This document shows positions 1-64,000 of a DNA stretch of 64,000 nucleotides, in pieces. Position 1 is the first letter of the stretch; the number at the start of each line of letters is the position of its first letter. This DNA is from Clostridia bacterium (GTDB lineage: Bacteria > Bacillota > Clostridia > Lachnospirales > Anaerotignaceae). The notes under the pieces were generated by a model, which made no database searches, was not told the origin of the DNA, and worked only from the letters and a program-made list of their open reading frames with translations. The stretch is taken from the NCBI GenBank assembly GCA_910575055.1, contig CAJTDC010000003.1, forward strand, positions 1 through 64,000, read 5' to 3'. The translations under genes were made by a program, and so were the position numbers.

Positions 1-368
1 TTTTAAAAAATTTTTTCAGATATTCGCTTTTGTTTGTATGCCTTTTTTTGACTGTATTTTTAAAAGTCTTTTCTGTATTTTTATTTTCATATTAAGTTAA
101 CAAAACCTAGAGTTAATATTAGAGATATGATTTTCATTTTGTACATAATTATAAAAAATAATAAAAATAAATGCTATTTTTTAGGGATATTTTGAATTTT
201 TTATGTTATATTTTGTTTTAATTATTTCATTTATTAAAATTTTCTCTTTTAAAATAGCATTTAATATTGTAATAGACAAAAGTACAAATGATTTATATTT
301 GTTGGTTTCTTTCGTAGACAAACTAATTACTTTAAATATAAAATTAATATTCAATAATATTTAATGTA
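1..368. other. A/T-rich DNA without a gene
   Basis: Nothing recognisable: no reading frame with a ribosome binding site, no clear hairpin terminator. Where an intact IS1-type element would carry insB, downstream of the InsA remnant on the minus strand, I see no InsB-like reading frame. Confidence 0.5.
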
Positions 369-639
369 TTAATTAAATGATATACAATTCATTACAGTTG
401 TGGTACTTATTTTTAACACCCTTGAGATATCTCTTATGCCACTGCCATTTGAAGTCATTGGTATTATTTTATTTTTTATTTCAGGCTTACAAGCATTATA
501 AGTATAATCTAAAATAAAGCTTGATTTACTACAGCATTTATTATTGCAAATATATTGTTGTTTTTCTACTTTATGATGTACCATTTTTTGATACATTTTC
601 GCTTCCACATATTGGACATTTTACTTTTACTACAGACAT
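369..639 (-). pseudogene. IS1-family InsA-like transposase remnant, frameshifted
   Basis: Read on the minus strand from the ATG at 639, a zinc-ribbon start (MSVVKVKCPICGSENVSKNG) runs into a stop after about 22 codons. A shifted frame then continues with KVEKQQYIC, FILDYTYNACKP, KIIPMTSNGSGIRDISRVL and KISTTTV. This is the order seen in IS1 InsA: CPxC knuckle, QRYxC, TYxA, then NGxGxRxxxRxL in the helix-turn-helix. Total span is close to a whole InsA of about 90 codons, so the piece is nearly full length but broken by at least one frameshift. No InsB partner follows, so it is dead. Confidence 0.7.
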
Positions 640-850
640 TAAAAATCTTCCTCTCTTAATTTTTATTTCTGTAGTATTCCTCTTTCACTTATTTAAATAC
701 ATAACCTAAAATTGTTTTACATCCTACTAATCCACTTGTTACAAGAACAATTTTTATAGGATACAAAGATAAAACAAGTTTATCTATTGTCAGAAAATAT
801 TTTATTTCTTATTTGCGTCAGCATATTGACAAACTTCCTTATAAAGAAAT

Positions 851-893
851 AAAAAGCGTTACACTCTTTTGAGAATAACGCTTTTTTATTTAT
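851..893. terminator. Rho-independent terminator after wecA/tagO
   Basis: An 11-bp stem, AAAAAGCGTTA pairing with TAACGCTTTTT, with A and T runs on both sides, so it can act in both directions. It closes the five-gene minus-strand operon that ends with the gene at 907. Confidence 0.8.
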
Positions 894-906
894 GTAGCAT
901 ATTGCT

Positions 907-1944
907 TTATTGATTTTTATTTTTAATATGTGCATTAAAATAATAAATTAAAATACTTAATACAATAATTGTTAGTACAACTACTACTATAGTTCTAGAG
1001 TCTTTAAATGATATAAATATTGCCAAAAGTCCACAAAGCAAACTAACGATATACAATATCAGCACTGCTTGACGTTGTGAAAGTCCTTTATCTATTAATC
1101 TATGGTGTAAATGACCTCTATCTGCTTTCATAATGGGTTGATGCTTCGCCATACGTCTTAACATAGCAAATAATGTATCAAATATAGGCAGTCCTAAACA
1201 TAGCATACTAACAATTAATGCAAGTATAGCATAGCCTTTAAACACACCTAATATACTTGTTACAGCAAGCACAAATCCTAAAAATGTAGAACCTGTATCT
1301 CCCATAAATATCTCTGCTGGATTAAAATTTCTAGGTAGAAATCCCAAACAAGCACCTGCTAATGATGCTGTTAACATAACTGCTGTAGTACTTCCTGTCA
1401 TAATACACAGTATCATTAAACAAAGTGCTGCAATAGAAGAAACTCCCGCAGCTAAACCATCTAAACCATCAATTAAATTTACTGCATTTGTTACTCCTAC
1501 AATCCACACTAATGTAATTGGTACACTAAATGTTTGCAAATAGGTTGTCACAGGCCACATAACTACATTAATTCTTGTACCAGAATATATGACAATCAAT
1601 GCTGCAACAATCTGCACACAAAATTTTAATCTTGCTCTTAGATTTTTTACATCATCTATCATACCAAGCACAACAATAATACTAGCTCCCATTACAAAGC
1701 CTGCAAACTGCTTAACATTCATTTCTGGATTAAAACGATATAAAACTAGCACCGTTATCATAAATCCCATTACAATGGCAATACCACCCATACGAGGCAT
1801 AGGTTTTTTATGCATACCTCTATCTTTTGGTATATCAATCGCACCTAATTTTACAGAAATCTTTTTTGCTAAGGGTGTTGTTACCAATGTAATTGCAAAA
1901 GCACTTGCAAAAGCTGAAATATATAAAAGCCAATTATAATCCAA
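907..1944 (-). CDS. tagO: Undecaprenyl-phosphate N-acetylglucosaminyl 1-phosphate transferase (WecA/TagO family)
   Basis: An integral membrane enzyme that moves a sugar 1-phosphate, usually GlcNAc-1-P, from UDP-sugar to undecaprenyl phosphate. This is the first step of teichoic acid or other surface glycopolymer synthesis. Family hallmarks visible are DD in GMIDDVKNL, the NAVNLIDGLDGLAAG loop, MGDTGSTFLGF and the HHRLIDKGLSQRQAV loop typical of the TagO/WecA branch and not MraY. About ten hydrophobic helices span its 345 residues, a normal length. Start is a TTG with a GAGAGG site just upstream. Last gene of the minus operon, 29 nt after upp. The polymer it primes is not shown here. Confidence 0.9.
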   Translation of the reverse strand: MDYNWLLYISAFASAFAITLVTTPLAKKISVKLGAIDIPKDRGMHKKPMPRMGGIAIVMGFMITVLVLYRFNPEMNVKQFAGFVMGASIIVVLGMIDDVKNLRARLKFCVQIVAALIVIYSGTRINVVMWPVTTYLQTFSVPITLVWIVGVTNAVNLIDGLDGLAAGVSSIAALCLMILCIMTGSTTAVMLTASLAGACLGFLPRNFNPAEIFMGDTGSTFLGFVLAVTSILGVFKGYAILALIVSMLCLGLPIFDTLFAMLRRMAKHQPIMKADRGHLHHRLIDKGLSQRQAVLILYIVSLLCGLLAIFISFKDSRTIVVVVLTIIVLSILIYYFNAHIKNKNQ

Positions 1945-1973
1945 TATTATCCTCTCCTCAGATACAGATAGCT

Positions 1974-2600
1974 TTATTTTGTGCCAAAAATTCTATCTCC
2001 TGCATCTCCAAGACCTGGTACAATATAGCCATGGTCATTTAAGCTATTATCATATGCTGCTGTATAAATATCCACATCAGGGTGCATTTTTTGTACTTTT
2101 TCTACTCCCTGTGGTGCACTTAGCACACAAAGCAATGTAATTTTTTTAGCACCTTTGTCTTTTAAAAATCCAATAGCTGCTTCTGCTGTACCTCCTGTAG
2201 CAAGCATAGGGTCTGTTAAAAATACTGTTCTTTCTTCTATGTCAGAAGGCAGTTTACAATAATATTCTACTGGCTGTAATGTTTCTGGGTCACGGTATAA
2301 TCCTATATGACCTACTTTTGCTGTAGGCATCAATGCTAAAAGTCCCTCTGTCATACCAATACCAGCTCTCAATATAGGCACAATCGCCAGTTTTGTATCA
2401 ATCATTTTACAATCTGCTGTTGTAATAGGTGTTTGCACTTTTACATCAGCTAAAGGCAGTTCTCTTGTTGCTTCATAAGAAAGGAGCATTGCTACTTCTT
2501 CTACTAATTCCCTAAACTCTTTAGAGCCAGTGTCACGATTACGCAGCATTGCAATTTTATGCTGTATTAATGGATGTTCTGATATAAATAATTTGCCCAT
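1974..2600 (-). CDS. upp: Uracil phosphoribosyltransferase
   Basis: Pyrimidine salvage: uracil plus PRPP gives UMP and pyrophosphate, in the cytosol. The 208-residue length is standard. Visible family motifs are [15 protein letters not shown], the PRPP loop [13 protein letters not shown] and the C-terminal uracil-binding segment [19 protein letters not shown] with an AGAAAGGAAG site upstream. It lies between rpiB and wecA, a gene order common in clostridia and bacilli. Confidence 0.97.
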
Positions 2601-2618
2601 ACTATACTTCCTTTCTGA

Positions 2619-3047
2619 TTACTGCTCTATTTGTGAAATTCTTCTGATGTGACGTTCGTCATTTGAAAAAGGTGTTTCTAAAAATGTTTTTACAATTTCA
2701 AGTGCAAGTCCAGCACCTACTACTCTCGCTCCCATAGCTAATATATTCGCATCATTATGTTCTCTTGTTGCCTTTGCAGAAAAACAATCTCCACAAAGTG
2801 CTGCTCTAATACCTTTTATTTTATTTGCTGTAATAGAAACGCCAATACCAGTACCACATATCAATATTCCTTTTTCACATACTCCATCTACTATTGCTTG
2901 TGCTACTTTTTTAGCGTATACTGGATAATCACAAGAGTCTTGTGAATAAGTTCCAAAATTTTGATATTCTATATTTTGTTTTTCTAAATAGTCAATTACT
3001 TCCTGCATTAAAGCATATCCGCCGTGGTCACAGCCAAGTGCTATCAT
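2619..3047 (-). CDS. rpiB: Ribose 5-phosphate isomerase B
   Basis: Interconverts ribose 5-phosphate and ribulose 5-phosphate in the non-oxidative pentose phosphate pathway. The RpiB/LacAB signature is clear: GCDHGGYALM at the N-terminus, catalytic Cys in ILICGTGIGVSITANKIKGIRAALC and the EHNDANILAMGARV segment. 142 residues, normal for the family. The sequence GTGIG and the ribose-type context point to RpiB, though allose-6-phosphate isomerases share the fold. AAAGGAG lies upstream of the ATG. It sits 18 nt before upp, linking pentose phosphate supply to PRPP use. Confidence 0.93.
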   Translation of the reverse strand: MIALGCDHGGYALMQEVIDYLEKQNIEYQNFGTYSQDSCDYPVYAKKVAQAIVDGVCEKGILICGTGIGVSITANKIKGIRAALCGDCFSAKATREHNDANILAMGARVVGAGLALEIVKTFLETPFSNDERHIRRISQIEQ

Positions 3048-3075
3048 ATTTCATCATACTCCTTTATTATAATTA

Positions 3076-4131
3076 CTACACCTTTATCACTTTATAACCT
3101 GCCGCTTTTTGTAAGCGGTTCATTATAGCAAGTCCTTCTCCTTTTTCGGGTACTGTTTCAGAATAAACAACATCAACACCCAAAAAATCAAATTTTCTAA
3201 GATGTTTAAATAAATTTGAACCGATTTCTTCTAAATTTTGTCTATCCCCTAATGAAAGTACAATACCACAATCATAATTATTTTTTGTTTGGTCTGTTGC
3301 TAATATACCAACTTTTTTATGTAACTGTAATTCTTTTTTTACCAGTTCTTTTATTTTTTGCTGTGTAATAGCCAAATCATTACATTGTACTAATATGACA
3401 TCAGCTTTAGGAGAATAATGTGTGTACTTCATACCAGGAGCTTTAGGAACTAAATTATGATTTGGCTTTGCCAATATAGCTGGGTCAATTTCTATATGTC
3501 CAATTACAGTTTCCAGCATTTCTTTTGTAATTGCACCTGGACGCAAGAGTATAGGGACTTCTCCAGAAACATCTACAATAGTAGACTCTAGACCCACCTC
3601 TGCATTTCCTCCATCTATAATCATATCAATTTTATTTTCTAAATCAAATAAAACGTGAGATGCTCTTGTAGGACTTGGTTTTCCTGAAGAATTTGCACTT
3701 GGTGCTGCAATAGGTACACCTGCCATTTTAATAAGTGTTTGTGCCACAGCGTGAGAAGGAAAGCGTACTGCTACTGTAGAAAATCCTCCAGTGATTTCTT
3801 GTGGAACACACTCTTTTTTTTCAAATATCATTGTCAAAGGTCCTGGCCAAAAAGCATCTATTAATTTTTCTGCTTTTTGAGGAACTTCTTTTACAATTTG
3901 ATACAAATCTTTTTTTTCTGCAATATGAAGTATCAAAGGGTTGTCCGAAGGACGTCCCTTTGCTTCATATATTTTTTTGCAGGCTGCTGCATTTAAGCCA
4001 TTTGCACCCAATCCGTACACTGTTTCTGTAGGAAAAGCTACTAAACCGCCTTTTTTTAATATCTCTGCTGCCTGTTGTATACTCTCTTTATTGGGCAATA
4101 TTCTATCTACTGTTACCAGTATTGTTTTCAT
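3076..4131 (-). CDS. tsaC: L-threonylcarbamoyladenylate synthase (Sua5/YwlC type)
   Basis: Makes threonylcarbamoyl-AMP from threonine, bicarbonate and ATP, the first step of the t6A modification of ANN-decoding tRNAs. The N-terminal YrdC domain shows GGLVAFPTETVYGLGAN, KGRPSDNPL, FWPGPLT and SANSSGKPSPT, followed by GAIT and a C-terminal Sua5 domain, giving about 351 residues. The frame opens at 4155, but the ATG at 4131 gives the usual N-terminus (MKTILVTV), removes a 22-nt overlap with the previous gene and has GGAG 13 nt upstream. Second gene of the operon. Confidence 0.93.
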   Translation of the reverse strand: MKTILVTVDRILPNKESIQQAAEILKKGGLVAFPTETVYGLGANGLNAAACKKIYEAKGRPSDNPLILHIAEKKDLYQIVKEVPQKAEKLIDAFWPGPLTMIFEKKECVPQEITGGFSTVAVRFPSHAVAQTLIKMAGVPIAAPSANSSGKPSPTRASHVLFDLENKIDMIIDGGNAEVGLESTIVDVSGEVPILLRPGAITKEMLETVIGHIEIDPAILAKPNHNLVPKAPGMKYTHYSPKADVILVQCNDLAITQQKIKELVKKELQLHKKVGILATDQTKNNYDCGIVLSLGDRQNLEEIGSNLFKHLRKFDFLGVDVVYSETVPEKGEGLAIMNRLQKAAGYKVIKV

Positions 4132-4133
4132 AA

Positions 4134-4634
4134 TTATAAATTCGCTCCACAGCATTTTTTATATTTTTTGCCACTACCGCAAGGACAAGGGTCATTTCTA
4201 CCAATTTTTTTCTCTTTTACAATAGTACGAGATTTTTTCTGTTCTTTTGTAAAATTCTTTCTTTCTTCTTCTGTATAAATATTATCCCACTGTGGCAGTT
4301 TATAAAGATGTTCTGCTTTATATTCTACCATTTTTTTATATAGTTTTTCAAAATCAATTTCTAATCTTACAGAGCTGTTTTCTTCTAATTCGTTCATATC
4401 ATATGGTTTTGGCAGTGCTTCATTAATACCATCTATAAATGCAATAATTTCTTCTGCTGTTACGCCAAAACGGAATGCTAATTCAGAAACTGCTCCTTCT
4501 AATACGTTTACTTTTTCCCCTAGAATATATTCATATATTTTTTGTTCCTTTGGCAGAAAGTCATCCCAAACTGCTTCCATACTTTTACCATCTTTACTAA
4601 ATGCTTTGTTCATCCAATTTTCATATAATGTCAT
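4134..4634 (-). CDS. SEC-C motif protein of unknown function
   Basis: A 166-residue cytosolic protein ending in a SEC-C zinc motif, [19 protein letters not shown], the same CxC...CC metal-binding tail found at the end of SecA. The rest is acidic and helical and I do not recognise a catalytic domain. The frame is open from 4664 but the ATG at 4634 has a good AAGGAG 9 nt upstream. It is the first gene of the operon with tsaC, separated by 2 nt. SEC-C proteins bind zinc and some contact SecB or ribosomes; for this one the role is unknown. Confidence 0.8.
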
Positions 4635-4883
4635 TATTTGCCACTCCTTATATATCATAATCAATTTTAAAATTAAAACATACTAATAGAAATAATAATA
4701 TATATTCCCTTTCAATGCAACAAAAAATTATAAATACCTCTGAAATTTTAGCTGAAATTACTGGAAATCCATATTTTTTTAGTATATTTTTACTATGATT
4801 ACTATTTAGATATTATATATAATTTTTTGACTTCATATATTAAATACTATATTATACAATACTAATGCATTTTTACTACAGTA

Positions 4884-4917
4884 AAAAATCTCTTGCAAAT
4901 GCAAGAGATTTTTATTT
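4884..4917. terminator. Terminator after the Usp-like gene
   Basis: Near-perfect hairpin AAATCTCTTGCA / TGCAAGAGATTT with a 2-nt loop region, flanked by A and T runs. It ends the minus-strand gene at 4922. The rest of 4635-4883 is A/T-rich with no gene. Confidence 0.8.
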
Positions 4918-4921
4918 GACA

Positions 4922-5362
4922 TTACCCAATTTTTTGTTCTAATTCTACATAAGCTATATCTTGCTGTGCTACTGTAATCACTTCTACTTGTTGTGGTAAC
5001 ATTGCAATAATTTTTTGAAATTGTGTTTCTTGTTGTATTTTTGAATATTTTTTTGTTACTGTATCAGGTACTTCCCCCATAATGACCTTTGTAATTCCTT
5101 CTTGTTTTACAAATTCGCTAATACATTTTGGTACATCTTGGTCACATAAAACGTGTATCATACCACCACATCTATCGCCATATGCTAATAATTTAGTAAG
5201 TAATTTTAGTGTTTGCCCATTTTGAAAAATACTATCGCCTTTTTGTACATGAAGTATATGCAAAGAACCATTATATTGTTGTGCTACTTCTGCTCCATAA
5301 TCAATTAGTTTTTGAGAACTTGTTTGTGCTGTAATACATACTGCAATTTTTTCTTTTTTCAT
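4922..5362 (-). CDS. Universal stress (Usp/KdpD-like) domain protein
   Basis: A single 146-residue domain with the alternating strand-helix layout of the Usp fold: IAVCITAQTSSQKLIDYGAEVAQQYNG, then LHILHVQKGDS, and a later ITKVIMGE that matches the strand before the usual nucleotide loop. The classical G-2x-G-9x-G(S/T) ATP loop is not evident, so ATP binding is doubtful. It most resembles the stand-alone Usp-like domain of KdpD sensor proteins, but no kdp genes are nearby. AAAAGGAGG lies about 12 nt before the ATG. Monocistronic, with its own terminator. Confidence 0.6.
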   Translation of the reverse strand: MKKEKIAVCITAQTSSQKLIDYGAEVAQQYNGSLHILHVQKGDSIFQNGQTLKLLTKLLAYGDRCGGMIHVLCDQDVPKCISEFVKQEGITKVIMGEVPDTVTKKYSKIQQETQFQKIIAMLPQQVEVITVAQQDIAYVELEQKIG

Positions 5363-5563
5363 AACAAATCTGCTACCTCCTTTTAAAACTTCACAACGAT
5401 TTCAGACGATATACTTTGTGAATACTATGTCAAAATTTAGTGATATATCATTATTTTCCCTTTATTAATATCATATCACATTTTTATAAAAATGCAACAA
5501 ATATTATATCAATTTTTTTGGATTTTTTTTGCATATTTTTACCAATAAATTATTTTATTGCAC

Positions 5564-5602
5564 AAAAATAACAAGAAAAATATATTTCTTGTTATTTTTA
5601 TG
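5564..5602. terminator. Terminator after pyrG
   Basis: Stem AAAAATAACAAGAAA / TTTCTTGTTATTTTT with a 6-nt loop, directly after the pyrG stop codon on the minus strand. Confidence 0.85.
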
Positions 5603-5605
5603 ATT

Positions 5606-7249
<1,644 letters not shown>

Positions 7250-7310
7250 TTATTATTTCACTCTAAATTTAACATTTTTTATTGTTATTTGCTACTACAT
7301 TATTCATAAA

Positions 7311-7360
7311 AACAAAAAATGTGTTTATTTCCTTTACAAAAACACATTATTCTTATGATA
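7311..7360 (-). promoter_or_regulatory. Putative pyrG leader: -10 box and attenuator hairpin
   Basis: On the minus strand, about 90-100 nt before the pyrG ATG, an AATGTGTTT / AAACACATT stem is followed by TTTTTG, the form of an intrinsic terminator. Just upstream is a TATCAT -10-like box (7355-7360). In Bacillus subtilis pyrG is attenuated by a leader terminator controlled by CTP-dependent slippage at a GGG start. Here the expected start region reads AAGAAT, without GGG, so the same mechanism is uncertain. The remainder of 7220-7530 is A/T-rich. Confidence 0.5.
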
Positions 7361-7459
7361 CCATATTCAGCTTGGAAAAGAAATACTATTTTATTGGAAT
7401 TTTATGCTAAAACAATATACGTAATATTAATAAAATACTGTTGAAATTGCACTATACTA

Positions 7460-7491
7460 TTGACAATGAAACAAGCACAATGTAGTATAAT
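7460..7491 (+). promoter_or_regulatory. Candidate promoter of the Cys-motif gene
   Basis: TTGACA at 7460-7465 and TAGTATAAT at 7483-7491. The best spacing is 17 nt to TAGTAT; TATAAT itself is 20 nt away. The gene start follows about 40 nt downstream. Confidence 0.5.
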
Positions 7492-7530
7492 TACAGTAAT
7501 ATTGTATGTACAACAAAAGGGGGAATTTTT

Positions 7531-8013
7531 ATGGAACAAAATGCAGATAGCATAAAACAAGAATATATCGAAAAAGCAGAAACTGTTGCTGGAGAGTATT
7601 TTAAACAAGGCTTAAACTGTGCAGAATGTGTTTTTCAAAGTTGCTTAGATATGCAAAATGTGAACCTTCCTAAAGAAGTGATTTCTTTAGCTTCTGGTTT
7701 TGGTGGAGGAATGGGACAAACTAGAAATACCTGCGGTGCTATTACTGGAGCAATATTAGCACTCAGTGCGTTAAAGGGAAGAAATCCTTTTGAAAAAGAA
7801 ACTCCAAAAGAAAGAATACAGCAAATACAGCAGGTTTATGTACCATTTAAAGAAATGGTACAAGAAATTGAGCAACATTATGGAACATTGATTTGTAAAG
7901 AACTTTCTGCACCTCATGGTGATTTTGCCGGAAAAGAAAGAAAGAAAAATTGCAAACAAGTTATTTCTTATTGTGCTGGTCTTGTTGCAAAATATGCACA
8001 ACAAAATTCATAA
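7531..8013 (+). CDS. C_GCAxxG_C_C family probable redox protein
   Basis: A 160-residue protein with the family signature spread over the first half: GLNCAECVF near residue 29, then GFGGGMGQTRNTCGAITGAILAL, with further Cys in LICKEL and KKNCKQV. The family (related to the split-Soret type domain) is thought to bind a metal or haem-like cofactor or do thiol redox work, but the reaction is not known. GGGGG lies 8 nt before the ATG. It stands alone between two terminators, divergent from pyrG. Confidence 0.8.
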   Translation: MEQNADSIKQEYIEKAETVAGEYFKQGLNCAECVFQSCLDMQNVNLPKEVISLASGFGGGMGQTRNTCGAITGAILALSALKGRNPFEKETPKERIQQIQQVYVPFKEMVQEIEQHYGTLICKELSAPHGDFAGKERKKNCKQVISYCAGLVAKYAQQNS

Positions 8014-8027
8014 TGTAATATTTTTAC

Positions 8028-8068
8028 AATAATCCAAGAAATTATTCTCTTTCTTGGGTTATTTTTTT
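8028..8068 (+). terminator. Terminator
   Basis: CCAAGAAA / TTTCTTGG stem extended by AATAA/TTATT across a mismatch, followed by a run of T. Follows the gene at 7531. Confidence 0.85.
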
Positions 8069-8169
8069 ATATAACAATATGACAAATATTATACATCATA
8101 ATATAAATAAATAATAAAAGTATTTGACTTTTTATTCACAATATTTTATAATATATTCAAATATAAAAT

Positions 8170-8306
8170 TCTTCAGGGCAGGGTGTAATTCCCGACCGGT
8201 GGTAACAGTCCACGAGCGAATTTTTTATAAAATTTGCTGATATGGTGCAATTCCATAACCGACAGTAATATTACAAATGTAATAAAGTCTGGATGGGAGA
8301 AGAATA
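8170..8306 (+). promoter_or_regulatory. FMN riboswitch (RFN element)
   Basis: The conserved RFN core is plain: CTTCAGGGCAGGGTG, AATTCCCGACCGGTGGT, AGTCCACGAGCG, a variable stem, then GATATGGTGCAATTCCATAACCGACAGT and GTCTGGATGGGAGAAG closing the first helix. It precedes a terminator hairpin at 8371 and the riboflavin transporter ribU, so FMN binding should shut off riboflavin uptake by premature termination. Confidence 0.97.
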
Positions 8307-8370
8307 AATGACAGCAATGATTTGTATGGTATTACAATACATTTTTTTGCTATCCTTTATTTTGCTTTAT

Positions 8371-8405
8371 AACAGTCTGAAGATTTTTAGGCTGTTTTTT
8401 TATTT
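8371..8405 (+). terminator. Riboswitch expression-platform terminator
   Basis: AACAGTCT / AGGCTGTT stem followed by eight T residues, about 65 nt after the RFN aptamer and 95 nt before ribU. It is the probable off state of the riboswitch. Confidence 0.8.
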
Positions 8406-8501
8406 TTATAATAAAAAGCAGTTTGCCTTTGGCATTTTTACAGTGCTTTGACTGTAAATAAAAAAATCTGATACAGTAATACAACAAATGGAGGGAAATT
8501 T

Positions 8502-9107
8502 ATGGAAAGCATTAAATCAACATTTTTAGCAATGAAACCACAACAACAAAAAGAAAAACAAAAAATGACTACTAGACAAATGGTAGGTATGGCTATGTTA
8601 ACAGCTATTTCTATTGTATTTGTATCTGTAATTCATTTTCCTTTGTTTCCAGCAGCGGCATTTTTAGAATATGACCCTGCTGATATTCCTATATTAATTG
8701 GTACATTTGCTTATGGACCTATTGCAGGATTTATATTAACAATCGTTGTTTCATTAATACAAGGTTCTACAGTAAGTGCAGGTAGTGGTGTTATAGGTAT
8801 TGTAATGCACATTGTAGCAACAGGCAGTTGCACTTTAATTTGCGGAACCATTTATCAAAAAATGAAAACAAAAAAAGGAGCAGCAATTTCTTTGGCAATA
8901 GGTGTTATCACAATGACTTCTGCAATGGTATTGATGAACTTGATATTAACACCATTATTTATGGGAGTACCTGTTAAAGCAGTTATCCCTATGTTAGTGC
9001 CTATTATTATTCCTTTTAATTTATTGAAATCTTGCATTAACTGTTTTATTACATTTTTACTATATAAATCTATTTCTCATATATTAAAAGGTGTTTCAAA
9101 AAAATAA
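8502..9107 (+). CDS. ribU: Riboflavin ECF transporter substrate-binding (S) component
   Basis: Membrane protein that captures riboflavin and docks onto a shared energy-coupling module (EcfAA'T), which is not encoded here. Five to six hydrophobic helices follow a polar N-terminal stretch of about 25 residues; the RibU-type pattern is seen in LEYDPADIPILIGTFAYGPIAG and the VVSLIQG segment. 201 residues. GGAGGG precedes the ATG. The FMN riboswitch upstream strongly supports riboflavin as the substrate. Confidence 0.93.
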   Translation: MESIKSTFLAMKPQQQKEKQKMTTRQMVGMAMLTAISIVFVSVIHFPLFPAAAFLEYDPADIPILIGTFAYGPIAGFILTIVVSLIQGSTVSAGSGVIGIVMHIVATGSCTLICGTIYQKMKTKKGAAISLAIGVITMTSAMVLMNLILTPLFMGVPVKAVIPMLVPIIIPFNLLKSCINCFITFLLYKSISHILKGVSKK

Positions 9108-9126
9108 AATAATAACAAATTATAAC

Positions 9127-9160
9127 GGTGATAGAATATATTTCTGTCACCTTTTTTTAT
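9127..9160 (+). terminator. Terminator after ribU
   Basis: GGTGATAGAA / TTCTGTCACC stem with one wobble and a run of seven T residues. Confidence 0.85.
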
Positions 9161-9473
9161 TTTTATTTACTTTATTAAAACAATTTACACAGAAATTTAC
9201 TTTTTTATTGTCTTTACATTCATTTGTGAATATAATAGTACTATTAAGTCTGAAATATAGACTAAAAGTAATAGCAAAGGCATATATTTTTGAAAAGAAA
9301 TTATTACATTGTATTTTGTACTGTAAATAGTATTTAATGAAAATATATATTTTCTACCAAACAATATTTATAACACTATCATTACAAAATAAACAAGTAT
9401 ATTACAAATACTTCATAAAACAATACGCAAGTTGCAGCGTAGCATATTAAAATAATATGTAAAAAAATAGTAA
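9161..9473. other. A/T-rich gap before ddl
   Basis: About 310 nt with no frame carrying a ribosome binding site. I see no confident promoter. The promoter for ddl-murI must lie here. Confidence 0.4.
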
Positions 9474-9550
9474 AAAAGGAGAAGTTACTGCAAAACAAGC
9501 AACATTATAATTTGTTTTATAAGTTTTTCAGTAACAACATAATTAATATG
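9474..9550 (+). promoter_or_regulatory. ddl leader with an inverted repeat between Shine-Dalgarno and start codon
   Basis: A strong AAAGGAG (9475-9481) is more than 60 nt from the homology-supported ATG at 9548. In between, GTTACTG (9484-9490) is repeated as CAGTAAC, with an inner AAAACAA / TTGTTTT pairing. If folded, the hairpin would place the Shine-Dalgarno about 14 nt from the ATG. A TTG at 9512 in the same frame is the alternative start. Confidence 0.45.
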
Positions 9551-10615
9551 AATAAAAAAACAGTTGCTGTAATATTTGGCGGACAATCTTCAGAACACGA
9601 AGTTTCTCTCAATTCTGCTTCTACTATTATATCAAATATGGATGAAGAAAAATATTTTATTGTACCTATTGGTATCACAAAACAAGGGCAATGGCTCATT
9701 TATGACGGTTCTGTAGAACACATTAAAACAGGAGAATGGCAAAAATACAGTACACCAGCTATTATTAGTCCTGATGCTACACAAAAAAGTATATTAAAAA
9801 TTGTAGGCGGAAGAATAAAGGAAATTCCTGTTGATGTAATATTTCCTGTACTGCACGGCAAATGGGGAGAAGATGGTACTATACAAGGACTTTTTGAAAT
9901 GGCACAAATTCCTTATGTAGGAGATGGTGTATTGTCTTCTTCTGTTTCTATGGACAAAGTTTTTACAAAAATAATTGCAAGCAATGCTAATATACAACAA
10001 GCAAAATATTTATGGTTTTATGACCATCAATTAAAACAATGTGAAGAAATAGTAAAACAAATTGAAAAAGAATTACAGTATCCTTGTTTTATAAAACCAG
10101 CAAATACAGGTTCTTCTATAGGTATCTCAAAAGCACATAACAGAGAAGAACTAGAAAAAGCACTTCACTATGCTTCACAATTTGACAAAAAAATAATTGC
10201 TGAGGAATTTATAGATGGCAGAGAAATTGAATGTGCTGTACTAGGAAATGAAAATCCTATTGCTAGTGGTGTAGGTGAAATATTTTCTGCTGGGGAATTT
10301 TATGACTATGATGCAAAATATAATAATGCTGCTTCTAAAACTGTTGTACCAGCAGATTTACCTCAAGAAATTACAGAAAAAATCAGAGAAATTGCGATAG
10401 CAGTATTTAAAGCAGTAGAAGGTAGTGGTTTAGCTAGAGTGGACTTTTTAATACAAAAAGATACTAACTGTATTATATTTAATGAATTAAATACTTTACC
10501 TGGATTTACTTCTATTAGTATGTATCCTATGCTTTGGGAAGCGGAAGGAAAAACAAAAAAAATGCTTATTGATGAGTTAATTTCATTTGCACTTGAAAGA
10601 CAACAAAGCAAATGA
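9548..10615 (+). CDS. ddl: D-alanine--D-alanine ligase
   Basis: ATP-grasp enzyme joining two D-alanines for peptidoglycan precursors. The N-terminus VAVIFGGQSSEHEVSLNSA, the VLHGKWGEDGTIQGLFE segment, the ATP-grasp core CFIKPANTGSSIGISKA and the C-terminal VDFLIQKDTNCIIFNELNTLPGFT with Mg2+ ligands are all present. About 355 residues from the ATG at 9548; the frame is open from at least 9512. The start was chosen by homology because no Shine-Dalgarno lies close to it. It is followed 20 nt later by murI, which supplies D-glutamate for the same pathway. Confidence 0.95.
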   Translation: MNKKTVAVIFGGQSSEHEVSLNSASTIISNMDEEKYFIVPIGITKQGQWLIYDGSVEHIKTGEWQKYSTPAIISPDATQKSILKIVGGRIKEIPVDVIFPVLHGKWGEDGTIQGLFEMAQIPYVGDGVLSSSVSMDKVFTKIIASNANIQQAKYLWFYDHQLKQCEEIVKQIEKELQYPCFIKPANTGSSIGISKAHNREELEKALHYASQFDKKIIAEEFIDGREIECAVLGNENPIASGVGEIFSAGEFYDYDAKYNNAASKTVVPADLPQEITEKIREIAIAVFKAVEGSGLARVDFLIQKDTNCIIFNELNTLPGFTSISMYPMLWEAEGKTKKMLIDELISFALERQQSK

Positions 10616-10635
10616 CAAATGAGGAGGAAATAACA

Positions 10636-11439
10636 ATGGATAAAAGGCCTATAGGTGTGTTTGACTCTGGTGTGGGTGGTCTTACCGTAGTCAAACAAAT
10701 TATGAAAACATTGCCTCAAGAAAACATTATTTATTTTGGAGATACAGCAAGACTGCCTTATGGCACAAAATCTAAAAAAACAGTAACTAAATTTTCAAAG
10801 CAAATTGTACGTTTTTTATTAACAAAAAATGTAAAGGCAGTTATTATTGCCTGCAACACTGCAAGTTCTAACAGTTTGGAAGAATTAAGGCAAACATTTG
10901 ATATTCCTATATTTGGTGTTATTGTTGCTGGTGTAGAAGAAGCGCTTCGCTCTACCAAAAATAAAAAAGTAGGTATTATAGGTACTTCTAGTACCATAAA
11001 AAGCAAAGCATATGAAACATTAATTGCACAAACTGATAAAAGTATAGAAGTTTATACAAAACCTTGCCCCCTTTTTGTATCACTTGTAGAAGAAGGCTGG
11101 ACAGAAAATGCAGTTTCAAAATTAACAGCAGAAATTTATTTAAAAGAATTAATACAGAAGGGTATTGACTCACTTGTATTAGGCTGTACACATTATCCTT
11201 TATTAAAAAAATGTATAGGAGAAACAGTAGGCAATGACATCAAATTAGTTGACCCTGCAAAGGCAACTGCAAAAATGGTAAAAGCATTTTTAGCAGAGCA
11301 CAAACTGCTTATGCAAGGAGAAAATATTGCAGAAAGATATTTTTATATTAGTGATGACACAGATACTTTTAGTAGTATGTGTAAAAAAGCACTCAAACGA
11401 GAATACATACCTCAAATTATTGATATTGAAGCATATTAA
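10636..11439 (+). CDS. murI: Glutamate racemase
   Basis: Cofactor-independent racemase that provides D-glutamate for peptidoglycan. The two catalytic cysteines are seen in IIACNTASSN and LGCTHYPLL; the N-terminus IGVFDSGVGGLTV and YFGDTARLPYG are typical. 267 residues from the ATG at 10636, which has GAGGAGG 9 nt upstream; the longer open frame from 10612 overlaps the ddl stop and is not needed. Same transcript as ddl. Confidence 0.96.
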   Translation: MDKRPIGVFDSGVGGLTVVKQIMKTLPQENIIYFGDTARLPYGTKSKKTVTKFSKQIVRFLLTKNVKAVIIACNTASSNSLEELRQTFDIPIFGVIVAGVEEALRSTKNKKVGIIGTSSTIKSKAYETLIAQTDKSIEVYTKPCPLFVSLVEEGWTENAVSKLTAEIYLKELIQKGIDSLVLGCTHYPLLKKCIGETVGNDIKLVDPAKATAKMVKAFLAEHKLLMQGENIAERYFYISDDTDTFSSMCKKALKREYIPQIIDIEAY

Positions 11440-11452
11440 TATTTTGTTAAAA

Positions 11453-11492
11453 TAAAGAAGTCATAAAAAATATTTATGGCTTCTTTATTTAT
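11453..11492 (+). terminator. Terminator of ddl-murI
   Basis: AAAGAAG-T-CATAAA / TTTATG-G-CTTCTTT stem followed by T-rich sequence. It sits just outside the left end of the inserted cassette at 11495. Confidence 0.85.
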
Positions 11493-11560
11493 TGTAATCA
11501 AAGGCTCTTTTACCTTTCGTGTTTATGGAGCTAGGTACTGGTGATTTCATTAATCACAGT

Positions 11561-11590
11561 TTGAAATTTAAAAATTGGATATGATATAAT
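11561..11590 (+). promoter_or_regulatory. Promoter inside the cassette for the SUKH gene
   Basis: TTGAAA at 11561-11566, an 18-nt spacer and TATAAT at 11585-11590, 35 nt before the gene start. The gene therefore carries its own promoter within the mobile unit. Confidence 0.65.
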
Positions 11591-11625
11591 CAGAATAACA
11601 AATTGGAATTTAAAGAGGTGATTAT

Positions 11626-12288
11626 ATGTTTCGCAGAAAGGAAGTTGAAAGAATACTTGAGCAGGCACGACGTATGGACCCACAGTTGGAAATGTTTGGC
11701 GTTGCCGATCACCAGTACAGGCTTGGTTCGCCTGTTGATTTGGCGTTTGTCCGTACGATAGAGGAAGCATATCATTTCCGGTTTCCGGAGGATTACGTCC
11801 AGTTTATTACGGAAGTTGGCGACGGAGGTGCAGGGCCAGGCTATGGGCTTTATCCCTTCGGCTACTATTGTACAGAAGTAGAGAGTACTAAGGAGGCCAA
11901 AGCACGAGAAATATATCTGCGCGGTCTCGGAAGAGAGCTGAAGCTGTTGCCGATAGAATCTGAATGGCTGGAAGATTTCTGTATTTCCAAAGAGGAGTAC
12001 GAAAAAAATCCTGAAAAATATTTTCGGGGAGGTAAGGGGAGTTTTAATTGGGATAATGGTACTCCATATGGATTTTTCCATCTAGGCACATATGGGTGCT
12101 GGAGGGATTTTGGGCTGATTACAGCTGGGGAAAGATATGGTCAGGTATTTATACGTGACACGGAAGGCGCTTTTGAACTGGAAGCCAGAAATTTTGAGGA
12201 ATTTTACCAGGACTGGCTTAACTCTATTTTGGATACAAAGCAGTTTCAAAAAGAATTGGAAGAGTGGAGAAGAATTCGAAACAGATAA
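11626..12288 (+). CDS. SMI1/KNR4 (SUKH-1) family protein, probable immunity protein
   Basis: A 220-residue cytosolic protein with the SUKH core: LGSPVDLAFVRTIEEAYHFRFPEDYVQFITEVGDGGAGPGYGL split across residues about 34-76, then LGTYGCWRDFGLITAGERYGQVF and a C-terminal FEEFYQDWL helix. SUKH proteins commonly neutralise contact-dependent or polymorphic toxins; no toxin gene is nearby, so here it would be an orphan. AGAGGTG lies before the ATG. Codons rich in G and C (CGG, CCG, GGC, CTG) contrast with all neighbours, and the gene sits alone inside the mobile cassette, so recent transfer is likely. The exact toxin target is unknown. Confidence 0.85.
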   Translation: MFRRKEVERILEQARRMDPQLEMFGVADHQYRLGSPVDLAFVRTIEEAYHFRFPEDYVQFITEVGDGGAGPGYGLYPFGYYCTEVESTKEAKAREIYLRGLGRELKLLPIESEWLEDFCISKEEYEKNPEKYFRGGKGSFNWDNGTPYGFFHLGTYGCWRDFGLITAGERYGQVFIRDTEGAFELEARNFEEFYQDWLNSILDTKQFQKELEEWRRIRNR

Positions 12289-12390
12289 TTTCCAGTTTAT
12301 CAGGCGACGAGTCATTCTGGATTATTGCCAATTTTGCCATTTTGACGATAGAGAAATTATCAACACGAAAGGTAAAAGGGATTAATCAAA

Positions 12391-12614
12391 ACTATGTCAT
12401 ATTTCCTAAAAATAAGTGTATTTATATTGTTTTATACTGCACATTTACTATAGTATTATTATAGCAATATGAGAAATCACTTCAAAACATTAAAATTTAA
12501 TAATAAATGTATTTTGTTCATATTTTATTCATAACTTCGTTATATAATTGTAAAATAATTGAATTGATTTTGAATTAAATTTGTAAATACATTTCATTTT
12601 GGAGGGAATTACCG
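12391..12614. other. A/T-rich promoter region of the M23 hydrolase gene
   Basis: Host-like A/T-rich DNA begins again right after the cassette. No clear hairpin. The GGAGGG site at 12601 belongs to the next gene; a promoter is expected here but I cannot place it with confidence. Confidence 0.4.
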
Positions 12615-13796
12615 TTGAAGAAGTTTCTCATAACAATTGTGACTACTATATTAACATTTTCATTTTTTATTGCACCAGTGCCTGTACAGGCTGAAACAAA
12701 AACATTACAGCAATTACAAACAGAACGTGATAATTTAAAGAAAAAAACAGAAGAAGCAAAAAAGAATTTAGAAGAAGCAAAGCAAAAAAAACAATCTGTA
12801 GAACAAGAAGTTGCTGTATTAGACCAAACATTAAATGCTGAAAATGCACAGTTAGAAAAAGTAGAAGCTGATTTAGCAGAAGTACAAAAGCGTTTAGAAG
12901 AGTCCAAAAAAATGTTAGAAGAAGCATCTGAAAACAAAGAAAAACAATTAACTGTATTTGGTCAGCGTGTAAAATATATACATGAAAATGGTAATACAGG
13001 TTATTTAGATGTTATATTAGACTCAAAAGATATTAGCGACCTTTTTATGCGTATGCAGCATGTAGAAGAAATTATGAACTATGACAACAATCTTTTAAAT
13101 GATTTAAAAAATACAGAACAAATTATTCGCCAAAAAAAGGAAGATGTAGAACAAGAAGAAACAGAAACTGCCGAATTGGTAGAAGAACAAAAAACAGTAT
13201 TGGCAAGCCTTGAAAAACTAAAAGAAGAAAAAATGGCAACAGTACAGGCTTATGCACAAGATGAAGCAAAATATGACCAATTAGTAAAAAGCAATGAAGC
13301 AGCAAGTCAAGAAGTATCAAAATTGATTGCAGCAGCAACCGCTTCTTCTAATAATGATACTGTAGTATATACAGGAGGAAAATTAAACTGGCCAGTACCT
13401 TCCAGAGCTGCCTCTAGTTCTAGTTTAAGTAGTGGTTTTGTAAACAGAAAACGTCCTATAGGTAGTGGTTGGGAAAAACATACAGGTTATGACATTCCAG
13501 CAGCATATGGTTCCAATATTGTTGCAGCAGAAGGAGGTACTGTCATTACAGCAGGCTGGGTAAATGGTTATGGCAATACCGTTATGATAAATCACGGAGG
13601 TGGTATTGTTACATTATATGGTCATAATTCTAGTTTGACTGTTTCAAAGGGTCAAACTGTATCCAGAGGGCAAGTTATTGCAAAATGTGGAAGTACAGGA
13701 AATTCTACAGGAAATCATTGTCACTTTGAAGTGCGTGTAAATGGTTCTGCTGTAAATCCAGCTCCTTATTTAGGTGTAGCAAATATTTCAAAATAA
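12615..13796 (+). CDS. Secreted murein hydrolase, EnvC/NlpD-like, M23 peptidase
   Basis: 393-residue exported cell-wall enzyme or hydrolase activator. A signal peptide (residues 1-26, ending PVQA) is followed by a long charged coiled coil (about 27-245) and a C-terminal M23/LytM domain (about 258-390). Zinc ligands look intact: H-x3-D in KHTGYDIP and HxH in HCHFEV, with YGNTVMINHG between, so it may be an active endopeptidase. The coiled coil contains the typical YIHENGNTGYLDVIL segment of this Firmicute family. TTG start with GGAGGG 8 nt upstream. Monocistronic. Confidence 0.92.
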   Translation: MKKFLITIVTTILTFSFFIAPVPVQAETKTLQQLQTERDNLKKKTEEAKKNLEEAKQKKQSVEQEVAVLDQTLNAENAQLEKVEADLAEVQKRLEESKKMLEEASENKEKQLTVFGQRVKYIHENGNTGYLDVILDSKDISDLFMRMQHVEEIMNYDNNLLNDLKNTEQIIRQKKEDVEQEETETAELVEEQKTVLASLEKLKEEKMATVQAYAQDEAKYDQLVKSNEAASQEVSKLIAAATASSNNDTVVYTGGKLNWPVPSRAASSSSLSSGFVNRKRPIGSGWEKHTGYDIPAAYGSNIVAAEGGTVITAGWVNGYGNTVMINHGGGIVTLYGHNSSLTVSKGQTVSRGQVIAKCGSTGNSTGNHCHFEVRVNGSAVNPAPYLGVANISK

Positions 13797-13798
13797 TA

Positions 13799-13840
13799 AA
13801 AAAAGGCATTGATGTTATTTATTGTCAATGCCTTTTTTTA
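13799..13840. terminator. Bidirectional terminator between the M23 gene and cysK
   Basis: AAAAAAGGCATTGA / TCAATGCCTTTTTT stem, usable from both convergent genes. Confidence 0.9.
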
Positions 13841-14773
13841 TTAGTCTTGGAACAATGCTGTAGAATAATATCTATCAGCAGAATCTGGAAGTAATACCAC
13901 TATTGTTTTATTTTCATTTTCCTCTTTTTTTGCTAATTCAATGCCTGCATAAAGTGCTGCACCAGAGGAAATACCCACTAATATTCCTTCTGATTTTGCT
14001 AATTTCTTTGCTGCTGTAAAAGCATATTCATTTTCTACAGCAAATACACTGTCATAAATAGAGGTGTTTAATACTTTTGGCACAAATCCGGCACCAATAC
14101 CTTGTATTGCGTGAGCACCACTTTTTCCTTGAGAAAGTACAGGAGAACTTGCAGGCTCTACCGCAACCACTTTTATATTTTGATTTTGTGATTTTAAATA
14201 TTCTCCTGTTCCTGTTAGTGTACCTCCTGTACCTACTCCGGCAACAAAAATATCTACTTTTCCATCTGTATCATTCCATATTTCTACACCTGTTGTTTTT
14301 TTGTGCATTTGTGCATTTGCTTTATTATCAAATTGTGCAGGTATAAAACTGTTAGGAATTTCTTTTGCTAACTGTTCTGCTTTTTCAATCGCTCCAGCCA
14401 TACCTTTTGCACCCTCTGTTAATACTAATTCTGCACCATATGCCTTTAATATATTTCTTCTTTCTACACTCATTGTTTCTGGCATAGTCAATATAATACG
14501 ATACCCTTTTATTACTGCAATAGAAGCCAATCCAATTCCTGTATTTCCACTTGTAGGTTCAATAATAACAGAACCTTCTTTTAACAATCCTTTTTGTTCT
14601 GCATCTTCTATCATACCCTTTGCTGCTCTATCTTTTACACTTCCTGTAGGATTAAAATATTCTAATTTTAATAGAAGTCTTGCTTTTAATTGAAGCTGTT
14701 TTTGTAAACGAACTGGCTCTAATAATGGTGTATTTCCAATCATATCTAATGTGCTTTTATAAATTGCTGACAT
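13841..14773 (-). CDS. cysK: Cysteine synthase (O-acetylserine sulfhydrylase A)
   Basis: PLP enzyme making cysteine from O-acetylserine and sulfide. 310 residues. PLP lysine in NPTGSVKDRAAK, the substrate loop EPTSGNTGIGLA, the phosphate loop GVGTGGTLTGTGEYL and the C-terminal GISSGAAL are present. The frame is open to 14857, but the ATG at 14773 (MSAIYKSTLDMIGNTPLLE) is the family start and has AAGAAGG upstream; the extra 28 codons lack family resemblance. Convergent with the M23 gene. Confidence 0.95.
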   Translation of the reverse strand: MSAIYKSTLDMIGNTPLLEPVRLQKQLQLKARLLLKLEYFNPTGSVKDRAAKGMIEDAEQKGLLKEGSVIIEPTSGNTGIGLASIAVIKGYRIILTMPETMSVERRNILKAYGAELVLTEGAKGMAGAIEKAEQLAKEIPNSFIPAQFDNKANAQMHKKTTGVEIWNDTDGKVDIFVAGVGTGGTLTGTGEYLKSQNQNIKVVAVEPASSPVLSQGKSGAHAIQGIGAGFVPKVLNTSIYDSVFAVENEYAFTAAKKLAKSEGILVGISSGAALYAGIELAKKEENENKTIVVLLPDSADRYYSTALFQD

Positions 14774-14908
14774 AAATAACGCCTTCTTTCTGTAGTTATT
14801 CCTACTTATTTTATATGAATTACTTGTAATCATAGTACCTATATTAACATTTGTCAATACATTTTTTATTATTTTACTATTTTTTTACATAAAATAAAAG
14901 CAGAAGGC

Positions 14909-14935
14909 TTAATTTTTAATAATATGTTCCGATAT
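14909..14935 (+). promoter_or_regulatory. Sigma-28 (SigD/FliA)-like promoter
   Basis: TTAA (14909-14912), 15-nt spacer, TCCGATAT (14928-14935). The consensus for flagellar sigma-28 is TAAA-N15-GCCGATAA/T, so 3 of 4 and 7 of 8 positions agree. It lies about 100 nt before the gene at 15034 and has the same -35 variant and spacer as the site before yjfB. Confidence 0.55.
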
Positions 14936-15033
14936 ACTTATTAGAAGGCTACAAATAGTTTTATAAAAAATGATATAAAACGATATTGTATTAGAATTAT
15001 TTTATTATATTATTTAAAGGAAGGGGAAAAAAT

Positions 15034-15693
15034 ATGAATAACGTAAATATGAATGTAACTGTAAATGCAAGTGTATATGCATCTTCTACTGTTGCACAAC
15101 ATCAGAGCACAACTGTAAAAGAAGCAGGAAAAGAAACTACTACATCATCTACTCAGATTAAACAAGATACATTTGTTTCTTCTGCTTCTATATCTGCATC
15201 TAAAAATAATGCTACAGAAGAAAACAAAAATGTAACTTATGAAAAACCAAATAAATTATCTGCACAACAATTACAAGCACTTTCTGACCAAAGAGTTGCT
15301 TCTTTCAAAAATATGGTGCAGACAATGCTTGGAAAACAAGTAAAAACATTAAATAAATCTTTGTTTGAAGGCATTTCTATTAGTGCAGCAGATAAACAAG
15401 CAGCTATTGATGCAATTTCTCCAGGTGGAGCATGGTCACCAGAAAACGTTGCAGGAAATATATTAAATATGGCAAAAGCACTTTCGGGCGGAGATGTTTC
15501 TAAACTTGAAACATTAAAAAATGCTGTAATAAAAGGATTTCAAGCTGCTGAAAAAGAATGGGGCGGCAAATTGCCAAGTATTACAGATGAAACATACGAT
15601 TTGATTATGAAAGGCTTTGATGAGTGGGCAAATGAAGCTAAAGAAGCAAATGGTACAGACAGCTCTGTAAAAACAGAGAACGTAGAGGCTTAA
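15034..15693 (+). CDS. Conserved hypothetical protein, possible motility-regulon member
   Basis: 219 residues, no signal peptide or membrane helix. Residues 1-75 are low-complexity (Ser, Thr, Val, Asn rich); residues about 80-205 form a helical domain with DQRVASFKNMVQTMLGKQ, AIDAISPGGAWSPENVAGNI and ALSGGDVSKLETLKNAVIKG, ending in PSITDETYDLIMKGFDEWA. I know similar clostridial proteins only as uncharacterised. GGAAGGGG precedes the ATG. The sigma-28-like promoter upstream suggests expression with flagellar genes; that link is inference. Confidence 0.65.
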   Translation: MNNVNMNVTVNASVYASSTVAQHQSTTVKEAGKETTTSSTQIKQDTFVSSASISASKNNATEENKNVTYEKPNKLSAQQLQALSDQRVASFKNMVQTMLGKQVKTLNKSLFEGISISAADKQAAIDAISPGGAWSPENVAGNILNMAKALSGGDVSKLETLKNAVIKGFQAAEKEWGGKLPSITDETYDLIMKGFDEWANEAKEANGTDSSVKTENVEA

Positions 15694-15715
15694 TAACATT
15701 GTAATAAAACAAAAT

Positions 15716-15782
15716 GGCTCAATATACATAGTGTATATTGAGCCGGGGCAACTGTACAGGAAAGGGAATTTCATGTACAGTC
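15716..15782. repeat. Two adjacent perfect hairpins without a T-run
   Basis: First hairpin GGCTCAATATACA / TGTATATTGAGCC (15716-15744, 3-nt loop), second ACTGTACA / TGTACAGT (15751-15782, 16-nt loop), separated by GGGGCA. Unlike terminators here, neither is followed by T residues and they are richer in G+C than the surroundings. They could be a structured 3' end, an IS200/IS605-type or REP-like end, or a binding site. Confidence 0.55.
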
Positions 15783-15870
15783 CATAGTATAATTAAAAAT
15801 AATTAAAAATAACTTATAAATACATTAAATTTTAATGAAAAATATATCTTTTTTATAACCTCTAATATTA

Positions 15871-15910
15871 AAAACGCCTCTTACTTTTTTAAGTAAGAGG
15901 CGTTTTATAT
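15871..15910. terminator. Strong bidirectional terminator
   Basis: A 36-nt near-perfect palindrome with a 16-bp stem, AAAACGCCTCTTACTT / AAGTAAGAGGCGTTTT, and a 4-T loop. It lies about 180 nt after the gene at 15034. Confidence 0.85.
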
Positions 15911-16099
15911 TATTAATAATTTTCAGTGTGAATTTTAAATAACTTTAAGGAAATTATATATAAGATATACTTTTAAAACATTTATACTTCAATGATATAA
16001 AAATGTCATATTAATCATTATTTGTTTATTTTTCTGTTTATTATGACATATTTTTCAATATGTTATAAATTGATGAATAAGTATACAAATAACAAATGA

Positions 16100-16209
16100 G
16101 ATTTTATTGGTATAAAGTGTAAAAAATGTAAAGCAACAAAACATAGCAAAAATAAATTTATAAAAGCGCATCAAAGATATAGATTTGTGCGATTTAGAAG
16201 AAAAGTATA
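16100..16209 (+). pseudogene. Transposase zinc-ribbon fragment
   Basis: A short open stretch reads IGIKCKKCKATKHSKNKFIKAHQRYRF before a stop at 16207. The CxxC knuckle and the KNxFxKxHQRY pattern match the N-termini of IS1-type and related transposases. A stop lies immediately before it and nothing recognisable follows, so only about 33 codons of a dead element remain. It is probably unrelated in origin to the InsA remnant at 369, since the two differ in sequence. The rest of 15911-16326 is A/T-rich with no gene. Confidence 0.5.
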
Positions 16210-16326
16210 AATGATATCTTGTTCTTTAGAAATATTGCCCTTTTGCTAAATTTTATTGTAATTCCTCTTTTTTGTTATCATTGTAATATTTACTTAACAT
16301 TCTCAAAATATTTTTTGGTATTGTTT

Positions 16327-17190
16327 TTATTTTGCGAGTTGAAATAATACTAAGCCAATTAATATCATTACTCCACCTATCAATGTGCCCATAGAAGGGA
16401 TTTCTTTTAAAAATAAAAAACCTAATATTGTAGATAAAAGAGGCGTTACAAACATAAAATTTGTAACATCACTTGTTTTTTCTGCAATAGAAAGTGCTTT
16501 TCCCCATAATACATAGGCGATACCACTTGAAAATATGCCTAATAAAAGTAATACTCCTATTTGTGAAAAAGAAGCTGTTGTTAATTCAGTAATCCCTTTT
16601 GGTAAAAAGAATAATAATAGTATTGTACCACAAATCATACTATATGTTACAATTTCATTAGGCTGGTATCCTAATGAAGAAAGTTTTCTTTGATAGATAT
16701 TATAAATACAAAATACGATAGCAGCACATAATGTCCATACAATGCCAAAATTAAATGAAAGTGTTCCTTGCCATAATGATAAAACAATAATTCCAACAAA
16801 TTCTATTAAAATAGAAATCCAACCAAGTAATTTAATTTTTTCGTTATACAAAAAAGTAGAAACAACTGATGTCATAATAGGCGTTGTTGCAATAATAATG
16901 CTAGAAGTAGCAGAAGTAAGGGATTGCAGTCCTATGTTAAAAAAAACAAGATATAGAAAAAAGCCAAATAATCCAGAAATAAAAAATTTAGGAATATCTT
17001 GTTTTTTAGGAATTGTAATTTTTTGACAGATGCCTAACAAACATAAAAATAATGATGCAATAATACATCTTAATACAGCAACGCTGTTAATATGAAAATG
17101 AGAAATGGCAATTTTTGAAAAAGGGAAAGCCATTGCCCAAAATAATACTGTAAAAAATCCTAATATATTTACTTTTGTTTTTGCTTTCAT
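16327..17190 (-). CDS. EamA/DMT-family membrane exporter
   Basis: 287 residues with ten hydrophobic helices in two homologous halves (about 5-135 and 148-285), the drug/metabolite transporter layout; the second half ends with ISPMGTLIGGVMILIGLVLF-like spacing (residues read as IPSMGTLIGG). Substrate not predictable; EamA members often export amino acids such as cysteine intermediates. AAGGAG precedes the ATG. A 22-codon ORF sits just upstream, and a LysR regulator is divergently transcribed, a common pairing in which the regulator controls the exporter. Confidence 0.85.
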   Translation of the reverse strand: MKAKTKVNILGFFTVLFWAMAFPFSKIAISHFHINSVAVLRCIIASLFLCLLGICQKITIPKKQDIPKFFISGLFGFFLYLVFFNIGLQSLTSATSSIIIATTPIMTSVVSTFLYNEKIKLLGWISILIEFVGIIVLSLWQGTLSFNFGIVWTLCAAIVFCIYNIYQRKLSSLGYQPNEIVTYSMICGTILLLFFLPKGITELTTASFSQIGVLLLLGIFSSGIAYVLWGKALSIAEKTSDVTNFMFVTPLLSTILGFLFLKEIPSMGTLIGGVMILIGLVLFQLAK

Positions 17191-17207
17191 ATTGTTTTCG
17201 CTCCTTT

Positions 17208-17276
17208 CTAAAAACGATTATATTTTGAAGATGCTGTAATTAATGCAAATATAAAATCCCATACTTTTCTAATCAT
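17208..17276 (-). CDS. 22-residue leader peptide or small membrane protein upstream of the EamA gene
   Basis: MIRKVWDFIFALITASSKYN followed by RF and stop. A near-perfect GGGGAGG lies 7 nt before its ATG, and its stop is 17 nt before the EamA start, which has its own AAGGAG. The middle is hydrophobic with charged ends. It could be a regulatory leader, translation-coupled to the exporter, or a very small membrane protein. Too short for standard gene calls; support rests on the ribosome binding site and position. Confidence 0.55.
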   Translation of the reverse strand: MIRKVWDFIFALITASSKYNRF

Positions 17277-17429
17277 AATATAACCTCCCCGATTTGTAAA
17301 ATACTTTTTTTATTTCTTATATCATAGCTTATTTATAATCATTTGTAAAATTCATAGTTTTAATAAAATACATTATTATTTTTAATGATATTGTGTTATA
17401 TTATATATAGTATAGTGAGGAGGAATATT

Positions 17430-18329
17430 ATGGAAATAAGGAATTTGATGACGTTTTTGAGAGTAGTAGAACTACAAAATTTTACGAGGGCAGCAGAACA
17501 ACTAGGGTATTGTCAATCTACTGTTACAATACAAATACAGCAGTTGGAACAGGAATTAAATGTCAAATTATTTGAAAGAATAGGTAAAAAAATATCCGTA
17601 ACAGAAAAGGGAAAAGAAGTATTTCAATATGCAAAAGAGATTAGAAATTTGGTAGAAAAAATAACATATACAAATACAGAACAAAATCATATGAAAGGAC
17701 AGCTTTGTATTGGTGTAATAGAGTCATTACTTTGTTGTGATATGAAGGAAATTTTGTCAGTATATCATAAAAGATATGCTGATGTGGAATTGATAGTGAA
17801 AACAAATTATGTAGATGAGTTAATTGAAATGATGATACATAATGAAGTGGATTTTATATTTGTAATAGATAGACCTTTGTATCATAAAGAATGGGTAAAA
17901 CCTTATATGAAAAAAGAAGAAATTTCATTTTTTGCACATTATGAAAATGACTTAGTAAAAAAGGAGAAAGTAAGCATACAAGAAATATTAAAACAACCTT
18001 TTATATTAACAGAAAAAGGGATTAGTTATCGCAAAGAATTAGACGAATATGTGCAAAAAAATGCGATTGATTTTAAACCGTTTTTAGAAATAGGAGATAC
18101 TAAAATTATTGTAGAGCTTATGAAAAAAGGAGAAGGTATTTCTTTTTTGCCTAATATGGTTGTTTCAGAAGAAATCAAAAATGGAACAATTCAAAAAATT
18201 AATGTAGAAAATTGGAATGTTGTAATGTGGAAACAAATTATTTATCATAAAAATAAATATGTTACGCCACAAATGAGTGCATTTATAAAAATGTTGATGG
18301 AGATGCAACAAAATGTGTTAATACATTAA
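17430..18329 (+). CDS. LysR-family transcriptional regulator
   Basis: About 299 residues. N-terminal winged helix-turn-helix: MEIRNLMTFLRVVELQNF, then TRAAEQLGYCQSTVTIQIQQLEQEL and LFERIGKKISVTEKG; the rest is the LysR effector-binding domain of two Rossmann-like lobes. The frame opens at 17385 but the ATG at 17430 has GAGGAGG upstream and gives the family N-terminus. Divergent from the EamA exporter across about 150 nt that must hold its operator. The inducer is unknown. Confidence 0.9.
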   Translation: MEIRNLMTFLRVVELQNFTRAAEQLGYCQSTVTIQIQQLEQELNVKLFERIGKKISVTEKGKEVFQYAKEIRNLVEKITYTNTEQNHMKGQLCIGVIESLLCCDMKEILSVYHKRYADVELIVKTNYVDELIEMMIHNEVDFIFVIDRPLYHKEWVKPYMKKEEISFFAHYENDLVKKEKVSIQEILKQPFILTEKGISYRKELDEYVQKNAIDFKPFLEIGDTKIIVELMKKGEGISFLPNMVVSEEIKNGTIQKINVENWNVVMWKQIIYHKNKYVTPQMSAFIKMLMEMQQNVLIH

Positions 18330-18348
18330 TATTTTGTAAAGAATAATG

Positions 18349-18375
18349 TTAATTTATTTAATTTTATACCGATAA
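18349..18375 (+). promoter_or_regulatory. Sigma-28 (SigD/FliA)-like promoter of yjfB
   Basis: TTAA (18349-18352), 15-nt spacer, ACCGATAA (18368-18375), against the consensus TAAA-N15-GCCGATAA. It is 41 nt before the yjfB start. In Bacillus subtilis yjfB belongs to the SigD regulon, which agrees. Confidence 0.65.
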
Positions 18376-18416
18376 CTAAATATAAGAAATAATTTTGAAA
18401 AAAAGGAGGAAGTTTT

Positions 18417-18587
18417 ATGGATATTGGAAATTTAGGATTAGCAGGGGTACAAATGCAAGCAGGGATTGCTTTAACAAAAAATTGTATGGAAGCAGCAGAA
18501 TTACAAGCAGCACAGTTAATAGAAGGTATGGAGGCAGCAAATCCAGTAAATCTACCATCTTCTCATATTGTAGATATGTTAGTATAA
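18417..18587 (+). CDS. yjfB: YjfB-family putative motility protein
   Basis: A 56-residue helical protein beginning MDIGNLGLAGVQMQAGIALT, followed by KNCMEAAELQAAQLIEGMEAAN and a short PVNLPSSHIVDMLV tail. The MDI...A...M...V-x-I-x-x-x-K-x-x-x-D/E-x-A-E pattern is that of the YjfB family, SigD-controlled in Bacillus and of unknown molecular role. AAAAGGAGG lies 8 nt before the ATG. A longer open frame overlaps it in another register but has a poor start and no family match. Ends at a terminator shared with potD. Confidence 0.8.
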   Translation: MDIGNLGLAGVQMQAGIALTKNCMEAAELQAAQLIEGMEAANPVNLPSSHIVDMLV

Positions 18588-18598
18588 TAACATAAAAG

Positions 18599-18634
18599 AA
18601 ACCGAGAAAAAATAAATTTTCTCGGTTTTTATTA
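18599..18634. terminator. Bidirectional terminator between yjfB and potD
   Basis: ACCGAGAAAA / TTTTCTCGGT stem followed by T residues; A residues on the other side serve the minus-strand pot operon. Confidence 0.85.
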
Positions 18635-19735
18635 TTAATTAGAAGCTTTTACTTTAATCCAAAGTTCAGACAATTTTTCTTTTAAAATAGCATTATCTTG
18701 AAATACTTCATCTTTTTCATATCCTGTACGAGGAATATAAGAAGGAACAAGTTCATATAAACCACCTTCACTACTCATATTATCCATTACTTCCTGATTA
18801 GAAGAAGTATATCCTACTGCTTCAGAATTGCCATAAGAAGCATCGTATGTCAGTACATAATTTATAAATTCATTAGCTAATTTTGGATTTTCTGCATTTG
18901 CTGGTATTACCATAGCATCACTCCATATGTTTGTACCTTCTTTTGGCAAATAAAATGCCATATCTTCGTTTTCATATAGTATTGTTGTAGCATCACCACT
19001 GTATACAACAGCTAAATCTTTGTTGCCATTTATCATACCATCAATAACCTCATCAGTTACATAAACAGGCTCCATAGTATCATTTAATTCTTTTAACCAT
19101 TGGTAAGCCTGTTCAATTTCCTGCTCATTGTCTGTGTTCATAGAATAGCCAAGTGATTTTAATGCTATCATAAAGGAGTCCCTTTCAGAGTCATACATAT
19201 ATAATTTTCCTTTATATTTGGGATTTTTTAATATAGCATAGCCTTGTTGCTCTAAATCTGCTATATCGACATTGTTTTTATTATAAACAATACCTACAGT
19301 ACCCCAAAAATAGGGAACAGAATATGTGTTGTCTGGGTCATAAGGAAGTCCCTTTACGCCTTCTGACAAATTAGAAATATTTGGTATCATTTCTTTATCA
19401 ATAGGCTGTAAACTGTTGTTTGCTAAAAGCCTTTCAATCATATAATCAGAAGGTACTAAAATATCATAGGCATCACCTGCTTGTATTTTAGTATACATCA
19501 TTTCATTTGAGTCAAAATATTCTACAATGACATTGACACCAAATTGCTTTTCAAAATCGCTTATAAGTGTATCTCCCATATATTCGCCCCAGTTATACAA
19601 TTTTAGTGTATCAGAGCCGTATTTTTCAACAGGATCTTCTGCTGGTGTGTTGCTGCTGTTTCCGCAAGATGTAAAACTAAATAGCATTGTTGCAGTAAGT
19701 AATACAGAAAGTATTTTTTTGATATTATGCTTCAT
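18635..19735 (-). CDS. potD: Spermidine/putrescine ABC transporter, substrate-binding lipoprotein
   Basis: 366 residues, exported and lipid-anchored: a signal ends in the lipobox FTSC with Cys at residue 26. The periplasmic-type binding fold starts DTLKLYNWGEYMGDTLISDFEKQFG split at its usual strand, with the PotD markers ILVPSDYMIERLL, PYFWGTVGIVYNK and YSGDATTILYE. Last gene of xre-potABCD; its start overlaps the end of potC by 11 nt, so translation is probably coupled. Confidence 0.93.
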   Translation of the reverse strand: MKHNIKKILSVLLTATMLFSFTSCGNSSNTPAEDPVEKYGSDTLKLYNWGEYMGDTLISDFEKQFGVNVIVEYFDSNEMMYTKIQAGDAYDILVPSDYMIERLLANNSLQPIDKEMIPNISNLSEGVKGLPYDPDNTYSVPYFWGTVGIVYNKNNVDIADLEQQGYAILKNPKYKGKLYMYDSERDSFMIALKSLGYSMNTDNEQEIEQAYQWLKELNDTMEPVYVTDEVIDGMINGNKDLAVVYSGDATTILYENEDMAFYLPKEGTNIWSDAMVIPANAENPKLANEFINYVLTYDASYGNSEAVGYTSSNQEVMDNMSSEGGLYELVPSYIPRTGYEKDEVFQDNAILKEKLSELWIKVKASN

Positions 19736-20525
19736 ATTTTGTTTTCTCCTTTTTTTGTTTTAATATTGGTATGATATTTACAAGTAGTAAAACTACTGTA
19801 ATAATTACAATAATGATGCTAGATAGTGCATTAATAGAAGGATTTATCCTTTTTGACATAGTATAAACCAGTATAGAAATATTGTTAACACCATTACCAG
19901 TTACAAAATAAGATATAATAAAATCGTCAAAAGACATTGTAAAAGCGATTAAAGCACCTGATACAATACCAGGCATAATTTGAGGAACAATTACTTTTAC
20001 AAGTGCTTGCCAAGGTGTAGCACCTAAATCTAATGCAGCGTCAGCTAAATTAGGGTCAAGAGAGCGTAATTTTGGTGTTACACTTAATATCACATAAGGG
20101 ATACAAAACATAATATGTGCTAATAATAATGTCATAAATCCCTTTTTGACGCCTAGTGCACTAAAAAACATTAAAAGCCCAATGCCTGTTACAATTTCAG
20201 GGTTCATAATGGGTAAATCATTAATTTGTTCTACAATTCCCTTTAGTATGCGATTTGACTTAGAAAGTCCTATTGCTGTAATGGTACCTGCAATGGTAGA
20301 AACCAATGTAGCAAGTAAAGCAATTACAATGGTATAAAATATAGATTGCATCATAGTGGAGTCGTGAAACATTTTTTGATACCACTGTAGTGAAAATCCT
20401 CCAAATTTTGTAAGAGAACGAGAAGAATTAAATGAAAATATAATAGTATATATGATAGGCAAATAAAAAAATATTATCATAATAGCCATATAAATTTTAC
20501 TGCCTATTTTTTTAGACTGTTTCAA
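19725..20525 (-). CDS. potC: Spermidine/putrescine ABC transporter permease
   Basis: 266 residues with six membrane helices and the binding-protein-dependent permease EAA loop in DAALDLGATPWQALVKVIVPQIMPG, which couples to the ATPase. The N-terminal FYLPIIYTIIFSFN and the SRSLTKFGGFSLQWY segment are typical of PotC. Starts 4 nt inside the potB end (ATGA overlap). Confidence 0.93.
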   Translation of the reverse strand: MKQSKKIGSKIYMAIMIIFFYLPIIYTIIFSFNSSRSLTKFGGFSLQWYQKMFHDSTMMQSIFYTIVIALLATLVSTIAGTITAIGLSKSNRILKGIVEQINDLPIMNPEIVTGIGLLMFFSALGVKKGFMTLLLAHIMFCIPYVILSVTPKLRSLDPNLADAALDLGATPWQALVKVIVPQIMPGIVSGALIAFTMSFDDFIISYFVTGNGVNNISILVYTMSKRINPSINALSSIIIVIITVVLLLVNIIPILKQKKEKTKYEA

Positions 20526-21364
20526 TGTAATATTTTCCCCTTTCCTGTGCTGTTTCTAATTTCAATTTTTTTAGTAATGTACATAGAAATCATAATAATA
20601 ATAGCCATAATTAATGAAATCGCACTGCCAAAATTCCAGTTGCCTGCTGTTAAAAATTGAGACTCTATAACATTTCCAATTAAAACATATTGTCCTCCTC
20701 CTAATAGCTTTGGTATAAAGAAACTGGACATTGCTGGTAAAAATACTAATGTAATACCACTTATAACACCAGGTAATGAAAGAGGAAATGTCACTTTTAA
20801 AAAGCATTGCAATTTGTCAGCACCTAAATCACTTGCTGCTTCTAAAAGGCTTTTATCCATTTTTGTTAATGAGGTATGAATTTGCAATATCATAAAAGGG
20901 ATAAAATTGTAAACCATACCTAATATTACTGCAAAATCAGTGTGGAGTAATTTTGTTTGTAAACCAAATAAAGATAATATATTATTTAGTATACCATTGT
21001 CTTGTAAAATGCCCATCCAAGCATATGTTCTAACAAGCATATTAATCCATGTAGGAAATGTAATTAAAAGTATTAAAAAAACTTTATTTTTTTCTTTTGC
21101 ATTTGCAATAATATATGCTGCTGGATACCCTAATAAAATACATAGTATTGTAGTAATTATTGCAATGTAAAGAGATTGTTTTAATACATTGATAAATATA
21201 ATGTCACTAAAAAAGCGAGTAAAATTTTCAAATGTAAACCAAAATGTTGCAACATCATTGCCGTGTTTTGTAAAAGCATACATTAGTATCATAAACATAG
21301 GCACAACAATCATAATAGAAATCCATAGTATATAAGGGTATGTCATATTTTTAAATTGTTTCAT
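20522..21364 (-). CDS. potB: Spermidine/putrescine ABC transporter permease
   Basis: About 280 residues, six helices, EAA loop EAASDLGADKLQCFLKVTFPLSLPG. PotB-like features include NMLVRTYAWMGIL and the FFIPKLLGGGQYVLIGNVIE stretch. The ATG at 21364 is preferred because AGGGG lies 10 nt upstream; a GTG at 21370 is too close to that site. Second membrane subunit, encoded directly after potA. Confidence 0.92.
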   Translation of the reverse strand: MKQFKNMTYPYILWISIMIVVPMFMILMYAFTKHGNDVATFWFTFENFTRFFSDIIFINVLKQSLYIAIITTILCILLGYPAAYIIANAKEKNKVFLILLITFPTWINMLVRTYAWMGILQDNGILNNILSLFGLQTKLLHTDFAVILGMVYNFIPFMILQIHTSLTKMDKSLLEAASDLGADKLQCFLKVTFPLSLPGVISGITLVFLPAMSSFFIPKLLGGGQYVLIGNVIESQFLTAGNWNFGSAISLIMAIIIMISMYITKKIEIRNSTGKGKILH

Positions 21365-21370
21365 AAGCAC

Positions 21371-22936
21371 TCACCCCTTTTTCATAATGTGAATATCTTG
21401 TGGCTGAAACATTAAACCAACTTCGTCACCTACTTCGTATTTATCTGTTGTGTCAACCATATATTCGTGTCCTTCTGTTGCAAATGTCACGTTATAAGTT
21501 CCTACTGTAATATTTTCAGGGTCAAAATCATAATGAATACTTGTAATTTCAACAGGAGTATCTTCGTCTAAACTCCAAGCAGAAGCGTTTGCCCACGTTT
21601 TCAAATCTGTTTCTAAAGCAATACTTTCTTTAATTTCGTCTGCTGTTTTAAAAAAGTTTACAGCAAATATTTTTTCTTGATATTCTTTGTTTATCACTCT
21701 GTTTTCATCTTTTACAATCATATTCACTGTTACACTTGTACCAGCGGCTGTAGAAAATGTCACAGGATAAGTACCATTTTCTGGTTTAATATCATAAGAT
21801 ATTTTTTGTATAGAAATCCATTCTTCTGTATCTGGATTCCAAGCCTGAGCATCTGCACGAGCAACAATGGTAGCTTCTGTTAATTCTTCTATATCGCTAA
21901 CATCTAAATAAAAGTCATTTGCACTCATTTTTTCATTTGCTTCTGTGTTTATAACAGGTTTTTCGTCAGATACTTTCATTTGTACTGTAATGCTTGTGCC
22001 AACTTTAGTTTCAATAATGGTTTCATAATGAACACCTTTAAATAGTACAGAACGAACAATTCCTTTTAATTTTCCATCTTTTCTTGGTACAATATCTAAA
22101 TCTTCAGGGCGTATTACAACATCAATTTTTTCGTTTTTGTCAAATCCGAAATCTACACAATCAAATATTTTATCTTCAAACATTACTCTATAATCGTCTA
22201 GCATTACGCCATCTATAATATTGCTTTCTCCTATAAATTTGGCAACAAATTCGTTTATTGGTTCATTATAAATGTCAGTAGGAGAACCAATTTGTTGTAT
22301 TTCACCGTCTTTCATAACAACAATTTTGTCGGACATAGTGAGAGCTTCTTCTTGGTCGTGAGTAACATAAATAAATGTAATACCAACTTCCTGCTGTATT
22401 TTTTTCAATTCGTGCTGCATTTCTTTTCTTAGTTTTAAATCCAATGCTCCAAGTGGCTCATCTAAAAGCAATACCATAGGTTCATTTACTAATGCTCTGG
22501 CTATGGCAATTCTTTGCTGTTGTCCTCCGCTAAGTTCTGTTACATTTCTTTTGGCATAATCTTCTAAATTCACTAATTTTAACATTCTTTGCACTTTTTG
22601 TTCAATAATGTCTTTAGGTTCTTTTTTTATTTTTAGTCCAAAGGCAATATTGTCATATACATTCATATGAGGGAAAAGGGCATATTTTTGAAATACTGTG
22701 TTAATTTCCCTTTTGTAGGGAGGAACGTGACTGATTTCGGTATTATCAAATATGACCTGTCCTTCTGTTTGATTTAAAAATCCTCCTAGTATACGTAATA
22801 ATGTTGTTTTGCCACAGCCACTAGGACCAAGCAGTGTAACAAATTCGTTTTCGTAAATATCTAAATTAATGCCTTTTAGTACTAACTGTCCATCAAAGTC
22901 TTTTACAATATTTTTAAATTGTATTAATTTTTTCAT
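21371..22936 (-). CDS. potA: Spermidine/putrescine ABC transporter ATPase with an inserted repeat region
   Basis: 521 residues, against about 350-380 for usual PotA. The ATPase is complete: Walker A GPSGCGKT (37-44), Q-loop Gln83, signature LSGGQ (135-139), Walker B VLLLDEP (155-161), His193. The C-terminal TOBE-type domain starts near 240 (NIIDG) and ends in [16 protein letters not shown]. Between [13 protein letters not shown] and [10 protein letters not shown], residues about 312-488 hold two related beta-rich units, each with GTSVTV-like strands, an AW-D motif and GTYPVTF or GTYNVTF. Such repeats recall Ig-like modules of surface proteins. From memory similar insertions occur in some Lachnospiraceae PotA; function unknown. 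Confidence 0.9.
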
Positions 22937-22945
22937 TGTAACCTC

Positions 22946-23479
22946 CTAAAACAATGGTGGTGTAGAAATCCAAAGTATTTTTGCAAGTGTTTTTTTTTCA
23001 TTTTTAATATGATGAAATGTTTTGCCATTTAAATAAAATGTTTCTCCTTTGCGTACTGTAAATTTTTTTTCTCCGCATATAAGTGAAATACAGCCTTCTA
23101 TAACATAACCAAATTCTTCACCGCTGTGGGGGGCAACTTCGAAAGATGTACCATATTGAGGCAACTCCACTAATATAGGTTCCATAGCATTTTTTTGTGT
23201 GTTTGGCACAATCCAGTTTACAGTATGTTGTTCTCTTTTGTCTACAAAAAAATCTTTTTTTTGAAATACGATTTTTTCTTCTGTGTCTTCTTTAAAAAAA
23301 TCAGACATACTGCTTCCAAGTGCTTCTACAATGTCAGCTAATGTTGTAATAGAAGGTGATGTTAAATTACGTTCTAGCTGAGATAAAAAGCCTTTTGTGA
23401 GTTCACTTCTGGAGGCTAATTCTTCTAATGTTAAACCATTTTGAATACGAAGCTGTTTAATTTTATGACCAATATCCAT
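22946..23479 (-). CDS. XRE-family regulator with cupin domain
   Basis: 177 residues: helix-turn-helix at 1-60 (IGHKIKQLRIQNGLTLEELA, ELTKGFLSQLERN) and a C-terminal cupin at about 105-175 with HSGEEFGYVIEGCISL and GETFYLNGKTFHH. This HTH-cupin class (PuuR-like) often senses small amines or related ligands. It lies 9 nt upstream of potA in the same operon, so control of polyamine uptake in response to polyamine level is the simplest reading. GAAGGAG before the ATG. Confidence 0.9.
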   Translation of the reverse strand: MDIGHKIKQLRIQNGLTLEELASRSELTKGFLSQLERNLTSPSITTLADIVEALGSSMSDFFKEDTEEKIVFQKKDFFVDKREQHTVNWIVPNTQKNAMEPILVELPQYGTSFEVAPHSGEEFGYVIEGCISLICGEKKFTVRKGETFYLNGKTFHHIKNEKKTLAKILWISTPPLF

Positions 23480-23659
23480 AGTTAACTCCTTCGTGTATAC
23501 TTTGCTATTTTAGAAATACTAAACAAATGTATTATTTTTACTAAACAGATACTATTATACTATATAGTTTTTGAAATGCAATAGAAAATAAACAAAAAAT
23601 TTAAAATTAGTAAACTAAAAAAAATTATAAAAATCTCTTTTCAAAAAAAATTTTTGTGC

Positions 23660-23977
23660 TATAATATATCCATAAAAATTAGAATACAATAAAATGCTGT
23701 GAAAAGGAGTAGTATACAGTAAATAAAAGCATAGAGAGAAGATGGCTGGTGAAAATCTTTGTTTTATTGCTGTAGAAGTAGCCTTGGAGCTATGACGCGA
23801 AAAGAAAAACTGTTTTTGAGTAGTATTCATCGGGATTTCCCGTTATAGAAATGATGTATTATGCTATTTTGAAATATAGCTTTGTACAGAAAAAAGTGCA
23901 GAAAAAATTTTTCTGAATTTAGGTGGTACCACGAATAAAATCGCCCTAATCAATGATATTGATTAGGGTGTTTTTTA
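23660..23977 (+). promoter_or_regulatory. T-box leader of ilvB1, probable valine specifier
   Basis: TATAAT at 23660 is followed by a T-box leader: stem I distal region AGAGAGAAGATGGCTGGTGAAAA split over 23732-23755, specifier loop region TAGAAGTAGCCTTGGAGC, the T-box AGGTGGTACCACG (23921-23933) and terminator CCCTAATCAA / TTGATTAGGG plus T run (23944-23977). By the common GAA-codon-purine-CC layout, the specifier is GTA (23778-23780), valine. Uncharged tRNA should prevent termination. The specifier call is inference from alignment by eye. Confidence 0.88.
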
Positions 23978-24032
23978 ATATATGTAATAATAATATAATA
24001 TACAAATGATATTTTGAGGAGGTTATTTTATT

Positions 24033-25766
24033 ATGAAAAAAGGAACACAGCTTTGGCTAGAGGCATTAAAGGAAGAAGACGTTGATACAATATTTGGCTA
24101 TCCGGGAGGATATGTATTGGATATTTTTGATGAACTTTATAAACAAAATGATATTCGCTTGATATTGCCACGCCATGAACAGGCAGCAGTGCACGCAGCA
24201 GATGCTTATGCCAGAGCAACAGGAAAAGTAGGTGTCTGTGTTGCAACAAGTGGCCCAGGTGCAACAAATTTAGTAACAGGTATAGCAAATGCAAATTATG
24301 ATAGTGTGCCTCTTGTTTGTTTTACAGGACAAGTTCCTTTAGATTTAATTGGAAATGATGCTTTTCAGGAAGTTGATTTTATAGGAATTACAAGAAGTGT
24401 TTGTAAATATGGTGTTATGGTAAGAGATAGAAAAGACTTAGGTAGAATTATAAAAGAAGCATTTTATATTGCCCGTACAGGAAAACCAGGTCCTGTAGTG
24501 GTTGATTTACCTTCTAATATTATGAAAGAGGTAATGAAAGATAGTTATCCAGCAGAGGTGCATATTAGAGGATATAAACCAAATTCTGATGTACACGTAG
24601 GACAGTTAAAAAGAGCATTAAAGTTGTTAAGAGATGCAGAAAGACCTCTTTTTCTTTGTGGAGGAGGCATAAATATTGCTCACGCAAATCAAGCATTTCG
24701 TCAGCTTGCTGAAATAGTAAACATACCAGTAATTACTACCGTTATGGGAAAAGGAGCAATTCCTACAAATCACCCTTTGTATGTAGGAAGTATGGGTATG
24801 CACGGCTGTTATGCAGCAAATAAAGCAGTAAGTGAATGTGATTTACTGTTTTCTATAGGGACAAGATTTAATGATAGAATTACAGGAAAAATAAGTGAAT
24901 TTGCAAAAGAAGCAAAAATTGTGCATATTGATATTGATACAGCAGCCATTTCCAGAAATATTAAAGTAGATGTTCCTGTAGTAGGAGATGCGAAATTAGC
25001 TATTGAAAAAATGTTGACTATGGTAAAACAAAGTGAAAAAAGAGAATGGGTAGCACAAGTAAAAAAATGGAAAGAAGAATATCCACTTGGCGTAAAATCA
25101 GGAAACTGTGTCAATCCACAAAGAATTATAGAAAGTATAAATAATATTTTTGATGATTTTATAGCTGTTACAGATGTAGGACAACATCAAATGTGGACAA
25201 CACAATTTTTAGAATTAGATAATCATAAAAAATTATTAACTTCTGGAGGATTGGGAGCAATGGGATTTGGATTTCCTGCTGCAATAGGAGCACAGCTTGC
25301 TTATCCAGAAAAACAAGTGATTTGTATTACAGGAGATGGTGGCTTTCAAATGAATATGGCAGAAATGGCGACAGCCGTAGCGTGGGAATTGCCTATAGTA
25401 GTGTTGGTATTTAATAATAGTTTTTTGGGTATGGTACGTCAGCAACAGCAATATTTTTGTGAAAAACATTATTATGGTACTTGCTTAAAAGAAAGAAAAA
25501 GTTGCCAAAGAATAAAATGTCATACACCAGAGGAGTGTCCTCCTTATTTGCCAGACTTTTTAAAATTTGCAGAAAGTTATAATGTAGAAGCATATAGAGT
25601 CACAGAAGAAGAGCAAATCGAACAAACATTAAAAATAGCTTCTGAAAAAGCAAAACAAAATAAAGCACCAGTATTGGTTGAATTTATATTAGAAAGATAT
25701 GATATTGTGCTTCCTATTGTAAGACATGGCGGTACATTGGATAATATGATATTGGAAGAGAATTAA
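24033..25766 (+). CDS. ilvB: Acetolactate synthase large subunit, with Cys-rich insertion
   Basis: ThDP- and FAD-dependent enzyme condensing pyruvate (and 2-ketobutyrate), first common step of valine, leucine and isoleucine synthesis. 577 residues in the usual three domains: FGYPGGYVLDIFD, catalytic Glu in RHEQAAVHAADAYARATG, TSGPGATN, and the ThDP motif GDGGFQMNM...NN. After MVRQQQQYF there is an extra segment with five cysteines (476, 484, 491, 496, 502) before PDFLKFAESY, about 15 residues longer than usual. GAGGAGG before the ATG. Followed by its small subunit, and controlled by the T-box. Confidence 0.93.
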   Translation: MKKGTQLWLEALKEEDVDTIFGYPGGYVLDIFDELYKQNDIRLILPRHEQAAVHAADAYARATGKVGVCVATSGPGATNLVTGIANANYDSVPLVCFTGQVPLDLIGNDAFQEVDFIGITRSVCKYGVMVRDRKDLGRIIKEAFYIARTGKPGPVVVDLPSNIMKEVMKDSYPAEVHIRGYKPNSDVHVGQLKRALKLLRDAERPLFLCGGGINIAHANQAFRQLAEIVNIPVITTVMGKGAIPTNHPLYVGSMGMHGCYAANKAVSECDLLFSIGTRFNDRITGKISEFAKEAKIVHIDIDTAAISRNIKVDVPVVGDAKLAIEKMLTMVKQSEKREWVAQVKKWKEEYPLGVKSGNCVNPQRIIESINNIFDDFIAVTDVGQHQMWTTQFLELDNHKKLLTSGGLGAMGFGFPAAIGAQLAYPEKQVICITGDGGFQMNMAEMATAVAWELPIVVLVFNNSFLGMVRQQQQYFCEKHYYGTCLKERKSCQRIKCHTPEECPPYLPDFLKFAESYNVEAYRVTEEEQIEQTLKIASEKAKQNKAPVLVEFILERYDIVLPIVRHGGTLDNMILEEN

Positions 25767-25796
25767 ATACTACAAGAGAAGAAAGGAAGAAAAGAA

Positions 25797-26300
25797 ATGG
25801 ATATTAAAAAGAGATGGCTTGCTGTATTTGTAGAAAATCAAGTTGGTGTATTGGCAAAAATATCAGGTATTTGCTCTAGTAAACTATATAATATTGAAAC
25901 GATTACAGTAGGAACAACAGCAGACCCTACGATTTCTCGTATGACATTTAGTTTTTTAAGTAATGATGCAACATTTGAGCAAATTAAAAAACAAATGAAT
26001 AGATGTGTAGAAGTTATCAAGATTATTGACTTGACAGACATACCTACTCATATGAAAGAATTAATGTTTATTAAATTAAAAATCAATTCTCCAGTAGAAA
26101 AAGAAGAAGTAATTTCTATAGCGAAAATATTTAGAGCTTCTATTATAGATTATGATATGGAACGCTTGATATTACAGTCTGTTAATTCAGAAGTGGGTAA
26201 TAATGATTTGATAAATCTTTTGTCAAAGAGATTTCACGATATGGAAATTGTAAGAGGAGGTGTTGTATCTATAGAAGCAATGAGTATATCAAATGGCTAA
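25797..26300 (+). CDS. ilvN: Acetolactate synthase small regulatory subunit
   Basis: 167 residues with an N-terminal ACT domain (KRWLAVFVENQVGVLAKISG, YNIETITVGTTADPTISRMT) and a C-terminal ferredoxin-like half (MKELMFIKLKI). It activates the large subunit and confers feedback inhibition, usually by valine. 30 nt after ilvB1; AAGGAAG before the ATG. The first copy of two ilvBN pairs in this window. Confidence 0.92.
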   Translation: MDIKKRWLAVFVENQVGVLAKISGICSSKLYNIETITVGTTADPTISRMTFSFLSNDATFEQIKKQMNRCVEVIKIIDLTDIPTHMKELMFIKLKINSPVEKEEVISIAKIFRASIIDYDMERLILQSVNSEVGNNDLINLLSKRFHDMEIVRGGVVSIEAMSISNG

Positions 26301-26469
26301 AATAAAGTAAAATTAGTAAAAGAAATAAATTATTATTGTTGAAGTCATACAATAATATTTTTGTCTCTAAAAAAAAACATTATAAAAATTGACTATAAAT
26401 TCACAAAAATAATTTGACTTTCTGTACTTTTTGTGGTTAAATGAATATAGAACAATTTATTGCCCCATT

Positions 26470-26544
26470 CAAGAACAGTTTATAACAAAAGGACAATTAA
26501 GAGAAAGGCAAAAAATGTAATATATTTATATAAAACTGTTCTTG
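26470..26544 (+). repeat. Inverted repeat in the aminotransferase leader
   Basis: CAAGAACAGTTT at 26470-26481 and its complement AAACTGTTCTTG at 26533-26544, extended by ATA/TATA with one bulged base; loop about 45 nt. It lies about 45 nt before the aminotransferase start. No T-run follows, so it is not a simple terminator; a protein-binding or mRNA-folding role is possible. The rest of 26301-26587 shows no gene. Confidence 0.5.
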
Positions 26545-26587
26545 TGTAATATAACCAACGAGCTAAAAAATAAAGGAGGAAATCAAA

Positions 26588-27772
26588 ATGATAAAATTTT
26601 CAGACAGAGTAGAACAGTTGAAAGGCTCTGAAATCCGCGAGTTGCTCAAACTTACACAGCAACCAGACATTATTTCTTTTGCAGGTGGTCTGCCAGCGAA
26701 GGAATTATTTCCTGTAGAAGGAATGAAAGCAGCAGCTATGGCTGTTATGAGTGAAAGCGGACAAGAAGCAATGCAATATTCTACAACAGATGGTATTGAC
26801 TCTTTAAGACAAAAAATTGTTGATAGAATGAAAGCAAAAAATGGCATTACTTCTACAATAGATAACATTTTGATTACAAATGGTTCTCAGCAGGGTCTTG
26901 ACTTTTCTGGTCGTGTCTTCTTGAACGAGGGCGATGTTGTGTTAATGGAAAGCCCATCTTATTTGGGAGCAATTAATGCTTTTAAAATTAACTGCCCTAA
27001 ATTTATTGAAGTTCCAACAGACAACAATGGTATGATTATGGAAGAATTAGAAAAAATCATACAAACAACAGAAAATGTAAAAATGATTTATGTAATACCA
27101 GATTTCCAAAATCCAACAGGTAGAACATGGCCTTTGGAAAGAAGAAAAAAATTTATGGAAATCATAAACAAATATGAAATTCCTACAATAGAAGACAATC
27201 CATACGGTGAATTGAGATTTGAAGGAGAAAATATGCCATCATTGAAATCTCTTGATACAAAAGGACTTGTTGTTTTCTTAGGAACATTCTCAAAAATTTT
27301 AGCACCTGGCTATCGTCTTGGTTGGGTTTGTGCATCTGAAGAAATTCTTGCAAAATACAACTTTGTAAAACAAGGTGCTGACTTACAACCATCTACCGTT
27401 TCTCAGTTAGAAGTTGACAAATTTATGGATATGTATAACTTAGATGAACACGTAGCAAAAATTAAAGAAGTATATGGACATAGACGTGACGTTATGCTGA
27501 ATGCTATGAAACGTGAATTCCCAGAAGGCATTGAATATACACACCCAGATGGTGGATTGTTTACATGGGTTGTATTGCCTGAATATATGAATGCAAGAGA
27601 AGTTGCTGTAAAATGTATTGAAGAAAAAGTTGCTTATGTTCCTGGTGGTTCTTTCTTCCCTAATGGCGGACACGAAAATACATTTAGAATGAACTATTCT
27701 TGTATGCCAGATGATAAAATCGAACAAGGTATTGCAAGTCTTGGTAAAGTTTTAAAATCTTTTATGAAATAA
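26588..27772 (+). CDS. PLP-dependent aminotransferase, class I/II (LysN/2-aminoadipate-like)
   Basis: 394 residues, fold type I. Markers: IISFAGGLPAKELFP at the N-terminus, YSTTDGIDSLRQ, NGSQQGLDF, PDFQNPTGRTW, the PLP lysine in GTFSKILAPGYRLGW, and HPDGGLFTWV. This subgroup includes 2-aminoadipate, branched-chain and aromatic amino acid aminotransferases. Lying after ilvBN, a branched-chain amino acid role is plausible but unproven, and it has its own leader. GGAGG before the ATG. Confidence 0.85.
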   Translation: MIKFSDRVEQLKGSEIRELLKLTQQPDIISFAGGLPAKELFPVEGMKAAAMAVMSESGQEAMQYSTTDGIDSLRQKIVDRMKAKNGITSTIDNILITNGSQQGLDFSGRVFLNEGDVVLMESPSYLGAINAFKINCPKFIEVPTDNNGMIMEELEKIIQTTENVKMIYVIPDFQNPTGRTWPLERRKKFMEIINKYEIPTIEDNPYGELRFEGENMPSLKSLDTKGLVVFLGTFSKILAPGYRLGWVCASEEILAKYNFVKQGADLQPSTVSQLEVDKFMDMYNLDEHVAKIKEVYGHRRDVMLNAMKREFPEGIEYTHPDGGLFTWVVLPEYMNAREVAVKCIEEKVAYVPGGSFFPNGGHENTFRMNYSCMPDDKIEQGIASLGKVLKSFMK

Positions 27773-27791
27773 CAAATAAATAAAATGTAAT

Positions 27792-27825
27792 AAAAGCTCC
27801 TCAGTATGGGGGGCTTTTTCCATAT
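27792..27825 (+). terminator. Terminator after the aminotransferase gene
   Basis: AAAAGCTCC / GGGGCTTTTT stem with a wobble pair and loop TCAGTATG, followed by CCATATA. Close relative of the hairpins at 29269 and 29901. Confidence 0.8.
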
Positions 27826-27920
27826 ATTTCTATTAAAAAAGTGGTGTAAAATTTTAAATAAAAACAAACTGTAAATATAATTTTTGATAAATAAAAAAGT
27901 ATGAAAGGAGAAAAGACCAT

Positions 27921-29201
27921 ATGGAAAAAGAAAAATTGTGTTATCAAACATATGTTGCAATATTAAAAAGAGAATTAGTTGTGGCAATGGGTTGTACAGA
28001 ACCCATTGCACTTGCCTATTGTGCAGCAAAAGCAAGGGCAGTATTGGGACAAATACCTGATAAAGTGATTGTAGAAACAAGTGGTAATATTATTAAAAAT
28101 GTAAAAAGTGTTATTGTGCCAAATACTAATGGAGAAAAAGGCATTGAATCCGCAGTAGCGATAGGCATTATTGCAGGAGATGAAAAATTAGAATTAGAAG
28201 TATTAAGTAATGTTACAGAACAGCAAAAAAAGGAATTTTTAAAATATAAAAAAACAACAAAAATTCAAGTAAAACAAGCAGAAAGTGATTTACTTTTAGA
28301 TATTATTGTAAAGGTTTATAAAGGGGATAGTTATGCCATTGTTCGTATTGCGAATGCACATAGTAATGTGGTATATATCGAAAAAGATGGAGATGTGCTT
28401 TTAGATAATGGAGTGGTACAGCAAATGCAGGAAGACGTGCCTGATTATAGCTTGCTTTCAGTACAAGGAATATATGATTTTGCACAAACAGTAGATATAG
28501 AAGATGTAAAAGAAGTGTTGGATAGACAAATAGAATATAATAGTGCCATTGCAGAAGAAGGATTAAAAAATAATTATGGTGCAAATATAGGCTCTGTATT
28601 GTTAGAAACGTATGGAGATGATATTAGAAACCGTGCAAAGGCAAAAGCAGCAGCAGGTTCTGATGCAAGAATGAGCGGTTGCGAATTACCTGTTGTTATC
28701 AATTCTGGTAGTGGTAATCAAGGTATGACTGTTTCATTGCCTGTTATAGAATATGCCAAAGAATTAAATATAGAAAAAGAAAAATTATATAGAGCATTAA
28801 TACTTTCAAATTTAATTGCAATACACAAAAAAACAGGAATAGGATATTTATCAGCATATTGTGGTGCCATAAGTGCAGGAGCAGCAGCAGGGGCAGGTAT
28901 TGCTTATTTAAAAGGTGGTAGTTATGAAGACATTACACATACTATCGTGAATGCACTTGCTATTACATCAGGTATTATATGCGATGGTGCAAAAGCATCT
29001 TGTGCAGCAAAAATTGCAGCAGCAGTTGATGCAGGTATTTTTGGATATGATATGTATTTAAAAGGACAGCAATTTTATGGTGGAGATGGCATTGTATCAA
29101 AAGGAATTGAAAATACAATAAAAAATATTGGTAGATTAGGAAAAGATGGTATGCGTGAAACAGATAAAGAAATATTAAAAATTATGACTTGCGTAGATTA
29201 A
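27921..29201 (+). CDS. cyuA: L-cysteine desulfidase / UPF0597 family (CyuA/YhaM)
   Basis: 426 residues, related to the iron-sulfur L-serine dehydratase alpha chain. Conserved parts: LVVAMGCTEPIALAYCAAKA near the start, the central GSDARMSGCELPVVINSGSGNQG, and the late GIICDGAKASCAAKIAA with the cysteines expected to hold an Fe-S cluster. The family degrades cysteine to pyruvate, ammonia and sulfide. AGGAG 10 nt before the ATG. Monocistronic, without a CyuP-type transporter next to it. Confidence 0.88.
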   Translation: MEKEKLCYQTYVAILKRELVVAMGCTEPIALAYCAAKARAVLGQIPDKVIVETSGNIIKNVKSVIVPNTNGEKGIESAVAIGIIAGDEKLELEVLSNVTEQQKKEFLKYKKTTKIQVKQAESDLLLDIIVKVYKGDSYAIVRIANAHSNVVYIEKDGDVLLDNGVVQQMQEDVPDYSLLSVQGIYDFAQTVDIEDVKEVLDRQIEYNSAIAEEGLKNNYGANIGSVLLETYGDDIRNRAKAKAAAGSDARMSGCELPVVINSGSGNQGMTVSLPVIEYAKELNIEKEKLYRALILSNLIAIHKKTGIGYLSAYCGAISAGAAAGAGIAYLKGGSYEDITHTIVNALAITSGIICDGAKASCAAKIAAAVDAGIFGYDMYLKGQQFYGGDGIVSKGIENTIKNIGRLGKDGMRETDKEILKIMTCVD

Positions 29202-29268
29202 TATTGAGATTTGATGTTCCCTTCGCTTTATGAAATATATTGAAAGTAAAAAATTCGTTTTCTTAACT

Positions 29269-29300
29269 AAAAAAGCTCCTCAATATGGGGAGTTTTTTAT
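29269..29300 (+). terminator. Terminator after cyuA
   Basis: AAAAAAGCTCC / GGGAGTTTTTT hairpin with loop TCAATATG. Same core as the terminators at 27792 and 29901. Confidence 0.8.
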
Positions 29301-29338
29301 ATACTTAATAAAAAGTGTTGTAGGAGGCAATTCCATTT

Positions 29339-29902
29339 ATGAAAAAAATATTATTAAATTATTTAGAAAGATATTTTTGTTACTGGCATAAAAAAACGGG
29401 TTTGCTGCCTAGTGTACCGTTTGATGGAGAATTTAATACAGATTTATATGTTGGAGAAGTAAATGAATATGGATATATTCAATGGATATATCAAGAAAAT
29501 ACAAAAAAAATAAATTTTGAGCAAATAGAAAAAGAAATGAAAATGATATTAAGAAAAGAAATAAAAGAATATTTAACTTCTTATGAATTTTTAGAATTAA
29601 TCGGTTTTTTAGATGGAAAACTTGTTTGTTTTAATGCTATAAATGATGTAAAACAAAATATAGAAAAAATAGTGTTGCAACAAAAATATTTAAAAGAAAT
29701 AGAAAAAAGTGCAGATGTAAGGGATTGTAAAGCATTAAAAAATTGTATTGAAATTGGAAGTTATCAAAGTATGTTTGAACTGTATTTTGATAATGAAAAT
29801 GGAAATATAGTGATGTATGACTTTTATTGTCATAAAAAAACAGTGATAGCAAATAATTTTGAAGAACTTTTTGAGAAATTGACACCTTATAAAAAAGTTT
29901 AA
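29339..29902 (+). CDS. Syd-like (SUKH-2) protein
   Basis: 187 residues matching the layout of SecY-interacting protein Syd: an early DLYVGEVNEYGYIQWIY, then an acidic region, EIKEYLTSYEFLELIGFLDG (the conserved helix before the sugar-like loop), and a C-terminal half with IEIGSYQSMFELYFDNENGN and FEELFEKLTPY. Syd belongs to the SUKH superfamily, many members of which are toxin immunity proteins; the SecY proofreading role is known only for proteobacterial Syd. TAGGAGG lies 11 nt before the ATG. No toxin gene adjoins. Assignment by pattern, without alignment. Confidence 0.7.
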   Translation: MKKILLNYLERYFCYWHKKTGLLPSVPFDGEFNTDLYVGEVNEYGYIQWIYQENTKKINFEQIEKEMKMILRKEIKEYLTSYEFLELIGFLDGKLVCFNAINDVKQNIEKIVLQQKYLKEIEKSADVRDCKALKNCIEIGSYQSMFELYFDNENGNIVMYDFYCHKKTVIANNFEELFEKLTPYKKV

Positions 29903-29932
29903 AAGCTCCTTAATATGGGGAGCTTTTTCCAT
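29901..29932. terminator. Terminator shared by syd and the convergent membrane-protein gene
   Basis: AAAAGCTCC / GGGAGCTTTTT with loop TTAATATG, then CCATATG. On the minus strand the same bases encode the last residues (GKSSPY, stop) of the 110-residue membrane protein. Confidence 0.8.
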
Positions 29933-30242
29933 ATGCTTGTGCTACATCAAAAAGGCTTGAAATACCAGCAATAGTACAGCCTATTAAAAAATGACGTAAA
30001 GTATAATGCTCAATTTGTATAGAAAAAAGTGCTATGAAGAAAAAAAAGAAAAATTGTCTTATAAATCTTTTGAATAAATGAATTTTATCTATTTTAATTT
30101 GGAGAATTGCTGCTAAAATAAAACAAAGTATAAAAGATTTTGTAAAAGATAAAAAACAACGTTGTTGTGTTAAAAAAAGAAAATGGAGTAGTAAAATAGG
30201 AATAAATCTTTTTAAAAGTGTTTTATTGAATATATTAGACAT
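29910..30242 (-). CDS. Small hydrophobic membrane protein, unknown
   Basis: 110 residues, strongly hydrophobic with about three membrane helices (FIPILLLHFLFL, SFILCFILAAILQI, FFFFFFIALFSI) and basic loops. No family recognised. AGAGGT precedes the ATG. It follows the TraX-like gene by 17 nt, so the two are probably co-transcribed. Its final six codons lie inside the syd terminator hairpin, so the C-terminus may have been remodelled by that repeat. Confidence 0.6.
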   Translation of the reverse strand: MSNIFNKTLLKRFIPILLLHFLFLTQQRCFLSFTKSFILCFILAAILQIKIDKIHLFKRFIRQFFFFFFIALFSIQIEHYTLRHFLIGCTIAGISSLFDVAQAYGKSSPY

Positions 30243-30259
30243 TATTTTTACCTCTTTTT

Positions 30260-31129
30260 TTATAATACATTACCCATAGAAACACCAATATAATAAAATA
30301 CAATAATATTAAAAGGATACATTATGTAAAATAAGTATTTTAGTCCTTTCCCCTTTTTTCCGTTATATAACAATAGCAAAGGCAATGAAAATATCATTAG
30401 CCATTGTGTAGTATACCATAAATCGTTTTTTAAAAATCTAATTTCTATATCCAAAAATGCTGAACAAAAAAACTCAAATATTTCTTTTAAGTGCATTAGC
30501 AAATTATTTTTACTTGTAATTGCAATATAAGTTATTTTATTGCCTATACGATATAGCAAATTTGTATTTTGAAAAATGAGTATAGTAAATGTAATCAAAA
30601 TATAGCTGATACTAAATTTTTTATAAGAATGAAGAAACAAGTACATACAAATACCTAATACTACAAATAATATACCGTAATTCATATATGCAGAAATAAC
30701 AAATAATGGTAATATTATTACGGTAGATTTATCTGGCATATTAATAATACACATAATATAGAGTGTATTTACTACAACTTGCCACAATAAAAATATACAT
30801 AAGTATTTTTTTGCATATTTGTTTTGACTTTGAAAGCAGTCTATTAAAAATAGTATAAGAAGTGTTATAAATATTGTTCTTATGTAATTGATGTTTTGTA
30901 ATATTATAGCATCAATAATACCCATAAACACACTAAAAGCATAAATTCGAAACAGATACTTTTTTTTATTACTCGTGTTGCTATAGCCTATTACAGCACA
31001 AAATAAAAATATAGGCGCTGATAGTCTTCCTATATATCTTAACCATTCGGGCATATTAGGAATAAAAAATCCAATATGGTCAATTAACATTGTAATAAGT
31101 GCAAATAATTTTAATACAGTTGTTGACAT
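30260..31129 (-). CDS. TraX-family membrane protein
   Basis: 289 residues with about eight to nine helices. The TraX pattern is at the N-terminus: LKLFALITMLIDHIGFFIPN, then RYIGRLSAPIFLFCAVIGYSNTSNKKKYLFRI split across the first loop. TraX acetylates F-pilin in conjugation systems; many chromosomal relatives in Firmicutes are of unknown substrate, possibly surface polymer or protein acetylation. No conjugation genes are nearby. First gene of a two-gene operon. Confidence 0.85.
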   Translation of the reverse strand: MSTTVLKLFALITMLIDHIGFFIPNMPEWLRYIGRLSAPIFLFCAVIGYSNTSNKKKYLFRIYAFSVFMGIIDAIILQNINYIRTIFITLLILFLIDCFQSQNKYAKKYLCIFLLWQVVVNTLYIMCIINMPDKSTVIILPLFVISAYMNYGILFVVLGICMYLFLHSYKKFSISYILITFTILIFQNTNLLYRIGNKITYIAITSKNNLLMHLKEIFEFFCSAFLDIEIRFLKNDLWYTTQWLMIFSLPLLLLYNGKKGKGLKYLFYIMYPFNIIVFYYIGVSMGNVL

Positions 31130-31252
31130 TTATTTTTCTCCTATAATAGTTACTATTTTAAACTTATTATAGTACCTATGGTAAAGAGATACAATATGCA
31201 AATAGTATAAAAATATTGTAAAAATTTGTTATATTTTATACTACTCTGACAA

Positions 31253-31298
31253 TAAAAAAACTACTGCTAAAATTTTGATATTAACAGTAGTATTTTTT
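31253..31298 (-). terminator. Terminator after the DUF4272 gene
   Basis: ACTACTG-TTAA / TTAG-CAGTAGT stem on the minus strand, followed by TTTTTTT. Confidence 0.8.
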
Positions 31299-31299
31299 T

Positions 31300-32691
31300 T
31301 TATGTTGTAGTAGTGACAGCATCCCAATCTGTAACACCATCTACTTTAAGCAGCCAATTTAAAGCATAATGTCTTTCATAAATTACACCAAAATCAAGAG
31401 CATCTATTGTTTTGTTGTTAATACGAGCATCTACACAAGCCCAATTATAACGAAGTGTTAAATCTTGTAGTGCTAATATTTCTTCTTTAGAACGTAATTT
31501 TGCAACTTTAGAAATACTATCAAAATTGTGGTTCCATATCACATTGCCTAATTCCACTGCTTCACAAATTTGATTGGGTTCTTTTAATTCCAGCAATGAA
31601 AGTGCCCAAAGAAATATTGCACAACATTCATATCGCCAAGCATAGCTATTAAATATTTTCGTTTCTTTGATAGGCGGGTGGTCAATAAATTCTTTTTCTT
31701 TAGAAGAAAAGGAATTTAAAATATGGTATTTTTCATCTAAAAGAGCAATTTGCTCTTTCATTTTTTGTTCTGGATTGTCATATTTTCCGCTAAGATAAAT
31801 TTCTGCTTGTATTGCAGTAGCATATGTGGCAATCAAACGTTTTATAATGACTTCTTTTATTTGTAAAGAAGTTTCCGCATCAAATACTGCAGAACGAAGT
31901 TCTTCTAAATAAGGAATTTTTTTGCTTTTTAATACTTCGATTGATTTTTTCTTTCTTGCTATGTCAGCCTCTGTAGGTTTCAGTTCTTTTTCTAAAAAAT
32001 CTGCAGAAGCAATAGGGTGAAATGTATCAAAAGCAGACTGTCCTTGTGTATCAATCAATAACCTACCATCATAATGAAATACTTCCATAGTAGGCACAAG
32101 TACAAAAGCAGTAAGAGCTTTTGCAGAACTATAAATATTTTTAATCATATTATTTGTTCTTTTTTCGTCAGAATTTAATGTAAATTGTATAGAAATAATA
32201 CAATTAAATAATTTCATTTGCTGTAATATATTTTCTTTTAATACTTGATTTTTAATAGGAGATTTGCTGAAAAAATTTGCCATACCATATGCTTGTGTAG
32301 TAGTTTCTTTTTTGTTTGTGATGATACGAATTTTTAAAAAAGTATCATCTTTTAAAGTTAAAACAAATTCTGCATTATTTACAAAATCAAGTTTTTTATA
32401 TTCTTCTGAAAAAGCCTTTTCAAAAACAGAAGGAATAATATCAGTATTTTTTCGGCAAGAATATAGACGAATAGCTGCATCGTGTTCTTGTTGTTTTGCT
32501 TTGTTTTGTTGCTGATTTGGTTGCGAATTTTCTTCTGTTTTTTGTTGTATATCATTTTGCTGTATTTCGTTTTGTTGTGTTATTGTATTATTTTCTGTAT
32601 CTGTAGTATTATTTTCAGTAACCGTAGAAGAAATTTCTTCTGTCGGTTTTTGAGGTTCTTTTTTCTTTTTTATCCAATCAAAAATTTTCAT
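31300..32691 (-). CDS. DUF4272 domain protein with a disordered N-terminus
   Basis: 463 residues. Residues 1-75 are Gln, Thr, Asn and Lys rich and probably unstructured. Residues about 90-230 form an alpha/beta part with FVLTLKDDTFLKIRI and ALTAFVLVPTMEVFHYDG. The C-terminal 220 residues match DUF4272: RSAVFDAETSLQIKEVIIKR, RYECCAIFLWALSLLELK and RYNWACVDARIN. Function of the domain is unknown; it is often found near polymorphic toxin/immunity or secretion-related genes. Monocistronic with its own terminator; start at 32691 with GAAGGAG upstream. Confidence 0.7.
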   Translation of the reverse strand: MKIFDWIKKKKEPQKPTEEISSTVTENNTTDTENNTITQQNEIQQNDIQQKTEENSQPNQQQNKAKQQEHDAAIRLYSCRKNTDIIPSVFEKAFSEEYKKLDFVNNAEFVLTLKDDTFLKIRIITNKKETTTQAYGMANFFSKSPIKNQVLKENILQQMKLFNCIISIQFTLNSDEKRTNNMIKNIYSSAKALTAFVLVPTMEVFHYDGRLLIDTQGQSAFDTFHPIASADFLEKELKPTEADIARKKKSIEVLKSKKIPYLEELRSAVFDAETSLQIKEVIIKRLIATYATAIQAEIYLSGKYDNPEQKMKEQIALLDEKYHILNSFSSKEKEFIDHPPIKETKIFNSYAWRYECCAIFLWALSLLELKEPNQICEAVELGNVIWNHNFDSISKVAKLRSKEEILALQDLTLRYNWACVDARINNKTIDALDFGVIYERHYALNWLLKVDGVTDWDAVTTTT

Positions 32692-32768
32692 TTTGCTTAC
32701 TCCTTCATATGTTAATCAAAACAAATATGATTTTGTTGTTAGAATTATAGTAAAGATTTTTTAATATT

Positions 32769-33224
32769 TTACTGTTTTGTAGTGCACTTAGAGTATAACG
32801 TATACAATATTTCATATTGAAAAAAAGCGTGTTCTACCATATTTGTTAATATTACGCAGGTCATTCCAGCATTTAATAAATCGAATGTATGACCATATGC
32901 AAATAAACCTTTTACAATGATTGTTTTATTGCTATTTTCTGTAAAAAGAACATCCCCTAATTTGATATCTTTGCAAAGTCTGCCAGATAAAATAAGTTCT
33001 TTTTTATTTATTGTTATATTATAATGCTGAATATAGTTTATAATTTCTGTAAAATTTTCATTTATTTTTTGATTGCCATAAATGTATTGATATATGATAA
33101 AACAAGCTGTCTTTTTGATATACACTTTATTATCGCCTACTTTCAGTATTACTATTTTAATCAATATACTATTTAGAAAAGAAAGTGATAATATTATTTT
33201 TATTGTATCATTTTTTTTTAACAA
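32769..33224 (-). CDS. Hypothetical protein with a translation-factor-like beta-barrel segment
   Basis: Up to 151 residues; the true start is uncertain because no clear ribosome binding site is seen before 33224. The middle and C-terminal half read GRLCKDIKLGDVLFTE, then IIVKGLFAYGHTFDLLNAGMTC and VILT, which resembles domain 2 of EF-Tu-type GTPases (G-x-L-x-x-x-IKxGD, IVKGI, LxxGMT). No GTPase domain is present. Base and codon use fit the host. Could be a decayed or stand-alone regulatory fold. Confidence 0.45.
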   Translation of the reverse strand: MLKKNDTIKIILSLSFLNSILIKIVILKVGDNKVYIKKTACFIIYQYIYGNQKINENFTEIINYIQHYNITINKKELILSGRLCKDIKLGDVLFTENSNKTIIVKGLFAYGHTFDLLNAGMTCVILTNMVEHAFFQYEILYTLYSKCTTKQ

Positions 33225-33268
33225 TGTCTTTGTATTTTATATATAATTTTGAAAAAATATGGAAATAT

Positions 33269-33793
33269 TTAGTGTTGATTGAAAATGTCAATTTGACACA
33301 TTTTCATAGCATTTAGTGCTTGTGTATGGCTTTCTGGTGTTACACCAGCACAACAATTTGCATCAACAATAATAGGAGTTTCCCAAAGCAATGATTTTAT
33401 ATTTAGTGCATTAGAAATCACACAAATATCTGTACATAATCCTACTAATGTGATGCGGTCATATTGTTTTTGACAAAGTGTTTGTGCTAATTCAGTTGAA
33501 CCAAAAGTAGGTTTGTCAATAATAAGAGGATTTTTATTTACACCAGCATTCCAAACATCTTTTTGTATTTCCCAACCAAAAGTATTTTTAATGCAATGAA
33601 CTACAGGAAGTTTTTTTCCTTCCAGTGTATTCAAATAATCTTCATTGTGAGTATCTCTTGTATAATATAAATCGCCAGAAAAAGCATTAATTTTTGAAAT
33701 TACATTTGGCACGATTTGTTGTGCTTGTGCTGTGCCTAAACTACCGTCTATAAAATCATTTTGCATATCAATAACAACAAGTGCTTCTTTCAT
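33269..33793 (-). CDS. Cysteine hydrolase, isochorismatase/nicotinamidase family
   Basis: About 174 residues. The family's catalytic Asp is in ALVVIDMQNDFIDGSLGT near the start and the nucleophile Cys in LVGLCTDICVISNAL; FGSTEL and the cis-peptide region before the Cys are in place. The size and DMQNDF...TDICV pattern are close to nicotinamidases, but the substrate cannot be fixed. ATG at 33793 has GAGAGG 11 nt upstream; a GTG at 33805 is too near that site. Confidence 0.82.
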   Translation of the reverse strand: MKEALVVIDMQNDFIDGSLGTAQAQQIVPNVISKINAFSGDLYYTRDTHNEDYLNTLEGKKLPVVHCIKNTFGWEIQKDVWNAGVNKNPLIIDKPTFGSTELAQTLCQKQYDRITLVGLCTDICVISNALNIKSLLWETPIIVDANCCAGVTPESHTQALNAMKMCQIDIFNQH

Positions 33794-33920
33794 AAATTGT
33801 TCCACCTCTCTAAATCAATAAAATTATATCTCATATTTTATCATTAAATGTCATTTCATACAATAAAAGAGAATACAAAAATGTACTTTTAAAAAATATT
33901 GTATACATTTAAAAAAAGTA

Positions 33921-33949
33921 TTGACATTTTGTTATTAATGTTTTAATAT
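33921..33949 (+). promoter_or_regulatory. Near-consensus sigma-A promoter of the structured RNA
   Basis: TTGACA at 33921-33926, exactly 17 nt, TAATAT at 33944-33949. Transcription would start near 33957, where the first long-range helix of the RNA begins. Confidence 0.75.
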
Positions 33950-33956
33950 AAATACA

Positions 33957-34615
33957 TACAAAGTAATCAATCAATATAAAAAATAAACAAGGAAAAAGAA
34001 AAATTATTCGGTTCTTTTGTTATAAGACGTCAATAATAAGAGAAATTCTATTTCCTTATAACAAACAAATTATTATATAGATTGTTCTTATTACTTTGTT
34101 GATTATAAATTGAAGCGGAATGTATTTTCCAACACAATTATAGTTAGTAAAACATAGAAGGAGGAGAGTCCAACAAAATAATTAGCTTCGGTATACCCTT
34201 TTCTTTGCGGCGGTGAAAGTTGGGTGTGTTTTTCCAAGAGAAAGGCATATAGTGTTAATAAGGGGAGATACCATAGGACAAAACAAAAAAGGATAAGGCA
34301 CTATGTTAAAGTAGGCTTGAGTCCAATGTTTAAAGCGAATTTCGTTTTCTATTTCAAAACTGTAAAAGCAAATAAAAATATAAAACATTTTAAAAAATAA
34401 AAAATGTATTCCATGTGGAAGATAAAAAAAGCAAATACAGTATATGAAATATACAACTAAATATGGAAAATGGTGTTGTGATGATTATAAATAACATCTC
34501 AATAAAGAACACAAATAAAAAAAGAAAGAGTGAGAAAGATAGAAGTGTTAGAACCAGTTCAGAATGAAAGATGACCTTTCCGTTAAAGTAGCAGCGGAGG
34601 GGTCATCTTTTTTTG
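33957..34615 (+). ncRNA. Probable large structured non-coding RNA, about 650 nt
   Basis: No protein frame with a start and ribosome binding site lies on this strand, yet the region has a consensus promoter, a terminator and nested pairings. ACAAAGTAAT (33958-33967) pairs with ATTACTTTGT (34090-34099), continued by CAATCAATATAA (33968-33979) with 34073-34084 (11 of 12). Inside is a perfect 11-bp stem, 34016-34026 with 34055-34065. Further: CCAAC (34170-34174) with GTTGG (34219-34223), GTATAT/ATATAC (34440-34454). The end is AAAGATGACC / GGTCATCTTT plus T run (34567-34615). Size suits large RNA classes such as OLE, ROOL or GOLLD, but I cannot assign a family. Confidence 0.65.
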
Positions 34616-35024
34616 TTTTAAAATGATATTAAAAATATTTGATAGTAAGTAATACTAATTTTGTAAAAAAATATGATAGAAATTGTAAAATTCTATATTT
34701 TTATCATAAAAAATATCATAATTTAAAAATATGATATTTTTAAATTTATTTAATTTGTTTATTCTAATGATAAAATGGCATTATAATTTATAATAAAACG
34801 TACAAAATTTGAAATAAAAGTGCATTTTTAATTAAGATTTACAAATGAATAATAGCATATTAAAATAAGTAGTAAAAAAATAAAATAACTGTGAAATTAA
34901 CATGAAAATAAAAATGCAGTAAAAATTTTAAAGTATAATAAAAATTATTTAGAAATATTTTGTTCTGCTTTTAGTGACAAGCTGTTTCATATCATGTTAA
35001 TAAAAAAAGGAGAAGGAGGAAATT
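34616..35024. other. A/T-rich region before the DUF4914 gene
   Basis: About 400 nt, extremely A/T-rich, no gene and no strong hairpin. It must hold the promoter of the gene at 35025, since a strong terminator separates it from the RNA. Confidence 0.4.
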
Positions 35025-36896
35025 ATGGACAAAAATTTAGAAAGAATTGCTTTTTCAGAAGAATTAAAAGAAATTTTAAATGCTTGTTCTAGTGTAAGTA
35101 TTCCAAAAACAAGAGCAGAAATTTATGATATGGTATTTGGAGGAGAAAAAGAAAATTCTTTTGACATCACATATACAGTTTATGGCAAAGAGAAAAAAGA
35201 AGCAGATGTTGTACGTTGTCGTAATGGAGCAGTTGTAAATTATACAGAGGATTATATGCGTCGTCGTGATCCAGAATGTATGGTCATTTCAGATAAAAAG
35301 CCAACAGATAAACAACGTTTTCAAGAAGCTTATGGCTATGAATTTTCTAATTTAAGAAAAGAAACGCTATTATGGCTAAAAGACAGAGAATTGATAGTTA
35401 TACCATTTCGAGCAGGCGGTAAAAAATATGGCTATCCTGCTATATTAATATGTCCTAAAAATGCTTCTTTTTTTGCGTATGCTCTTGCAAATTTGCAAGC
35501 ATTTGTAAATATAGAGGAGGAAGTCGTTCCTTTTGTACCACGTGCGATTATTTATGTTGCACCACCTTTTAGACATACTCATTTTGAAGGAAAACAAGTG
35601 TGTGTTCATAATCGTTTAGACAATTGTCACGAAATTTTTTCATATAATTTGTATCCTGGCCCATCTGCTAAAAAAGGTGTTTATAGTGTGTTGTTGGATA
35701 TTGGTGAGCAGGAAAATTGGGTCACAGCTCATGCTTCTGCTGCAAGAATTATTACGCCTTATGAAAATGAAATTGTCATTATGCACGAAGGAGCTTCGGG
35801 TGGTGGAAAAAGTGAAATGCTGGAAGTAGAGCATAGAGAGCCAGACGGACGTATATTACTAGGTACACATATTGTAACAGGAGGAAAAAACTATTTACAT
35901 TTGGGAGATACTTGTGATATTGAACCAATTTCTGATGATATGGCAATGTGTCACCCTGCTATACAAGGAGAAGATGGTAAATTAGGCATTGTTGATGGAG
36001 AAAATGCTTGGTTTTTAAGAGTAGATGGTATTACGGAATATGGAAGTAGTCCTGCCTATGAAAAAATAGCAATACACCCTAAAGAACCTCTTATTTTCTT
36101 TAATTTACAAGGAGTTGCGGGAGCAACTTGTTTGCCTTGGGAGCATACATTAGACTCTGATGGAAAACCTTGTCCTAATCCTCGTGTTGTTATTCCAAGA
36201 TATATGGTAAATAAAATTGTGCAAGAGCCTGTGGGAGTAGATATTCGTAGTTTTGGAGTACGTATGCCACCAGCAACAGCAGAACACCCAAGTTATGGTA
36301 TTATGGGATTAATGCAAATTATACCTCCTTCTTTAGCTTGGCTATGGAGATTGGTTGCACCAAGAGGACATAATAATCCAAGTATTATTGCTACAGAAGG
36401 TATGGAAAGTGAAGGTGTTGGTTCTTATTGGCCTTTTGCTACAGGATTAAGAGTAAGACAAGCAAATTTGTTGTTGCAGCAAATTATTTCCTGTCGCAAT
36501 ACAAAATATATATTGATACCAAATCAGCATATAGGAGTATACAAAGTAGGTTTTGCAGCGGAATGGTTAGCAAGAGAATATTTAGCAAGACGTGGTGGAA
36601 TTAATATTATTAAACGTCAAAATTTAGAGCCTGCAAGATGTCCTCTTTTGGGATATGCTTTAAGAGAAATGAAAATTGAAAGACAAAATATTAGAAGTGT
36701 ATTTTTAAAATGTGAATTACAAGAAATGCTTGGTATAGAAGGTTATGATAAAGGTGCAAAAATATTAAATAGCTTTTTTGAAAAGGAGCTGAAAAAATTT
36801 GATGTACCAGAATTAGACCCACTAGGAAAAGAAATTATAAAATGCTTTAAAAGAGGTGGTACAGTAGAAGATTATTGTAATTTAACACCGATGTAA
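35025..36896 (+). CDS. DUF4914 family P-loop protein, PEP carboxykinase-like
   Basis: 623 residues, soluble. A Walker-type loop EGASGGGKSEMLE lies near residue 259, resembling the nucleotide loops of PEP carboxykinase and HPr kinase. Other conserved-looking stretches are FVPRAIIYVAPPFRHTHFEG, RIITPYENEIVIM, and CLPWEHTLDSDGKP, with a late AEWLAREYLARRGG. It falls in the DUF4914 family, of unknown reaction; a kinase or carboxykinase-like activity is only inferred. GGAGGAAATT before the ATG. Monocistronic, downstream of the structured RNA. Confidence 0.75.
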   Translation: MDKNLERIAFSEELKEILNACSSVSIPKTRAEIYDMVFGGEKENSFDITYTVYGKEKKEADVVRCRNGAVVNYTEDYMRRRDPECMVISDKKPTDKQRFQEAYGYEFSNLRKETLLWLKDRELIVIPFRAGGKKYGYPAILICPKNASFFAYALANLQAFVNIEEEVVPFVPRAIIYVAPPFRHTHFEGKQVCVHNRLDNCHEIFSYNLYPGPSAKKGVYSVLLDIGEQENWVTAHASAARIITPYENEIVIMHEGASGGGKSEMLEVEHREPDGRILLGTHIVTGGKNYLHLGDTCDIEPISDDMAMCHPAIQGEDGKLGIVDGENAWFLRVDGITEYGSSPAYEKIAIHPKEPLIFFNLQGVAGATCLPWEHTLDSDGKPCPNPRVVIPRYMVNKIVQEPVGVDIRSFGVRMPPATAEHPSYGIMGLMQIIPPSLAWLWRLVAPRGHNNPSIIATEGMESEGVGSYWPFATGLRVRQANLLLQQIISCRNTKYILIPNQHIGVYKVGFAAEWLAREYLARRGGINIIKRQNLEPARCPLLGYALREMKIERQNIRSVFLKCELQEMLGIEGYDKGAKILNSFFEKELKKFDVPELDPLGKEIIKCFKRGGTVEDYCNLTPM

Positions 36897-36977
36897 TAAA
36901 GTATATTTATAAATAAAAAATATGTTATGCTGCATTGTATTGTCATACAAGTGAAAAATGTAAAATAAAATTTTCTA

Positions 36978-37005
36978 TTGACATTTTTATAAAAAAGGTT
37001 ATAAT
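36978..37005 (+). promoter_or_regulatory. Promoter of the ilvB2 T-box operon
   Basis: TTGACA at 36978-36983, 16-nt spacer, TATAAT at 37000-37005. Followed at once by the T-box leader. Confidence 0.8.
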
Positions 37006-37029
37006 TTTGTTCATAATCAAAATAAAAAA

Positions 37030-37320
37030 ATGCAGTGACTGAGGGTAAGTAACTTTTGTGTTTGTTTTCAGAGAATTGCTGGATTGGTGCAAAGCAATAG
37101 CAATAAATTGTGAAAATCTCCTCAAGAGCAGTTGAATCAAAGAATTTAGAGACAATTTGTGTAGATTCAAACGGATTAATTCTTCGTTAAAGGAATTGGC
37201 ATTAACACATTACTGTGCAGATGTTTTGAGGTGGCTATATTTATTATAGCAATAAGAGTGGTACCGCAGAGCCTAAGACTTTGTCTCTTGAATAAAAAAG
37301 AGATAAAGTCTTTTTTTATA
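37030..37320 (+). promoter_or_regulatory. T-box leader of ilvB2-ilvN2-ilvC-ilvD, probable isoleucine specifier
   Basis: Contains the stem I distal region CAGAGAATTGCTGGATTGGT, a specifier loop GTGAAAATCTCCTCAAGAGC, the T-box sequence GAGTGGTACCGCAG (37257-37270) and a terminator AAGACTTT-G-TCTCTT / AAGAGA-T-AAAGTCTT with a T run (37277-37317). The specifier is most likely ATC (37116-37118), isoleucine; a CTC (leucine) register is the main alternative. Controls the whole downstream operon by readthrough when the tRNA is uncharged. Confidence 0.88.
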
Positions 37321-37387
37321 GAAAAATAGTAAAAACAAATGAAAAAATAGTAATTACGAAAAATATTTAATGAATGGGGAAATGGAT

Positions 37388-39055
37388 ATGATGAAAACAG
37401 GTGCAGAAATTATAGTTGAGGTATTGGTAGAAGAAGGTGTCGATGTTGTATTTGGCTATCCTGGAGGAACTGTAATAAATATTTATGATGCTTTGCTTCA
37501 AAATAAAGATAGAATTCGTCATATTTTAACAGCGCATGAACAAGGAGCATCTCATGCAGCAGATGGCTATGCCAGAGCAACAGGAAAGACAGGTGTTGTC
37601 ATTGCAACAAGCGGCCCAGGTGCAACAAATATTGTAACAGGTATTGCTACAGCATATATGGACTCTATTCCTATGGTTGCTATTACAGGAAATGTAACAA
37701 CAGATGCTATGGGTCGTGATAGTTTTCAAGAAGTATATATTGCAGGTGTCACACTGCCTATTACAAAACATAATTTTCTTGTAAAAAATATAGAAGATTT
37801 AGCAGATACATTAAGAGAGGCATTTCGCATTGCACAAAGTGGACGTCCTGGCCCTGTGCTAGTGGACATTCCAAAAGATTTAACAATAGCAAGTTATGAA
37901 TTTGAACATAAAGAAATTGCTAGACCACAACATCACGTGTCTGTAAAAGAAGATGACATTAAACATCTTGCAGAATTGATTAATAAAAGTGTTCGTCCTG
38001 TTATTTATTTTGGTGGTGGTGTTATTTCATCAAGGGCTTCTCACGAATTGAGTGAATTGATTAATACTTGTTCTATACCAGCCTGTCATACACTTATGGC
38101 AACAGGAGTATTAAGCTATGGTGATAGATTAAATTTAGGTATGGTAGGTATGCACGGTCACGTTTCTAGTTCAAAGGCGATTAATGAGGCAGATTTGTTG
38201 ATTGCTATTGGTACAAGATTTTCTGACAGAGTAGCAACAAATAAAGAAAAGTTTGCACCGAATGCTATTAAAGTACAAATTGATATTGATGATACAGAAA
38301 TTGATAAAAATGTAAGAACAAATTTCAGTATATTGGGCGATGTCAAAGATGTTGTAGTAGGATTAATGAAATATGTAAAACCTTCTGAAAGAAAAAGTTG
38401 GGTAGAAACAATAGATAAATGGAGAGAGGAAATTGACTATCACCCAGTAGATGATGAAAATACAATTAAACCTTTTAAATTGGTAGAAGCGATTTCAGAA
38501 TTGAGTGGAGAAGATGCTATTATTGTAACAGACGTAGGACAGCATCAAATGTGGACAGCACAATATTGCAAAAGAACAAAACCTCGTTCTTTTTTGACAT
38601 CAGGAGGATTGGGAACAATGGGATTTAGCTATGGTGCTTCTATTGGTGCAAAAATTGCATATCCTGATAGACGTGTTGTGCATATTACAGGCGACGGTAG
38701 TTTTCATATGAATATGAATGAACTGTGTACAAGTGTCACATACGAATTGCCTATTATTACAGTGATTATGAATAATCAAGTACTTGGTATGGTAAGACAG
38801 TGGCAGGAATTGTTTTTTGAAAAAAGATATGCTTATACTACATTAGATAGAAAAACAGATTATGTAAAATTAGCAGAAGCATTTGGAGGAAAAGGATACA
38901 GAGCAACGACTATAACAGAATTTAAAAAAGCATTTGAGCAAGCTTTACAAAATACAAACTGTCCTAGTGTAATTGAATGTATTATTGATAGAGATGAAAA
39001 AGTATTGCCTATGATACCACCAGGAGGCAGTTTTGATGATATTATAGTAGATTAA
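37388..39055 (+). CDS. ilvB: Acetolactate synthase large subunit (second copy)
   Basis: About 555 residues. Standard ALS without the Cys-rich insertion: FGYPGGTVINIYDAL, catalytic Glu in TAHEQGASHAADGYARATG, TSGPGATNIVTGIATAY, DSFQE, and the ThDP motif GDGSFHMNMNEL...NN with LGMVRQWQELFFEKRYAYT. The frame opens at 37370; the ATG at 37388 has GGGGA at a good distance and gives the family start. First gene of ilvBNCD, so this is the main biosynthetic copy. Confidence 0.95.
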   Translation: MMKTGAEIIVEVLVEEGVDVVFGYPGGTVINIYDALLQNKDRIRHILTAHEQGASHAADGYARATGKTGVVIATSGPGATNIVTGIATAYMDSIPMVAITGNVTTDAMGRDSFQEVYIAGVTLPITKHNFLVKNIEDLADTLREAFRIAQSGRPGPVLVDIPKDLTIASYEFEHKEIARPQHHVSVKEDDIKHLAELINKSVRPVIYFGGGVISSRASHELSELINTCSIPACHTLMATGVLSYGDRLNLGMVGMHGHVSSSKAINEADLLIAIGTRFSDRVATNKEKFAPNAIKVQIDIDDTEIDKNVRTNFSILGDVKDVVVGLMKYVKPSERKSWVETIDKWREEIDYHPVDDENTIKPFKLVEAISELSGEDAIIVTDVGQHQMWTAQYCKRTKPRSFLTSGGLGTMGFSYGASIGAKIAYPDRRVVHITGDGSFHMNMNELCTSVTYELPIITVIMNNQVLGMVRQWQELFFEKRYAYTTLDRKTDYVKLAEAFGGKGYRATTITEFKKAFEQALQNTNCPSVIECIIDRDEKVLPMIPPGGSFDDIIVD

Positions 39056-39079
39056 TGATAATTTAGGAGGAAGGATATT

Positions 39080-39550
39080 ATGAAGAAGCATATATTATCT
39101 CTTGTAGTACAGAATAATTTTGGTGTTTTAGCAAGGATATCAAGTTTATTTGCACGTAGAGGATATAATATAGATTCTATTTCTGCATCACCTACAAATG
39201 AACCTAAAATTACAAAAATAACAGTTGTAGTAGAAGCAGATGATGAAATTATAGAAAAAGTATTTAAGCAGGTTTCAAAATTAGAAGAAGTGGAAAAAGT
39301 AACACAAATTGATGAAAAAGAAGCAATTTGTAAAGAATTAGCATTATTAAAAATTCATACAGAAGATACTGCTACTAGTGCAGAAATTAGTAATACAGTA
39401 TTAGAATATCAGGGTAAAATATTAGAAATACAACCAAATTCTGTTACAGTAGAATTATCAGATATTCCAAGTAATGTAGATAATTTTGTAACAGCACTTT
39501 CTAAATTTGAAATTGAAGAAATGTGTCGTACAGGTGTAACAGCATTATAA
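39080..39550 (+). CDS. ilvN: Acetolactate synthase small regulatory subunit (second copy)
   Basis: 156 residues: ACT domain with LSLVVQNNFGVLARISSLFA and YNIDSISASPTNEPKITKIT, then the C-terminal IlvN/H domain (ALLKIHTED, KFEIEEMCRTGVTAL). GGAGGAAGG before the ATG, 24 nt after ilvB2. Confidence 0.95.
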   Translation: MKKHILSLVVQNNFGVLARISSLFARRGYNIDSISASPTNEPKITKITVVVEADDEIIEKVFKQVSKLEEVEKVTQIDEKEAICKELALLKIHTEDTATSAEISNTVLEYQGKILEIQPNSVTVELSDIPSNVDNFVTALSKFEIEEMCRTGVTAL

Positions 39551-39611
39551 AGTATAGAAATCGGTTTTATAACTGGTTGATATAAATAAAAAAAGAAGTG
39601 AAAAAGAATGA

Positions 39612-40631
<1,020 letters not shown>

Positions 40632-40652
40632 AAATGTAATATTGTTGTCAAT

Positions 40653-40672
40653 GGCAGAATTTGTATTCTGCC
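40653..40672 (+). repeat. Stem-loop between ilvC and ilvD
   Basis: GGCAGAA / TTCTGCC with a 6-nt loop, preceded by TTGTCAAT and followed by TTTGGCAATTTT. The T-run is weak, so partial termination or mRNA processing could lower ilvD output relative to ilvC. Confidence 0.5.
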
Positions 40673-40776
40673 TTTGGCAATTTTCAATAATAAGCTGTGT
40701 ATATAACAATAAAGTAGGCTATTATTTATATAAAGAGTTTAGCATTGAAAAAAGTAATGTTTTAGGAGGTAGTATT

Positions 40777-42441
40777 GTGGAAAGAAGAAGTTATAATGTA
40801 ACAAAAGGTGCAGAAAAAGCACCACAACGCTCTTTGCTGAGGGCTTGTGGTTTAACAGATGAAGAAATAGACAGACCTTTGATTGGTATTGTGTCTGCTT
40901 ATAGTGATATTGTACCTGGACATATCAATTTAGATAAAATTACAGCAGCAGTAAAAACTGGTGTTTCTATGGCAGGAGGAACGCCTATTGTTGTACCAGC
41001 GATTGGTGTATGTGATGGCATTGCTATGGGACATATTGGTATGAAATATTCTCTTGCATCAAGAGAATTGATTGCGGATAGTGTGGAAACAATGGCAAAT
41101 GCACATTGTTTTGATGGTTTAGTGTTGGTGCCAAACTGTGATAAAATTGTACCAGGTATGATTATGGCAGCAGCTAGAATTAATATTCCTTCTATTGTAG
41201 TAAGTGGAGGGCCTATGCTTGCTGGTGATGTGAATGGAGAACATACAAGTCTTTCTAAAATGTTTGAAGCAGTTGGTTCTTATAAGGCAAATATAATAAA
41301 TGATGAAGAATTAAAATATTATGAAAATAATGTGTGTCCTGGCTGTGGCTCTTGTGCAGGTATGTATACAGCAAATTCTATGAATTGTTTAAGTGAAGCA
41401 ATTGGTATGGCTTTGCCTGGAAATGGAACAGTACCTGCGGTGTATTCTGGAAGAATTCATTTAGCAAAACACGCTGGTATGAAAATTATGGAATTGGTAG
41501 AAAAAGATATTAAACCAAGAGATATTTTGACAGAAAAAGCATTTCGAAATGGCCTTGCTATGGATATGGCATTAGGTTGTAGTACAAATAGTGTTTTGCA
41601 TTTGCTAGCAATTTCTTATGAAGCAGGTTGTCCTTTAGATTTGAATATGTTTAATGAAGTAAGTGAAAAAACACCAAATCTATGCCATTTAGCACCTGCT
41701 GGCCCTCATCATATACAAGATTTGTATGCGGCAGGAGGAATACAGGCAGTAATGTCAGAACTGGCAAAAAGAGATTTGATTGATACAAATTTAATAACTG
41801 TAACGGGCAAAACAGTAAAAGAAAATATTGCAGATGCAGTAAACAAAAATACACAAGTAATACGTGACATTGATAATCCATATAGTACAACAGGCGGTAT
41901 TGCAATACTTTGGGGAAATATTGCAAAAGAAGGCTGTGCAGTAAAACAATCTGCTGTAGCACCAGAAATGCTTGTACACAAAGGTCCTGCAAGAGTGTTT
42001 GATAGTGAAGAAGAGGCTATTACCGCAATATTTGGAGGAAAAATTCAAAAAGGCGATGTTGTAGTGATACGTTATGAAGGTCCAAAAGGGGGACCAGGTA
42101 TGAGAGAAATGCTTAGTCCTACATCAGCACTTGCAGGTATGAAATTAGATAAAGATGTTGCTTTGATTACAGATGGTCGCTTTAGCGGTGCATCAAGAGG
42201 TGCTTCTATTGGCCACGTTTGTCCAGAAGCAGCTACAGGAGGTGAAATCGCTCTTTTAAAAGAAGGTGATATTATTAGCATTGATATTCCTAACAGAAAA
42301 ATAAATGCAGAGATAAGCGAAGAAGAATTTGAAAAAAGAAGAAAAGAATATATTCCAAAAGAACCAAACATAAAATATGGTTGGTTAGCGAGATATGCAA
42401 AATTAGTTTGTTCTTCTAATGAAGGAGCAGTTTTAAAATAA
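40777..42441 (+). CDS. ilvD: Dihydroxy-acid dehydratase
   Basis: 554 residues from a GTG at 40777 with AGGAGG 7 nt upstream. The open frame continues back to 40642, but that stretch is an intergenic hairpin region and lacks family resemblance. Fe-S enzyme: cysteines in [12 protein letters not shown] and [19 protein letters not shown], with [17 protein letters not shown] and the C-terminal [12 protein letters not shown]. Dehydrates dihydroxyisovalerate and dihydroxymethylvalerate. Last gene of the T-box operon. Confidence 0.96.
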
Positions 42442-42450
42442 AAAAATAAT

Positions 42451-42492
42451 AAAGGCGTATAACAGTTTTTACTGTGAAACGTCTTTTTATTT
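42451..42492 (+). terminator. Terminator of ilvBNCD
   Basis: Interrupted hairpin AAAGGCGT...ACAGT / ACTGT...ACGTCTTT with T-rich tail. Confidence 0.7.
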
Positions 42493-42965
42493 TTTATCAT
42501 TTACAATGTATAGAATAAAATGTTTATTTTTTATGCAATAATTGTATATTTATACTGATTGTACTAACACATAATATTATAATTAGTAAGAGCAATATTA
42601 CTATATTTAAAATAAAAGTTTTCTTATAATATATTTTAAAATATTATTTATTATCTGTTTCGTTATTCTATCAATTTATTTACTTTATATAATAGAAGTA
42701 ATTAGGGTATTCTCTTGCATATTATAATTGAATATGATATGATATGCTCAATAATAAATGATAAAACAATGTGAATATTAATCAATTTCACTAAAAATAG
42801 TATCGTAATATTAAAATATTTTATATAAATATGTTATATTTATTTTTAAGTATTTAGTATAGTATTTTAATAATTATATATTGTATAACAAGTATATAGT
42901 CAATATAAAACAAAAAAGAAACAAATATTTTATTGAATTATAACAAAAAGGAGGAAAGTTAACTA
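42493..42965. other. A/T-rich gap before the histidine kinase gene
   Basis: About 470 nt of almost pure A/T, no gene, no strong hairpin and no promoter I would stand behind. GGAGG at 42950 belongs to the kinase gene. Confidence 0.4.
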
Positions 42966-45512
42966 ATGTTTCGTATGACAAAACGTTTTATTGCAGTAAG
43001 TGCTATCTGTTTAATTGTGCTTTGCACAGCTGTTTTTGTTTGGATAGGAACATATATGAACCAAAAAAGTGAAAAAGCAATTACTGAAATAGGTGCAATT
43101 TATATGTTAGAGATGAGCAAACAAATTCATCAAAAATTTGATGCTATTATTGATTTAAAGTTATCACAAGCACAAGGTATTGTAAAACGTACACCTCAAG
43201 AAGATGCTCAATACAGCGATAGTATGCTTCAAGACTTAGCATTAAGTGCTGAAATTCGCGAATTTACCTATATGGCACTTTATACAAAAGATGAAAAAGA
43301 ACAAATTGTTTATGGAAAACCTATTGAAATAGTGAATAAACAAGAATTTAGTGAAATATTGAAAGACAAGAGTAAAAGAGTAACAACTGGCTATGATGAA
43401 AATGGAGATAAAGTTTTAGTATTAGCCATTGATGCAGAGTATCCTATGGAGAGAAACAATAAAAGTTCTTCATTGGTAGTAGCGTTACCTATGAGCTATT
43501 TAGAAAGTGCACTTGTATTAGATGAAAAAACATCTATTATGTATTCTCATATTATTCGTAAAGATGGAAGTTTTGTAATTAGAAGTGGACAAGGATTTCA
43601 AGAAGATTATTTTACACGTATTAAAGAATTATTTTCAGAATTAAATAGTAAAACTCCAGAGGATTATGCTCAAGAACTAAAAAATGCTATGGAACAAGAT
43701 GAAGATTATTCTACTTTGATTATGGTAGATGGTGTATATCAACAGCTTTATTGTTCTTCTTTGCCAAATTCTAAATGGTATTTAGTTGCTATTATGCCTT
43801 ATGGAATATTAAACGATAGTATTAGTGAATTAAGTGATATAAGACAGTATACAATATTAGAGGCTTGTGGTGTAATTTTAATAGCAATACTTGTTATATT
43901 TATACTATATTTTAGAATGTCACAGCAGCAGTTAAAGGAATTAAATGAAGCAAAAAAAGAAGCAGTGGAAGCAAACAAAGCAAAAAGTGAATTTCTTTCC
44001 AATATGAGCCACGATATTCGCACACCAATGAATGGTATTGTAGGAATGACTGCCATTGCTGTAGCAAATATAAATGATACAGCAAGGGTAAAAGATTGTT
44101 TGACAAAAATCACAATATCAAGTAAACATTTATTAGGTTTGATTAATGATGTTTTAGATATGTCTAAAATTGAAAGCGGAAAATTGACTTTAAATATACA
44201 TCAAATTTCTTTAAGAGAAACAATGGAAAGTATTGTAAATATTGTACAACCTCAAATTAAAGCAAAAAATCAGCATTTTGATATTTTTATACAAAAAATT
44301 CAAACAGAAGATGTATTTTGTGATAGTGTGCGTTTAAATCAAGTATTGATTAATTTATTATCTAATGCCATTAAATTTACGCCAGAAGAAGGTAGTATTA
44401 GAGTTTATTTAGAACAAGAAGCATCACCTATTGGACAGAATTATATAAGATGTCATTTTAAAGTAAAAGATAGTGGTATAGGAATGACAAAAGAATTTCA
44501 AGAAAAGATTTTTGAGAAATTTGCAAGGGAACAAAAAGATCAGGTATATAAAACGGAAGGCACTGGATTAGGAATGGCAATTACAAAATATATTATAGAT
44601 ACTATGGGTGGTACAGTGCAGCTAAATAGTATACCAGGAAAAGGAAGCGAATTTCATATCATATTGGATTTGGAAAAAGCATTTACAAAAGAAGAAGATA
44701 TGGTTCTTCCACCATGGAATGTATTAGTAGCAGATAATAATGAAGACCTTTGCCAAAGTGCTGTTTTCTCATTAAAAGAAATTGGAATAAATGCAGAATG
44801 GGCTTTAAATGGAAAAATGGCAATAGAAATGGTCAAAAAACGTCATCAAGAAGATAATGATTATCAAATTGTGCTTTTAGATTGGAAAATGCCAGATATG
44901 GATGGCTTAGAAACAATGCGTGAAATTAGAAAACATGTAGGAAATAATATTCCTATATTAATTATATCTGCATATGATTGGAGCGATATAGAAGAAGAAG
45001 CATTAAAAGCTGGAGCAAATGGATTTATTTCAAAACCATTGTTTAAATCTAATTTATTCTTAGGTTTAAGTTCTTTTATGTTGGAAAAAGATACAGAAGA
45101 AATACAACAAAAAGAAAAAGAACAAAGTTTTACAGGAAAACATATATTATTAGCAGAAGATAATGACTTAAATTGGGAAATTGCAGAGGATATTCTTTCA
45201 GAAGCGGGATTTGAATTAGAAAGAGCAGAGAATGGTCAAATTTGTGTAGAAAAATTTAAAAATTCAGATATAAATTATTTTGATGTAATATTAATGGACA
45301 TTCGTATGCCTGTTATGAGTGGATATGATGCTGCAAAAGAAATTAGAGCAATGAAAGAACGTGCTGATGTAAATTTACCTATAATTGCTATGACAGCAGA
45401 CGCATTTTCTGAAGATATACAACATTCTTTAGAATGTGGTATGAATGAACATATATCGAAACCAATTGATGTAGATAGATTAATACAAATATTGAAAAAG
45501 TACTTGAAATGA
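42966..45512 (+). CDS. Hybrid sensor histidine kinase with two receiver domains
   Basis: 848 residues. A membrane helix (about 10-30), an extracytoplasmic sensor region (about 31-290) of CACHE-like layout, a second helix (about 296-318), a coiled coil, HisKA with His349 in [13 protein letters not shown], and HATPase_c with [14 protein letters not shown] and [12 protein letters not shown]. Two receivers follow: the first with phospho-Asp about 639 in [12 protein letters not shown], opening with ADNNEDL and not DD; the second with Asp about 778 in [17 protein letters not shown] before the ATG. Followed by a c-di-GMP enzyme and an Hpt protein, so it likely feeds a phosphorelay. Confidence 0.93.
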
Positions 45513-45549
45513 AAATATAATATGATGTAAATAGAAAGGTTGATAAGCG

Positions 45550-47604
45550 GTGATAAAAAGGAAAATTTTAATTGTAGATGACTCAGAAATTAATCGTTCT
45601 TTATTATCAGATATGTTGTCAAATGAATTTGACATTATAGAAGCAGAAAATGGAATGGAAGCAGCAGCAATATTACATAATCAAGAACATGAAATTTCTG
45701 TTATGCTTTTAGATATTGTTATGCCAGTTATGGACGGATTTGAACTGTTGGAGGTAATGAATAAAAATGGCTGGATTAAAAGTGTACCAGTGATTATTAT
45801 TTCAGCAGAAACGGTACCTTCTTATATGGATAAAGCATATGATTTAGGAGTATTGGATTACATTAGTAGACCTTTTGATGAAAGAGTAGTACAGCGTCGT
45901 GTTACTAGTACAATTATGCTTGCAGCAAAACAGAAAGAATTAGCACATATGGTAACAGAACAGCTTTACGAAAAAGAAAAAGATAATAGACTGATGATTG
46001 AAATTTTGTCTAATATTGTAGAGTTTCGTAATGGAGAAAGTGGTTTACACGTTTTGCACGTTCATACTTTAACAGAACTCTTACTGAAAAAATTGATGGA
46101 AAAAACAGATAAATATGGTATATCAAAAAGGGATATTTCTTTGATTTGTAATGCTTCTGCACTTCATGATATTGGGAAAATTGCAATACCAGGTGAAATT
46201 TTAAATAAACCAGGACGTTTGACAAAAGAAGAATTTGAAATAATGAAAACACATTCTGCGGCAGGAGCAAAAATGTTAAGTTGTATTCCTATGAGAGAAA
46301 ATGAACCATTAATTCAAGTAGGGTATCAAATTTGTAGATGGCATCACGAAAGATATGATGGAAGGGGCTATCCAGATGGATTAAAAGGAGAAGAAATTCC
46401 TATTGCAGCACAAGTAGTTGCATTGGCAGATGTTTATGATGCTTTAACAAGTGAAAGAGTATATAAAGCTGCTTTTACACATGAAGTAGCAGTAAATATG
46501 ATAGTAAATGGAGAATGTGGTGTATTTAATCCTATTTTAATGGAATGTTTAGCAGAAATTTCGGATACTTTGAAAAAGGAATTTAGTGAAGCTTCTGTAA
46601 CAGACCATTTCCAAAGGGATTTGTTTCAAACAGTAGAGCAGCAAATGATGGATATTAACGAATTGAATGTATCCGAGAGAACATTTCGTTTGTTAGAACA
46701 CGAAAGAATGAAATACCAATTTTTTGCAAATATGTCTAAAGAAATACAATTTGAGTATACAGCTACACCAGAAATGCTTATGCTTTCTGAATGGGGGGCA
46801 GATTATCTGAATTTACCAGAAATGATATTAAATCCTAAAGAAAGCACTTTTGGCAATCAAGTATTTTTTAAAGAAGATTTTGAACAACTTTTGAAAAAAT
46901 TGAAAAATACCACGCCAGAAAATTCTGTTATAAAAGAAACTTATCTTTTAAATATTAATGGAAATCAAAGATGGAGTGAAGTTGTTGCAAAATCAATGTG
47001 GACAAATGAAGAGCCTCCATTATATGAAGGAGCAATTGGAAAAATTGTAGATATTCACGAATATTTGGAAAAAATGAACCGTTTGGAGTTGGCTATGGCA
47101 CAAGATGCTTTAACAGGCTTGTTAAATCATAATGTTGCAAAAAGTAGAATTTCTTCGCTTTTGTCGTCAGAAGAAGGGAAAAAATATATTTTACTTTTAA
47201 TTGATATTGATGATTTTAGAAAGGCAAATGATGAATATGGCCATCAATCGGGAGATGAAATTTTGCAATACATAGGAGATACCATTAAAAATAGTATCCG
47301 TAGTGCAGATATAGCTGCTCGTATGAGTGGCGATGAGTTTTTAATTTTTATGGAATATAAAGATACTATAAAGCCACAAGTAGAAAGAGTATTTCATAAG
47401 CTTCATGGAAAATATAAAGATTTTGATATTACTGTAAGTATGGGAATAGCATCTTCGGAGGATTGTAAACAAAGAGAATATGATACATTGTTCCAAATGG
47501 GAGATAAAGCATTGCATACAGCTAAACATAATGGAGGAAATACTTATTATTTCTATAATGAAGAAATAGAAGCCGTTTGGGAAACAAAATTTTCACAACA
47601 ATAG
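45550..47604 (+). CDS. Response regulator with HD-GYP and GGDEF domains
   Basis: 684 residues. REC at 1-125 (Asp55 in VMLLDIVMPVMDG; the usual Lys of the last switch strand is Arg in ISRPF). HD-GYP phosphodiesterase at about 145-335 with LHDIGKIAIPGEIL and HHERYDGRGYPDGLKGEEIP, all expected metal ligands present. A PAS-like region lies at about 395-510. GGDEF at about 515-675 with ALTGLLNHN, LIDIDDFRKANDEYGHQSGD and active site MSGDEF. Both halves look active, so it may make and break cyclic-di-GMP. GTG start. Second of three signalling genes. Confidence 0.92.
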   Translation: MIKRKILIVDDSEINRSLLSDMLSNEFDIIEAENGMEAAAILHNQEHEISVMLLDIVMPVMDGFELLEVMNKNGWIKSVPVIIISAETVPSYMDKAYDLGVLDYISRPFDERVVQRRVTSTIMLAAKQKELAHMVTEQLYEKEKDNRLMIEILSNIVEFRNGESGLHVLHVHTLTELLLKKLMEKTDKYGISKRDISLICNASALHDIGKIAIPGEILNKPGRLTKEEFEIMKTHSAAGAKMLSCIPMRENEPLIQVGYQICRWHHERYDGRGYPDGLKGEEIPIAAQVVALADVYDALTSERVYKAAFTHEVAVNMIVNGECGVFNPILMECLAEISDTLKKEFSEASVTDHFQRDLFQTVEQQMMDINELNVSERTFRLLEHERMKYQFFANMSKEIQFEYTATPEMLMLSEWGADYLNLPEMILNPKESTFGNQVFFKEDFEQLLKKLKNTTPENSVIKETYLLNINGNQRWSEVVAKSMWTNEEPPLYEGAIGKIVDIHEYLEKMNRLELAMAQDALTGLLNHNVAKSRISSLLSSEEGKKYILLLIDIDDFRKANDEYGHQSGDEILQYIGDTIKNSIRSADIAARMSGDEFLIFMEYKDTIKPQVERVFHKLHGKYKDFDITVSMGIASSEDCKQREYDTLFQMGDKALHTAKHNGGNTYYFYNEEIEAVWETKFSQQ

Positions 47605-47636
47605 TATAAATAATGATGTGAAAGGAGAAAAAAGAT

Positions 47637-47990
47637 ATGACAGTAAAACAATGTTATGAAGCAATGGAAGCAAATTATGAAGAAGTAGAAAGTAGACTAA
47701 GAACAGAAGAAAGAATTAAAAAATTTTTACTTAAAGTACTAAATGATAAAAGCTATGATTTATTGTGTACTTCTATAGAGCAAAATAATATGGAAGAAGC
47801 ATTTCGTGCTGCACATACTTTAAAAGGGATTAGTCAAAATTTGTCATTAACTATATTATATCAGTCTGCTGGAAATTTATCTGACATATTAAGAGAGAGC
47901 CAGCAATATAATGAAGCAGCAGCAGAATTATTTGAACAAGTAAAAAAAGATTATGAAAAAGTAACAGAAGCAATTAAAAAGCTATCTTAA
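47637..47990 (+). CDS. Hpt (histidine phosphotransfer) protein
   Basis: 117 residues, all helical, with the phospho-accepting His about 60 in AAHTLKGISQNL, the standard Hpt motif. It can carry phosphate between receiver domains. AAAGGAG before the ATG, 32 nt after the HD-GYP/GGDEF gene. As a separate Hpt in the same operon it would link the hybrid kinase receivers to the REC of the output enzyme. Confidence 0.9.
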   Translation: MTVKQCYEAMEANYEEVESRLRTEERIKKFLLKVLNDKSYDLLCTSIEQNNMEEAFRAAHTLKGISQNLSLTILYQSAGNLSDILRESQQYNEAAAELFEQVKKDYEKVTEAIKKLS

Positions 47991-48000
47991 TAGAATAATA

Positions 48001-48047
48001 ATACAGTTTGTATGAAAAATAATTGATATAAACTGTATTTTTTTTGT
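48001..48047 (+). terminator. Terminator of the signalling operon
   Basis: ATACAGTTT-G-TAT / ATA-T-AAACTGTAT stem with nine T residues after it. Confidence 0.85.
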
Positions 48048-48192
48048 AAAAAATGAGCTTGCTATTTGACAGAAACAATGTTTTAATGTACCATTAAAAC
48101 AAAACAATTTTAGTAAATATGTAGCAATCATTTTATAAAAATTTTATTTTTTCAGTAGAGTTATAATAAAAAGAAAGGGGAAATCATAGCGA

Positions 48193-50460
48193 ATGTATCA
48201 AAAATTAAAATGTAGTGATAAACAAGAATATTTTAGACCCCTTTCCGAAAGAGAAAGAGAAGGTGTTTATTTTTGCCGTTTTATTGGTTTTGATGAAGAA
48301 TTGCTGATATGGGAAAGAAAAATGCAAATATATTGTCAAAGAAATGGTAAATATCTATCAAAAAAATTACTTCAACCCAATGAAAATGAAGTTTCTCATT
48401 TTTTTGATAAAGTAGGACAATTTGATTTTGTAGTAGAGCAAAATTTATTTTATAAAATTATAGTAAAGTGGTTAAATTTTGTACCTCCAAAAATACAAAA
48501 AAATATTTCAGAGGCAATATTTTATGTATTATCTGAATTAAATATAAAACAAAATAACATTAATATATTAAAAAATACATTTGTAAAATTTATGTGTTGG
48601 TTAAAATCGGATTTTGAAAATTTACTTTATAATTTAGGAGGAGAAGAAGTACCTAAAATACTTTATGAAGGAGATATTTCAAAATATGAATTGTATCTTT
48701 TAAGAGTACTTTGTTTGAGTGGCTGTGATATTGCATATATTCATTTTTATGATGATGCTTCTTATTTTAATATAGATAGTGCAGCAATGTGGTCTGATGT
48801 GATATATGCAAAAAGGAGAGGACAGCCTCCAAAACATTTTAAAAATATTGATTTAAAGACACTGGAAAAACAACAACAAACAGATAAAAATATACAATCA
48901 GTATCTGATTTTGTAATAACAAATACCTTTTTAAAAGAAGATTTTTGGCAAGTTTTATTTCAAACAAATAGTCAAAGGGTATTGTTGGATAGAAATCATT
49001 ATTATAATATTTTTATACAATATATTGGCATTGACCAATTAGAACAATATCAAAATAGATTGTATACATTAAAGCAGGATTTAAAACAAAAACAAAAACC
49101 ATTTTTGATAATAGAACAAAATATGGAAAATCCTTCTATAGAAGAAAGTAATACATTACGTTTGATAAAATATGAAAATCAAAAAGATATGTTACAACAG
49201 TTGTCAGAAAAAATTGTACTTTTAGGAAATGATATATTGCAAAATCTTTTTAAAAGAGCATTTTTTACTACAATAGAACAATATACAGAACAAAGCATTT
49301 CTAAAATTTATAATACTGCATTGAAGTTAATTTGTTGGCTTAATCGTTATAGTAGTGTATTATTTGATAAATTTGATTATGAGCAAATACCTTTATTTTT
49401 GTATTATGGAAAAATAAATAAAAGTCAAGCATTATTTTTAAATATGCTTTCTTATTTGCCTGTAGATGTTTTGTATATTTCACCTCAAAAGGAATATCAT
49501 ACTGTATTTGAAGAAATAGAAAATAATAGTGTAGTGATAGAATTGGAAAATGATAGCGAAATGTTTTGTTTTCCTCAAAAAGCAGTAAAAGTAAAAAAAG
49601 CAACAACTGCTTATCAAGCGGAAAGAGAATTAGACAGTATATTGTATGAAGATACTGGATTATATAGACAAAGGCAGTTTATACGTTCACAGACAGTTAC
49701 ATTAAAAACAATATATGAAGAAATTAGTATTATTTGGAAAGAAGAAGCAAAATATCGCCCTAATTTTGAAATAAAAAATAATATAGTTACTATACCAAAC
49801 ATTTTTGCAAAAATTAATGGAGTAAAAGAAGGAGATAGTGTAAAATATTTGAAGGGTATTGCTGAACTTTTGACAGAAAATACAATATTTATTAAAAATT
49901 TTCCGTATATTGCAAAAGTAGGACGTTCTCCTTCTTCTGTTGCACCATTTTTAAATAAAAATAAAATTGATATAGAAGCGATTAAAAAACATTCTAATTA
50001 TCGTTACGATTTTTTAAATTTAGAAACACAAAATTATATATTACAAAAAGCACAAGAAATGCTGGATTTGTGCTGGATTGAAGCAGAAGGTGTGGATATA
50101 GAGAAAGTAATACTTTATATTATATTAAATTTAGATAGAGTTACATTACAAATGATACAGCAATTTGATTTTACAAAAGAAATTCCTAAAGTTGTGGCAG
50201 TTTCTGTTAATGAGAATGTAGCAACATTAGAAGATGCAGTTTATTTACTTTATTTGAATTTAATAGGATTTGATATTGTGGTATTTACACCTACAGGATA
50301 TCGTAATATTGATAAATATATTAGTAAAAAGGCTTTTGAAGAGTATGAAATAGGGGAATATTTATTTCAGATGGAAATACCAGAAAGAACAAAACTAGAA
50401 AGAATGACTATGACAACAGAAAATGGTTTATTTAATAGAATATTTGGAAGGAGAAAATAA
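48193..50460 (+). CDS. yceG: YceG-like protein of the Ter stress cluster
   Basis: 755 residues, soluble, no known catalytic motif visible. The layout and neighbours match the YceG family (a putative component of the tellurium-resistance-type module in Bacillus yceCDEFGH). Two similar halves can be read: NLLYNLGGEEVPKILYEGDIS with LLRVLCLSGCDIAYIHF, and SVLFDKFDYEQIPLFLYYGKIN with LNMLSYLPVDVLYISPQ, so an internal duplication is likely. A third, shorter part near 690 has TPTGYRNIDKYIS. GGGG before the ATG; telA follows 2 nt later. Molecular function unknown. Confidence 0.8.
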   Translation: MYQKLKCSDKQEYFRPLSEREREGVYFCRFIGFDEELLIWERKMQIYCQRNGKYLSKKLLQPNENEVSHFFDKVGQFDFVVEQNLFYKIIVKWLNFVPPKIQKNISEAIFYVLSELNIKQNNINILKNTFVKFMCWLKSDFENLLYNLGGEEVPKILYEGDISKYELYLLRVLCLSGCDIAYIHFYDDASYFNIDSAAMWSDVIYAKRRGQPPKHFKNIDLKTLEKQQQTDKNIQSVSDFVITNTFLKEDFWQVLFQTNSQRVLLDRNHYYNIFIQYIGIDQLEQYQNRLYTLKQDLKQKQKPFLIIEQNMENPSIEESNTLRLIKYENQKDMLQQLSEKIVLLGNDILQNLFKRAFFTTIEQYTEQSISKIYNTALKLICWLNRYSSVLFDKFDYEQIPLFLYYGKINKSQALFLNMLSYLPVDVLYISPQKEYHTVFEEIENNSVVIELENDSEMFCFPQKAVKVKKATTAYQAERELDSILYEDTGLYRQRQFIRSQTVTLKTIYEEISIIWKEEAKYRPNFEIKNNIVTIPNIFAKINGVKEGDSVKYLKGIAELLTENTIFIKNFPYIAKVGRSPSSVAPFLNKNKIDIEAIKKHSNYRYDFLNLETQNYILQKAQEMLDLCWIEAEGVDIEKVILYIILNLDRVTLQMIQQFDFTKEIPKVVAVSVNENVATLEDAVYLLYLNLIGFDIVVFTPTGYRNIDKYISKKAFEEYEIGEYLFQMEIPERTKLERMTMTTENGLFNRIFGRRK

Positions 50461-50462
50461 TA

Positions 50463-51584
50463 ATGGCATTAAATTTTAAGCCTGCAACAACTCAAAATGT
50501 AATAGAATTAGAAGAAATAAAAGAATATAATATTGTGGAAGAAAGACAAGAAATGACTAGAAATTTAGTTAATTCAAAAGAAGTTGATGATATTGTAAGT
50601 GCTATTGATGTTTATAATCCTCAAGAAATTGTGTCATTTGGTGCAGAAGCAGCAGAAGGAATTTCAAAATGTTCAGACCAAATATTAAATAGTGTCAATA
50701 TGAACCAAATTAATGACTCAGGGGAATTACTAAAAACATTAGGAAAAATTATGGATAAATTTGATTTAGAGGAAATCGCAGTAGAAGAAAAAAAAGGTGT
50801 TTTTGGTAAATTGTTTGGAGGAGCAAAAAAACAGTTAGAACAAATGCTTTCTAAATATCATACTATGGGTGACGAAGTTGACAAAATTTATATTAAATTG
50901 AAAGAATATGAAAATGAGATTAAGCTTTCTAATCAAAAATTAGAGCAGATGTTTCAAACAAATGTAGAATACTATCAAAGTCTTGTAAAATATATATTGG
51001 CAGGAGAACAAGGAGTAAAAGAACTTGACCAATATTTGCAGCAAATGAGGCAGGATTATGAACAATCTCAAGATGCAGTATTGCATATGGATATTATAGG
51101 TTTAGAACAAACAAAAGATGTATTAGACCAAAGGGTAATGGATTTACGTATTGCAGAAAATGTAGCAATGCAATCTATTCCTATGATTAAAACAATGCAG
51201 TTTAGTAATTTGAATTTAATAAGAAAAATTAATTCTGCTTTTATTATTACATTACCTGTGTTTAAACAGGCATTAACACAAGCTATTCTTTTAAAAAGAC
51301 AAAAAATACAAGCAGAAGCAATGGCAGCATTAGATGAAAAAACAAATGAAATGCTTTTAAAAAATGCACAAAATACAGTAAATCAGTCTAAGCTTACTAC
51401 AAAGTTGGCAACAGGTAGTTCTGTTAAAATAGAAACATTAGAAAAATCGTGGCAAACGATTGTAAATGGTATTGAAGAAACACAAAAAATACAGCAAGAA
51501 GCACAGCAAAAAAGACAACAAGATGTACAACGATTGAACCAACTAAAAATAGATTTTAATTCAAAAATGAACACAAATTTATAA
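50463..51584 (+). CDS. telA: TelA/KlaA-type toxic anion resistance family protein
   Basis: 373 residues, soluble, long helices. TelA hallmarks: GAEAAEGISKCSDQIL near residue 60, GVFGKLFGGAKKQLEQMLSKY, LDQYLQQMRQDY and ALTQAILLKRQK with the C-terminal basic coiled coil. The family (B. subtilis YceH) is named for tellurite resistance on plasmids but its reaction is unknown. GGAG before the ATG; 2 nt after yceG, so translation is probably coupled. Confidence 0.9.
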   Translation: MALNFKPATTQNVIELEEIKEYNIVEERQEMTRNLVNSKEVDDIVSAIDVYNPQEIVSFGAEAAEGISKCSDQILNSVNMNQINDSGELLKTLGKIMDKFDLEEIAVEEKKGVFGKLFGGAKKQLEQMLSKYHTMGDEVDKIYIKLKEYENEIKLSNQKLEQMFQTNVEYYQSLVKYILAGEQGVKELDQYLQQMRQDYEQSQDAVLHMDIIGLEQTKDVLDQRVMDLRIAENVAMQSIPMIKTMQFSNLNLIRKINSAFIITLPVFKQALTQAILLKRQKIQAEAMAALDEKTNEMLLKNAQNTVNQSKLTTKLATGSSVKIETLEKSWQTIVNGIEETQKIQQEAQQKRQQDVQRLNQLKIDFNSKMNTNL

Positions 51585-51608
51585 TGTATAAAAGGAGGAA
51601 AATAAAAA

Positions 51609-54257
51609 ATGAGTCAATTAGGATTAACAGAACAACAAGTCCTAAAAAGCAGACAAGAATATGGTGATAACCGTTTAAGCGAAGTAAAATCAGAAGGGTT
51701 TTGGGAAAAATTAAAAGGAAATTTTGGTGACCCTATGATTAAAATACTTTGTGTGGCATTGATTATTAATGTAGTGTTTGCGTTTTTGGGACAAACAGAG
51801 TGGTATGAGTCTGTAGGAATTGCTCTAGCGGTAATACTTGCTACATTTGTATCTACATTTTCAGAATATCGAAATGAAAATGCTTTTCAGAAATTGCAAG
51901 ATGAGGCATCTAAAATTAAATGTAAAGTATATCGCAGTGGTGAGGTTGCAGAAATTTCTATTGATGATATTGTAGTAGGAGATTGTATTATATTGCAGTC
52001 TGGTGATAAAATACCAGCTGATGGTAATTTAATTGATGGCAATATCAATGTAGACCAGTCTGTATTAAATGGAGAAAGTAAAGAGGCGAAAAAGAAAGCT
52101 ATACCAGCAGATTATCAAGAAGATGAAACCAAAGCAATGGATTTTTTAAATCCATATAAAGTTTTTAGAGGTACTATTGTTTGTTCTGGTAATGGTGTTA
52201 TGGAAGTAACAACTGTAGGTGACAAATCTGTTTATGGTAAAATTGCGAGTGAATTGCAAACAGATGATGATAGAGAGTCTCCATTAAAAGTAAAATTGAC
52301 AAATCTTGCAAATGGAATTAGTAAATTTGGATATTTAGGTGGTATATTAATTGCAGTTGCATTATTGCTTCAAAGAATTTTTGTTCATAATAATTTTGAT
52401 ATGACACTTATTTCAGCATATTGTTCTAATTGGATGACAGTAGTGAATGATATTGTAGAAGCAGTTATGTTAGCTGTTATTATTATAGTTATGGCTGTAC
52501 CAGAAGGTTTGCCTCTTATGATTGCTATTGTTTCTGCTCAAAATATGGGGAAAATGTTAAAAGATAATGTATTAGTTAGAAAAATAAGTGGTATTGAAAC
52601 AGCAGGTAGTTTAAATATTCTTTTTAGTGACAAAACAGGTACAATTACAAAGGGTATATTAGAAGTTGTTACATTTATAAACGGCAAAGGATTAGAATGG
52701 AATAGTTTAGAAAGGATAACACCAAAGCTAAAAGATATTGTCACTGTTAGTATATTAGAAAATACAACTGCTGTAATTTCTCAAGAAGAAGGTAAAAGAA
52801 AAATTATAGGCGGTAATGGTACAGATAGAGCAGTATTAGGATTTTTACCAGAACAAATACCAAACTATAATATTCAAAAAATAGCATCTGTGCCATTTAA
52901 CAGTGATAATAAATATTCTGCAGCACAAATAACAGGAGATTTTAATTATACACTTTTAAAAGGTGCACCAGAAAAAATTATATCAAAATGTAGTTGGTAT
53001 TTTGATGAAAATGGAGAAAAACAACCATTAAATCCAGAAATTGTAAATACAAAAATAAATGAATTAGCTTGTCGTGCTATTAGAGTATTAGGACTTGCAG
53101 TATCTGAAAAAGGTATTGAAAATGATGTGTTACCTGAAAATGATTATATATTGGTAGGTATATTGGGCATACGTGATGATGTTCGTCCTGAATCCATCGA
53201 AGCAATACAAGAAGTGCATAATGCAGGTGTACAAGTTGTTATGATTACAGGTGATAGAAAGGATACTGCGGTTGCCATAGCAAAAGAAGCGGGACTTTTG
53301 ACATCTGACAATGAAGTTGTTTGGACAAGCGATGAATTATTTGCATTATCTGATGATGAAGTAAAATCGAAAATAAAAGATTTGAGAGTCGTAGCAAGAG
53401 CATTGCCAAGTGATAAAAGTAGGTTAGTAAGACTGGCACAAGAACTAAATTTAGTTGTAGGTATGACAGGTGATGGTGTAAACGACTCTCCAGCACTCAA
53501 AAAAGCAGACGTCGGTTTTGCTATGGGTGGCGGTACAGAAGTAGCAAAAGAAGCGAGTGACATTGTAATATTAGATGACAATTTTACTTCTATTGACAAG
53601 GCAATACTTTATGGCAGAACCATATTTAACAGCATAAGAAAATTTATTATATTCCAATTAACAATTAATGTAGCTGCGGTATTGGTATCATTTATGTCAC
53701 CACTTTTGGGTATGGAAAATCCTTTGTCTATTACGCAAATATTGTGGGTAAATTTGGTTATGGATACATTAGCAGCACTTGCATTTGGAGGAGAGCCAGC
53801 ACTGAAACGTTATATGAAAGAACAACCAAAACGTAGAGATGAAAATATTGTAAGTAAATATATGTGGAGTGAGATTATTGTAGGCAGCTTATGGATATTT
53901 TTGTTAAGTATGGGTATGCTTGTACTGCACGAAGCAGATGCCTTTTTTAGAGATGACCCCACAAATAAATATATGCTAACAGGTTATTTTGCATTTTTTA
54001 TATTTGCTTCTGTGTTTAATGCCTTTAATGCTAGAACAGAAAAATTAAATCTTTTTGATAATATTAGTGGTAATAATGGATTTTTGAAAATATTGCTTTT
54101 GATTGTGGTAGTACAGATAAGTATGACTTATTTTGGTGGTGAAATACTTCGTTGTTATGGTTTAACAGCAACAGAATGGCTGTTTGTAGTAGTATTAGCT
54201 TTTACTATCATACCAGTAGATTTGGTAAGAAAACTTATATTTAAAGGAAAAAATTAA
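51609..54257 (+). CDS. Calcium-transporting P-type ATPase (PMCA type)
   Basis: 882 residues, ten membrane helices. Phosphorylation Asp341 in LFSDKTGTITKG, actuator LNGESKEAKKK, PEGLP in helix 4, KGAPE in the nucleotide domain and the hinge TGDGVNDSPALKKADVGFAMG. Sequence is of the PMCA-type bacterial Ca2+ pump class. It removes Ca2+ from the cytosol. The TerD proteins that follow bind Ca2+, which gives the cluster a shared theme. AAAGGAGG before the ATG. Ca2+ specificity is by family, not proven. Confidence 0.9.
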   Translation: MSQLGLTEQQVLKSRQEYGDNRLSEVKSEGFWEKLKGNFGDPMIKILCVALIINVVFAFLGQTEWYESVGIALAVILATFVSTFSEYRNENAFQKLQDEASKIKCKVYRSGEVAEISIDDIVVGDCIILQSGDKIPADGNLIDGNINVDQSVLNGESKEAKKKAIPADYQEDETKAMDFLNPYKVFRGTIVCSGNGVMEVTTVGDKSVYGKIASELQTDDDRESPLKVKLTNLANGISKFGYLGGILIAVALLLQRIFVHNNFDMTLISAYCSNWMTVVNDIVEAVMLAVIIIVMAVPEGLPLMIAIVSAQNMGKMLKDNVLVRKISGIETAGSLNILFSDKTGTITKGILEVVTFINGKGLEWNSLERITPKLKDIVTVSILENTTAVISQEEGKRKIIGGNGTDRAVLGFLPEQIPNYNIQKIASVPFNSDNKYSAAQITGDFNYTLLKGAPEKIISKCSWYFDENGEKQPLNPEIVNTKINELACRAIRVLGLAVSEKGIENDVLPENDYILVGILGIRDDVRPESIEAIQEVHNAGVQVVMITGDRKDTAVAIAKEAGLLTSDNEVVWTSDELFALSDDEVKSKIKDLRVVARALPSDKSRLVRLAQELNLVVGMTGDGVNDSPALKKADVGFAMGGGTEVAKEASDIVILDDNFTSIDKAILYGRTIFNSIRKFIIFQLTINVAAVLVSFMSPLLGMENPLSITQILWVNLVMDTLAALAFGGEPALKRYMKEQPKRRDENIVSKYMWSEIIVGSLWIFLLSMGMLVLHEADAFFRDDPTNKYMLTGYFAFFIFASVFNAFNARTEKLNLFDNISGNNGFLKILLLIVVVQISMTYFGGEILRCYGLTATEWLFVVVLAFTIIPVDLVRKLIFKGKN

Positions 54258-54288
54258 ATAATATTTTTATAAAAAGGAGAGATGATTT

Positions 54289-54870
54289 ATGCCTATTAAT
54301 TTACAAAAAGGACAGAAAGTAGATTTAACAAAAACAAACCCTGGATTAACAAAAATGTGTATTGGTTTAGGCTGGGACATAAATAAATATGATGGAGGGA
54401 ATGCTTTTGATTTAGATACAGCAGCATTTCTGTTAGGGGAAAATGGAAAAGTAAGAAAACAAAATGACTTTGTATTCTATAGTAATTTAAACCATGAAAG
54501 TGGTGCTGTAGTGCACAAAGGCGATAACAGAACAGGAGAAGGAGAAGGTGATGATGAGCAAATATTGATTGACCTTTCTAAAGTACCTGCTGATGTTATG
54601 AGAATTGCTTTTACAGCAACAATATATGATGCAGAAGCAAGAAAACAAAATTTCGGACAAGTTTCTAATGCTTATATTAGAGTAATAGATGAAGCAAATA
54701 ATAAGGAATTAATTCGTTATGATTTAGGAGAGGACTTTTCTATTGAAACAGCAGTGGTAATAGGAGAATTATATAGAAATGGTTCAGAATGGAAATTTAA
54801 TGCTGTAGGAAGCGGTTTTCAAGGAGGTTTAGCAGCCCTTTGTGGTAATTATGGTATTGAAGTAGCATAA
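54289..54870 (+). CDS. terD: TerD family protein 1
   Basis: 193 residues, a compact beta fold. [20 protein letters not shown] start, [20 protein letters not shown], and the Ca2+-binding acidic loop [15 protein letters not shown], followed by [13 protein letters not shown] and the end [15 protein letters not shown]. TerD proteins bind Ca2+ and appear in stress and phage- or colicin-resistance settings. AAGGAGAG before the ATG. First of three paralogues in this run. Confidence 0.93.
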
Positions 54871-54900
54871 TTGTAATTGTGTGGAAAAGAGGGAAATAAT

Positions 54901-55581
54901 ATGAAGTATGAAATATTGCATCAAGATGCCTTTCCTATTGTAAGGTACCAATTAGAAAAGGGAGAACGTATTAAAGCAGAAGCAGATGCTATGGTAGCAA
55001 TGTCTTCTACAATTGATGTAATAGGTGGTGTAGAAGGTGGCATTAAAAAGGGTTTAACTCGTATGCTTTCTGGAGAAAAATTCTTTTTTCAATATCTTAC
55101 AGCAACAAGAGGAAGCGGAGAAGTTTTATTTGCTCATGCTTATCCTGGAGGCATTGCTGATATAGAATTAGATGGCACATCTGGTTTAATTATACAAAAA
55201 GATGGATTTTTGGCTTGCACAGAACAAGTTGAAATTGAAACAAAAGTACAAAATCTGGCAAGGGGATTTTTTTCAAAAGAAGGATTTTTTGTACTAAAGG
55301 CAAGAGGAAAAGGAATATTGTTTTTAAGCAGTTATGGTGCTATTCATACCATTACATTAGCAGCAGGAGAAGAAATGATAGTGGATAATGGCCATTTAGT
55401 AGCATGGACAGAAGATATGACTTATAACATTGAAAAAGCATCAAATGGCTGGGTAAATAGTATTATGTCTGGAGAATGTCTTGTGTGCCGTTTTAGAGGG
55501 CCAGGAACAATATGTATACAAACTAGAAACCCTAACGGATTTTCAAATTGGATTTCTTCTTTCGGTTTTTCAAGAGGATAA
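54901..55581 (+). CDS. AIM24/TIGR00266 family protein
   Basis: About 226 residues. MKYEILHQDAFPIVRYQL start, then AEADAMVAMSSTIDV, GGIKKGLTRMLSGEKFF, GEVLFAHAYPGGI and the C-terminal VNSIMSGECLVCRFRGPG. This matches the AIM24 beta-prism family, named for a mitochondrial protein; bacterial members are uncharacterised and frequently sit beside TerD genes. ATG at 54901 has GAGGG 8 nt upstream; an earlier in-frame start at 54877 lacks a site. Lies between TerD genes 1 and 2. Confidence 0.88.
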   Translation: MKYEILHQDAFPIVRYQLEKGERIKAEADAMVAMSSTIDVIGGVEGGIKKGLTRMLSGEKFFFQYLTATRGSGEVLFAHAYPGGIADIELDGTSGLIIQKDGFLACTEQVEIETKVQNLARGFFSKEGFFVLKARGKGILFLSSYGAIHTITLAAGEEMIVDNGHLVAWTEDMTYNIEKASNGWVNSIMSGECLVCRFRGPGTICIQTRNPNGFSNWISSFGFSRG

Positions 55582-55602
55582 ATAGTGAAAGAGGTGTAAC
55601 TA

Positions 55603-56196
55603 ATGTCAGTAAATTTACAAAAAGGGCAAAAAGTGGACTTAACAAAAGGAAATGCTGGATTAAAAAGACTTGTTGTGGGATTAGGCTGGGACGAAGCTGA
55701 ACAAAAAAGAGGTTTTTTAGGTATTAAAAAGAAAAATGATATTGACTGTGATGCTTCTGCTATTGTTTGTGCAGAAAATGGAAAATTATTGGATAAAAGT
55801 GATATTGTATATTTTGGAAATTTAAAACATAAAACAGATGCCATAACACATTTAGGGGATAATTTAACAGGGGCAGGAGAAGGCGATGACGAACAGTTAA
55901 TTATAGAATTAAATAAAATACCTAACAATTATGGGAAAATTGTATTTGTTGTAAATATTTATAAAGCCTCTGAAAGAAATCAGCATTTTGGTATGATTAA
56001 AAATGCTTTTATTAGAATAGTAGATGCAGATACAAATAAAGAGCTTTGTAAATATAATCTTTCTGAAAATTATGATAATATGACAGCAATGATATTTGGT
56101 GAAGTATATCGTTATAAAGGAGAATGGAAATTTAGTGCGATAGGACAAGCTACACAAGATGAAACACTTGGAAAGTTAGCAGAACGTTTTTTATAA
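55603..56196 (+). CDS. terD: TerD family protein 2
   Basis: 197 residues. [21 protein letters not shown] and GLGWDEAEQKRGFLGIKKKN (a longer, basic loop than in its neighbours), the acidic loop GDNLTGAGEGDDEQL, and a C-terminus EWKFSAIGQATQDETLGKLA that differs from the usual GSGFQGGL. Divergent member, perhaps TerX-like. GAAAGAGGTG before the ATG. Confidence 0.9.
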   Translation: MSVNLQKGQKVDLTKGNAGLKRLVVGLGWDEAEQKRGFLGIKKKNDIDCDASAIVCAENGKLLDKSDIVYFGNLKHKTDAITHLGDNLTGAGEGDDEQLIIELNKIPNNYGKIVFVVNIYKASERNQHFGMIKNAFIRIVDADTNKELCKYNLSENYDNMTAMIFGEVYRYKGEWKFSAIGQATQDETLGKLAERFL

Positions 56197-56219
56197 TATT
56201 ATAGTAAGGAGGTGCTTAT

Positions 56220-56804
56220 ATGGGTATCAATCTTTCAAAAGGGCAAAGGGTGAATTTAGGAAAAGCAATGACATTGGCACTTGTAGGATTAGGCTGGGAT
56301 ACGAACCAGTATGATGGTGGCTATGATTTTGACTTAGATGCAGCAGCATTTTTGTTAGGAGAAAATGGAAAAGTGCTGAGAGATGAGGACTTTGTATTTT
56401 ATAACAATTTAAGCGGAAGAAATGACGCAGTTGTGCATACAGGGGACAATTTAACAGGAGAAGGAGAGGGTGACGATGAAGTCATACTGATTGATTTTAA
56501 AAAATTGCCTGATGAAATTAAAAAAATTGCTATTACTGTTACAATACACGAAGCAGTACAAAGAGGACAAAATTTTGGACAAGTTTCAAATGCTTATGTT
56601 CGTGTTGCTAGACGTTCTAATGAAAATGATATGATAGGAATAGAAGAATTGAAATATGATTTAATGGAAGAATTTTCTATTGAAACTGCTATTGTAGTTT
56701 GTGAAATATATAGATATGGAAATGAGTGGAAATTTAATGCCGTAGGAAGCGGCTATCAAGGCGGATTAGAAGCACTTTGTAAAAGTTTTGGTGTAAATGT
56801 ATAA
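56220..56804 (+). CDS. terD: TerD family protein 3
   Basis: 194 residues. [20 protein letters not shown] start, [20 protein letters not shown], acidic loop [29 protein letters not shown] and [18 protein letters not shown]. Close to the first copy, including the shared NAVGSG end. AAGGAGGTG before the ATG. Last gene of the cluster before a strong terminator. Confidence 0.93.
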
Positions 56805-56854
56805 CAAAAATAAAAAAGCGATTTTATTATGATTTTACTAAAGGCAAGGAGTAT

Positions 56855-56898
56855 AAGGGGAAATTTTTTCACTTGTAAAAAGTTTCCCCTTTATCCTT
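56855..56898 (+). terminator. Terminator of the yceG-telA-terD cluster
   Basis: AAGGGGAAA-TTTTT / AAAAA-TTTCCCCTT with a short loop, followed by T-rich sequence. Confidence 0.88.
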
Positions 56899-56910
56899 TT
56901 TAAAAAAGTA

Positions 56911-57759
56911 TTAAGATTTTTTATAAAATGCCTCTATGGCTTCTGAAAAATATTCTGATGCTCCTTTTCCATATTTTTCATCTATCATAGGTTTTATTTT
57001 ATCATTACGATAGTATTTTGCTAATCCCATCATAACACCTTTTTCTTGTTTTAACTGACACATTTGTTTCATTACAAAAGCATATTCTCCTATGATTTCT
57101 TTTATTTCAAAAGAGTTAATGTCACAATCTTTTTTGTTTATTAATTTTTGAAGTATTGCTTTTTCTCGATTTTGATAACTTTTTGAAATTTCTTTACTAA
57201 TAGGATGATTTGCTGCATATTGAAAGGCCTCTTTTCCTCCATACCACTCTACCACTTTTACATAACGCTTCTGCATATCTTCTGAAGACATTGTTTGTAT
57301 ATAATGTTTTTTCCATTTTTCAATACTTCCAAATTCTTCGATAGCTTTTTGAATTATATTTTCTGGCATATTATGAAACATTGTTTCAAACATTTCTTCA
57401 ATTTCTGTTTTATTAAATACTGTAAAGTCCATAGTATTTTCTCCTTTCAATATATCATCAATGTGTATTATCAATTTTTCTATACGTTCTTTTTTTGCTG
57501 TTAGCATATTTTTTTGCATTTTTAATATTTGATTTTTGTTAAGAGTGCTGTCTTTTATTACAGATTTAATTTCTTTTAGAGGAATATCAAATTCTCTAAA
57601 AAATAATATTTGCTGTAATATTTCTAGTGCTTTGTCATCATAGTAACGATAGCCTGCTTCGCTTTTTTCTGTAGGTAAAAGTAATCCTATTTCATCATAA
57701 TAATGTAATGTACGTATACTGATACCTGTAATTTCTGATATTTCTTTTACTGTTTTCAT
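56911..57759 (-). CDS. MerR-family regulator with TipAS domain
   Basis: 282 residues. MerR helix-turn-helix at 1-70: TVKEISEITGISIRTLHYYDEIGLLLP, then RYYDDKALEILQQILFFREFDIP (each part of a longer match). A coiled coil leads to a TipAS ligand domain at about 145-280 with YIQTMSSEDMQKRYVKVVEWYGG-like spacing and SEYFSEAIEAFYKK at the end. TipA-type regulators bind varied drugs and activate resistance genes. A MerR-type promoter with 19-bp spacer lies just upstream, so it is probably self-activated. No pump gene is adjacent. Confidence 0.9.
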   Translation of the reverse strand: MKTVKEISEITGISIRTLHYYDEIGLLLPTEKSEAGYRYYDDKALEILQQILFFREFDIPLKEIKSVIKDSTLNKNQILKMQKNMLTAKKERIEKLIIHIDDILKGENTMDFTVFNKTEIEEMFETMFHNMPENIIQKAIEEFGSIEKWKKHYIQTMSSEDMQKRYVKVVEWYGGKEAFQYAANHPISKEISKSYQNREKAILQKLINKKDCDINSFEIKEIIGEYAFVMKQMCQLKQEKGVMMGLAKYYRNDKIKPMIDEKYGKGASEYFSEAIEAFYKKS

Positions 57760-57782
57760 ATCGTTTCACCTCCTTTTATATT

Positions 57783-57813
57783 ACTTTACTGTATTACGTA
57801 ACGTTAGAGTCAA
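57783..57813 (-). promoter_or_regulatory. MerR-type promoter/operator
   Basis: On the minus strand TTGACT, a 19-nt spacer containing CTAACGTTACG, and TAAAGT. The 19-nt spacing, longer than the normal 17, is the mark of promoters untwisted by MerR proteins, and the spacer includes ACGTTACGT. Confidence 0.7.
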
Positions 57814-57828
57814 GTATTTTTTGTAAAA

Positions 57829-57860
57829 AAAATTCTACCAAATGGTAGAATTTTTATGAC
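57829..57860. terminator. Terminator of greA-lysS
   Basis: AAATTCTACCA / TGGTAGAATTT with a 2-nt loop and flanking A and T runs. Confidence 0.88.
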
Positions 57861-57877
57861 TATTATATTCTCTTTTT

Positions 57878-59392
57878 TTATTTCTCTAATGGTTTCATAG
57901 CAGGGAAAAGTAATACATCACGTATAGAAACAGCTTCTGTCAAAAGCATTACCATTCTATCAATGCCAATACCTAAACCACCTGTTGGAGGCATACCATA
58001 TTCTAATGCAGTAATAAAATCATTGTCAATCATATTAGCTTCTTCATCACCAGCGGCACGAAGTGCTTCTTGTTTTAAAAATCTTTCTTTTTGGTCAATA
58101 GGGTCATTTAATTCAGAATAAGCATTACCATATTCTCTACCTACAATAAATAATTCAAAACGTTCTGTAAAGCCAGCTTTGTCTGCTTTTTTCTTACTCA
58201 ATGGAGAAATTTCTATTGGATAATCAATTATAAATGTAGGTTGTATTAAATTCTTTTCCACATATTCCTCAAAGAAGAAACTTAATATATCTCCTTTTTC
58301 GTGTCTATCTTCAAATGCAATGTTATGTTCTTTTGCCAATTTTTTTGCTTCTTCTGTATTTTCCACTTGATCGAAATCTATTCCAGAGTATTGTTTTACT
58401 GCTTCTGTCATAGTAATACGTGCAAATTTTTGCCCTAAATCTAAATGATGTCCACCATATTGTATTTTTGTTGTGCCTAATACATTTTTTGCTACAGTAC
58501 GAAACAAATCTTCTGTCAAATCCATCATACCTTCATAATCTGTAAATGCTTGATATACTTCAAGAAGTGTAAATTCTGGATTGTGACGAATAGAAATACC
58601 TTCATTACGAAATACTCTACCAATTTCATATACTCTTTCAAAACCACCTACAATTAAACGTTTTAAAGGCAATTCTAATGCAATACGTAAATACATATCA
58701 ATATCCATAGCATTATGATGTGTAATAAAAGGACGTGCAGCAGCTCCTCCAGAAATAGACTGTAATACAGGTGTTTCTACTTCTAAAAATCCTCTGTTAT
58801 CTAAGAAATTTCTAATTTCTTTTATAATAGCAGAACGTTTCATAAAAGTATCTTTTACTTCTGGATTAACAATTAAATCAATATATCTTTGACGATAACG
58901 TAGTTCCTGGTCTTTTAAGCCGTGAAATTTTTCAGGCAATACTTGTAAACTTTTTGAAAGAAGTGTTACTTCTTTTGCGTGAACAGAAATTTCGCCTGTT
59001 TTTGTTTTAAATACAAATCCTTTGATACCTACAATATCACCTATATCAAATTTTTTAAAAGCAGCATAATTTTCATCACCTATATCATTTCTACTAACAT
59101 AAGATTGTATTGTGCCATTTCTATCTTGTATATTACAAAAGGACGCTTTTCCCATAACTCTTTTTGACATCAAACGACCAGCAATGGCAACATCTTGGTT
59201 TTCTAATGTTTCAAACTCTTTTTTTATTTCATCGCTATGTTTTGTTACATCAAATTTTGTTTGTTCAAAAGGATTTTGCCCTTCTGACTGTAATTGTGCT
59301 AATTTTTCTCTACGAATTCTAATTTGTTCTGTCAGCTCTTGTTGTGTCAATTCTGGTTGCTCTGATTGTATTTGTTTTGTATTATCTGCCAC
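57878..59392 (-). CDS. lysS: Lysyl-tRNA synthetase, class II
   Basis: 504 residues. OB-fold anticodon-binding domain at about 60-165 ([16 protein letters not shown]), class II motif 2 in [15 protein letters not shown] and motif 3 [14 protein letters not shown]. Charges tRNA-Lys. GTG start with AAGGAGG upstream. Directly follows greA in the same operon. Confidence 0.97.
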
Positions 59393-59429
59393 GATAATTG
59401 CCTCCTTTTGTTTATTACTTCATTGTATT

Positions 59430-59906
59430 TTATTTCTTGATTTCATCTATGCGAAATTTTAATTCCCCTGAAGGGGTTTCTATAGTAACGATTTCTCCTA
59501 ATTTGTGTCCAATTAATCCCAAACCAACAGGGGACTCATTAGAAATTTTACCATTCATAGGGTCTGCTTCAGCAGAGCCAACAATAGAATATTCTACTTC
59601 TTCTTCAAATTCAAAGTCATATAATTTTACAGTAGAACCAACACTAACAATGTCATTATTTACTTCATCATCATCTATTACTTCCGCATTGCGAAGCATT
59701 TTTTCTAATACCACAATTCTAGACTCAATTTCTGCTTGTTCTTCTTTTGCTGCATCATATTCTGCATTTTCAGACAAATCTCCTTGTCCTCTTGCTTCTT
59801 TAATTTTTTCTGCAACTTCTTTTCTACGAACAGTTTTTAAATTTTCTAGCTCATTTTCCATTTTTGTAAGACCTTCATAGGTCAATATTACCTTTTTTTC
59901 TGCCAT
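59430..59906 (-). CDS. greA: Transcription elongation factor GreA
   Basis: 158 residues. N-terminal coiled coil with [20 protein letters not shown] and [13 protein letters not shown], which enters the RNA polymerase channel and triggers cleavage of backtracked RNA; C-terminal FKBP-like domain with [27 protein letters not shown] before the ATG. greA-lysS is a common clostridial pair. Confidence 0.97.
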
Positions 59907-59978
59907 AGCGACACACTCCTTTATATCTATAGTAAATATTTCAGCAATACTGAAAAAGATTTTATTTATTTGAAAAAG

Positions 59979-60006
59979 AGGCAGGTATACACCTGCCTGT
60001 TTTTTA
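59979..60006. terminator. Terminator
   Basis: Perfect AGGCAGGT / ACCTGCCT stem with a 4-nt loop, A residues on one side and T residues on the other. Serves the minus-strand gene at 60079. Confidence 0.85.
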
Positions 60007-60078
60007 CGGTAAAATTATACTCCACTACTTAATTATTGTCAATCATTTTCAGCATTCAAAAATACAATAAACTATTTT

Positions 60079-60996
60079 TTATGTTCGTTTTTCAAAACAA
60101 GTAAATCCTGTTACTGTAATTTTTTTCTGTTGTAATAAATTTTTGATTTCTTCCACAGATTGCTGATGATAGTCATAATATAAAAAATGATGAAAATGAT
60201 TTTCTGTTATACAAAATATTGCTTCTAATTGTTTAGAATAGTATGTATTGTTTTGCCATTTTAATAATAATCCATCTGAAAGTAATAAATCATTTCGGCG
60301 TGACAATAAACGCTGCATTTTTGGCTTGTTTTGTACTATATCAAAATAAAAAGCATTTTTTTGTATTTTATAATCGTAATTGTCCATAGCATTAGAACAA
60401 TTTATTATAACGTTAAATGTTTCAAACAATTTATTTTTTTCTCCAGTAAAAATTTCTAAACACAAGCCGTAATTTTCGTAAATTTGTTCTGCTTTTTTTG
60501 TAAAATATTGTTGTCTATTGGTATAAATAGAAAGATAATTCACATGAGGGTGCAATATATCTAATACTAAATTTGTAATAGAATTTTCTCCATCTACAAT
60601 TAAAAATCTACTTTCTTGTAATGTTTTGTATTGTCTTTTTATTGCTTTTTGTGCTGCTTGTAATACTAAAAAGCTATTTAAAATAGTTCCATAACATATT
60701 TTTATATTATCAGGTGGTATTATATTACAGTTAGTTAATAATACAATAACATCTTTTTGTTCTAGCAGTAATAAAAGTTTTTCTATTTGTTTTTTTTGTT
60801 TTTCTGTTTGCTGTTCCAAGTTCTGATAAAGTTTTACTTTATATCCTTCTACATTTGCTAATTTCATTTCTTCTATATAAAAAGGGTGATATTGTAATAA
60901 ATACCAATTTAATATAGAATGAGGTAATTTTAATAAAATTTTATGTACACCAAAATCCTCTTTTTTTGCAGAGAATTGTATTTCTGCAAATTTCAT
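60079..60996 (-). CDS. Hypothetical protein, Rossmann-like
   Basis: About 305 residues, soluble. A central segment SRFLIVDGENSITNLVLDIL followed by VNYLSIYTNRQQYF and VIINCSNAMD reads like a strand-helix-strand dinucleotide fold with the GxGxxG partly lost (G-E-N-S), so cofactor binding is doubtful. Similar to no family I can name. ATG at 60996 has AAGGA 10 nt upstream; the GTG at 61005 is too close to it. Monocistronic. Confidence 0.55.
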   Translation of the reverse strand: MKFAEIQFSAKKEDFGVHKILLKLPHSILNWYLLQYHPFYIEEMKLANVEGYKVKLYQNLEQQTEKQKKQIEKLLLLLEQKDVIVLLTNCNIIPPDNIKICYGTILNSFLVLQAAQKAIKRQYKTLQESRFLIVDGENSITNLVLDILHPHVNYLSIYTNRQQYFTKKAEQIYENYGLCLEIFTGEKNKLFETFNVIINCSNAMDNYDYKIQKNAFYFDIVQNKPKMQRLLSRRNDLLLSDGLLLKWQNNTYYSKQLEAIFCITENHFHHFLYYDYHQQSVEEIKNLLQQKKITVTGFTCFEKRT

Positions 60997-61136
60997 AACT
61001 ATCACATCCTTATTATAATTTATATTATATTTATTCTTTTGTTACAAAAGAGATACATTTTTTAGAAAGATTTCCCTTTTTATAAATAGTATGTTATAAT
61101 GAAAAAAAAGCAACAGAAAGGAAAGAAGGGGGATTT

Positions 61137-61739
61137 ATGTATCAAAATGTAAAAAATAAAATATTTTTTTTAATTGTATTAATAATGTTGTTATGCACTA
61201 CAGTTATAGCGTTTGCATCAGAACAAAAAGGGTATTTATTACCAGAACAAAGTATTATGATAGATAGAAGTGATATTTTTGTTACAGTATTAAATGATAG
61301 TTTATTAGAAGGCTATGCGATAGAAGATGGATTACAATTACCTTTGTTAATTAATTTTCGTCCAGTAGAAACAGCAGAAGATACATTGTTGTATCAAGGA
61401 GAATGGGGTGCAGCAAAAATGGCGATATTTGCAGATAAACAGACACAACGTTTACAGTCTGTAGCATTGATATTGCCTAGAGATTATGTTTTGAATGGAT
61501 ATCATCAGGGAGGATTGGATTATTTTGCTAGCATAGGCATATTAGCAGGATTTTTTAATGGGGCAAATGCCAATGGTATAGATGGCACATTGTTAAGACA
61601 AGCACTTGACTTTTTTGATTTTGATTTTTATACATTACAATCACAGCAATGTACTATAGGAAATTTAAACTATTATTATGAGGTAGGAGCAGGTTCTATT
61701 ACATTTATGATTACAGGTGTTCCACAAACAATACAATAG
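61137..61739 (+). CDS. Exported protein of unknown function
   Basis: 200 residues with a signal peptide (helix IFFLIVLIMLLCTTVIA, likely cut after AFA at residue 27). The mature part of about 170 residues is beta-rich with two Gly-rich turns (YHQGGLDYFASIGILAG, FFNGANANGIDG) and no catalytic motif I recognise. GAAGGGGG before the ATG. Divergent from the gene at 60079 and ends at a strong terminator. Confidence 0.6.
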   Translation: MYQNVKNKIFFLIVLIMLLCTTVIAFASEQKGYLLPEQSIMIDRSDIFVTVLNDSLLEGYAIEDGLQLPLLINFRPVETAEDTLLYQGEWGAAKMAIFADKQTQRLQSVALILPRDYVLNGYHQGGLDYFASIGILAGFFNGANANGIDGTLLRQALDFFDFDFYTLQSQQCTIGNLNYYYEVGAGSITFMITGVPQTIQ

Positions 61740-61752
61740 ATAAAATAATAAT

Positions 61753-61790
61753 AAAAAGAGCAGTACTTTATGTACCTGCTCTTTTTTTTT
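61753..61790 (+). terminator. Terminator
   Basis: AGAGCAG...TAC / GTAC...CTGCTCT stem followed by ten T residues. Confidence 0.85.
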
Positions 61791-61842
61791 AAGCATAATT
61801 TACCAAAATTTTGATTATACTATCAATAAGGAGGAATGTCCC

Positions 61843-62076
61843 ATGGAAAGCCTAAAACAACATTTAACACAAGAAGGAGAAGAAATACTAGAAGTCATAG
61901 AAGAAATTAAACAAAAATTAGAAGAAGCAAGAAAACATTTTGACCAAGCTACAGATGATACTTTAATTGATTGCTATATTTATGAAATGAATGCACTATA
62001 TAAAAAATATGAATATTTTTTGAAAATGGCAAAGGAAACTGGTTTAATTGCTATAGGATATGAAAAAATTAGTTGA
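61843..62076 (+). CDS. yaaL: DUF2508 (YaaL-like) protein
   Basis: 77 residues, helical: VIEEIKQKLEEARKHFDQAT, then IDCYIYEMNALYKKYEYFLK. Matches the small YaaL/DUF2508 family found between recR and bofA in Bacillus. AAGGAGG before the ATG. Here bofA follows, but recR is not upstream in this window. Confidence 0.75.
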   Translation: MESLKQHLTQEGEEILEVIEEIKQKLEEARKHFDQATDDTLIDCYIYEMNALYKKYEYFLKMAKETGLIAIGYEKIS

Positions 62077-62086
62077 TAGAAATATT

Positions 62087-62113
62087 CAGCGTACTAAGTA
62101 ATTTAGTACGCTG
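62087..62113. repeat. Stem-loop between yaaL and bofA
   Basis: Perfect 11-bp stem CAGCGTACTAA / TTAGTACGCTG with a 5-nt loop; no good T-run on either strand, so processing or partial termination is more likely than full termination. Confidence 0.5.
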
Positions 62114-62195
62114 ATAAAAAATTACATTTTTTTACTTTTTACTTTTTTGTTTTTAATAGGCTTTTTATATTATGTATAGAAAAGGAGGAAAATAT

Positions 62196-62444
62196 ATGGA
62201 TTCCACACAAATTATTACTGCTATGATTTTTTCTTGTTTAGGATTAATGACACTAATTATATTATCTAAACCAATTAAATTTTTACTAAAAACGGTTGTG
62301 AATGCTGGTATTGGTTGTATTGCCATTTTATTATTACATACCATAGGATTTCCTATAGGGATTAATTATATGACTGTATTATTTACAGGGCTTTTAGGTA
62401 TACCTGGAATTGCAGGACTTTTATTGCTTTGTGTACTGTTATAA
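62196..62444 (+). CDS. bofA: BofA, inhibitor of pro-sigma-K processing
   Basis: 82 residues from the ATG at 62196, with AAGGAGG 7 nt upstream (the frame opens at 62172). Two or three hydrophobic helices; the BofA core is VVNAGIGCIAILLLHTIGFP followed by IGINYMTVLFTGLLGIPGIA. In sporulating cells BofA holds the intramembrane protease SpoIVFB inactive. Its presence supports an endospore former. Confidence 0.88.
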   Translation: MDSTQIITAMIFSCLGLMTLIILSKPIKFLLKTVVNAGIGCIAILLLHTIGFPIGINYMTVLFTGLLGIPGIAGLLLLCVLL

Positions 62445-62530
62445 AATTAAGACTATAGTTAAATTGTGACATATTTTTATATAAAATAATAATATTATGA
62501 AAAAAATATTTCATATTTTTTAAAAATATA

Positions 62531-62712
62531 TTGACGAAATGAAAAATTAGTGTTATCATAATCACATACAAAAAATGTGAAAAATAATATAAAGTCTTTT
62601 CACAAATTTGTTAATCTTTTTGAAATGTTTATATGAATAAGGATACCCCAATTCTTATTCAAAAAAAAGAAACTCATTGGAATTTTCCCTTGTTCCGATG
62701 AGTTTCTTTTTT
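62531..62712 (+). promoter_or_regulatory. Promoter and hairpin-rich leader with terminator before the rhomboid gene
   Basis: TTGACG (62531-62536), 17-nt spacer, TATCAT (62554-62559). The leader then shows GTGAAAA / TTTTCAC, GAATAAG (62635-62641) / CTTATTC (62654-62660) and a terminator AAAGAAACTCATTGGAA / TTCCGATGAGTTTCTTT plus T run (62667-62712) that ends at the Shine-Dalgarno. This is the plan of an attenuated leader; no known riboswitch core was recognised. Confidence 0.55.
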
Positions 62713-62724
62713 GAAAGGAGTTTT

Positions 62725-63828
62725 ATGTATTATACTATTTTGCAGAATTTTGTAAAAAAACTTATTGAAAATGAATTTGAGTTAGTTACTACACTTTATG
62801 CAACAGAAACACAACAATATAATAAAGTTATTCTTTTAAAACAGCAAAATCCTATATTATATGTTGTATCAATTATAAATGGAGAAAAGATTGAGTTACA
62901 AGATTATGAAATATTTATGAATAAATATTTACAACAGTTACAAAACTCTTTAACATTATATCATTGTTCTAAAATTATTGCTTTAACAGTTGTAATAGGA
63001 GAGTTTTCACAACAAACAACACAAAAGAATAGTTTTGATATGGCACAAGTAATTCATTTTGTAAATCAAAAAGAATTACTTGTAGAGGAAGGGTGTTTCC
63101 ACGCTTGGTGGTATGTTTCTTATGCAAGAAAAACAATAGAAATGCAAAAGAGTCAACCTCAAAATATATTACATATAAGACAAATGATATTAGATTGTTT
63201 AGAAAATAAAGAACAAAGTCATAATAATTTGTATGAAATGGTAATGCAAACAAAACAAAAAAATGCTTTTTCATTAAAAAGCAATAATATATTATTCACA
63301 TTTCATTTATTATGTATTAATGTTTTTTTATTTTTAGGTATGATTTTATTAGGGCTGAAACAAAATGCAATAATGTCATTTGGCGTAGAATATCATACTA
63401 TTTTTGATATGCACCAATATTATCGTATCATTACTTATTGCTTTATTCATACAAATATAGTGCACTTAATACAAAATAGTGTTTATCTGTATTATTTTGG
63501 TATGCACACAGAACTATTATATGGTAAAATAAAAATGGCTATCATTTACTTTTTTTCTGCAATAGGAAGTGCTATATTAAGTGCTTTATGTAATGATGCA
63601 ATTTCTGTAGGGGCATCGGGAGCAATATTTGGTTTAATTGGAGCTGTATTTGTATACAGTTATTGTCATGGCAAAAAGAGTGTAGGTATGAATTATATGA
63701 CATTACTGCTTTTGGTTGTTATTGCTTTATTGTCAGGATTGCTACAACAAAATGTAGATTATTTTGGACATTTTGGTGGATTTATTATAGGAAGTCTGGT
63801 ATCATTTATTATATTGAAGTATGATTAA
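62725..63828 (+). CDS. Rhomboid-family intramembrane serine protease
   Basis: About 367 residues. An N-terminal soluble part of about 190 residues (GluP-like layout), then seven membrane helices. Catalytic Ser about 298 in VGASGAIFGLIGA and His about 349 in YFGHFGGFIIGS; the first helices carry the HTNIVHLIQNSVYL loop. ATG at 62725 follows AAAGGAG by 4 nt; the frame is open from 62677 but that part is the leader hairpin. Substrates unknown. Confidence 0.92.
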   Translation: MYYTILQNFVKKLIENEFELVTTLYATETQQYNKVILLKQQNPILYVVSIINGEKIELQDYEIFMNKYLQQLQNSLTLYHCSKIIALTVVIGEFSQQTTQKNSFDMAQVIHFVNQKELLVEEGCFHAWWYVSYARKTIEMQKSQPQNILHIRQMILDCLENKEQSHNNLYEMVMQTKQKNAFSLKSNNILFTFHLLCINVFLFLGMILLGLKQNAIMSFGVEYHTIFDMHQYYRIITYCFIHTNIVHLIQNSVYLYYFGMHTELLYGKIKMAIIYFFSAIGSAILSALCNDAISVGASGAIFGLIGAVFVYSYCHGKKSVGMNYMTLLLLVVIALLSGLLQQNVDYFGHFGGFIIGSLVSFIILKYD

Positions 63829-63857
63829 CAAAAAAAACGTTTTATTTACAATATTTC

Positions 63858-63886
63858 TGTGGATAACTCTGTGGATATGTGGATAA
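63858..63886. promoter_or_regulatory. Cluster of three DnaA-box-like sites
   Basis: TGTGGATAA (63858), TGTGGATAT (63870) and TGTGGATAA (63878), all on one strand; reversed, these are TTATCCACA-type DnaA boxes. They lie between the rhomboid gene and the next start, in the promoter of the latter. Without dnaA or rpmH nearby this is more likely a DnaA-regulated promoter or titration site than the origin. Confidence 0.6.
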
Positions 63887-63920
63887 CTCGTGTATTGTGT
63901 GTATAAAAGGAGTGAGAAAA

Positions 63921-64000
63921 GTGGAAGAAATGGAAAAATTGCAGCAGAAAATAACAACAGAAGTATTACAATCAGATTATGCAGAGAAGAAAATTGTTTT
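63921..64000 (+). CDS. Start of an unidentified gene, cut by the window end
   Basis: GTG at 63921 with AAAAGGAG upstream; the first 26 residues read MEEMEKLQQKITTEVLQSDY then AEKKIV. Too short to identify. The three DnaA-box-like sites lie in its upstream region. Confidence 0.5.
   Translation, partial: MEEMEKLQQKITTEVLQSDYAEKKIV

Follow-up and report, generated by a model that had tools for sequence, protein, structure and literature searches.

The window analysed here, a 64-kb stretch of a Clostridia bacterium contig, contains an 880-bp element situated between what we take, from their sequences, to be murI on one side and an M23-type peptidase gene on the other. Its features are listed in Table 1. 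Outside each arm of its inverted repeat are four bases (GGCT in the left end and GGAT in the right) and then the octamer TAATCAAA. This arrangement had been described in a previous sequence-only reading of the same DNA and was confirmed base by base. No other perfect 17-bp inverted repeat with a spacing of 100 to 2000 bp occurs in the window. The G+C content is 0.42 in the element and 0.30 in its flanks. One plausible gene lies between the ends, and the ends, duplications, and ORF lists bear out the earlier description of a unit that lacks a transposase and is bounded at the octamer. The gene had also been credited with its own promoter, and a TTGAAA-18-TATAAT promoter is predicted upstream of it. 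When a terminator was sought in the 3' block of the window copy, folding was not significant (z-score -1.4).

Table 1. Coordinates of the element and its component features in the window.
Feature	Position	Strand	Basis or remark
Whole element	11503-12382		880 bp; transposase-less; one cargo gene and a putative promoter of its own
Left 8-bp target-site duplication TAATCAAA	11495-11502	+	Sequence; retained in G001
Left terminal end: GGCT + 17-bp inverted repeat CTTTTACCTTTCGTGTT + TAT	11503-11526	+	Sequence
Inverted-repeat arms CTTTTACCTTTCGTGTT	11507-11523 and 12362-12378		Perfect, 17/17; 19/20 when extended
Sigma-70-type promoter (predicted)	11561-11590	+	TTGAAA 11561-11566, 18 bp, TATAAT 11585-11590
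Ribosome-binding site AAAGAGGTG	11612-11620	+	Sequence; purine-rich block similarly placed in many members
Cargo gene, 220-aa SUKH-1 (SMI1/KNR4) family protein	11626-12288	+	Pfam PF09346
3' block (TTCCAGTTTATC..., ...TTTTGACGA...) ahead of right end	12289-12358	+	Other members have related motifs
Right terminal end: ATCAACACGAAAGGTAAAAG + GGAT	12359-12382	-	Inverted copy of left end
Right 8-bp target-site duplication TAATCAAA	12383-12390	+	Sequence

The product of the cargo gene scored 27.6 bits against the Pfam SUKH-1 model (PF09346), which exceeds the cut-off of 25.4, and the proposed SUKH assignment was upheld on this basis. The protein had no NCBIfam match, and AlphaFold run on the single sequence gave an unusable fold (pLDDT 33). 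The SUKH protein may protect against a toxin or be useful in another manner.

The exact 17-mer was found once more in the host genome, on contig C19, where the partner copy has two mismatches. This second element (end pair at C19:21707-22090; 392 bp) has its own duplication (AATTTTTA), also offset by four bases, and its cargo is a 53-aa DUF6440 protein. The left end also recurs in L008, L018-L031, L067-L084, and L138-L170. An exact-pattern search of GTDB contigs returned 13 further stretches, and the genomes were labeled Clostridia, Oscillospiraceae, Oscillibacter, Flavonifractor, or only Firmicutes or bacterium. Matches with two or fewer mismatches to the 20-base end were present in 26 of 400 genomes from the family of Oscillibacter sp. 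1-3; among 98 host relatives searched, the match was confined to the host itself. A pattern search of 2.9 million viral contigs gave five matches, none with paired ends, and BLAST of the cassettes against plasmids and phages returned only cargo homologues and no copy of the ends.

Thirty-two end pairs were chosen by end score alone (both ends at least 16/20, nearest partner within 2 kb), and the corresponding elements were 194 to 1492 bp long. Octamers identical at seven or more of the eight positions were present at offset four on both sides in 27 of these pairs (perfect in 22), whereas none of the 3936 shifted-offset controls reached 7/8. This difference shows that the elements form a mobile family that duplicates 8 bp of its target. 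Since the ends recur on C19 with a duplication of their own, and in view of the same difference from the controls, the repeat in the window is not due to chance. A search for the same ends with other cargo had been suggested, and such recurrence was found at the second host copy and at dozens of gut clostridial loci.

More than 20 different genes occur as cargo of this one type of end. Cargoes above the curated Pfam cut-off were DUF6440, Abhydrolase_3, two GNAT acetyltransferases, a transglutaminase core, two Rce1-like proteases, a 2'-5' RNA ligase-like protein, Abhydrolase_1, an ECF sigma factor, DUF3781, DUF3788, DUF6144, and an HD domain, with some of these assignments (DUF6144, HD, and one GNAT) referring to elements in which only one end was identified. 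Several cargoes had no Pfam match. Since the same ends occur with many different genes, the cassette appears to be a general vehicle for the movement of single genes. The idea of an immunity-spreading device was too narrow because SUKH is just one of many cargoes with these ends, and we regard the cassettes as a general gene-carrying family.

A homologue of the L030 cargo is encoded on a Lactiplantibacillus plasmid; the similarity starts and stops with the ORF, and cassette ends are absent from the plasmid. An alpha/beta hydrolase gene resembling this cargo is located beside a cysteine synthase gene at L264:8953-9582 (G004:C13), also without recognisable cassette ends. The longest cassette (L165:740-2231) contains the ECF sigma gene and a second gene, similar to genes in a transposon at L176 described below.

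When the members were oriented by their cargo, many shared a -35-like box, a spacer of 15-19 bp, and TATAAT at the promoter end, and the -10 box started at element nucleotide 82-83 in approximately half of the aligned members. A promoter score of at least 9/12 was obtained at this end in 24 of 33 members, against 23% of shuffles and 8 of 33 members at the other end. In members with a clear cargo, the start codon is usually approximately 117-134 nt from the end, and a few are further in. Beyond the 22-base end, the median similarity to the window copy was 0.66 on the promoter side (shuffles, 0.59) and 0.61 on the 3' side, hardly above the shuffles (0.59). The promoter inside the left end probably works; because the ribosome-binding site also lies within this end, expression of the cargo would be expected at any landing site.

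The SUKH cassette itself is present in L149, from a genome of the Oscillibacter family, where the alignment extends from the initial GGCT through the final GGAT and the encoded protein is 83% identical to that of the window. The duplication at L149 is TCTCCAAC, and the flanks have a G+C content of 0.60-0.61 versus approximately 0.30 at the window site. Sequence comparison indicates that the same SUKH cassette occupies unrelated sites in two genomes, one of which, that of L149, belongs to the Oscillospiraceae. When the L156 element was removed together with one octamer, a 274-aa MotA was restored, which aligned to PDB 6ysf with no gap at the site. Removal of the L025 element restored a 351-codon frame. 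A comparison with the empty site had been proposed, and at these two loci, empty sites were reconstructed; at the window locus, no empty allele was found, and the one close relative having the region (G001) carries the insertion. In G004, the murI/M23 neighbourhood was absent from the stretches examined.

G001 is a same-genus relative with a single 2.92-Mb contig and approximately 90% identity. It has the same cassette at the same site with both copies of TAATCAAA. Identity between G001 and the window was 0.75 and 0.83 at the ends and 0.90 in the SUKH gene, the proteins being 87% identical. The dN/dS values of the SUKH gene were 0.19 (G001 comparison) and 0.17. These values indicate that the SUKH gene is under purifying selection and that the cassette ends are decaying. 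In the simplest reading, the insertion predates the split between the host and G001, and the cargo has since been kept by selection. A segment of approximately 6 kb that spans the cassette together with murI and the M23 gene (9977-15972 of the window) is inverted in G001 (L239/L240).

These observations raise the question of whether the SUKH cassette is now fixed, namely, an old insertion with a domesticated cargo that no longer moves. The shared insertion in G001 with its more decayed ends favors this view, as does the finding that ISL3, IS256, and IS1595 transposases were not found in the host. However, the 17-bp inverted repeat of the window copy is still perfect, and another element may bring in a related transposase. 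We consider the chances to be evenly balanced, and fixation is compatible with the explanation that we prefer for the origin of the cassette, which concerns the transposase.

Target duplications of 8 bp are common to several transposase families. The previous assignment of the ends to ISL3, with an ISL3 transposase moving the unit, agrees with such a duplication and with ends that start with GG. However, ISL3 transposases (PF01610) were absent from the host and 11 cassette-bearing genomes (12 genomes in total) in searches run with positive controls, and ISL3 was rejected as the source for this reason. Furthermore, a cassette-type end was found with an IS1595-type transposase remnant in one element (L170). 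The ISL3 assignment was not sustained, and we regard an ISL3-derived cassette as highly improbable.

The element at L170:1847-2700 is complete, 854 bp long, and flanked by the duplication TGATTTTT. One of its ends is of the cassette type (ATCCCTTTTACCTTTTGTGTTGATATAAG), and the transposase-side end (GTCCCTTTTCAAGATAAGTGTTGC) matches the cassette end over the first nine bases and then diverges. Besides a small passenger ORF, it contains a C-terminal IS1595-type transposase remnant, which is 35% identical over 66 residues (E 2e-6) to P0001, the transposase of L176. The source may instead be IS256 or another DDE family that generates 8-bp duplications, with the L170 remnant being a chance nested piece. 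L170 is a single locus, several families make duplications of this length, and P0001 gave weak zinc-ribbon matches to IS256 models. However, the remnant and the cassette-type end are enclosed by matching 8-bp duplications, and IS256 transposases (PF00872) were absent from the host and 7 of the 11 cassette-bearing genomes. IS256 was rejected as the source because of this absence, and we consider an origin from IS256 or a similar family to be improbable.

The L176 element is an intact IS1595-type transposon of 3926 bp with the duplication TTTTAGAA (L176:2529-6454; G486:C9) in Oscillibacter sp. 1-3, a genome with approximately ten cassette ends. It carries genes for an Mrr-like nuclease, P0001 (87.8 bits against the NCBIfam IS1595 cut-off of 75), and an ECF sigma factor, as well as another ORF. 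Its ends are related to the cassette consensus but different; 17 of 26 positions are identical, and none of 2000 shuffles was as good. In comparisons with the ends of ISCaje6, 0 of 2000 shuffles were as good for the window end and 5 of 2000 for the consensus, and other known members were weaker. ISSag10 with lnu(C) (L104) and a Niallia element have GGCT-type ends, 8-bp duplications, and one passenger gene each.

A transposase 88% identical to that of L176 is present in G612. In G700, a related transposase gene (42%) follows a similar nuclease gene and is split across two contig ends (L182/L191; G700:C66 and C23). A repeated sequence, perhaps an inserted IS, is common to both contig ends. An apparent DNA methylase gene lies behind the Mrr-like nuclease and transposase genes of G700. 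An intact transposase between exactly the cassette ends was not found. Most of the cassette-bearing genomes, including the host, had no match to PF12762, although this model missed the split copy in G700; the small number of matches suggests that the enzyme is usually absent, broken, or diverged where cassettes occur. The other PF12762 matches, L102 and L101, were rejected as sources because no cassette-type ends were nearby. On a Collinsella plasmid (L107; NZ_OY725717.1), an IS1595 transposase gene lies directly upstream of RelB antitoxin and N6-DNA methylase genes.

We concluded, with a probability of approximately 80%, that the 880-bp element is an IS1595-derived, non-autonomous mobile insertion cassette (MIC) that is moved in trans. 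The unit would comprise two related ends (GGCYCTTTTACCTTTCGTGTTGATGG and RTCCCTTTTACCTTTCGTGTTGATA), a promoter end that is constant, one cargo gene, and the 3' block. A related transposon probably provides an IS1595-type transposase in trans, which would cut at the cassette ends and insert the unit elsewhere with an 8-bp target duplication. Movement in trans by a transposase encoded elsewhere is most likely, and we infer that an IS1595-type enzyme performs this role.

The cassette family, which is scattered through gut Clostridia, is apparently undescribed; no description was found in the open-access literature. Single accessory genes may have a route to move between families and, with the predicted promoter, to be expressed on arrival. 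Gene movement of this type escapes searches for transposases or plasmids. The end sequence provides a concrete handle for counting such events and finding the driving enzyme.

MICs have so far been known from a few isolated cases, including MIC231 of Bacillus cereus (Chen et al. 1999, cited in PMC6542083) and those with qnrD and qnrS2 (PMC3913671, PMC5444012). Similar to these, the present cassettes have IS-type inverted ends and a target duplication around a passenger gene, their ORF lists contain no transposase gene, and they probably depend on a transposase elsewhere. However, they apparently derive from a different IS family, and they share a promoter end and usually have similar spacing to the start codon of the cargo. 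One type of end carries more than 20 genes, mostly behind an end-borne promoter, in many gut Clostridia genomes. Passenger-carrying elements of the IS1595 family (Siguier et al. 2009, cited in PMC12888890), of which ISSag10 with lnu(C) is one, resemble the cassettes in their GGCT-type ends and single passenger, and the duplication is 8 bp in the cassettes, ISSag10, the Niallia element, and L176. In contrast, IS1595 passenger elements carry their own transposase, which the cassettes lack, and the cargo of the cassettes lies directly behind a promoter in the end. MITEs are also small, with inverted-repeat ends, a duplicated target, and no transposase, whereas most of the cassettes (0.2-1.5 kb) contain a full-length gene and their cargo varies. 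We also considered the tentative and rather doubtful idea that the cassettes are a transposon-based counterpart of integron cassettes, in which ends with a promoter and ribosome-binding site capture genes from start to stop and spread between families of gut Clostridia, with the transposase located elsewhere. In integron gene cassettes, numerous small accessory genes likewise share one kind of flanking frame. However, integron cassettes form arrays without target duplications, whereas the members of the present family are single insertions with 8-bp duplications, each with its own promoter.
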